From Magnetococcales bacterium (lineage in GTDB: Bacteria > Pseudomonadota > Magnetococcia > Magnetococcales > JADGAQ01): DNA of 35,101 bases. The stretch is from NCBI GenBank assembly GCA_015231925.1, contig JADGAQ010000020.1:1-35101 (forward strand), in the 5' to 3' direction. Shown here piece by piece: positions 1 to 35,101 of the stretch. Position 1 is the stretch's first letter. Every line of letters begins with the position of its first letter. The position numbers and the translations under genes are program-made. The notes under the pieces are model-generated. The model did no database searches. It worked only from the letters and a program-made list of their open reading frames with translations, and was not told where the DNA came from.

Positions 1-393
1 CTGCTCGAAGTAGGTGAGCGGTTTCAGTACGTCTTTCTCTATTGTTACCCGAATCTTGGCTAATGGGAAAAAAGAAGCGTCAGCAGCGAAAACAACTCGT
101 AGCTTTTTGCTGAATTGATCGGAAATATCCTCCAAAAATGGATTGACCTGTTTTAATAGAGATGCTATTGGTAATTTCAAGGTGCCCTGTTTAAGGAGGG
201 TGTCCACCTCTTGGTCCGGAACGGGAAAGGCAACCCCACCTTCGTGCCAAAAGTTGAGGAAACCGAACAAGGCGTAGGTGGCGTAGGTTTTCCCGGTATT
301 GTTTTCCCCACAGATGATCGTAAAAGGGCCTGGCTCGAATTCCGCATAGCGCAACGGACCCAGGTTGCTGAGGGTGATTTTGACTCCATTCAT
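1..393 (-). CDS. AAA family ATPase, N-terminal part (runs off left edge)
   Basis: The frame is open from an ATG at 393 to base 1, giving 131 residues with no stop, so only the N-terminus is present. It starts MNGVKITLSNLGPL, a first strand typical of SMC/OLD/AAA15-type ATPases. A Walker A loop GENNTGKT follows at residues 29-36. The rest of the P-loop domain, including Walker B, lies outside the window. Proteins of this type occur in OLD nucleases, retron and toxin-antitoxin systems and as orphan ATPases, so no function can be assigned from the fragment. It is divergent from the histidine kinase gene. The ribosome-binding site is weak. The ATPase assignment is firm; the subfamily is unknown. 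Confidence 0.8.
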   Translation of the reverse strand, partial: MNGVKITLSNLGPLRYAEFEPGPFTIICGENNTGKTYATYALFGFLNFWHEGGVAFPVPDQEVDTLLKQGTLKLPIASLLKQVNPFLEDISDQFSKKLRVVFAADASFFPLAKIRVTIEKDVLKPLTYFEQ

Positions 394-444
394 GGCCCGA
401 GACCCGCACTTTATCAGAGTTCACCTGTTTCGATTCGGGCAACA

Positions 445-472
445 GTATTTCAAAACCATTCTAAAAATCAAG
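445..472 (-). promoter_or_regulatory. possible promoter for the left-edge ATPase gene
   Basis: On the minus strand, TTGATT (467-472) is followed after 16 bases by AATACT (445-450). This would start transcription about 45 bases before the ATG at 393. The two boxes match the sigma-70 consensus only partly, so the call rests on spacing and position. Confidence 0.3.
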
Positions 473-564
473 ACGGGAGACCTTCCCCCTCCCCAAGCCC
501 CTTGCTACCTGTTAAACTCGCTATTGCAACTGGGAATGTCTGCCATTGGATGGAGCAAGTCGAT

Positions 565-3500
565 ATGGCGTCCTACGGATACGCCTTGCGCATGGAAGAT
601 CAGCCGCTGGTGCTGGTCAGCGGTGCGCTGCAGGAGATGACCCAACCCTGGGGGGGAGCGGAGGCCTGGTGGATCGAGGTCTCCCGCCGCATCACCCTGC
701 CCGCCGCTACCCAATGTCCCATCTGCAACATGGCCCAGCTTCTGGGCGAGTGTACCGTGGCGCTGCCCCTCAAGGGCCGGGCCGACAGCGGCCTCGCCTA
801 CTTCGAAATCGCCTTCAACGGCCATTCCCACGGACTTTCCGGCGCGGAAGGCGCCGATCTGCTCATCGTGCGCGATGCCTCCCTGATGCAGCAGGAACTC
901 AACGCCCTGCGGGAGTCGGTGCGCACCTTCGAATCCCTGTGCGAAACCATCAGCGAAGTCTATTTCAACGTGGACCGGGACGGGCGCATTCGCTTCATCA
1001 GTCCGGGTTGCCACCGGTTGTTGGGCTATCGTCCCCGGGAGATGCTGGGACGGCGTCTGGTGGAATTCTGCGTCGATCCCATCTACTGGGATGAACTGCA
1101 GGAGATCCTGCGCGTTTCCTCACGGGTCGAGGATTTCGATGTCCTGCTCTATTGCCGTCAGGGCCACCAGTTGCCCATCTCCCTGAACGGTCGTCTGCTG
1201 CTCGACCAGGCGGGCAAGCCGCGTGGCATCGAAGGCTCCATGCGGGACGTCACCGAACGGGAGCAAATGGATGCCATGATGGCGGAGCGCACCCGCAAGA
1301 TGCAGGAGAGCCTGGCGGAACTCGGCCACCAGAAAGTCGCTCTGGACCAGCACGCCACCCTGCTGATCACCGACGCGGACGGCCATATCACCTATGCCAA
1401 CCGCAAGATGGTGGAAACCTCCCAGTTCACCCAGGAGGAGTTGCACGGCGCCAACCCACGGGTCTTCAACGGCGCCTACCACCCCAAATCCTTCTTCAAG
1501 GAGTTGTGGCGCACCCTGACCTCCGGGCACATCTGGCGGGGGGAGATCTGCAACCGCCGCAAGGACGGCCTGCCCTTCTGGCTGGAAATGACCATCGTGC
1601 CCTTCATGACCCCCGCCGGGCGGCCGTTCCAGTACGTTTCCATCGGCACCGACATCACCGGACGACTGCAGGGCGAAGCCCGTATCGCCTCCTCCCGTGA
1701 CTTTCTCACCCGCATCACCGACGCCATGGGCGAAGGCATGTACTGTCTCGACCTCGAAGGCCGGGTCACCTTTCTCAACCGGTGGGCCGAAAAGCTCCTG
1801 GGCTGGAAAGAGGCGGAGGTGCTGGGACGCAATCTGCACGATGTCATCCACTTCAAACGCCCGGACGGCACCCTGGTCACTCCCGAGGAGTGTCCGGTGC
1901 ATCGCTCCCTGCTGGGACGGGTCTTTCGCATCGACGAAGACTTCTTCATCCACCGTGACGGCCAGATGCTGCCGGTCTCCTACGTGACCACCCCCCTGAT
2001 GGAAGGTCGCGAGATCGTGGGTTCGGTCGCGGTCTTCCAGGAGATTTCCGGTCGGCTGACGCTCGAAAAGGATCTGCGTCAGCAGCGCGACAACGCGGTG
2101 GAGGCCTCCCAGCTCAAGTCGGAATTCCTGGCCAACATGAGCCATGAAATCCGCACCCCCATGAACGCCATCATCGGCATGAACGATCTGCTGCTCGATA
2201 CCGCCCTCAACAACGAACAAAAGGAGTTTTCGGAGATCATCAAAGAGTCGGCGGACAGCCTTCTCTCGCTGATCAACGATATTCTCGACTTCTCCAAGAT
2301 CGAAGCCGGCAAGATCGACCTGGAGGAGATCGACTTCACCCCGGTAACGGTGGTGGAGGGGGCCGCCGAACTGCTGGCCTCCCAGGCCCACGCCAAGGGG
2401 CTCTCCCTGATGACCTTCGTGGCCCCGCGAGTACCCCGGGTGCTGCGTGGCGATCCGGGGCGCTTGCGCCAGATGCTGCTCAACCTGATCAGCAACGCCG
2501 TCAAGTTCACCGAAGAGGGCGAGGTGGTGGTGCGTTGCGAGCTGGAAAGCGAATTTCCGGGGGAGATCCGCCTGCTCTTCAGTGTCTCGGATACGGGTAT
2601 CGGGCTGTCGAAAAAGGTGCGCAGCCGTCTGTTCCAGCCTTTCACCCAGGCCAGCGACACCTCCCGCAAATACGGTGGGACCGGCCTGGGGCTGGCCATC
2701 TGCAAACGGCTCGTGGATCTGATGGGCGGGGAGATCGGCGTGGAAAGCGTGGAAGGGGAGGGTGCGCGTTTCTGGTTCGCCCTGCCGTTGCGTCGTTCCA
2801 CCCTGAAAACCGCCGAAGAGAGCGACAAGCTCAATACCCACTCCTTGCAGGATCTCTCCATCCTGCTGGTCATGGACCAGGCCTCCGATCTGGAAATACT
2901 GACCGCCACCCTCACCTCCTGGAAAACCCGCTGCTGCGGGGTGATCGGGGCTCAGGCCGCTCTGGCCGCCCTGGAAACCGCCCGGCTGGAGGGGCAACCC
3001 TTCCATTTGATCCTGGTGTCGGAAGAGGTGGGCGACATCCCCTGCCTCGATTTCCCGGAAGCGTGTCGCGCCAGCGGCATTACCAACGGCACTCCCATGC
3101 TGGTGCTGGCCGATTCCCACGACAAATCCTGGGAAGAGCAGGCGCGTCAGGTCGGCTATCAGGCGGTTCTGGTCAAACCCGTGCGCCAGTTGGAACTGGT
3201 GGAAACCCTGATCGGGGCCGTTGATCCCGCCTCGGTGATGCCGTTCGTCGAAGCCTTCGTCCCCTCGGAGAACAAGGAAACCACCACCATTCCACCGGCA
3301 CCGGATGCCTACGATGCCTTGGAGTCGGGCAAACTGCTGCTGCTGGCCGAGGATAATCCCGTCAACCAGAAGGTGGCGGTGATGCAGCTGAAAAAACTGG
3401 GTTATGCGGTTCACGCCGTCTCCAACGGCAAGGAGGCGGTGGAAGCCGTCTCCCACCTGCCCTACGCCCTGATTCTCATGGACTGCCAGATGCCGGTCAT

Positions 3501-4038
3501 GGACGGCTTCGAAGCCACGCACGTCATCCGGCGCATGGATCGGGCCTCCTCGCGGCACATTCCGGTCATCGCCATGACCGCCAACGCCATGAAAGGCGAC
3601 CGGGAGCGCTGCCTCAAATCGGGCATGGACGACTACCTCAGCAAACCCGTCTCGCCGGAGGAGTTGCGCAAAAAGCTGGAGTATTGGATTCCCAAAAGCG
3701 CCTCCGACATGCCGCCCATCGACATCACTCAGTTACAGCAGTTGTTTGGGCACGATGAGGAGGTTATCCGGGAGCTGATGCGCCATTTCATGCCTTCCGC
3801 ACGCGAACTGCTTGACAAGTTACGGGAATGCGGGCATCAAAAACAGGCACAGGATCTCGTCGAGGCGGCCAATGAACTCAAGGGGGCCTGTTCCAACATG
3901 GGGGCTTCGGTAATGACCCGGCTGGCCCGCCGGCTGGAACAATCGGCTGCCGCCGGGGATTGGCAGGAGGTCGACTCCTCCCTGGAAAATCTGGAGCGGG
4001 CCTACCGCCGGGTGGAAGCATTCGTGGAAGACTTCTAG
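565..4038 (+). CDS. hybrid sensor histidine kinase with three PAS domains, two receivers and a degenerate Hpt domain
   Basis: This is a soluble-looking phosphorelay kinase of 1157 residues, with no membrane segment seen. The start at 565 is chosen because GGAG lies nine bases upstream; the open frame extends further upstream without a convincing start. PAS domains lie near residues 115-220, 253-368 and 376-496. The dimerisation box MSHEIRTPMN carries the phospho-accepting His527, and the ATPase domain shows NLISNAVKFT, DTGIG and GGTGLGLAI. The first receiver (about 762-885) has SEE where the phospho-Asp is expected, so it looks inactive. The second has LMDCQMPVMDG with Asp973. The C-terminal Hpt motif reads AANELKGACSN, with Asn1103 replacing the essential His. 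The next gene supplies an intact Hpt. The signal is unknown. Confidence 0.93.
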   Translation: MASYGYALRMEDQPLVLVSGALQEMTQPWGGAEAWWIEVSRRITLPAATQCPICNMAQLLGECTVALPLKGRADSGLAYFEIAFNGHSHGLSGAEGADLLIVRDASLMQQELNALRESVRTFESLCETISEVYFNVDRDGRIRFISPGCHRLLGYRPREMLGRRLVEFCVDPIYWDELQEILRVSSRVEDFDVLLYCRQGHQLPISLNGRLLLDQAGKPRGIEGSMRDVTEREQMDAMMAERTRKMQESLAELGHQKVALDQHATLLITDADGHITYANRKMVETSQFTQEELHGANPRVFNGAYHPKSFFKELWRTLTSGHIWRGEICNRRKDGLPFWLEMTIVPFMTPAGRPFQYVSIGTDITGRLQGEARIASSRDFLTRITDAMGEGMYCLDLEGRVTFLNRWAEKLLGWKEAEVLGRNLHDVIHFKRPDGTLVTPEECPVHRSLLGRVFRIDEDFFIHRDGQMLPVSYVTTPLMEGREIVGSVAVFQEISGRLTLEKDLRQQRDNAVEASQLKSEFLANMSHEIRTPMNAIIGMNDLLLDTALNNEQKEFSEIIKESADSLLSLINDILDFSKIEAGKIDLEEIDFTPVTVVEGAAELLASQAHAKGLSLMTFVAPRVPRVLRGDPGRLRQMLLNLISNAVKFTEEGEVVVRCELESEFPGEIRLLFSVSDTGIGLSKKVRSRLFQPFTQASDTSRKYGGTGLGLAICKRLVDLMGGEIGVESVEGEGARFWFALPLRRSTLKTAEESDKLNTHSLQDLSILLVMDQASDLEILTATLTSWKTRCCGVIGAQAALAALETARLEGQPFHLILVSEEVGDIPCLDFPEACRASGITNGTPMLVLADSHDKSWEEQARQVGYQAVLVKPVRQLELVETLIGAVDPASVMPFVEAFVPSENKETTTIPPAPDAYDALESGKLLLLAEDNPVNQKVAVMQLKKLGYAVHAVSNGKEAVEAVSHLPYALILMDCQMPVMDGFEATHVIRRMDRASSRHIPVIAMTANAMKGDRERCLKSGMDDYLSKPVSPEELRKKLEYWIPKSASDMPPIDITQLQQLFGHDEEVIRELMRHFMPSARELLDKLRECGHQKQAQDLVEAANELKGACSNMGASVMTRLARRLEQSAAAGDWQEVDSSLENLERAYRRVEAFVEDF

Positions 4039-4078
4039 GAGAAGGTTGGGGGCTGAAAGGGGTATGCACGAGGATACC

Positions 4079-5122
4079 ATGTCCGGTGGGGGTTATCGCG
4101 GCGGAGAGGGCGGACAGTTCCGTCTGACGGCATCCGCGCGTCTGGAGATTCTGGCCTGCTGCGACCGGCTGGCGCGTACCATTCTGAGCGGGGAGCAGAA
4201 GGCGTTGGTATCGCGCATCCGCCACCTTCTGGTGGAGGAGGGCGAAGAGTGGAAAAGGGAGCCGCCGGGCCATCGGGAGCGCGTCGGCGCGGCAGCCAAC
4301 GGCAACGCCTTGAGACAGCTCTCCATCCTGGTGGTGGAGGACAATCCCCTTACCCAGAAATTGATGGACCGCCTGCTGGGCATGCAGGGCCATCGGGTCA
4401 TCGTGGCCACCGATGGACAACAGGCCCTGGAACGCATGCGTTCCCAAACCTTCGATCTCGTACTGATGGATCTGGGCATGCCGGTGATGGATGGATTCCA
4501 GGCCACCCTGGCCATTCGCGATTTGGAAGCCCAGAAGGGGCTGCCCCATACGCCCATCATCGCGGTGACGGCCCGCACCGATCCGACGGAACGGGATCGG
4601 GTCTTGCAAGTGGGCATGGACGGTTTTCACGATAAACCGATCCGGGCTGAACGGCTCTTTGCCGAAATGGATCGGGTTCTGGACGGACGTGGCGAAACAT
4701 CGCCGGGGTCGGAGTCGGCTCCGGCCTCGCCCCGTCCGGGGGATTCCCCCGAACTGCAGGGCCTGGAGGAGGGGTTGGAAGGCCCCGATTTTCCCTTCCT
4801 GATGCAAACCGTCTCCAACGATATGGAACTGGCCCGCGAGGTCATCGAACTCTATTTCACCGATGCGAACCGCCATATTGAACGCATTCGCAACGGCATC
4901 GGGGCTCGGGATGCCGAGGAGGTATTGGATGCGGCCCACAGTTTCAAGGGGGCCTCTTCCGCCCTGGGGCGCACGCGGGTCTATTTCCTGGCGCGAGGAC
5001 TGGAGACCATGGGCCGCTCGGGAGATCTTTCCCGGGCCGGCCCCGTGTTGGATCGCCTGGAAGAGGCCCTGACGGTACTGAATGTCAAAACCCGTACCTG
5101 GTTGGCCGAGCAGGTGCGTTGA
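4079..5122 (+). CDS. response regulator receiver with C-terminal Hpt domain
   Basis: This 347-residue phosphorelay protein probably partners the kinase just upstream. After a helical N-terminus of about 80 residues there is a receiver domain (LSILVVEDNP to HDKPIRAERL) with phospho-acceptor Asp131 in LMDLGMPVMDG. A linker leads to an Hpt domain whose motif DAAHSFKGASSALG carries His287. No DNA-binding or enzymatic output domain is present, so it should relay phosphate rather than act directly. The start at 4079 is favoured by GAGG five bases upstream; ATG 4064 and TTG 4046 (behind AGGAG) are in-frame alternatives. The gene follows the kinase stop by 40 bases, consistent with one transcript. 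Confidence 0.9.
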   Translation: MSGGGYRGGEGGQFRLTASARLEILACCDRLARTILSGEQKALVSRIRHLLVEEGEEWKREPPGHRERVGAAANGNALRQLSILVVEDNPLTQKLMDRLLGMQGHRVIVATDGQQALERMRSQTFDLVLMDLGMPVMDGFQATLAIRDLEAQKGLPHTPIIAVTARTDPTERDRVLQVGMDGFHDKPIRAERLFAEMDRVLDGRGETSPGSESAPASPRPGDSPELQGLEEGLEGPDFPFLMQTVSNDMELAREVIELYFTDANRHIERIRNGIGARDAEEVLDAAHSFKGASSALGRTRVYFLARGLETMGRSGDLSRAGPVLDRLEEALTVLNVKTRTWLAEQVR

Positions 5123-5158
5123 CCGCAATAGATGTTTGAGCAAAAGGGAAGACGATCG

Positions 5159-6394
5159 ATGGTGATGCAACCGTTTCAAGGCTGGCGTCCCTTGCCGGCC
5201 CTGGCCGCCGATGTGGCCTCTCCGCCCTATGACGTGTTGAACCGTCAGGAGGCAGCCCGCATGGCTGCTGGGAACGCCCGTTCTTTTTTGCATGTTTCCA
5301 AGGCGGAAATCGATCTGCCCGACGACGTTGCCGCGGACGATGTCCGGGTTTATGCCCGGGCGGGGGAGACGTTCGCCGCCTTTTGCCGGGAGGGCGTGCT
5401 GCGGCGGGATGAAACCCCCTGCTTCTACGTTTACGGCATGAGCGCCCCCGGTGTGGAGCAGACCGGACTGGTGGGCGCGGTTTCCGTTGCGGCCTATCTG
5501 GACAACCGGGTGCGCAAACATGAACACACCCGCCCTGACAAGGTGCAGGATCGTACCCGGCTGGCGGAAGCTCTGGGGGCTCATACCGGACCGGTTCTGC
5601 TGGTCAACCGCCGTCACGCCGCCTTGGAGTCCCTGCTGGCCGAATGCCGCACCGGTCCCGCCGAACTGGATGTCATGGCGCGGGATGGGGTGAGGCATCG
5701 TCTCTGGGTGGTTTCCGAGGCCGGGCGGGTCAGTGGTCTGGCTCAGGCCATCGAAGAAGCCGGCGACCTCTATGTGGCGGACGGGCATCATCGCAGCGCC
5801 GCCGCTACCGCCGTCTGTCAAAGCCGGGTTTCCGCAGGGCATCCCTGTCCCGACGAGGCCCCCTGGGGACGTTTCATGGCCGTCTGTTTCCCGGATCACC
5901 AGATGCGCATTCTCGATTACAACCGCGTGGTCAGGGATCTGCACGGCCACTCGGTGGAAGGGTTTCTGGAAGCCTTGCGGCAATCCTTCGAGCTGGAGGC
6001 CTCGCCCCGGGCGGTCAAGCCCGTGGAAGCGCATTGCTTCGGCATGTTCCTGGCTGGGAAATGGTGGCGTTTGCGCCTGAAAGAGTCACTGGCACAGGAG
6101 AGCGACCCCGTGGCCGCTTTGGATGTCAGTCTGCTCTCCCGTCATGTGCTGGAGCCGCTGTTGGGCATCACCGACCCCCGGAGGGACTCGCGCATCGACT
6201 TCGTGGGAGGAGCCCGGGGCACCGCCGGATTGGAAGCGCGGGTGGTTTCCGGAGAGATGCAGGTGGCCTTTTCCCTGTTCCCCACCGGGTTGGCCGATTT
6301 GATGGCCGTGGCGGATGCGGGTCAGGTCATGCCGCCCAAGTCGACCTGGTTCGAACCGAAGCTGCTGGATGGACTGGTGTTGCAGACTTTCTGA
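5159..6394 (+). CDS. DUF1015 family protein
   Basis: This 411-residue protein belongs to the DUF1015 family, widespread in bacteria and without an established reaction. Diagnostic stretches are the N-terminal PFQGWRPLP and SPPYDVLN, the central HEHTRPDKVQDR, and ADGHHRSAAA, which corresponds to the family's usual ADGHHRY-type motif. The charged His/Asp/Arg motifs suggest an enzyme. The start at 5159 has AGGGAAG seven bases upstream; an in-frame ATG at 5132 lacks such a site. It is the last gene of the plus-strand group and converges with the PilZ gene on the other strand. Its link to the phosphorelay genes may be only positional. Confidence 0.88.
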   Translation: MVMQPFQGWRPLPALAADVASPPYDVLNRQEAARMAAGNARSFLHVSKAEIDLPDDVAADDVRVYARAGETFAAFCREGVLRRDETPCFYVYGMSAPGVEQTGLVGAVSVAAYLDNRVRKHEHTRPDKVQDRTRLAEALGAHTGPVLLVNRRHAALESLLAECRTGPAELDVMARDGVRHRLWVVSEAGRVSGLAQAIEEAGDLYVADGHHRSAAATAVCQSRVSAGHPCPDEAPWGRFMAVCFPDHQMRILDYNRVVRDLHGHSVEGFLEALRQSFELEASPRAVKPVEAHCFGMFLAGKWWRLRLKESLAQESDPVAALDVSLLSRHVLEPLLGITDPRRDSRIDFVGGARGTAGLEARVVSGEMQVAFSLFPTGLADLMAVADAGQVMPPKSTWFEPKLLDGLVLQTF

Positions 6395-6402
6395 TCAGGA
6401 GA

Positions 6403-6430
6403 CGGGAGAGCGATACCCCTCGCTCTCCCG
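6403..6430. terminator. hairpin between convergent genes
   Basis: A perfect 10-bp inverted repeat, CGGGAGAGCG and CGCTCTCCCG, surrounds an 8-base loop. It sits in the 42-base gap between the DUF1015 stop and the stop of the convergent PilZ gene. There is no clear T-run on either side, so it may be a bidirectional terminator of modest strength or an RNA-stabilising hairpin. Confidence 0.55.
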
Positions 6431-6436
6431 GCCCCC

Positions 6437-8248
6437 TCACGCCCCGCCTTTGACCTGCACCCTGCCCGAAAGATATTCGCGCTGCCGCCGGGTGATGTGG
6501 GCTCCGAGCATCTCCTGCAACTTGGCCTGTTGCAAGGTGAACATGGTGGCCACCCGGATACGGTGGGTGGGATCGGGATCCTTCAACATGACCACCTTGG
6601 CCAGGGTGCGAAAATCCTGATAGGTCTCGTTGTCCGCAGTCAGTCGCAGGGAAACCATGAGCAGGTGCCCCACCTTCAACTCCCGGCGATGGGTGCGAAA
6701 GGCGATGCCGGTGGTGGAAATGTTGACCGGATAGGTGATCAAGGTGTCCATGGGATGGTCACGCGCTTCGGGGCGATCCTTGATGCGCCAGTTGACGGCA
6801 TTCAGTTCACCGCCCAGCAATCCCAGACGTTTTCCCCAGGCCGCATCCACCTCTTCCAGTTGCCGCAACCCCTTTTCCGTCTCCTGATGCATCAACTGAT
6901 GGAGTTGCGCCTCTTCCTGGCGTTTGTTGGGATCGGGTTCGGAAAAGACCGCCCATTCGCTCTTGCGATGCTGCTCGGCGCGGCGCTTGATCAGATTCAG
7001 ACAGGAGAGAATGCGAGGCGCCACGTCCCGCTGTTCGTGCAACAGATCGGTGATTTCGAACAACTGCCGGATCATTTGCAGGTAGTGAGCCTGTTCTTCG
7101 GGAAAGTTGGCGCGACGGAAGTAGAGATCGAGTTGGTGGCGGTACCAGAAGAGGTACCGTTCCGCATTGGATTTGCGGTGACGCGCCTTGGCCAGTCGCT
7201 CGTCGATACGATCCAGCAGTGTCTGCTCCTCCTTTTCCATGGGCAGCAGGGGAAGTCCGCGTTTCTGGTAGGCCAAAAAACCGGTTTCCAGAAAGCGGAA
7301 ATCCTCTTCGCTGACCTGCAACCAGGCAAAGGGAATCTCGTCGTTGACTCGAAAGTCCCGCCGCCGGTTGGCCTCCGCAACGCTGGCCGCAGACGGTTCA
7401 TCGGGTATGATCAGGTGCATCGGCTGATCGTCGGCGCTTTTGGCTGCGGGCGGTTGTTGCAGAAAATCGCTCTCTCCGGGTTTGGAAGGGGGCAGGTCCA
7501 CGGTGTCGAAAAGGGGCTCTTGTCGCTTGAGAGAGCGCTTTCCCGGCTGTTCTTCCATCTTTTCCTCCCTGGGTGGGGGTCGAAGCATCGTCTCGGGGGT
7601 CGGCGTGACAGCCGGTCTTTCCCTGGTAACGGCCATTCGGGGCAACGGGGCTGGTTCCGCGAGCAGCGGAACCATTTCGGCCCGGAGAGCCGGCGGATTG
7701 GCGTCGTTCGGGTCGACCGGACGGGGAATCCGGGCAAAAAGGCATTCCGCCAGGCGGGCGCCTTGGGCATTGGGAGGGAAAAGACGCTCGATGCGGGCAA
7801 AACAACGCATGAAGACCGGTGCATCGGAAAAGAGTCCGAAGTGGGCCTCCAGGCAGTCACCCGGCTTTAAGTCCGGTTGATTGCTGCGAAAGCTGAAGCC
7901 GTTCGGGGAGATGGCCGTCACCCGGTCCTGCGGAGCGTTTTGCACGGCCTGATGGGGATGCGGCAGGGTCGAGGCCAGAAGTTGAACCAGTTTATGGTCC
8001 AGAGCCAACATGGAGCGCATCATCGGATGGCCCAGTCGCGGTCCCCATTGGGCCAGCAACGGACTCTCCTTGTCCACCAGCGTGTAAGCCCCCTGCAGAT
8101 AGTGGGGGCGCATTGCCGGCAATAAATGCGATTTGGCATATTGACGGGTAATGGTGTGCAAATAGGCTGAAGTACACTTCTGCCACCAGAAATAGGCGGG
8201 TACGAGAACCGTTTCGTCCCGGTCGGTGGGCGGTGACGGGTTGTTCAC
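6437..8248 (-). CDS. large PilZ-domain protein, probable c-di-GMP receptor
   Basis: This 603-residue cytoplasmic protein carries PilZ signatures. RRDFR, the RxxxR c-di-GMP-binding motif, lies near residue 295. NISTTGIAF, matching (D/N)xSxxG, lies near residue 510. The two halves are separated by about 210 residues rich in charged helix. An earlier segment around residue 120, AISPNGFSF followed by LKPGDCLEAHF, looks like a second, degenerate PilZ barrel without an arginine motif. The middle (about 200-290) is proline- and charge-rich linker. The start is GTG at 8248. It is the last gene of a minus-strand group beginning with a MotA/MotB-like pair, so a c-di-GMP-dependent effect on that complex is a reasonable inference. 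Confidence 0.85.
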   Translation of the reverse strand: MNNPSPPTDRDETVLVPAYFWWQKCTSAYLHTITRQYAKSHLLPAMRPHYLQGAYTLVDKESPLLAQWGPRLGHPMMRSMLALDHKLVQLLASTLPHPHQAVQNAPQDRVTAISPNGFSFRSNQPDLKPGDCLEAHFGLFSDAPVFMRCFARIERLFPPNAQGARLAECLFARIPRPVDPNDANPPALRAEMVPLLAEPAPLPRMAVTRERPAVTPTPETMLRPPPREEKMEEQPGKRSLKRQEPLFDTVDLPPSKPGESDFLQQPPAAKSADDQPMHLIIPDEPSAASVAEANRRRDFRVNDEIPFAWLQVSEEDFRFLETGFLAYQKRGLPLLPMEKEEQTLLDRIDERLAKARHRKSNAERYLFWYRHQLDLYFRRANFPEEQAHYLQMIRQLFEITDLLHEQRDVAPRILSCLNLIKRRAEQHRKSEWAVFSEPDPNKRQEEAQLHQLMHQETEKGLRQLEEVDAAWGKRLGLLGGELNAVNWRIKDRPEARDHPMDTLITYPVNISTTGIAFRTHRRELKVGHLLMVSLRLTADNETYQDFRTLAKVVMLKDPDPTHRIRVATMFTLQQAKLQEMLGAHITRRQREYLSGRVQVKGGA

Positions 8249-8290
8249 TGTCCGTTGGACACCTCGCAGAGGGAATGTGCCGAAATCGTA

Positions 8291-8887
8291 TCAGCCTTGT
8301 CGGGAGCCGCGCAAGAGTTCCGCTTGGCGCTTGAAGATGTATTGAATGATGCGTTCCCGGTCCAAAGACATGATGGGTTCGAACCGACAGGCCACCTTGT
8401 CGCGGTTTTGGCGATTCTTGGCGACGATGGCCACGACGCGGGAATAACATTCGAAGGAGGCCAGCGTATTGTTGGACAGGGCCAGGCGCATCTCCAGGAC
8501 ATCCCCCACCGCAAACGGTGGATTCTCCTCCCAGAAGGCGATGCCGCCACCGCTCATGTTGACCTCGGTGGGAATCATCGGCTGGGCATCCTGGCCCGGA
8601 TGAAAAAGGCGGATCATCAGGTTGAGCTTCATGTCGAGCCGGGCCAGAACGGCGGCCAGCATGGGATCCTTGCCTTCCAGTTGTTTCAGGGTGGGGGCTA
8701 CATCCATGGTGGAGAGAAACTTCTGAATGGGATCTTCCGACGGCAGGGCCCGAAACCTGGTGAAGTGTTCCATCACGGCGGCGTGGGCTTCGGGAGTGAT
8801 GCGCTTCCAGGCCAGGGGCAGAACGTCGTCTACCCGCACGAATTCACGTTTTTGATCGGAGCCGGGGGAAGGTGGGGATTCGGGCAT
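8291..8887 (-). CDS. PilZ-domain protein
   Basis: This 198-residue protein has KREFVRVDD near its N-terminus (RxxxR motif) and EVNMSGGGIAF near residue 104 (NxSxxG motif), followed by VGDVLEMRLAL, the usual PilZ barrel continuation. The roughly 80 residues between the motifs are mostly helical. This layout recurs in a group of long proteobacterial PilZ proteins and in the larger downstream neighbour. It should bind c-di-GMP if the motifs fold together. It starts at an ATG seven bases after the MotB-like stop codon and is followed 42 bases later by the large PilZ gene, so the four genes probably form an operon. Confidence 0.88.
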   Translation of the reverse strand: MPESPPSPGSDQKREFVRVDDVLPLAWKRITPEAHAAVMEHFTRFRALPSEDPIQKFLSTMDVAPTLKQLEGKDPMLAAVLARLDMKLNLMIRLFHPGQDAQPMIPTEVNMSGGGIAFWEENPPFAVGDVLEMRLALSNNTLASFECYSRVVAIVAKNRQNRDKVACRFEPIMSLDRERIIQYIFKRQAELLRGSRQG

Positions 8888-8893
8888 GGCGGT

Positions 8894-9526
8894 TCAGTGT
8901 CCCGAAGTGGGGGCGCTCTCTGCGACGCGGGGGGCGGAGGAGCCACGGCTGATGAGGATATCCAGGCGTCGTCCGGCGGGATTCTCGCCTTGACCTCGGG
9001 TTTCCATGCGACTGGCTTCGACACCGTTGGCGGCCAGAACCTGGGCCACGGAAGAGGCGTAGGCGGAAGCCAGGGCCCAGGCGTTGGGGAAACGCCCGAT
9101 CATCTCCGGGGAGGGTTTGTCGGCATAGGCGATGATGCGCACGTTCTGCGGCAGCGTGGCGAGCAGCACGGCCAGTTGTTGCAACAGCGGGCCCGCCTCG
9201 CGACGAATGGCCAGGGTGCCGGCATCGAGCAGCGAATCGACGGGCCATTGCACCAGCAACCCCTCTTCGTTTTCAACCAGGGTTCCGCCCACCTTGGGGT
9301 TGGCGGCCAGCAGTTGGTTCAAACGCTCGCGGATTTTGACCAGATCGACCTCCAGTTGCCACTCGTTGCCCGAAGGCGCGACGACCGGTGTGGCCGCTCC
9401 GTGTCCGGCGGGCCGGTTGGCCAGCAGATAGAGCAGCACGGCCACCATCACCAGAACCACATTGACGAAGGTGGCCAGAAGGTGGCGCGACGAGGAGGAA
9501 CCCGGCAGGGAAGCGGCGTCGTTCAT
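8894..9526 (-). CDS. MotB/OmpA-like stator protein lacking the channel aspartate
   Basis: This 210-residue protein has a short cytoplasmic N-terminus, one transmembrane helix (about residues 16-36) and a periplasmic OmpA/MotB-like domain. Recognisable parts are YADKPSP (like the GHTD region), FPNAWALASAYASSVAQVL (like SNWELS..RA..V), and a final GRRLDILI. In MotB the helix begins TFAD, with Asp carrying protons. Here the aligned stretch is TFVN, so Asn22 replaces the ion-binding Asp. The arginine of the peptidoglycan-binding helix also appears replaced by Tyr. ATG 9526 is used as the start; TTG 9538 is possible. It is paired with the MotA-like gene 31 bases upstream. It may not conduct ions as a normal stator does. 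Confidence 0.8.
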   Translation of the reverse strand: MNDAASLPGSSSSRHLLATFVNVVLVMVAVLLYLLANRPAGHGAATPVVAPSGNEWQLEVDLVKIRERLNQLLAANPKVGGTLVENEEGLLVQWPVDSLLDAGTLAIRREAGPLLQQLAVLLATLPQNVRIIAYADKPSPEMIGRFPNAWALASAYASSVAQVLAANGVEASRMETRGQGENPAGRRLDILISRGSSAPRVAESAPTSGH

Positions 9527-9557
9527 GGGGCGTGGCAAAACCTCGACTGGGCGTCAC

Positions 9558-10313
9558 TCATGATTTGACTTCCCTCAGCCGGGGTGGCAGCGCCGCCTTG
9601 AGAGCGGCCTGGAGCAGACGCGGATTGACCCCTTTTTGAATGCCGATCATGCCGTCGATGATGACCCGGCGCACATGCTGCTCCTCCAGACTGTAGTTGG
9701 CCAGTTTGGCGGCCAGCGGATAGGCGAACAGATGGGCGATCAACGCGCCGTAAAAGGTGGAGACCATGGCCGTGGAGAGGGCGGCCCCGAGGCTGGCGGG
9801 GTCTTCCAGGCCCCCCACCATTTTGATCAGTCCGACGACGGTGCCCAGCAGTCCGAAGGCAATGGCCGATTCCCCCAGACCTTCCAGGAGGATCCGCCCC
9901 CGATTGTGACGCTCGCCGAGGTATTTGACCTCCATGTCCAGCACATGTTCCAGAAATTCGGGGTCGGCGCCATCAACGCAGTGATTCACCGCCTCCTGAA
10001 GGAAGGGATCGTCGGATTTCATCTTTTCCAGCGCCAGAATACCGTTCTTGCGGGTGAAGTTGGCCATCTCGACCAACTGTTCAATGACGGAAAGCATCTT
10101 CGGCTGTTTCAGGAACAGGCACTTGCGCAGGACGGCGACGGCGTTGTTCACTTCGTCGAGGGGATGCCTCACGAAGAGAGTGGTCACGCATCCCCCCACC
10201 ACCAGGAGAAGAGCCGTGAGATCGACGAAATGGCCGAGATGCCCCCCCCAGAGGATGGAGCCGAGGAGGAGCAGCAGACCGCCTGTGATGCCGATGATGG
10301 TTGCCAGATCCAT
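9558..10313 (-). CDS. MotA/PomA-like proton channel family protein
   Basis: This 251-residue inner-membrane protein is of the MotA/TolQ/ExbB superfamily and closest in layout to MotA/PomA. It has two N-terminal helices (about 4-22 and 29-47), a cytoplasmic loop and two helices near 145-165 and 180-200. The loop retains the charged pair seen in MotA (Arg88 and Glu96 in TRKNGILALE). The third helix reads ESAIAFGLLGTVVGL; the proline equivalent to MotA Pro173 is Ile151. The second conserved proline (Pro199, like Pro222) remains. The downstream MotB-like partner also lacks its key Asp. A TATAAT box lies about 60 bases upstream. Confidence 0.87.
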   Translation of the reverse strand: MDLATIIGITGGLLLLLGSILWGGHLGHFVDLTALLLVVGGCVTTLFVRHPLDEVNNAVAVLRKCLFLKQPKMLSVIEQLVEMANFTRKNGILALEKMKSDDPFLQEAVNHCVDGADPEFLEHVLDMEVKYLGERHNRGRILLEGLGESAIAFGLLGTVVGLIKMVGGLEDPASLGAALSTAMVSTFYGALIAHLFAYPLAAKLANYSLEEQHVRRVIIDGMIGIQKGVNPRLLQAALKAALPPRLREVKS

Positions 10314-10371
10314 GCTGATCCGATCCTTTCCCAGGTTTACGGACGCCCTTCCACTGTTTGGTTATCCTGAC

Positions 10372-10380
10372 ATTATATCA
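10372..10380 (-). promoter_or_regulatory. extended -10 promoter for the motA-like operon
   Basis: The minus strand reads TGATATAAT, a consensus -10 box with the extended TG motif, about 60 bases before the MotA-like start codon. No good -35 box is seen at the usual spacing, which is typical for extended -10 promoters. It lies in the only intergenic gap upstream of the four-gene group. Confidence 0.5.
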
Positions 10381-10414
10381 CGTCTTGTGGCGTCGTCGAG
10401 ATATGCAGCATGGT

Positions 10415-11467
<1,053 letters not shown>

Positions 11468-11533
11468 GCGGATTCTCCTGAGCAAATTGCAAAACGGCGA
11501 TGCAACGGGGCTTGATGATCGTATCTGTTCAGG

Positions 11534-11585
11534 TATACGGGGGTTCGGGGGGGATTATCCCCGCCGACGGGTCCAGGGCAGCGCC
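11534..11585. repeat. GC-rich dispersed repeat, copy 1
   Basis: The segment beginning TATACGGGGGTTCGGGG is found again at 35049-35101 with a single mismatch visible over about 51 aligned bases (CCCCGCC here, CCCCCCC there). It contains a GGGGGGGATTATCCCC near-palindrome. Both copies lie in gene-free DNA, so it behaves as a dispersed intergenic repeat. Confidence 0.85.
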
Positions 11586-11646
11586 CCGGGACTTTTGCTG
11601 TGGACGTCCAACCCCATGGGGTCCAGGGGACACCCCTGGGACTTTT
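11571..11646 (+). terminator. tandem GTCCAGGG/CCCTGGGAC hairpins followed by T-runs
   Basis: Two similar imperfect hairpins occur in tandem. The first is GTCCAGGGC with GCCCCGGGAC (11571-11592) followed by TTTT. The second is GTCCAGGGG with CCCCTGGGAC (11621-11642) followed by TTTT. They look like intrinsic terminators on the plus strand, but no plus-strand gene ends nearby, so they are more likely part of the dispersed repeat. Confidence 0.4.
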
Positions 11647-11700
11647 CCTTTCGCCGTTGACACGATCATGCCGCTCAATGCGGGGGGCTGAATCGTTACG

Positions 11701-11763
11701 GAAAGTCAAAAGATAGAGCATTTTCTTTTTTTACTTTCTAAAAGATAACATATTGAAAGTCAA
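11701..11763 (-). repeat. single arm of the AT-rich TTTGACTTT repeat
   Basis: Read on the minus strand, this unit begins TTTGACTTTCAATA, passes through AAAAAAAGAAAATG, and ends CTTTTGACTTTC. The same unit forms the arms of the two large hairpins at 13399-13568 and 28607-28800. Here it is alone, with no inverted partner, and its middle is somewhat diverged. It lies between prmA and mtnA. Confidence 0.8.
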
Positions 11764-11784
11764 ATAATTAAAGGCGTATCAGTT

Positions 11785-12735
11785 TTACAGATCCTTCTCC
11801 CGTGGCGCGAAGGCGGTGATGACGGCCCATTCCCCGTGGTGATGGTTGGTGATGGCGACGAGCCCTGCCTTGCCGCAGGCCTCGATCAAGGGGTGCGTCT
11901 GCTCCTGGAGGATGCCCGAGAGAATCAGACAGCCGCCGGGTTTGAGCAGGCCCGCCAGGGAGCGCGGCGGGCAGGGATCCTTCAGGCCGTGCAACATCTC
12001 CTGCAGGGCGTTGGCCAGAATATTGGCCACGATGGTATCGTAGCGCCCTTCGGGAAGACAGGCGGTGGTGCGCACCGACACGCATCCCGGAGAGGGTTTT
12101 TTGGCCAGCCGGTTAGGCCCCAGATTGGCTTCGATGTTGGCTTTGGCCACCTTCACGGCGTGCTTGTCGATTTCGGTGCCCAGAACGCCGGAAGCGCCCA
12201 ACAGCATGGCGGCAATGGCCAGGATGGCCGACCCGGTGCCCAGGTCGAGGGTATAACCCAGTCCCGGAGGATGAAGCGCCCGTTCTTCAAGCGCCGCCAG
12301 ACAGCCCTGGGTGGTGGGGTGACTTCCGGAGCCGAAGGCCATGCCCGGATCGAGGCGAATGACGTGCGGCGGGTGGTCGGGCGGCAGTTCGCACCAGGTG
12401 GGGGCGATCAGCAGGCTTCGGCCCACGGCAATGGGCTGCAGATCCTCTTTCCAGGCCTCTTCCCAGCCGTCGTCGGCCACATTGGCCCACAGCGGATCGG
12501 CTGCGATGCCCTCCTGATTCAGCAGCGCGATCAGCTCCCCGCCCAGCCGATCGGAATCGACGCGATTGCCGAAGTAGCCCTTGACCCTGGAGAGGGCGAA
12601 GATCTCCCCCGGCGTGACCACCAGGGGGGAACCGAGAATCTCCTCGATGACGATGGCCTGAGCGCCGAGCCGTTCCAGGGCGGCTTCCACCCGGGGAACG
12701 TCGTCGCGCTGAGCCTTGATTTGCACTTCCTGCAT
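11785..12735 (-). CDS. prmA: ribosomal protein L11 methyltransferase
   Basis: This 316-residue SAM-dependent methyltransferase modifies ribosomal protein L11. An N-terminal substrate-recognition region (about 1-110, with the characteristic DDGWEEAWKE) precedes a Rossmann-type domain. SAM-binding motif I is LDLGTGSAILAIAA, preceded by GMAFGSGSHPTT, a hallmark of PrmA. The catalytic-region motif IVANILANAL and KPGGCLILSGIL follow. The start at 12735 is supported by GGAAAGG six bases upstream; a farther in-frame ATG at 12762 is less likely. Transcription would diverge from the HAD phosphatase gene. Confidence 0.95.
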   Translation of the reverse strand: MQEVQIKAQRDDVPRVEAALERLGAQAIVIEEILGSPLVVTPGEIFALSRVKGYFGNRVDSDRLGGELIALLNQEGIAADPLWANVADDGWEEAWKEDLQPIAVGRSLLIAPTWCELPPDHPPHVIRLDPGMAFGSGSHPTTQGCLAALEERALHPPGLGYTLDLGTGSAILAIAAMLLGASGVLGTEIDKHAVKVAKANIEANLGPNRLAKKPSPGCVSVRTTACLPEGRYDTIVANILANALQEMLHGLKDPCPPRSLAGLLKPGGCLILSGILQEQTHPLIEACGKAGLVAITNHHHGEWAVITAFAPREKDL

Positions 12736-12775
12736 GGGCAACCTTTCCTTGATTCGGACCATTTGGCCTATTTTA

Positions 12776-12792
12776 GCAGCCCATCAGGCTGC
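12776..12792. promoter_or_regulatory. inverted repeat between divergent prmA and HAD genes
   Basis: A perfect inverted repeat GCAGCC-CATCA-GGCTGC sits in the 78-base divergent spacer, directly beside a minus-strand TAAAAT box (12770-12775). It could be an operator shared by the two genes or a chance palindrome. No regulator gene lies next to it. Confidence 0.3.
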
Positions 12793-12813
12793 AGGCACGG
12801 GAGAACGCACGGC

Positions 12814-13401
12814 ATGGAACTGGCTTTGTTCGACTTTGACGGCACCTTGACCAAGAGGGATTCGTTCATGGATTTCCTGCGCTTCGCCGTGGGACCGGGA
12901 CGTTTTGTTTTGGGAGCCCTGTGGCTCTCTCCGGTTCTGGCGGGCTACGGCCTGGGGTTGATTGCCAACCAGCCGGCCAAGGAACGGGTTTTAAGCCATT
13001 TTTTCCGAGGCTGGGCGGTGGAGCGGTTTCGAGAGGTGGCGCGGCGTTACGCTTTGGAACGGGTGCCGGAGCTGCTGCGCGAGGAGGGGTTGCGGCGGGT
13101 GCGTTGGCATGTGGCCTCGGGGCATCGGGTGATTCTGGTTTCCGCCTCAATCGAGGATTGGCTGGCGGCCTGGTGCGAGCGGGAAGGGGTGGAACTGCTG
13201 GGCAGCCGGCTGGAGGTGGTGGCGGGCCGTGTCACCGGACGTCTTGCCGGGGCCAACTGTTACGGGGCGGAGAAGGTGGTCCGCATCCGGGCGGTATTGG
13301 ATCCTTCCGCCTTCGAGCAAATTCACGCTTACGGGGACAGCGCCGGGGACAGGGAGATGCTGGCTCTGGCCCATCAGCCCCATTTCAAACCGTTTCCCTG
13401 A
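12814..13401 (+). CDS. HAD-IB family phosphatase (SerB-like)
   Basis: This 195-residue haloacid dehalogenase superfamily hydrolase has DFDGTLTKRDSF (nucleophile and acid/base Asp) at residues 7-18, ILVSAS as motif II, the Lys region in YGAEKVVRI, and YGDSAGDREML as motif III. This order and spacing fit subfamily IB, which includes phosphoserine phosphatase and CDP-alcohol-linked phosphatases. The 'cap' helices near 28-55 are unusually hydrophobic, as in IB members acting on lipid-linked substrates. The substrate cannot be told from sequence. GGGAG lies nine bases before the start. The stop codon TGA is the first TGA of the palindromic repeat that follows. Confidence 0.9.
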   Translation: MELALFDFDGTLTKRDSFMDFLRFAVGPGRFVLGALWLSPVLAGYGLGLIANQPAKERVLSHFFRGWAVERFREVARRYALERVPELLREEGLRRVRWHVASGHRVILVSASIEDWLAAWCEREGVELLGSRLEVVAGRVTGRLAGANCYGAEKVVRIRAVLDPSAFEQIHAYGDSAGDREMLALAHQPHFKPFP

Positions 13402-13568
13402 CGTTCAATATTTAATCTTTTAAATATCAAAAAAAGAAAATGTTCTAATCTGTTGATTTTGATTATTTTTTATTTAATTTTTTTAAAAAATAAAAAATAA
13501 TTAATTCAAAGTCAAAGGACAGAACATTTCTTTTTTTTGATTTTTAAAGGATAACATATTGAAAGTCA
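13399..13568. repeat. long AT-rich palindrome between convergent genes
   Basis: Two inverted arms of about 60 bases (13399-13462 and 13505-13568) pair almost completely. Each begins TGAC.TTCAATAT, passes through TCAAAAAAA(A)GAAA, and ends near TTGA.TTTGA. The roughly 40-base centre is itself near-palindromic AT sequence, so the whole 170 bases could form one long hairpin. The outermost TGA on each strand is the stop codon of the gene on that strand, the HAD phosphatase on the plus and the D-amino-acid transaminase on the minus. A terminator role for both genes is likely. Confidence 0.85.
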
Positions 13569-14411
13569 AAGGATTGATCTGGTTTCATCCCGAAATTTCT
13601 CTTGCATGAATCGCGTGACAGGGCCGGGCAGACCGTTGCCCACTGTTTGGCCATCCAGACGCACCACCGGGGTGACATCGGTGGTGGTGCCTGTCACGAA
13701 GAGTTCCTCAACTTCCAAAGCCTCTGCCATCGTGAAAGCCTCCTCCCGAACCGGGAAGCCCTCCCGGCGACAAATCTGCAGAACCACCTGACGGTTGACG
13801 CCCGACAGCACGAGGTGATTGGCCGGATGGGTGAACAGCACCCCGTCCCGCACCCCGAAACAGTTGGTGTGGCTGCCCTCGGTGATGCGCCCGTCGCGCA
13901 CGAAGAGGGCCTCCCTGGCTCCCCGGTCGATGGCTTCCTGATGTGCCAGGATTGAGGCGGTGAGGGCGGTGGTTTTGATATCGCAGCGCAGCCAGCGGAT
14001 GTCGGCAACGCTGACGGCGGCGATGCCCTGTTGCATCTCCTCGACCTTGGAGGAGAAGGGTTTGACGAAGGCAAAGCAGGTGAGGGCGGTTTCGGGGTTG
14101 GGAAAGGCGTGGGCTCTCGGGGCGACGCCGCGACTGATCTGCAGATAGAAGAGGGCGTCCTGGCCGTCGAGGTTGTTCAACCCCAGCAAGGTATCGGCGA
14201 TCTCGGCAAGGGGGGGCAGGGTGGTCTGGTTGAGACGCAGAAATTGGGCCCCCCGGTCGAGTCGGGCCAGATGTTCTTCCATGCGGAACCAGACGCCCTG
14301 GTAAGCCCGCACGGCCTCGTAAAGCCCATCGGCAAAGGAAAAGCCTCTGTCAAGCGGCGAAAGCGCCAGTTGGGAAACCTCCCCGAAGTGTCCGTTGAGA
14401 TAGGCCAGCAC
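13566..14411 (-). CDS. dat: D-amino-acid transaminase (class IV aminotransferase)
   Basis: This 281-residue PLP enzyme interconverts D-amino acids and 2-oxo acids (D-Ala with 2-oxoglutarate in well-studied members). AYLNGHFGE starts the fold, DRGFSFADGLYEAVRAYQG follows, and RCDIKTTALTASILAHQEA carries the PLP lysine, Lys146, at the position known from Bacillus enzymes (about 145). EGSHTNCFGVRDGVLFTHP and LSGVNRQVVLQI are also typical. GTG 14411 is chosen as start because GGAG lies eight bases upstream and the length then matches the family; the longer open frame adds an atypical hydrophobic N-terminus. Branched-chain or 4-amino-4-deoxychorismate relatives are less likely. It diverges from the asparaginase operon. 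Confidence 0.88.
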   Translation of the reverse strand: MLAYLNGHFGEVSQLALSPLDRGFSFADGLYEAVRAYQGVWFRMEEHLARLDRGAQFLRLNQTTLPPLAEIADTLLGLNNLDGQDALFYLQISRGVAPRAHAFPNPETALTCFAFVKPFSSKVEEMQQGIAAVSVADIRWLRCDIKTTALTASILAHQEAIDRGAREALFVRDGRITEGSHTNCFGVRDGVLFTHPANHLVLSGVNRQVVLQICRREGFPVREEAFTMAEALEVEELFVTGTTTDVTPVVRLDGQTVGNGLPGPVTRFMQEKFRDETRSIL

Positions 14412-14448
14412 GTTATTTTCTCCGAAAGGGAGTTGACAAGCCAATAGA

Positions 14449-14476
14449 AGTATGACAAACAAGCAATCCGGGTCAA
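14449..14476 (-). promoter_or_regulatory. probable promoter of the D-amino-acid transaminase gene
   Basis: On the minus strand TTGACC (14471-14476) is followed after 16 bases by CATACT (14449-14454). The expected start of transcription, about 30 bases before the GTG codon, leaves room for the GGAG ribosome-binding site. Confidence 0.4.
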
Positions 14477-14772
14477 GTTGTAATTATGTTATAAAAATTT
14501 AACCGAAAAAATTTGACACAAATCTGTTTCACGAACGATTGGCGTAAAGGGTGCGGTATCAATATTAGATGTCTGGCATGGTTTAATTTTTGAATGTCAA
14601 TGCTATAGGATATACAAAAAAACCAAATCACCTCTTAAGTTATAAATATATTTCATCGGCAGATTATTTTTGAGGAATTTAAGCTAAAAACTTGCGCCCA
14701 AATTAACGTCCAGGTATGTTTTTCGAAAAGCAGGGAAAAAGTCACCTACGAATAACTTAATTTAGTATGTGT

Positions 14773-14801
14773 TTGACGAATGCCGAAATACAGGCTAACA
14801 T
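14773..14801 (+). promoter_or_regulatory. probable promoter of the ATPase/asparaginase operon
   Basis: TTGACG (14773-14778) and TAACAT (14796-14801) are 17 bases apart. Transcription would begin near 14808, just before the GAGG ribosome-binding site and ATG 14825. If so, an upstream in-frame ATG at 14780 would not be on the transcript, which supports the shorter start. Confidence 0.5.
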
Positions 14802-14824
14802 CCTTGCAAAATGAGGGTGACGAC

Positions 14825-16147
14825 ATGCTGCTGAGCGATGCTGTAAAAATCATAGTTGAAAACATCAAAGAACTAAACCAGAAGATCCTGGCGGAAGCGG
14901 CTTCAGTTAACCAGGGGCAGCTTTCACGCTGGTTTAATCATGGTACTGACTTTTCGCAAAAAAGCAGAGGAAGAGTTATTTCAGCTCTAGTTAGATTGAT
15001 TGACGATCTGGCTGAAAAAAATAAAACGGATTATAGGGCTAGATTTTCCCGTGAATTGGCTCTCATCGAAGCTTCCGAGGACTACAAAGCCCTGGTGTTG
15101 GCTCCAATGCAGCTCGATCCGGAAAGCCCCATCCCGGCGGGAAACCCGGTTTGCATGCATTTGCCGTGCTGGGAAACTCTGAAGCGGGAGTTGGATCTTC
15201 CTCCCTTGCGTGCAGCGATTGTTGGTGGGGTCAAAACCGGGAAGAGTACCCTCCTCGAAAGGGCCGAACAGTATCTGGAGCGCAAGGGGCATCATGTGTT
15301 TCGGATTGATGCCAAGGTTTTCAATAGCCAGACTGAAAGCAACTTTTTCGTCTGGCTGGACCAGGTATGTCGCGTTCAGCTTCCGAATACGGCGCGTTTT
15401 TCCGTTCGCCTGAAGGCTTCCGACAAGCTGGCCGAGTGGCTTGAGAAGAACATACTCAAGAATTTAAAAGAAGATCAATCATGTACTTTTTTGATTGATC
15501 ATATTAATAAACTTAATCAGGTAGTTCTTAAAGATCTTTCGTTCGGTCTTCATGAAATTCTTGGCAGTCAAGGTAATTTAGGAGCGGATGTTGGCCTTCT
15601 CGCTGCCTATGATGAAACGGGGGGTTGGATTTATGATTTGTTAGGACCGGCAAGCTTCTTTTATCGCCAGTTGAGAACGATATCGGTTTTGCCAGTTCCC
15701 GAATCGGAGGTTGAAAAAATCATAAATATAATATGCAACAATAAAGAAGACCAAGCAACACTGGTTGATGGTGCTTGGGAGTATTTTCAAGGCCACCCCT
15801 ACTTGACTTTCCGATATACCCGCCTGCTTGCCGATGGAATGCTTCCTGATGAGGCGTTGGCCCTGCTGGCCCCTGTAGCGCTGGAGCAGTTGGTGAAGCC
15901 CCTGCTGGCGGCCTTGGGGTATAAGCCTGATCAAGCAAATGGGAGCGGTGAGTTTGATAATCCTGCAAAGAAGTTGATCGATGCACTGGTGGGGCCGAAA
16001 ACCCGTCTTGGCGCGAATCGGGCCATGGTCTGTCAATGGCTGGTGGATAGCCGGTTGTGCCGCTGGAATGGGCAAAACCGGGATTTTTTGATCCCGTCTT
16101 CGGAGTGGCTTTCTGATCGGTTGCGGGAAGGTCTGGCCAAAGCATAA
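14825..16147 (+). CDS. P-loop ATPase with N-terminal HTH region
   Basis: This 440-residue protein opens the asparaginase operon. Residues 1-65 look like a lambda-repressor-type helix-turn-helix region (AEAASVNQGQLSRWFN). After a linker comes a P-loop NTPase: Walker A GGVKTGKST at residues 134-142, Walker B TFLIDH with Asp225, and later EYFQGHPYLTFRYTRLL, the sort of helical C-terminus seen in AAA_35/STAND-like ATPases. A final winged-helix-like part (about 370-440) contains VCQWLVDSRLCRW. The same ATPase type is fused to asparaginase in the next gene, three bases downstream. Base composition is more AT-rich at its 5' end than in its neighbours. Exact function is unknown; a sensing or regulatory role is inferred. 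Confidence 0.75.
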   Translation: MLLSDAVKIIVENIKELNQKILAEAASVNQGQLSRWFNHGTDFSQKSRGRVISALVRLIDDLAEKNKTDYRARFSRELALIEASEDYKALVLAPMQLDPESPIPAGNPVCMHLPCWETLKRELDLPPLRAAIVGGVKTGKSTLLERAEQYLERKGHHVFRIDAKVFNSQTESNFFVWLDQVCRVQLPNTARFSVRLKASDKLAEWLEKNILKNLKEDQSCTFLIDHINKLNQVVLKDLSFGLHEILGSQGNLGADVGLLAAYDETGGWIYDLLGPASFFYRQLRTISVLPVPESEVEKIINIICNNKEDQATLVDGAWEYFQGHPYLTFRYTRLLADGMLPDEALALLAPVALEQLVKPLLAALGYKPDQANGSGEFDNPAKKLIDALVGPKTRLGANRAMVCQWLVDSRLCRWNGQNRDFLIPSSEWLSDRLREGLAKA

Positions 16148-16150
16148 GCC

Positions 16151-18442
16151 ATGTCGGACAACTCCGCCAAACCCAAGCCCTTTTTTGCCGGCAGCGCCAT
16201 CGACGACCGGCGTTACGTTTATGTGGAACGTGCGGCGGATGAGCGACTCTTTCGCATGCTTTCCGAGGGTTTGCACTGCAATCTGCACGCCGGTCGGCAA
16301 AGCGGCAAGACGAGTTTGATGCGCAAAACGCGCCGCCGTCTAGAGACTCAAGGACATTTCTGCTTGGAAGTCAACCTAAGCCTCTTTTTCACCAGGGGAA
16401 GTTTTTCCGAAAGCCTGCTGCTGGTCGTGGAAAAGATTCTTGAGGATGGCAAAAAGGCCCTTCCGGAGTTATCCCGGCGCTTGCCGGCGCGAAAAATGGA
16501 GAGCCCAGCCTCCTACTGGATTCGCCTGTTGAAACGGTTGGGCAGTCTGCTCAGCGGTGGCAAACGCCTCTATCTACTCCTGGACGAAGTGGACAGCATG
16601 ACGGTCCACAAACAGGGGGAATTGGCCGAACTCTTTTTGCGCATGCGGGAGTTCTTCCAGAGCGACACTCCGGCCTCGCGGGGAGTGGTGCTGCTGTTGG
16701 TTTCGGTACTGACCCCCATGGAAATGTTCATGGACTACAACACGGGAGGAGCCACGGCCGCCTACTGGCAGAACGTTCCCCTGGAGCTTCTTCCCAATAC
16801 CCCCGAGGTACGTTTGCAAATGGCGCAACAGGCCTTTCCGGGGTCTCCCTTTCAGGAAGTGGACGACCTCCTCTTTCGACTGCTGAACTTGACCGGTGGG
16901 CAGCCCTTCCTCACGGCTCAACTGGGAATGGAGTTGCAGAGGGAGGAGGATCCGAGCGGTTACTGGCCGCTTCTGGAAAAAGAGGTCTTGGTGGAACCCA
17001 GACGATTGGTGGGCAATCACCTGCAAGGCATGGACAAGCAGTTGACCGACATGGGTTCACGGATCTTTTCCCTGACGCAACTTTATGTCCGCATTCACAA
17101 GGGGGAGGAGACGGTTTTCGCCCGCGACGGGTTGTCGGCGGCGGGATCATTGGAAAACATCGGACTGGTGCGCCGGAATGCCGATGGCAGCTTGCGGGTA
17201 GCCAATCCCCTCTATCAGGCCCATTTGACGCCGGAATGGGCCGAGGCTGTGGTGAAACAGTATGAACAGAGGGCTTCGGCCAAAGCGGCCCCCCTTCACG
17301 CCCCCAGCCTGCCTCGTCGTATTGCTCTGATCCATGTGGGTGGAACCATGGGCATGGTCACCGATGGCGGGCGTTCCAGCTTCGAAGGAGCCCTCAACCT
17401 GATCGATTCCTTCATTCAGGAGGAGTTGAATCGTCTGGCCCTAGTGGAATCCATCGCTAAATGGTCCCTGGACGGTATCAACGTCACCCCCAAAGAATGG
17501 GTGGAAATTGCCAAATGGATTGATGAGCATCGCAAGGAGTTCGACGGTTTCGTCATCGCCCACGGTACCGATACCCTGGCCTACTCGGCTTCCGCCGTGG
17601 CCTTCATGCTGGGCCGTGGCCTGGATCGCCCGGTGGTCTTTACCGGGGCCCAGACCACCATCGACCAGTTGCATGGCGATACCCGGCAGAACTTCTATCG
17701 TTCGGTTTACGCCGCTGCCAACGACAAGGCCATTCCGGAGGTGCAGATCTGTTTCGGGGATCGGGTCATGCGGGCGGTTCGGGCCGAAAAACGCGACGAC
17801 CGCACCTACGACGGCTTCGACTCCCCCGGTTGGCCCCACCTGGCCCGCATTACGGAAAATTATCTGGTCAACGAATTCGCCATGGACCGAACCAAGGGAC
17901 CGAACACCCCCTATCTCTTTCGACCTTACATTGCCGACCGCCTGCTTCTGATCACCCTGGCTCCGGGAGTGCGCCCCGATCCTTATCGCGAGATTCTGCA
18001 TCTTTCTCATGACCGTGGAGAACCCCTGGACGGCATCCTGATCACTACGCCGGGATTGGGTAACATTCCCAACCGGGATCCCTTCAACTTCCGCAATCTG
18101 ATCGGGGATGCGGTGAGTCTGGGAACCCCGGTGCTTATTGCCAGCCAGGTGCCCATCAATCCCTATACCCAGAACCAGTATGAGATGGCCAGCGTTCCGG
18201 CCCAGTACGGTGCCATTCCGGCAGGCAACCTGACCCTGGCAGCGGCCTTCACCAAGTTTGCCTGGGTGGTGGGGTGCGTCAATCGGGAGTGTCGTCCCCC
18301 GGACAGGATGGAAGAAATCAAACGGCGCATGCGCACCATCTTTGTCGGCGAAGAGGGCGAATACGGCGAACAGTTGGATCGGGCCAATCGCCAATCCTCA
18401 CTCTTTCCAGTCATTCTTGCAGGAGATACCCATGTCCATTGA
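16151..18442 (+). CDS. AAA_35/STAND-like ATPase fused to type I L-asparaginase
   Basis: This 763-residue protein is a fusion. Residues 1-375 form a P-loop ATPase with Walker A AGRQSGKTS (47-55), Walker B LYLLLDEVDS (Asp145-Glu146), GGQPFLTAQLG typical of AAA_35-type domains, and a winged-helix-like end. Residues 390-735 form a complete L-asparaginase of the cytoplasmic type I kind: HVGGTMG with nucleophile Thr399, HGTDT with Thr473-Asp474, and Lys547 in RAEKRDDRTYDGFDSP. All core catalytic residues are present, but the substrate-binding Ser expected in the D-S motif is Gly442. I know of no characterised protein with this architecture. The stop overlaps the next gene by 11 bases. The activity may be ATP- or ligand-gated. 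Confidence 0.85.
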   Translation: MSDNSAKPKPFFAGSAIDDRRYVYVERAADERLFRMLSEGLHCNLHAGRQSGKTSLMRKTRRRLETQGHFCLEVNLSLFFTRGSFSESLLLVVEKILEDGKKALPELSRRLPARKMESPASYWIRLLKRLGSLLSGGKRLYLLLDEVDSMTVHKQGELAELFLRMREFFQSDTPASRGVVLLLVSVLTPMEMFMDYNTGGATAAYWQNVPLELLPNTPEVRLQMAQQAFPGSPFQEVDDLLFRLLNLTGGQPFLTAQLGMELQREEDPSGYWPLLEKEVLVEPRRLVGNHLQGMDKQLTDMGSRIFSLTQLYVRIHKGEETVFARDGLSAAGSLENIGLVRRNADGSLRVANPLYQAHLTPEWAEAVVKQYEQRASAKAAPLHAPSLPRRIALIHVGGTMGMVTDGGRSSFEGALNLIDSFIQEELNRLALVESIAKWSLDGINVTPKEWVEIAKWIDEHRKEFDGFVIAHGTDTLAYSASAVAFMLGRGLDRPVVFTGAQTTIDQLHGDTRQNFYRSVYAAANDKAIPEVQICFGDRVMRAVRAEKRDDRTYDGFDSPGWPHLARITENYLVNEFAMDRTKGPNTPYLFRPYIADRLLLITLAPGVRPDPYREILHLSHDRGEPLDGILITTPGLGNIPNRDPFNFRNLIGDAVSLGTPVLIASQVPINPYTQNQYEMASVPAQYGAIPAGNLTLAAAFTKFAWVVGCVNRECRPPDRMEEIKRRMRTIFVGEEGEYGEQLDRANRQSSLFPVILAGDTHVH

Positions 18443-20210
18443 ACCAGTGGCCTTGACGGATTTGGAAAAAGACGACCGCATCGACGAAGTCATGCGCTTT
18501 TTTTCCCAAACCCTGAAGCAGGAGAGCGCCTTCGCCAAGTTGAAGAGTGAGCAACAAGAGGCCGTCAGTGCCATTCTGCAATCCCTGACCAAGATGCGTT
18601 TCGAAAATATCGCCTCTTTCCAGCAGGTAGCCTCCAGTCAGCTCAAAACGATCGCTCCTGAACTGGATCGCTACGTTCCTATTGCCATTGATAACGCCAG
18701 AGGAATGTTGAGCGAAAAGCAGGGGGTGCTGGTTATCTACACCGGGGGGACTATCGGGAGCGCCCCCAAGGATCCGGATGATCCCGAAAGTCCCCAGGTG
18801 GTCAAGCCCTGGAAAGATCTGAAAAATGCCGGTCCCATGCTGGGAGCCTTGGGCTACCCCGTGGACGCGGTGGCCTTCGTCGATCCCCTGGATTCCTGTA
18901 ATGTCGGTCCTCCGCACTGGCTCGCCATTCTGCGCATCATTCAGGCCAATTACAGCAAATACTCCGGTTTCGTGGTGTTGCATGGCACCGACTCCATGGT
19001 CTATACCGCCTCGGCCCTCTCCTTCATGATGCTGGATTTGGGTAAGCCCGTGGTGATCACCGGATCCCAAATTGCGGGCATCGTCAATCCACGCAACGAT
19101 GCCCACCAGAACATGATCACTGCCATCATGTTGGCCAATCCTGAAGCCAACAATCTGGAAATGATTCCGGAAGTAATCATCTCGTTTGGGAATATTATTA
19201 TCCGGGGGTGTCGGTCAAAAAAGATGAATGTTATTGAGTATCAAGGTTTCGACTCCCCGAACTACCCTCGCCTTGGCAAGGCGGGGGACCACATCATGAT
19301 TGAGCGCAAACACCTGCGCAAAGCCCCAGAATTAGATGTGGAGTTTATGGAAGATATGGATACCAACGTTATTATCGTGGAAGTCTTTCCCGGGATGCAG
19401 CACTCTCCAGTATTGGCAAATATTCTCAAAGATTCAAATTTGCGCGGGGTGGTTTTGAAAGCTTATGGTGCAGGAAATATTCCCACAGATCCACCTTTTC
19501 TCAATCTTTTTCGTGACTTTATTGACCGCGGAGGTGTGGTGGTCTGCACCACCAGTTGCCCGGCGGGGGAGGTGGTCATGGGACTCTATGAAACCAGCCA
19601 GGTACTGGTGGATAGGGGCATCATCGGTGGCTTCGACATTACGCCAGAGGCAGCTCTGTGCAAGCTCATGGTCCTACTGGGAAAATACGGCAACGATATT
19701 AACTCCGTAAAGAAGTTTATGCAGCAATCCATGGCTGGGGAACAGCGTTTAAGCCTTGAAACCTCAGATTTGCCAGGCAAAAAGACGTTGACCCAGGGCG
19801 CAAGTCCGATTGAGATTTCAGGAAATCTCAACAGTGTTGCTGATCCGGAGCGTATTGACCGGGTCATGCTGCGCTTCAAAAATGCGCGACTGTTTAGCGG
19901 AAGTACCGACCCTGACCACCGGGTTACCATTAAACTCTTCAATGATGGTGAAACCAGGGAGCATGGGGAGAATTTTCTGGGGGCCTTTCCTCGCAGGCAG
20001 GTTCCAGCAGGGGCCTTGGTTCAGGACGAAAGCACAGGAGAAAGCTTGGCAATCGATCTGACCCTAAAGAAACACCTCTTTTTAGCCAAGCAGAGTTCCG
20101 CCAGGGATAGGGCCAAACAGAAGGTGCGCATCGGTATTGCCCTGGAGGGGGATGCGGGCGCCTCCTTTGCCTGGGAAGATGCCGAACTCAACATCTACAC
20201 CATGGAATAG
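18432..20210 (+). CDS. type I L-asparaginase with extra N- and C-terminal domains
   Basis: This 592-residue protein is much longer than ordinary asparaginases (about 330). Residues 1-95 are helical with no recognised motif. Residues 96-440 are a type I asparaginase: YTGGTIGS with Thr107, VLHGTDSMVYTASALSFM with Thr186-Asp187, Lys264 in RGCRSKKMN, plus the binding motif LDSCNV with its Ser intact. The rest (about 440-592) is predicted from sequence to be beta-rich and is not recognised. The start is fixed by AGGAG six bases before ATG 18432, inside the preceding gene. It should hydrolyse Asn to Asp and ammonia; Gln or another amide cannot be excluded. Part of the gene (about 19150-20050) is visibly AT-richer than the rest. 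Confidence 0.87.
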   Translation: MSIEPVALTDLEKDDRIDEVMRFFSQTLKQESAFAKLKSEQQEAVSAILQSLTKMRFENIASFQQVASSQLKTIAPELDRYVPIAIDNARGMLSEKQGVLVIYTGGTIGSAPKDPDDPESPQVVKPWKDLKNAGPMLGALGYPVDAVAFVDPLDSCNVGPPHWLAILRIIQANYSKYSGFVVLHGTDSMVYTASALSFMMLDLGKPVVITGSQIAGIVNPRNDAHQNMITAIMLANPEANNLEMIPEVIISFGNIIIRGCRSKKMNVIEYQGFDSPNYPRLGKAGDHIMIERKHLRKAPELDVEFMEDMDTNVIIVEVFPGMQHSPVLANILKDSNLRGVVLKAYGAGNIPTDPPFLNLFRDFIDRGGVVVCTTSCPAGEVVMGLYETSQVLVDRGIIGGFDITPEAALCKLMVLLGKYGNDINSVKKFMQQSMAGEQRLSLETSDLPGKKTLTQGASPIEISGNLNSVADPERIDRVMLRFKNARLFSGSTDPDHRVTIKLFNDGETREHGENFLGAFPRRQVPAGALVQDESTGESLAIDLTLKKHLFLAKQSSARDRAKQKVRIGIALEGDAGASFAWEDAELNIYTME

Positions 20211-20213
20211 CGC

Positions 20214-21572
20214 GTGGGCGCCCTTTCGCTTCAGGATGTGGAGGAGATCCCGCAGCGGGTGCAGCGCACGCTGACCTTTCTTCGGGAAAACCGGGTCTGG
20301 CATGTGGTCAGCCGCAACTCTCCCGCCACCAGTTGTCAGGATGCCGCCAATCGCCGCTTCCGTTTGGGAAAGGTAGGTATCCCGCTTTACGATGAGATGA
20401 AGTCCCTGCATTTGGAGGGCTGCTTTCCGGGAGGGGAGCGCCACTTTGTGCTGCTCCACTGTCGCGCCCATGCCCGTTTCGATCTGCAGGCGGCAGAGAG
20501 GATGCTGGGGGTGGAACGCCCCCTGCAACGCCTCACCGCCGAGGAACTGTCGGGGCGCTTCTCGGCGCGTTACGGAACGGTCAACCCCTTCTCCGAGGCC
20601 GCCGGGACCATTCAACTCTTTGACGAGGATCTCCTCTCCCGGTACTCCCCGCCCCATTCGGTGATGACCAACGCCGGTGATCTCACCTGGGCCGTGGAGT
20701 TCCGTCCGGTGGAGGTCATTGCCGCCCTGAAAAACCATGCCTTGCGAGTGGAGGTGGCCCGCATCACCACCTCCTCGGCGCGTAGCCACTCCTTGCCGGT
20801 ATTCGGCATCATTACCGGCAACGGCCCGGAAAGCGGCATGTCTTTGTGGAAACTGACCAACCGTTATGTTCATGCCCAATTGACGGGTGAAGGGCGCATG
20901 CACGGGGATCTGACCTATCCTCGGGTACATATCCACTCCATTCCCGAAATGGGCCTTTCCATGGAGTTGATCGAGCGGGAGGAGGAGGTTTGGGCGGTGA
21001 TTCGCCAAACGGTGGAAAGATTTATCGCCGAAGGGGTGACCCATATCGCCATCGCCTGCAATACCACGCAATACTTTGCCCATAAGATCCGCGAACTCTG
21101 CGAACCCCAAGGCGTCACCTTCGTCGCCCTGGCGGAGGTCATGGGCGAATACCTGCGCAGCAATAACCTGACCGAGGACGTTACCATCCTGGGTATTCCG
21201 GTGGTGGCAGAACTCGGTCCGCGCAGCGCCTTTTCCCCCCTGAAGGAGCTGGGTCTCCAGCCGGTGCGAGAAGTGGCCAAGGCCCATCTGGAAGAACTGG
21301 GCTACATGGTCAAACGGTTGGAAGCCGATTTGCAAGACACCAAAGCCCTCAACAAGCTCATCCACATCGTGCGGGCAGGGGTTCCCACCCGGCGCGTCAT
21401 GATGGCCCTTACCGAAATATCCGTGCTATTGGAGCGTTTCCCCCGCCTGCGGCAGCGCATCGCCGACAAAGAGATCATCGATACCCTGGATACCTACGCC
21501 AAGGCGCTGGCCCGCATCTACCTGAACGCCCTCCCGACCGAGACCTTCGACGACCTCTCCCAGTGGGATTGA
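20214..21572 (+). CDS. YbaK-like tRNA-editing domain fused to Asp/Glu racemase-like domain
   Basis: This 452-residue fusion has an N-terminal half (about 20-150) with the layout of the YbaK/ProX aminoacyl-tRNA deacylase fold: SRNSPATSCQDAANRRF, a conserved-looking Lys63 in DEMKSLHLEG, RFDLQAAERMLGV, and RYGTVNPF. The C-terminal half (about 200-430) resembles the aspartate/glutamate racemase family: GIITGNGPESGMSLWKLTN, IACNTTQYF with Cys282, and LGIPVVAELG. The second catalytic Cys expected before TE is Leu399 in ALTEISVLL, so ordinary two-base racemisation is doubtful. The start is GTG, three bases after the asparaginase stop. It closes the operon and suggests action on Asp/Asn or Asp-tRNA. 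Confidence 0.75.
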   Translation: MGALSLQDVEEIPQRVQRTLTFLRENRVWHVVSRNSPATSCQDAANRRFRLGKVGIPLYDEMKSLHLEGCFPGGERHFVLLHCRAHARFDLQAAERMLGVERPLQRLTAEELSGRFSARYGTVNPFSEAAGTIQLFDEDLLSRYSPPHSVMTNAGDLTWAVEFRPVEVIAALKNHALRVEVARITTSSARSHSLPVFGIITGNGPESGMSLWKLTNRYVHAQLTGEGRMHGDLTYPRVHIHSIPEMGLSMELIEREEEVWAVIRQTVERFIAEGVTHIAIACNTTQYFAHKIRELCEPQGVTFVALAEVMGEYLRSNNLTEDVTILGIPVVAELGPRSAFSPLKELGLQPVREVAKAHLEELGYMVKRLEADLQDTKALNKLIHIVRAGVPTRRVMMALTEISVLLERFPRLRQRIADKEIIDTLDTYAKALARIYLNALPTETFDDLSQWD

Positions 21573-21730
21573 GTTTCTTTGCCCCGATTGTGAGATGTGA
21601 TACTCACTGAAAAATTTAGTCCTAAATTATTACGTTAAATCCGAGTAACAACCTGTTCCGACCAAATTTCCCGAAATCGTGTTTGTTAATTTCGGAGTAT
21701 TACTATTAGAATTGAAGATCGCCTTTACGC

Positions 21731-21760
21731 TTGCTGTCAATATTAATAATTTAATATATT
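21731..21760 (+). promoter_or_regulatory. possible promoter of the small ORF
   Basis: TTGCTG (21731-21736) and TATATT (21755-21760) are 18 bases apart in AT-rich DNA, about 70 bases before the small ORF. The 257 bases between the racemase gene and this ORF otherwise show no gene. Confidence 0.35.
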
Positions 21761-21829
21761 TTGGGTAACGCTTTTCAAAATGGTAAAAAGGAACCATCGA
21801 GTTCACCTCAAGGCGGCGGAGGAAGGGCG

Positions 21830-21979
21830 ATGGGCAACGGATGGCATGCTGGTTTATTGAAGGCTTTGAAATTTTGGCGGTTATTTGTTATGGCGAAAGA
21901 CGTTATCGAGGAAGTATGGCCGTTTGTTGAACGGGTGTTGACTGTCTTTAAGGATTTATTGGCTCTGTTGCAATGGTAA
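21830..21979 (+). CDS. small hypothetical protein, 49 residues
   Basis: A short frame begins at ATG 21830 behind a very strong ribosome-binding site, GGAGGAAGG. The peptide (MGNGWHAGLLKALKFW, then a region with EEVWPFVERVL) alternates hydrophobic, basic and acidic residues as an amphipathic helix would, and ends LLALLQW. No family is recognised. It is followed seven bases later by a perfect 14-bp hairpin, which fits a self-contained transcript. It might be a membrane-active peptide, a small regulator, or an accessory of the preceding operon. It could also be chance, but the combination of RBS, promoter-like boxes and terminator argues for a gene. Confidence 0.5.
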   Translation: MGNGWHAGLLKALKFWRLFVMAKDVIEEVWPFVERVLTVFKDLLALLQW

Positions 21980-21986
21980 CCTCTTT

Positions 21987-22018
21987 GGGGTTCCGGTCCC
22001 TCCTGGGACCGGAACCCC
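21987..22018. terminator. perfect 14-bp hairpin terminator
   Basis: GGGGTTCCGGTCCC and its exact complement GGGACCGGAACCCC flank a TCCT loop. It lies between the small ORF (plus) and the stop of the glycosyltransferase gene (minus). The stem is strong, but only a weak T-rich tail (GAGAATTTCTT) follows, so it may terminate in both directions. Confidence 0.65.
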
Positions 22019-22047
22019 TGAGAATTTCTTCCACATCGGGGTACCGC

Positions 22048-23469
22048 TCACTGCCTTGGCCGGCCCAGGATAGGCCCTCCGAGAACCTCCTCCAGGCTGT
22101 CCACCACCTCCACATAGTGTTCCCAGCCGCTCAACCCACTATAAGTGAACTCGAATTTGCGGCCTTTCCAGAGAATCAGGCGGTAGTTCTGGGCGTGCAG
22201 TTTGGCCAAGGCCTCCCGATTCAGGATGGGTTGGGCGATGATGAATTGCCCATCCTTCTGCCGGAAACCTCCGGTCGCCTCATCCCGCTGCCATTTGGGA
22301 TTGTTGGCGGGTATCCAGGCGTCGCCGAAAAACAGCACCGTGGGTCGATCGACCCGCAGATTGTCCGCCAGTTCACGGGTGGAGAGGTAGAACAACCGCT
22401 CCCGCACGTCCCTCGGGGTATAGCCGCTGCCCAGGCCCAGGGCGATGCGACGAGCCCCGCTTTCCCCGCCCAGGGTCTCCACATGTACCACATGGTAGGA
22501 GAGCAGCACCGCCGCCACCAGCATCAGTTCCTTACGGGATAGCAGCCGGTCCAACAACAGGATCACCGACGGCAGCACCGGCAGCAGGTATTCGGGCTCC
22601 AGCGGCATCTTGGCGTAAAGCAGAAAGCCGACCAGCAGGGTTACCGCGTGATAGCCGTAAAAGGGCTTCAACCCTGCCGGAATGCCTCGCAAGGCGCACT
22701 CGCCCCAGCGCCAGGCCAGAAGGGGCCAGACCAGCAGACTGCCCAGAACCCCCAGAAAGGTGAGGAAATTGTAGCCCCCCATGAGAAGCACCAGCCGGGG
22801 CGGAAACGCCATGGGTTCCACGCTGGTGGGGATGCCGTAAGTGAGCAGCGAGGGGGAAAAGGCCAGGGCCCCGACCCCCAAGGCGGTCAGGTAGATGGCC
22901 CCGATCTGTTTGATACGGCCCCCGGCCCGCCAGTGGGCATACATTCCCGCCAGAACGAACAGCCCCGAAGAGGGGCGAAAGCCGCAGGCCAGGCCGACCA
23001 ACACCCCGTAAACGCCCCAACGCCCCTGCATCAGATAGATATAGCCCCAGAGCAACAAAGCCAGGGCCGGCAGGTAGTCCATGGTGGAGGAGCCGTTTTT
23101 CAGAATCAGCGGATGAAAGGCCAGCAACACCACGGTCCACAACGGATGTTGCAACGCCTCCTGCTCCGCGAGCTTCACGAAACCCAACAGCAGAAAGAGT
23201 CCGCCCGCCCAGCCGATGAGATTGGAGAGATACCACTGCCCGAAATGGATCAGCGGGGCCGCCAGGATCTCCAGCAGGGGAAAGCCCGTGGTGCGGGAGG
23301 AGACGTAATGGCCGGTCTCCCAGATTTTGCGGGCCGCTTCCGCCACCCGCCAGGCGTCGTCATCCCCGCCGTAGCCCAGGGTCAAAAAGGGCAGGACGGC
23401 CAGGGTCCACAGCAACGGCAGCAGACGCCGCGTCAGGGGCGAGAGAGTTTGCAAGGCGGCAGGATTCAC
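22048..23469 (-). CDS. GT-C type membrane glycosyltransferase
   Basis: This 473-residue polytopic membrane protein has roughly ten hydrophobic helices and a soluble C-terminal part of about 110 residues. After the first helix comes GYGGDDDAWRVAEAARKI, an acidic motif in the position of the catalytic/metal Asp of GT-C enzymes that use polyprenyl-phosphate sugars (ArnT, PMT and arabinosyltransferase types). GTG 23469 is chosen as start because it overlaps the stop of the upstream gene as GTGA; an ATG at 23538 would overlap it by more than 70 bases. It ends a gene set for polyprenyl-phosphate arabinose, so transfer of arabinose (or a related pentose) to an envelope acceptor is inferred. Confidence 0.8.
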   Translation of the reverse strand: MNPAALQTLSPLTRRLLPLLWTLAVLPFLTLGYGGDDDAWRVAEAARKIWETGHYVSSRTTGFPLLEILAAPLIHFGQWYLSNLIGWAGGLFLLLGFVKLAEQEALQHPLWTVVLLAFHPLILKNGSSTMDYLPALALLLWGYIYLMQGRWGVYGVLVGLACGFRPSSGLFVLAGMYAHWRAGGRIKQIGAIYLTALGVGALAFSPSLLTYGIPTSVEPMAFPPRLVLLMGGYNFLTFLGVLGSLLVWPLLAWRWGECALRGIPAGLKPFYGYHAVTLLVGFLLYAKMPLEPEYLLPVLPSVILLLDRLLSRKELMLVAAVLLSYHVVHVETLGGESGARRIALGLGSGYTPRDVRERLFYLSTRELADNLRVDRPTVLFFGDAWIPANNPKWQRDEATGGFRQKDGQFIIAQPILNREALAKLHAQNYRLILWKGRKFEFTYSGLSGWEHYVEVVDSLEEVLGGPILGRPRQ

Positions 23470-24197
23470 AGGTTGAGTTTCCGAAAGACGGACTCCGGAA
23501 TGGAGCGGATGATCAGCATGATATATCGCCAGAACCACTTCGTATAGAGAACGTGCCGTCCCTTCTCCTGGGCGAGGACGATATCACGGGCCACCTCTTG
23601 CGGCGTGGCGGTCAACAGAGGGGGCAGCGCCATGCCCTCGGTCATGCGGGTGCGAATGAAACCGGGCAATACGGTGAGAACCCCGACCCCGGAGGCGCTC
23701 AAGCGGTTGCGCAGGGCCGACAGATAGCAGGAGAGAGCGGCCTTGGCGCTGCCGTAGTGGCCGATTTTCTGGCGACCCCGATCCCCCGCCACCGAGCTGA
23801 TACCCACGATGAAGCCGCTGCGGCGTTTTTCGAAAGCGGCGGCTACGATATCGAGAATGGAGACGCAGCCCACGAAGTTGCTTTCCAGAATGGCCGCCGC
23901 TTCGTTCCAGTCGGTGCGGGCCTTGAATTCATCGCCCAGATAGCCGACGCAGAGAATGACCCCCAGCGGCGGGGGATCCAGGGCGGCGAAAAAGGTCGCG
24001 TGGCTGGCCGTATCGCGCACCTCGAAGGGGTGTACCTGCACCGCGACACCGTGGCGCAGGCGCAGATCGGCGGCTTCGTCCTCAAGGGCTTCGGGGTGAC
24101 GGGCGGCCAAGTGCAGGGCGAAGCCGCGTGCGGCGTACTCATCGGCCAGGGGGCGGGCCACATCGGAGGTGGCGCCGAGAATCAGCAGGGATCCCAT
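23466..24197 (-). CDS. dprE2: SDR oxidoreductase, probable decaprenylphosphoryl-2-keto-ribose reductase (DprE2-like)
   Basis: This 243-residue short-chain dehydrogenase has LILGATSDVARPLADEYAARG as its cofactor-binding loop, GISSVAG as the catalytic Ser region, YGSAKAAL as the YxxxK active site, and LPGFIRTRMTEGM after it. The context, beside a DprE1-like oxidase and a DPPR synthase-like prenyltransferase, identifies it as DprE2. DprE2 reduces the keto intermediate to complete epimerisation of decaprenylphosphoryl ribose to arabinose, using NADH or NADPH. ATG 24197 has GGAG eight bases upstream; TTG 24203, which overlaps the DprE1 stop, is an alternative. A C-terminal hydrophobic tail (about 215-243, WFWRYIMLIIR) is consistent with membrane association. 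Confidence 0.88.
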   Translation of the reverse strand: MGSLLILGATSDVARPLADEYAARGFALHLAARHPEALEDEAADLRLRHGVAVQVHPFEVRDTASHATFFAALDPPPLGVILCVGYLGDEFKARTDWNEAAAILESNFVGCVSILDIVAAAFEKRRSGFIVGISSVAGDRGRQKIGHYGSAKAALSCYLSALRNRLSASGVGVLTVLPGFIRTRMTEGMALPPLLTATPQEVARDIVLAQEKGRHVLYTKWFWRYIMLIIRSIPESVFRKLNL

Positions 24198-24199
24198 GG

Positions 24200-25531
24200 T
24201 CAAATCTCCAGGCGTTGGGATTGCAGGGAGTGAAAGCGGGCCTCGGGATCGATGCGGCGTTTCAGGACCCGGAAGGCCTCCAGCTCCGGATAGCCGGCGG
24301 CGAAGGTGGCGGCGGACTGGCGGGCGTCTTTGGCCAGATAGAGGCGACCGCCTGCGGCCAGTACCTCTTCGTCGAGGGCGGCGAGAAGGGGGGCCAGCTT
24401 CGGCTGCATGGCGAAGTCGAGGGCCAGGGTGTAGCCCTCCCTCGGAAACGACAGCGGTGCTTCCGCTCTGGGCTGACCGAAGAGCTTGAGGACCGCCAGA
24501 AAGGAGCCCTGATGGCTGCGGTGGATTTTGTGCAGAATGCGCACCAGGGCGTCATGGCTGGCAGCTTTGGGCAGCACGCACTGGTACTGGGTGAAACCCC
24601 TGGCCCCGTAGATGCGGTTCCAGTGGTGGATGGCATCCAGAGGGTAGAAGAAGGCGTCGTAATCGATGAGCCCCATGTGCGGCAAACCCGGCGCTTTGCG
24701 GTAGTAGACGGCGTTGAAGGCCTGCACCGTCCAGGGGTTCAGCAGCAGAGCCGGCAGGTTGAAGGGCACGGTGAGTTTGCGGCGGGGCGGGGGCATCAGG
24801 GGTTGCCGCAGGCGGGCCGCATCGGGCAGTTCCGCCCGTCGCGCATGTTCCCCCCGCATCAGCACCGAACGCCCCAGGGAGGCCCCTCCGGCCAGACAGT
24901 CGATCCAGGCCACGGAGTAGGTCCAGGAGGCCGACTCCTCGAACAGCCGCATGATGCCGTCCAGGTCCGGGGCGCGTACCACCTCCTGGCGGATATAGGC
25001 GGTCTCCACCCGGATCAGGCGGAAGCTGGCCCGCAGAATCAGCCCGGTCAGGCCCATGCCGCCTCGGGTGGCCATGAACAGGTCACGGTTTTCCGTCGGC
25101 GAGCAAACGTGGATGCGCCCGGCGGCGTCCATCAGTTCCAGACGGCTGACCGCATCGCCGAAGGTGCCGGCCAGATGATGGTTCTTGCCGTGGACATCGG
25201 AGGCGATGGCCCCGCCCACGGTGACGAAGCGGGTGCCCGGCGTCACCGGCAGGAACCAGCCCCGGGGCAGCAGCACCCGAACGATCTCGTCGAGGGAGAG
25301 GCCGGCCTCGCAGGTCAATTCCCCGGTCTCCTCATCGAAGGCCAGGAAGCGGTTGCATCCGGTCATGGAGAGGATGCGCCGCTGCAGGGAGGCGTCACCG
25401 TAGCAACGGCCCAGGCCTCGGGCGATGAGCGGCCCATCCCCCTCCAGAAACGAGGCCAGCTCCGCCGGGCGGCGAGGGGATTTCAGATCGGTCTCGATGA
25501 CGGGGTATTGGCCCCAGTTGCTCAGTTTCAT
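24200..25531 (-). CDS. dprE1: FAD-linked decaprenylphosphoryl ribose oxidase (DprE1-like)
   Basis: This 443-residue flavoprotein of the vanillyl-alcohol-oxidase type oxidises the 2'-hydroxyl of decaprenylphosphoryl ribose. FAD-binding stretches are ARGLGRCYGDAS near residue 37 and GGAIASDVHGKNHHLAGTFGD near 105. The C-terminal LKLFGQPRAEAPLSFPREGY and GGRLYLAKDARQSAATF are strikingly similar to actinobacterial DprE1. The Cys of the GWNVCVDFP-type segment targeted by benzothiazinones in mycobacteria appears as Ala here (GYTLALDF); this rests on recalled alignment. The start codon overlaps the GtrA stop as ATGA. It works with the next gene, DprE2. Confidence 0.92.
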   Translation of the reverse strand: MKLSNWGQYPVIETDLKSPRRPAELASFLEGDGPLIARGLGRCYGDASLQRRILSMTGCNRFLAFDEETGELTCEAGLSLDEIVRVLLPRGWFLPVTPGTRFVTVGGAIASDVHGKNHHLAGTFGDAVSRLELMDAAGRIHVCSPTENRDLFMATRGGMGLTGLILRASFRLIRVETAYIRQEVVRAPDLDGIMRLFEESASWTYSVAWIDCLAGGASLGRSVLMRGEHARRAELPDAARLRQPLMPPPRRKLTVPFNLPALLLNPWTVQAFNAVYYRKAPGLPHMGLIDYDAFFYPLDAIHHWNRIYGARGFTQYQCVLPKAASHDALVRILHKIHRSHQGSFLAVLKLFGQPRAEAPLSFPREGYTLALDFAMQPKLAPLLAALDEEVLAAGGRLYLAKDARQSAATFAAGYPELEAFRVLKRRIDPEARFHSLQSQRLEI

Positions 25532-25923
25532 GGCGCGTGACGGAAGACGAAGCGTTTATCCAGGTGGTATTTGATCAGGTAACCAAGGCCCAGGCCTATT
25601 GCGCCTCCCAGGTACTTGGCTCCCGGATGGTCGATGAAGTGATGAAAAAGCAGCTCCATGGCCCAGAAGAGAGCGGTCGTGATCAGGCCCATGGCGGAGT
25701 ATAGCAGAAACTTTCGGGCGTCGTCTTGCAGGGAACGGGTCTGAAAGCGAAAAATGAAACGTTTGTCCAGCAGGTACTTGGCAACCAGGCCACTTCCGGT
25801 GCCGGTGCCCATGGCCAGATAGAGGAAAAAGGGGCCCTGATAGAGCTGGATGGTCAGCCACTGGGTGCCCAGGTTGATGCCCGTGGCCACCAGGGCGAAG
25901 AGGGTGTACCAGAAGAGGATCAC
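25528..25923 (-). CDS. GtrA family membrane protein
   Basis: This 131-residue protein has four hydrophobic helices, the plan of the GtrA/DPMS-like family that is thought to move or present polyprenyl-phosphate sugars across the membrane. Two copies of a short motif, KYLLDKRFIFRF after helix 2 and KYHLDKRFVFRH at the C-terminus, show an internal duplication. The start is GTG overlapping the stop of the UbiA gene as GTGA, and its own stop overlaps DprE1 as ATGA. In mycobacteria a GtrA-type protein is encoded in the arabinan locus, and the same role, flipping decaprenylphosphoryl arabinose, is inferred here. Confidence 0.88.
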   Translation of the reverse strand: MILFWYTLFALVATGINLGTQWLTIQLYQGPFFLYLAMGTGTGSGLVAKYLLDKRFIFRFQTRSLQDDARKFLLYSAMGLITTALFWAMELLFHHFIDHPGAKYLGGAIGLGLGYLIKYHLDKRFVFRHAP

Positions 25924-26786
25924 CGGTAGAGAATCAGGGTGAAGGTGAAGAGCCAGCCGAGGATGACGCCCTGCAGAAACCGGTCCTGCAGAACGAGCAG
26001 GGTGGGGGAGCCGCTGTTGTTTTCCACCAGGGCCAGTTGCAGATAACGCAGAAAGCCCAGCAAAACGAATACGGTGGTCAGATAGACGGAACCGGAGCCG
26101 ACCCGGTGGACCACTTCCGGCGACATGGTGTAGTTGGTATAGGCCACCACCACGATGCTGGCCAGGATGGCGAGGCTGGTTTGCACGAACTCCAGGTTGT
26201 AGCCGTCCACCGATTTGCGCATGCGCTGCCCGCTTTCCAAAAGGATCAACACGTCGTCGCGCCGCTTGGCCATGGCCAGGAAGAGGGCCAGCAGGTAGGT
26301 CATCAGGATGATCCAGGCCGACAGGGGAATGTGGGTGGCTGCGGAACCCACCAGCAGTCGCAGAACGAAGCCGGTGGCGATGAGGCTGATATCGAGCAGG
26401 GCCACGTGTTTCAGGCCGAAGCAGTAGAAGATGTTCATCACGCCGTAGAGGGTCATCCAGGCCAGGGCTTCACGGGAGAGGGAGGCCGTAAGGCTCAAAC
26501 CCCCGCCGGCCAGGAGGAGGGCGAAGAGGATGGCCTGCCGGCTGCCGACGGCCCCCGAGGCCAGCGGCCTGTTCCGTTTGCTGGGATGGAGACGGTCTTC
26601 GGCCACATCGCGCAGATCGTTGAGGATGTAGACAGCGCTTGCCGTCAGGCAGAAGGCCAGAAAGGCCACACCGGCACGGCTGGCCACGTCGGCATGACTC
26701 AGTCCCTGGCCGAAAAACGCGGGCAGCAGCACGAAGACGTTCTTGATGTACTGCTTCGGACGCATCAGCGTGACAAAATGGGTCAT
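25920..26786 (-). CDS. ubiA: UbiA-type prenyltransferase, probable decaprenyl-phosphate phosphoribosyltransferase
   Basis: This 288-residue integral membrane protein has about eight helices and the UbiA superfamily's first Asp motif, NDLRDVAEDRLHP. The N-terminal LMRPKQYIKNVFVLLP and the following SKRNRPLASG are typical of the DPPR-synthase branch, which transfers 5-phosphoribose from PRPP to polyprenyl phosphate. The DprE1/DprE2 neighbours support this branch over quinone or haem prenyltransferases. ATG 26786 is used; TTG 26792 is also in frame. No DPPR phosphatase is seen in the operon, so that step must be supplied elsewhere. It opens the minus-strand operon, divergent from rfbA. Confidence 0.88.
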   Translation of the reverse strand: MTHFVTLMRPKQYIKNVFVLLPAFFGQGLSHADVASRAGVAFLAFCLTASAVYILNDLRDVAEDRLHPSKRNRPLASGAVGSRQAILFALLLAGGGLSLTASLSREALAWMTLYGVMNIFYCFGLKHVALLDISLIATGFVLRLLVGSAATHIPLSAWIILMTYLLALFLAMAKRRDDVLILLESGQRMRKSVDGYNLEFVQTSLAILASIVVVAYTNYTMSPEVVHRVGSGSVYLTTVFVLLGFLRYLQLALVENNSGSPTLLVLQDRFLQGVILGWLFTFTLILYR

Positions 26787-26820
26787 GGACAAGGGGGAGG
26801 GACCTCTGCGGTTTTTGCAA

Positions 26821-26849
26821 GTGAAATGCGGCTCCGATTCGGCTATTAT
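26821..26849 (+). promoter_or_regulatory. probable promoter of rfbA-rfbD
   Basis: GTGAAA (26821-26826) and TATTAT (26844-26849) are separated by 17 bases. The predicted transcript would start about 45 bases before the rfbA ATG. It lies in the 113-base divergent spacer with the arabinose operon. Confidence 0.45.
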
Positions 26850-26899
26850 GCGGAACTTCCGGTAAATATGGCAAGGTGATCAAGGACAGGGAGATGTCG

Positions 26900-27787
26900 A
26901 TGCGCAAGGGAATCGTGCTGGCCGGGGGCTCCGGGACGCGGCTCTACCCCCTGACCCGAGGGGTCAGCAAACAGCTCATGGGGATCTACGACAAGCCCAT
27001 GATCTATTACCCCTTGTCGGTACTGATGCTGGCGGGCATTCGGGACATTCTGGTCATCACCACTCCCGAGGATGCCTCCAGTTTCCGGCGGTTGCTGGGG
27101 GATGGCAGCCATTTCGGGGTCTCGCTCACCTATGCGGTTCAGGAGCGGCCCGAGGGCATCGCCCAGGCCTTTCTTCTGGGGAGGGACTTCATTGCCGAAG
27201 AGGGGGTCGCCCTGGTTCTGGGAGACAACATCTTCTTCGGGCATCAACTGCCCTCGTTGTTGCGCAAGGCCATGAAACAGACCCACGGCGCCACGGTTTT
27301 CGGCTATCAGGTGAAAGATCCGCAACGCTACGGCGTGGTCGGTTTCGACCGGGATGGCAAGGTGACCTCCATCGAGGAGAAACCCGACGTGCCCAAATCC
27401 GCCTTCGCGGTGACGGGACTCTATTTTTACGATCGGGATGTGGTGGATCTGGCCGCCTCCCTGCGCCCCTCACCGCGCGGGGAGCTGGAGATCACCGATC
27501 TGAACCGGCTCTATCTGGAGCGGGGCGATCTGCAGGTCACGCTGCTGGGCCGGGGCATCGCCTGGCTGGATACCGGCACCCACGACTCCTTGTTGCAGGC
27601 TTCGAACTTCATCCAGGTGATTCAGGAGCGGCAGGGACAAATGGTGGCCTGCCTGGAGGAGATTGCCTTCCGCATGGGTTTCATCGGTGCGGAAGAGGTG
27701 CTGACGGCGGCCCGCCTCATGGGCAAGAGCGCCTACGGGGCCTACCTGAAACAACTGGTCGAAGAGGCGGGGAGGCCCTTTCCGTGA
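26900..27787 (+). CDS. rfbA: glucose-1-phosphate thymidylyltransferase
   Basis: This 295-residue enzyme makes dTDP-glucose from dTTP and glucose-1-phosphate, the first step of dTDP-L-rhamnose synthesis. It shows [20 protein letters not shown] (nucleotide-binding loop), [37 protein letters not shown], and [14 protein letters not shown], all standard RmlA motifs. ATG 26900 is preferred: AGGGAG lies six bases upstream and the protein then begins as others do, [10 protein letters not shown]. Its stop overlaps rfbD as GTGA. The rfbB and rfbC genes are not in the window. Confidence 0.96.
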
Positions 27788-28611
27788 AGAAGGTTCTGCT
27801 GACCGGGGCCTCCGGCCAGTTGGGCCGGGCGCTGACGGTCGAATTGAGCCGGGAGTCGGACATCCTCGCTCTGAGCCATGGCCAGCTCGACATCACCGAT
27901 TATGTCGCGGTTCGGGACTGCCTTCGACACCACCGGCCCGACTGGGTGATCAACACTGCGGCATGGACCGACGTGGACGCTGCCGAATCGGACCCCCGCT
28001 CCGCCCTGGCGGCCAATGCCCTGGGTCCGCGTCATCTCGCGGCGGTGTGCGAGCAGGTGGGGATTCCCCTGGTGCAGATCTCCTCCGATTACTGTTTCGA
28101 CGGTGTTCTGAACCGGCCTCTGCACGAATTCGACGCCACCAATCCCCTCTCGGTTTACGGACGCAGCAAGTGGTTGGGGGAGGAGGAGGTGCGTCGCCAC
28201 CACTCCCGGCATTTGATTCTGCGCACCGCCTGGTTGTACCATGTGTCGGGTCGCAACTTTCCGCTGACCATTCTGGGCCTGGCGCGCAAGGGGCCGCTTC
28301 GGGTGGTGGATGACCAAGTGGGGTCACCCACCTTCGCGCCGCATCTGGCCGTCCTCATTCCCCGGCTGATGCGTGAGGGTTGTTTCGGCACCTGGCACAC
28401 CGCCGGCAGCGGCGCGGTCTCCTGGTACGAACTGACCCTGGCTCTGCTGCAACGGGCGGGGGTCTCCTGCGAGGTGACTCCGGTAACGACGGAGGCCTTT
28501 CCCCGTCCGGCGCGACGCCCGGCTTTTTCGGCCTTGACCACCTTTTTGCCGCCGGAGTTGCGCCTGCCTTCCTGGGAGGAGGGCGTGGCGGACTTCGTGG
28601 CCGGAATTTGA
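27784..28611 (+). CDS. rfbD: dTDP-4-dehydrorhamnose reductase
   Basis: This 275-residue NAD(P)H-dependent reductase completes dTDP-L-rhamnose. It has [13 protein letters not shown] (cofactor loop), [32 protein letters not shown] with the YxxxK catalytic pair, LRTAWLY, and [11 protein letters not shown]. The family's usual DYVFDG is DYCFDG here. It starts with GTG in a GTGA overlap with rfbA, so the two are translationally coupled. Its TGA stop is the first TGA of the second AT-rich palindrome. Confidence 0.95.
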
Positions 28612-28800
28612 CTTTCAATATTTTATCTTTTAAATATCAAAAAAAGAAAATGTTCTATCCTTTGACTTTTTTTGTCGTTCAATCCAATTACAAAGCCAAG
28701 AAGCAACTGATTTTGGATGACCTGAATAAAGGATAAGCGAAAGTCAAAAGATAGAACATTTTCTTTTTTTGATATTTAAAAGATAACGTATTGAAAGTCA
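28607..28800. repeat. AT-rich palindromic repeat with 69-base spacer
   Basis: Arms at 28607-28669 and 28739-28800 are near-perfect inverted copies of the same 62-base unit seen at 13399-13568 and 11701-11763. Each arm is bounded by TTTGACTTT at both ends. The spacer differs completely from the one at 13463-13504. The left end supplies the rfbD stop codon. It could fold as a large hairpin and terminate rfbAD transcription. The spacer contains the end of a short frame that reads through the arm, which I do not regard as a gene. Confidence 0.85.
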
Positions 28801-28866
28801 GAAAATTTCAAATATGTTCCGGTTTTGCAATGGGCTCTTTTAAAGAAGCGGGGAGATGAGTTCGAA

Positions 28867-29754
28867 ATGAAGTCCTATGCGTGGCAAAAGCCCTCCTACG
28901 AAGTGGGCAATCGGGAAGGCTCGCGCCTCTCCTTCGAGTTCTTCCCTCCCAAGGATGCGGAGGGCGAGGCCCAGTTCTGGCGATCCATGGAGGCTCTGGC
29001 GGCCTTCCGTCCGGGGTTCGTCTCCGTGACCTGCGGAGCGGGAGGCGGGGCCCGTCAGGGAACCGTGCCCCTGGTGCGGGAGGTGATGCGTCGTACCGGG
29101 CTTCCCGTCATGGCTCACCTGCCGGGCATCGGACTCACCGAAGAAGAAGTGTCGGGCCATCTGGAGAACTATGCCCAGGACGGCGTACCCATGATTCTGG
29201 CTTTGCGGGGCGATCCTCCGGCGGGCGTCAGCCTCTCCGACGGACCCTTCGCCCACGCCAGTGATTTGGTGCGCTTCATCCGGCAGCGCATGCCCGGTTT
29301 CGGCGTGGGGGTGGCCGCCTACCCGGAGGTGCATCCCGAATCCCCGGACGCCGCCACCGATCTGGCCTTCTTCCGCCTCAAGGTGGAAGCTGGAGCGGAG
29401 GTGGCCATTACCCAGTTCTTCTTCGACAATCAAAGCTATTTCGACTTTTGCGATACCTGCCGTCGTCAGGGAATCATGGTTCCGGTCATTCCGGGCATTT
29501 TGCCGGTTACCAACTACCAGCGACTGGAATCTTTCGCCGCGCGGTGTGGCGCACGCCTGCCCCCGTGGCTGGTGGACCGGCTCATTCCCATCCGGGACGA
29601 TCCCCAGGCCATGCTGGCCGCCGGCATCGACATCGCCGTCGAGCAGTGTCGGGAACTCCTGGACCGTGGCGCACCCGGTCTGCACTTCTTCACCCTGAAT
29701 CGGGCCAACTCCATGGTGGAGATTCTCTCCCGGCTGGGGTTCGAGGGAAACTAG
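28867..29754 (+). CDS. metF: 5,10-methylenetetrahydrofolate reductase
   Basis: This 295-residue flavoenzyme reduces methylenetetrahydrofolate to 5-methyltetrahydrofolate for methionine synthesis. Signatures include SFEFFPPKDAEGE near the N-terminus (catalytic Glu region), VSVTCGAGGGAR, LALRGDPP, AAYPEVHPES, ITQFFFDNQSYFDF, and GILPVTNYQRL; the C-terminus ends with APGLHFFTLNRA, the folate-contacting region. ATG 28867 is chosen, with GGGAG 11 bases upstream; an in-frame ATG at 28825 adds an unusual leader. It stands alone between the palindromic repeat and the pseudokinase gene. Confidence 0.96.
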   Translation: MKSYAWQKPSYEVGNREGSRLSFEFFPPKDAEGEAQFWRSMEALAAFRPGFVSVTCGAGGGARQGTVPLVREVMRRTGLPVMAHLPGIGLTEEEVSGHLENYAQDGVPMILALRGDPPAGVSLSDGPFAHASDLVRFIRQRMPGFGVGVAAYPEVHPESPDAATDLAFFRLKVEAGAEVAITQFFFDNQSYFDFCDTCRRQGIMVPVIPGILPVTNYQRLESFAARCGARLPPWLVDRLIPIRDDPQAMLAAGIDIAVEQCRELLDRGAPGLHFFTLNRANSMVEILSRLGFEGN

Positions 29755-29874
29755 AGATTCCACCCTTTCCTGGTGTATGATTCGGCGCATGGGGGTCACG
29801 GATGGAACCCTCGCAGCGGTGGGAGCGGGTTGGCACGGACGAAGTGACCCGCCTGCCCTCATTGGGATCCGTCC

Positions 29875-31974
29875 ATGAACATCGGTGCATCGCTGGTGGG
29901 AGGGCGCTACCGCCTTCAGGGGGTGCTGCGGCAGGATCCCTTTTCCACCATCTATAAAGCCTCTGAAGAGGGATCCCGTGAAAGTGTGGTCCTGCAGACC
30001 ATTCCCGGCGAGATCGCCCGTGATCTTCAAGCCTTCGGGGAGTACAAGCGTCTCTTCCACCGCCTGCGGGCTCTGGCGCTTCCCGGTGTGGGGCTGCCGG
30101 AGAAACATCTCTTCGATCCCCAGTCCCAATCGCATCTTCTGGCCGGTTTCTATCGACCCGGCATCGACCTGACCACCTGGCGCAAGAAATTCGACGGGGG
30201 GGTGGCGCCGGTGGTCCTGGCCTGGCAGCTCTGCGGCGCGGTGGCCAAACGGTTGGTGCAGCCTCACGGCTTGCCGTCGCCCTTTCCCCACGGCTTGTTG
30301 CGTCCGGATACCATTCTGGTCGAGGAGGGGGGGGAGGTTCGGCTGGAGGGCTTCGGACTGGCTTACGAAACCCTTTCCCTGGTGGCCCGGTTCTCCGCCT
30401 CGGGACTCTCCGCGAGCCAGAGCGCCAGTCTGGCGGTCTATCTGGCCCCCGAACGCTTTCTGCTGCGCACCCCCTTCGCCAACAACGCTTCCCCCGCCCA
30501 ACTGGCTCCGCGCATCGGCGGCTTCCGCTTTCTGCCTGCGCCGCCGACACCCTCTTCCGACATCTTTTCCCTGGGAGTGATCTTTTACGAGCTGGTAACG
30601 GGGCAGGTTCCCTTTACCGAGGGCCAGTTGGCGGCAACTGCCGCCGGCGAGGCGCTGCCTGCGGTCTCCCTTCCGGCGGAACTGGAGGAGGGGCTGCGAC
30701 GCTTTTTGCAGCGCAGTCTGGATGCGGACCCATTGCGACGCCCCACTGCGGGGGCCTGGGCCACTCTGGCCACCGAGAGGGGGGAGAGGCGGGAAAAGGT
30801 CCAGCTTCGCCAGGAGGTGAAGCCTGTCGCAGCCGAAACGCCGGAGCTTGTCTATGGGCCTGCCGGGTCCATTCCCCTCCCCGAGGCTGCCCCTGCGGAA
30901 GCGGTCGAGCCCCTGTCATCGCCACCCGTGGAGGAGTCCTCCCCGCCGACCCCGTTGGTGGAGACCCCGCCCCATGCCGTGCGGGCCGCGGCGGTGGCAA
31001 CCCCTCGGGAGAGAAAACGCCTTTCCCGCTCCCACAAGACCCATCGACCCGAGCTGACCTGGTTGGTCTCCGGAGCGGCGGGCCTTGCCGCCGTCGGTGT
31101 CCTGCTTTGGAAGGTCTTCGTTCCCGGAGTGGCCGAGGAGCAGGGGACGGCCCAGGTGCGTCGGTTGTTGGAGTCGGCGCAGCGCGATCTGGCGGCGTTG
31201 GAACTCTCCAGCGATTCGGGACGTCAGGCGCGGGAGAAGTTCGTTAAGGTGCTGCGTCTCGACCCGGCCAACGACGGGGCTCGGGAGGGCATGGCCCAGG
31301 TAGTGAAACAGTATGCCTCGCTGGCCACTTCGGCCATCGGTGTGCTGTCGGATCTGGCGGCGGAACGGCGGGAGTTTTCCGCACCCGCCGATGGCCGCAT
31401 CAGTGACGAACGTTACCAGGAGCTGACCCTGGAAATCGCTCGGGAAAAACGTCGGGCTGCCGACTTGGAAGCCCAGGTTGCCCGTCTGGAGGCCGGGCAG
31501 AAGCGCGGTCCGGAGACGGAAAACCGCTTGAAGGAGGCGGCGACGGCCCTGGGAACCATGGCGGCGCTGGAGGAGAAGTTGCGTCAGGCCGAAGCGGAGC
31601 TGCAACGTCTGCGGGGCAAGGAGCCGGACAAAACCCGACTGGCCGCCCTGCCCAAAACCCCACCCGGCATCACGCCGCCCGCCAAGACCATTCCGGAACC
31701 GCTGCCCGTTCCGTCCGCAGAGCCCTATGCGGTGCAGGTGGGCGCCTACTTGGAATCGGACAAGGTCGATCTGGTCATCAAACAGCTTTCCAAGGTTACG
31801 GTCGATGGAAAACCCTTGCCGGTTTTTCAGGAAACGGCCACTGTATCGGGTAAACGCTATATTCGTGTGAGGGTGGGGCCCTTTCCGGGTCGGGACGGCG
31901 CATCCGCCGCCCGCTCACGGGTGCAGGAACAGACCGGAATGGATGGTATTCTGTTGCGGCACAAAGCCTGGTAG
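29875..31974 (+). CDS. membrane pseudokinase with C-terminal SPOR domain
   Basis: This 699-residue protein has a PknB-like kinase fold at residues 1-300: GGRYRLQGVL, YLAPERF (the APE motif) and SSDIFSLGVIFYELVTGQVPF. All three catalytic signatures are broken. The ATP-binding Lys is Gln41 (VVLQTI), HRD is HGL (139-141), and DFG is GFG (159-161), so phosphotransfer is very unlikely. A proline-rich linker, one membrane helix (about 396-416), a coiled coil (about 420-590) and a SPOR domain (about 615-697, beginning YAVQVGAY) follow. SPOR domains bind denuded peptidoglycan, usually at division sites. The kinase fold would be cytoplasmic and the SPOR periplasmic, suggesting an envelope scaffold or sensor. 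The HD-GYP gene starts 27 bases after it. Confidence 0.88.
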   Translation: MNIGASLVGGRYRLQGVLRQDPFSTIYKASEEGSRESVVLQTIPGEIARDLQAFGEYKRLFHRLRALALPGVGLPEKHLFDPQSQSHLLAGFYRPGIDLTTWRKKFDGGVAPVVLAWQLCGAVAKRLVQPHGLPSPFPHGLLRPDTILVEEGGEVRLEGFGLAYETLSLVARFSASGLSASQSASLAVYLAPERFLLRTPFANNASPAQLAPRIGGFRFLPAPPTPSSDIFSLGVIFYELVTGQVPFTEGQLAATAAGEALPAVSLPAELEEGLRRFLQRSLDADPLRRPTAGAWATLATERGERREKVQLRQEVKPVAAETPELVYGPAGSIPLPEAAPAEAVEPLSSPPVEESSPPTPLVETPPHAVRAAAVATPRERKRLSRSHKTHRPELTWLVSGAAGLAAVGVLLWKVFVPGVAEEQGTAQVRRLLESAQRDLAALELSSDSGRQAREKFVKVLRLDPANDGAREGMAQVVKQYASLATSAIGVLSDLAAERREFSAPADGRISDERYQELTLEIAREKRRAADLEAQVARLEAGQKRGPETENRLKEAATALGTMAALEEKLRQAEAELQRLRGKEPDKTRLAALPKTPPGITPPAKTIPEPLPVPSAEPYAVQVGAYLESDKVDLVIKQLSKVTVDGKPLPVFQETATVSGKRYIRVRVGPFPGRDGASAARSRVQEQTGMDGILLRHKAW

Positions 31975-32001
31975 GTCATCAATTTCTCGGGGACGACAGC
32001 G

Positions 32002-35001
32002 ATGTCGGTGCAATTTCGCGATTTTCGTGTACGTTTTGTCCCCGGAATGACTCTCCTGGTGGTGCTGATGGTGCTTGTCCTCAATCTGGGCACCACCCTG
32101 ATCCTGCATCGGGAGAGTCAGGTGGCTGCCGCCCGATTGGCCCAGCCCCTGGCCCAATCCATCACCCGCAACGTGGCCGGTCGGCTGGAACGCCTCTTCG
32201 ACGGGGTGTTGATGGAAAGCCGGCTGCTCTCCATGTCGCCGGATGTCGCCCTCCCTCCCCAGGATGATGCCCTTTCCCATCCCGCTCTGCCCCTGCTCCA
32301 TTCCGCCCTGGACGAAAACCCCAACCTCTATTCCGCCTATATCGGGCACTCCAACGGCGACTTTCTTCAGGTTATCGCCGTGCGTCGGGATCCCGTGGTG
32401 ACGGAGGCGCTGCAAACCCCCAAGGAGACCTATTGGGCGGTGCGATGCATCGACGGAGAGGGCGAATCTCGCAAGGCCTACTGGCGTTTCCTGAGCAAGG
32501 ATCGGGAGTTCCTCGGTTCCCGTATCGAAGAAAAACCGGCTTACGATCCCCGTCTGCGCACCTGGTATCGCCAGGCATTGGAAGAGCGTGCTTTTACGGA
32601 GGTCTACCTGTTCCAATCCTCCAAGGAGCCGGGCATTACCGCCATGATGCCCCTGCCCGGAAAGGTCGGGGTGGTCGGGCTCGATTTGAGCTTGCGACAA
32701 ATCGGACGCTTGTTGGATATGGAGGAGATCTCCGCGAGCGGGGCACTCCTGGTCGTGGATTCCCAGCAGCGTTTTCTGGCAGGCCACGGCACGCCTTTTC
32801 TGGTGTCGCCCGCCCCGTTGACTTCCCTGAAGCAGATGGGGCGCGTACTGCTGGGCTTCGAGGATGAGATCATCCGCATGCAGCGGGAAAAGGATGCGGA
32901 TCGGGTGGCCAGTGTCGTCGCCCCCGACGGGGAGGAGTACCTTCTGGTGGTCATCCCCGGCGAGCAGGGAGGGGTACGGCAGTTGACGGTCATCTCCATG
33001 GCCCCGCTTTCCGATTTCACCCAGCATGTGGAGCGCATGCGCGACAAGATTCTGCAGGCCTCGCTGTTGCTGCTGCTCGGGGCGGTTCCCCTGATTCTGC
33101 TGTTATCCCGCCGGGTGGGACGCAATCTGGTGGCTCTGGCCAAAGACGCGGGACTTATCCGCAATTTCGATTTTTCGGGTGAACTGCCGAAAGGCTCCTT
33201 TATCGCCGAAGTGGATGTGATGATCCGCGCTTTCGGCATGATGAAGGAGACGGTGCGCGAACGCACCCACACCCTGGAAGTGGCCCGCGCCAAACTGGAA
33301 AAGCTGCTGGAAATCGGCATCGCCCTCTCTTCCTCCCATGACGACAAGTCGCTGCTGTCCACCATCATCGATGGGGGGAAAATGCTGCTGGGAGCCCAGG
33401 CCAGCACGCTGTTTCTGCGCACGGAGGATGACCGGCTGGTCTTCGCCCTGCGTTCCATGGAAGACGAACTGCCTTTTCAGTCGCTCTCCATGTATTTGGA
33501 GAACGGGGAGCCCAACCACCACTTCGTTTCGACCCATGTGGCCCTGACCGGCGAGACGGTGGTTATCGACGACGTGCGTCGTGACGAGCGGTTCGATCTT
33601 TCCGGCACCTTGGAATTCGATATGCGCACCGGGTTTTTCACCCGTTCGATGATTGCACTGCCGCTGTTGACCACCCGTGGCCGGGTGATGGGGGTATTGC
33701 AGGTACTCAACGCCGGGGGCGGGGCGGAAGGCGTCACCTTTAACGAGGAGGACTGCAACTTCGCCCGGGCGCTGGCCTCCCAGGCGGCGGTGGCCATGGA
33801 GAACCAGCAGTTGCTGGTCACCCAGCGGGAGTTGTTCCAGGCCATCGTTCACATGGTTGCGGGCGCTATCGACGCCAAATCGCCCTATACCCGTGGTCAC
33901 TGCGAACGGGTTCCGATTCTGGCGGGGTTGATGGCTCAGGCGGCGGTCGAGTCCGACCGGGCCGAATTCGCCGGATTTTCCCTGGACGAAGAGGAGGCGG
34001 AAGCCTTTCAGATCGCCTCCTGGCTGCACGATTGCGGCAAGGTGACCACCCCGGAGCATGTGGTGGACAAGGCCACCAAACTGGAGACCATCTACAACCG
34101 CATCCATGAGATACGCACCCGCTTCGAGGTGTTGTACCGCGACGCCCACATCCGTTTTCTGCAGGAGGTGCTGGCGGGACGGGAGTCGGTGGCGGACCTG
34201 GGGGATTTCCTGAGGAGGTCGTTGCAGGGACTGCAAGAGGATTTCGCCTTTCTGGCGGAATGCAATGTCGGCAACGAATTCATGGCGGAAGACAAGTTGC
34301 AGCGTTTGCGGGATCTGGCGGCGGTGACCTGGACCCGCCATTTCGACGATCGTCTGGGGCTATCCCACATGGAGTTGAACCGCCTGGCGGGGATTGTTTC
34401 TGCGCCGCTGCCCGTGGTGGAACAACTACTGGCCGACAAGTCGGAGCATCGGGTGGCCCGCAGCGCCGAGGAACTGGCCCGACCTTTCGGCGACAATCCG
34501 CATGGTTTCTGTGTACCGGTGCCGAAGGATCGCATGCATCTCGGGGAGTTGTACAACCTTTCCGTGCGCCGGGGCACCCTGACGGCGGAAGAGCGTTTCA
34601 TCATTCAGGACCACATCGTCCAGACCATACTGATGCTCAAGGAGCTGCCTTTCCCGGCCCATCTGAAGAGTGTGCCGGAGGTGGCGGGGGCGCATCACGA
34701 AACCATGCTGGGGACCGGTTATCCGCGCGGTTTGAAGCGGGAGCAGATGTCGATTCCGGCGCGGATTCTGGCCCTGGCGGATGTCTTCGAAGCCCTGACG
34801 GCCTCGGACCGGCCCTACAAAAAAAGCAAAACCTTGAGCGAGGCTCTGCGCATCATGGCCGGCATGGTCCGGGACCAACACCTGGATGCGGAGGTCTTCC
34901 GCCTCTTTCTGGAGAGCGGAGTCTATCTGGACTACGCCGAGGAGTACCTGGAGCCCGATCAGATTGATCGGGTGGATGTTTCGGGGTTGATAGCCGTTTG
35001 A
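32002..35001 (+). CDS. Cache-GAF-HD-GYP sensor phosphodiesterase with a long insertion in the HD-GYP domain
   Basis: This 999-residue membrane protein begins with a helix (about 12-32), followed by a periplasmic double-Cache-like sensor (about 35-345), a second helix (about 350-370), a HAMP-like linker, a GAF domain (about 425-605) and an HD-GYP domain (about 610-985). HD-GYP enzymes hydrolyse c-di-GMP. Active-site motifs are GHCERV, HDCGK with His676-Asp677, HHE (898-900), GTGYP (904-908) and ALADVFEALTASDRPYK. About 155 extra residues sit between the HD motif and the HHE/GYP half, rich in helix and without recognised motifs. GGGGA lies eight bases before the ATG. It is probably co-transcribed with the pseudokinase gene. 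Confidence 0.93.
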   Translation: MSVQFRDFRVRFVPGMTLLVVLMVLVLNLGTTLILHRESQVAAARLAQPLAQSITRNVAGRLERLFDGVLMESRLLSMSPDVALPPQDDALSHPALPLLHSALDENPNLYSAYIGHSNGDFLQVIAVRRDPVVTEALQTPKETYWAVRCIDGEGESRKAYWRFLSKDREFLGSRIEEKPAYDPRLRTWYRQALEERAFTEVYLFQSSKEPGITAMMPLPGKVGVVGLDLSLRQIGRLLDMEEISASGALLVVDSQQRFLAGHGTPFLVSPAPLTSLKQMGRVLLGFEDEIIRMQREKDADRVASVVAPDGEEYLLVVIPGEQGGVRQLTVISMAPLSDFTQHVERMRDKILQASLLLLLGAVPLILLLSRRVGRNLVALAKDAGLIRNFDFSGELPKGSFIAEVDVMIRAFGMMKETVRERTHTLEVARAKLEKLLEIGIALSSSHDDKSLLSTIIDGGKMLLGAQASTLFLRTEDDRLVFALRSMEDELPFQSLSMYLENGEPNHHFVSTHVALTGETVVIDDVRRDERFDLSGTLEFDMRTGFFTRSMIALPLLTTRGRVMGVLQVLNAGGGAEGVTFNEEDCNFARALASQAAVAMENQQLLVTQRELFQAIVHMVAGAIDAKSPYTRGHCERVPILAGLMAQAAVESDRAEFAGFSLDEEEAEAFQIASWLHDCGKVTTPEHVVDKATKLETIYNRIHEIRTRFEVLYRDAHIRFLQEVLAGRESVADLGDFLRRSLQGLQEDFAFLAECNVGNEFMAEDKLQRLRDLAAVTWTRHFDDRLGLSHMELNRLAGIVSAPLPVVEQLLADKSEHRVARSAEELARPFGDNPHGFCVPVPKDRMHLGELYNLSVRRGTLTAEERFIIQDHIVQTILMLKELPFPAHLKSVPEVAGAHHETMLGTGYPRGLKREQMSIPARILALADVFEALTASDRPYKKSKTLSEALRIMAGMVRDQHLDAEVFRLFLESGVYLDYAEEYLEPDQIDRVDVSGLIAV

Positions 35002-35048
35002 GGTGACACACTCCGTCCGATACCATTCGGTCAATGTAACTATTTAAA

Positions 35049-35101
35049 TATACGGGGGTTCGGGGGGGATTATCCCCCCCGACGGGTCCAGGGCAGCGCC
35101 C
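35049..35101. repeat. GC-rich dispersed repeat, copy 2 (runs to right edge)
   Basis: TATACGGGGGTTCGGGG and the following bases match 11534-11585 with one visible difference. The copy begins about 50 bases after the HD-GYP stop codon and is cut by the window edge, so its full length is unknown. Confidence 0.85.

Follow-up and report, generated by a model that had tools for sequence, protein, structure and literature searches.

The window, the whole 35,101-nt stretch of DNA analysed here, holds a compact block of four co-directional genes, A to D, with a fifth gene, E, diverging from A (Table 1). A and B are separated by 3 bases, B and C overlap by 11 bases, and C and D are again 3 bases apart. 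A purine-rich ribosome-binding site lies ahead of the starts of both A and C. These coordinates bear out the original prediction, which had described a tight four-gene block with 3-base gaps or overlaps. The domain make-up that it gave was likewise recovered by Pfam and NCBIfam comparison and, for D, from a predicted structure: an HTH-ATPase (A), an ATPase-asparaginase fusion (B), a larger asparaginase (C) and a YbaK-like/racemase-like fusion (D).

Table 1. Genes, domains and non-coding elements at the A-B-C-D locus (positions in the window)
Feature	Position	Strand	Remarks
A: HTH (about aa 15-60) + AAA_35-like P-loop ATPase	14825..16147	+	ATG, GAGG upstream
B: AAA_35 ATPase + type I-like asparaginase fusion, distinct clade	16151..18442	+	
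B AAA_35 ATPase domain (aa 22-359)	16214..17227	+	Walker A GRQSGKTS, Walker B DE intact
B asparaginase domain (about aa 390-740)	17318..18370	+	T399, T473, D474, K547 invariant
C: asparaginase, N-terminal helical extension + C-terminal beta domain	18432..20210	+	ATG, AGGAG upstream
C asparaginase domain	18726..19751	+	T107, T186, D187, K264 invariant
C C-terminal beta domain, unclassified	19854..20207	+	marginal PPO1_KFDV similarity in homologues
D: predicted YbaK/ProX tRNA-editing fold + Asp/Glu racemase fold	20214..21572	+	GTG start
D YbaK/ProX domain (aa 14-180)	20253..20753	+	Lys63 invariant, 9/9
D Asp/Glu racemase-fold domain (aa 196-440)	20799..21533	+	Cys282 in 7/9; Leu399 at second Cys, 9/9
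E: class IV aminotransferase, D-amino-acid transaminase-like	13566..14462	-	Pfam Aminotran_4 3e-44
AT-rich (35% GC) divergent E-A intergenic region; presumed promoter/operator	14463..14824	.	
Inverted repeat, 19-bp stem + 4-base loop, possible terminator	21982..22023	.	

Profile matches support the assignment of both ATPases to the AAA_35 type. B gives the stronger signal: its AAA_35 match of 25.1 bits falls just below the cut-off of 27 and spans nearly the whole model, and its Walker A and Walker B residues are intact. A carries a Walker A-like motif, GGVKTGKST, and matched weakly in Pfam (AAA_22, E=1e-3; AAA_35, E=0.05); a search of solved structures with A returned nothing useful. One homologue of A (L006:3522-5021) exceeds the AAA_35 cut-off (31.4 versus 27), and homologues of A also have weak HTH_3 and HTH_31 matches. 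Profile-to-profile alignment (hhalign, 98%, E=3e-13) shows homology between the ATPases of A and B. A putatively regulatory P-loop NTPase is fused to an enzyme (B) or encoded beside one (A), the arrangement of NTP-dependent, STAND-type systems. Pfam, NCBIfam and PADLOC searches of A-D recovered none of the known effector domains (nuclease, TIR, protease, pore-former), and Pfam gave no matches to MoxR, vWA or EADs.

The operon encodes two asparaginases, as proposed, and catalytic residues are kept in both. B (3e-45) and C (3e-45) match Asparaginase, and both match Asparaginase_C (1e-25 for C); the catalytic Thr, Thr-Asp and Lys are invariant across the five B and seven C-type sequences aligned. 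Both fall under the curated asnASE_I cut-off of 260.5 bits (163.8 for B, 238.6 for C) and both score on the GatD models of NCBIfam. Judged by score, B and C are a distinct asparaginase subfamily, and the tree agrees for B. B-type asparaginases (100/99) and the six cassette C asparaginases (88/97) form separate clades, which shows the pair to be old and co-inherited. The closest solved structures to C are AnsA-type L-asparaginases I (2ocd, 2p2d; 34-36% identity), all of whose catalytic residues it keeps. Unlike AnsA, C has extra N- and C-terminal domains, B belongs to a separate deep clade with an ATPase fusion, and B and C always occur as a pair in the cassette. The N-terminal helical extension of C (aa 1-95) is confined to Magnetococcales. 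Its C-terminal domain is left unclassified, since the PPO1_KFDV matches are marginal (E=0.01-0.03) and this part of the predicted model is of low confidence. A search of viral contigs for C-type proteins found none. Elsewhere, on the Ilyobacter plasmid pILYOP01, ordinary metabolic genes surround an asparaginase whose C-terminal extension is C-type-like (L081:8992-10401; absent from the PLSDB gene table).

D is a predicted fusion of a YbaK/ProX fold and an Asp/Glu racemase fold. Its sequence matches all lie below cut-off (tRNA_edit, 4e-5; Asp_Glu_race, 1e-4; CuyB racemase, 7e-13), and a solved-structure search with D gave nothing useful. An AlphaFold2 model built from nine homologues (pLDDT 77) and compared by Foldseek confirmed the fusion at the level of predicted fold. 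The first half resembles ProX/YbaK proteins (TM by target 0.87 for the Cys-tRNA(Pro) deacylase 1dbx and 0.82 for 2z0k; also 2dxa), and the second resembles the Asp/Glu racemase 3s7z (TM 0.80). Lys63, invariant in all nine homologues, matches by motif, not by superposition, Lys45, which is nearly universal in the INS superfamily (PMC10164551). D shares its fold and this Lys with YbaK/ProXp trans-editing proteins, but is fused to a racemase fold and only about 10-22% identical to them.

The racemase half is probably not an ordinary racemase. Its first catalytic cysteine, Cys282, is kept in seven of nine homologues and replaced by Asp in two; the second is Leu399 in all nine, so that two homologues have neither. 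We rejected a plain two-base racemase reading on this ground, and two-base racemisation by D is unlikely. One-sided chemistry is still conceivable, since unbalanced pairs exist: EcL-DER uses Thr83/Cys197 (PMC12661438), the reverse of D in that D loses the second cysteine. The original prediction had all three enzyme types meeting at asparagine, aspartate and aminoacyl-tRNA; the missing second cysteine weakens the argument from aspartate.

E is an apparent fifth member of the cassette in Magnetococcales, one that the original prediction overlooked. It adjoins A divergently in all three Magnetococcales cassettes, and the genes beyond it vary among these loci. At E<=1e-40, E occurs in exactly the three of 48 genomes of the order that hold the cassette, a coincidence of 6e-5 if independent, to be taken as a guide only because the genomes are related. 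All three copies score best in NCBIfam against D-amino-acid transaminases, slightly under the curated cut-offs (for the window copy, TIGR01121 D_amino_aminoT, 270.3 against 277.45 bits). E does not lie beside the Acidobacteriota or Bacteroidota cassettes. This linked D-amino-acid transaminase homologue lends weight to the D-Asp alternative that had been raised alongside asparagine depletion.

The four-gene neighbourhood is conserved across phyla, as the original prediction needed if the genes belong together. Searching with D led to another Magnetococcales genome, a Solibacteraceae, a Blastocatellia and a Bacteroidota MAG, each with A-B-C-D, and a sixth copy lies in the Magnetococcales genome G020. 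In all, six loci in three phyla (three Magnetococcales, two Acidobacteriota and one Bacteroidota) share gene order and orientation; the same order in five genomes besides this one argues that the arrangement is not chance. Identity to the window in five-genome alignments is 27-60% for B, 41-70% for C and 35-62% for D, with A the most divergent member (16-35%). The trees of B, C and D are compatible, each splitting Magnetococcales from Solibacteraceae, Blastocatellia and Bacteroidota, which shows that the three genes spread as one unit; resolution is weak at some inner forks, and the Bacteroidota B is a long branch. Given the shared order in three phyla, the compatible trees and the differing flanks, we take the cassette to be a mobile unit that moves as one.

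The cassette is patchily distributed. It is complete in three of 48 Magnetococcales genomes, from three families. In overlapping whole-genome samples, full-length D was found in one of 347 Acidobacteriota and one of 345 Bacteroidota genomes and, in a 398-genome sample of Pseudomonadota, nowhere outside Magnetococcales; one contig scan used a single sequence. The other matches to the D profile in that phylum sample are confined to the racemase half (about model positions 200-450), and we discounted them as free racemases. Plasmid, phage and viral-contig collections held no full-length D, the plasmids yielding one free racemase. Patchy presence with differing flanks is the pattern of horizontal transfer common to anti-phage systems.

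Genomic location supports defence only in part. Of the six loci, defence context is clear at one (L006/L074), suggestive at two (L005, L007) and absent at three. The clear case is the Blastocatellia cassette, in a defence island (by PADLOC and Pfam) with type III restriction and methyltransferase genes and DrmD-, TmtA- and PD-T4-6-like genes; a DUF6036 nucleotidyltransferase/HTH pair adjoins its A. The Solibacteraceae cassette neighbours a Schlafen AlbA_2 gene and the Bacteroidota cassette an Eco57I-type methylase. The three Magnetococcales loci, the window included, have no clear defence neighbours. A defence-island setting thus stands for the Blastocatellia locus, rests on one neighbour each at two loci and does not hold for the other three. 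Amino-acid enzymes are also found nearby. At 2 kb from the Blastocatellia cassette lies another gene for an Asp/Glu-racemase-like protein, in which both cysteine motifs (CNT, GCTE) are present (L006:12398-13360), and a gene for a diaminopimelate-decarboxylase-like PLP enzyme converges on the Bacteroidota D (L007:10850-12166).

Cassette-type proteins also occur in other operons. Three further Magnetococcales genomes hold a second D operon (L069:84-6255, L070:6338-11714, L071:8486-14738), ordered as an EamA transporter, a cyclase + FGE-sulfatase protein, an asparaginase, D and a TIR-like gene. The last is intact in L069 (TIR_2, 4e-6), truncated in L070 and split in L071. One genus holds both operon types, the cassette in G019 and the second operon in G028. 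On contig 11 of G020 (L073:7367-14126), a GatA homologue overlaps a stand-alone B-type asparaginase, with genes for TIR and SLOG (LD_cluster3) proteins 2-4 kb farther on. A contig from IMG/VR that bears a terminase-like gene (L066:3032-10590; its viral share is uncertain) carries a GatA homologue, small ORFs and then a run of a MinD/ParA-like ATPase, a B-type asparaginase and a C-like asparaginase. Both GatA homologues exceed the curated GatA cut-off.

The component families are known, and their assembly appears undescribed. The claim that no described system has this set agrees with a PADLOC scan of A-D, which matched no model, and with our search of openly accessible literature, where no asparaginase is described in such a system. 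The nearest relatives are NTP-dependent conflict systems, namely STAND, MoxR-vWA ternary and related systems (PMC7159879, PMC8195603), two papers in which the words 'asparaginase', 'racemase' and 'YbaK' are absent. As in those systems, the P-loop ATPases are co-operonic with or fused to effector-like enzymes and the cassette is patchy. The second D operon has FGE-sulfatase (FGS), cyclase and TIR partners, and FGS and TIR domains are parts of such systems (PMC7159879, PMC8195603). In contrast, the cassette has no identified MoxR, vWA, EAD or death-like domain, and the B ATPase lies N-terminal to its enzyme. We group the cassette with NTPase-gated systems for the way in which it would operate; compared with them feature by feature, it gives a mixed picture.

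We favour, at a probability of roughly 45%, an ATPase-gated conflict or stress system that acts on asparagine and perhaps on aminoacyl-tRNA. A would be the sensor and regulator, pairing with the related ATPase of B, a role that suits it because a sensor is expected to diverge fastest. A trigger would drive ATP-dependent assembly and so activate an asparaginase complex of B and C. This complex would release aspartate and ammonia from asparagine, or act on a similar amide. Loss of asparagine could then arrest growth or starve a parasite of Asn-tRNA, and phage protection would be a possible outcome. The YbaK/ProX half of D may deacylate tRNA or a related ester, and its racemase-fold half may bind an Asp- or Asn-like ligand as a sensor or specificity module, as opposed to performing two-base racemisation. 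In Magnetococcales, the D-amino-acid transaminase homologue E would join the set.

Several lines of evidence make this conflict or stress reading the best one: a pair of ATPases, of which B's is joined to an asparaginase; the fast-diverging A; the shared gene order in three phyla with compatible B, C and D trees; patchiness and rarity; the defence island; and the sister operon with TIR and FGS. The two loci with a Schlafen AlbA_2 or Eco57I-type methylase gene and the B-type asparaginase near TIR and SLOG genes in G020 back it further. It is weakened by the ordinary neighbours at three of six loci, by the lack of a PADLOC match and by the absence of full-length D from the mobile and viral collections searched. 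Asparagine depletion as a defence mechanism was not met in the literature searched, which also counts against it. So do the amino-acid enzymes common nearby (the transaminase at three loci, the L006 racemase and the L007 diaminopimelate-decarboxylase-like enzyme), which suit metabolism.

That metabolic alternative, a regulated module for asparagine and D-amino-acid turnover, is the main rival and, on balance, unlikely though a serious contender. Here the asparaginases would supply aspartate and ammonia, E and the racemase half of D would handle D-Asp or D-Glu, the YbaK half would clear mischarged tRNA, and A would be a MalT-like ATPase regulator. E fits well, since it was detected only in the three of 48 genomes that have the cassette and each time next to it (6e-5 under independence). 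The L006 racemase with both cysteine motifs, the L007 enzyme, the EamA transporter of the second D operon, the AnsA-like character of C and the comparable extension of the Ilyobacter asparaginase in a plain metabolic context fit as well. Against these stand the missing E at the cassettes of Acidobacteriota and Bacteroidota, the loss of the second cysteine in all nine D homologues, the fusion of an AAA_35 ATPase to an enzyme, which is not normal in catabolic operons, and the patchy distribution, TIR-like partner and single defence island.

An improbable alternative is aminoacyl-tRNA quality control or interference, in which the asparaginases, as relatives of GatD, would deamidate Asn, either free or attached to tRNA, and D would remove the wrong amino acid, so that the target is Asn-tRNA or Asp-tRNA(Asn) rather than bulk asparagine. 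The ProX/YbaK fold with its invariant lysine, the GatD scores of both asparaginases and the GatA homologues that adjoin non-cassette B-type asparaginases (L073 in G020; the viral contig L066) speak for it, but the cassette has neither a GatB-like or other tRNA-binding subunit nor a GatA neighbour, and C is most like free L-asparaginase I. Very improbable, finally, is resistance to, or production of, a microcin C-like aminoacyl-nucleotide or amino-acid-like inhibitor by amide hydrolases, a deacylase, a variant-operon transporter and a switchable regulator: the enzyme types suit amide or ester cleavage of Asp-like compounds and the second D operon has its EamA transporter, the rest being analogy, but no biosynthetic genes adjoin the cassette, and the two AAA_35 ATPases and TIR-like partner are left unexplained.

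The metabolite-depleting defences known so far target nucleotides or NAD, with NADase systems such as Thoeris as an example. If the cassette couples ATPase switches to asparagine hydrolysis and a tRNA-editing fold, as the conflict or stress reading would have it, the metabolite-depletion idea extends to amino acids and aminoacyl-tRNA. Like Thoeris, it would use a triggered enzyme that removes an essential metabolite; its target would instead be asparagine, and it has no TIR or SIR2. The bolder proposal of a new defence class, in which an ATPase switch leads paired asparaginases and D to stop infection by cutting the supply of Asn or Asn-tRNA, some bacteria adding a D-amino-acid branch, is doubtful. 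Even if metabolic, the cassette is an undescribed compact unit, with one asparaginase fused to an ATPase, a second one as its partner, a YbaK-racemase fusion whose racemase site is broken and a linked D-amino-acid transaminase homologue.

The non-coding sequence around the cassette offers modest detail. We rejected a shared operator in the E-A region, where repeats and a common 8-mer (AATTTGAC) barely exceed shuffled sequence. Sigma-70-like promoters number nine against 4.2 expected, mostly within genes, and are unconvincing. The inverted repeat separates D from the next gene, which converges on D, and was not picked up by a consensus terminator scan. Among the small ORFs downstream of D we saw none that is conserved. 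One of them, a 72-codon ORF 3' of D (window 21761-21979) for which no counterpart was noticed, is hydrophobic in its second half. Composition is uneven among the cassette genes, with 49% GC in A and 61% in D against a window mean of 60%.
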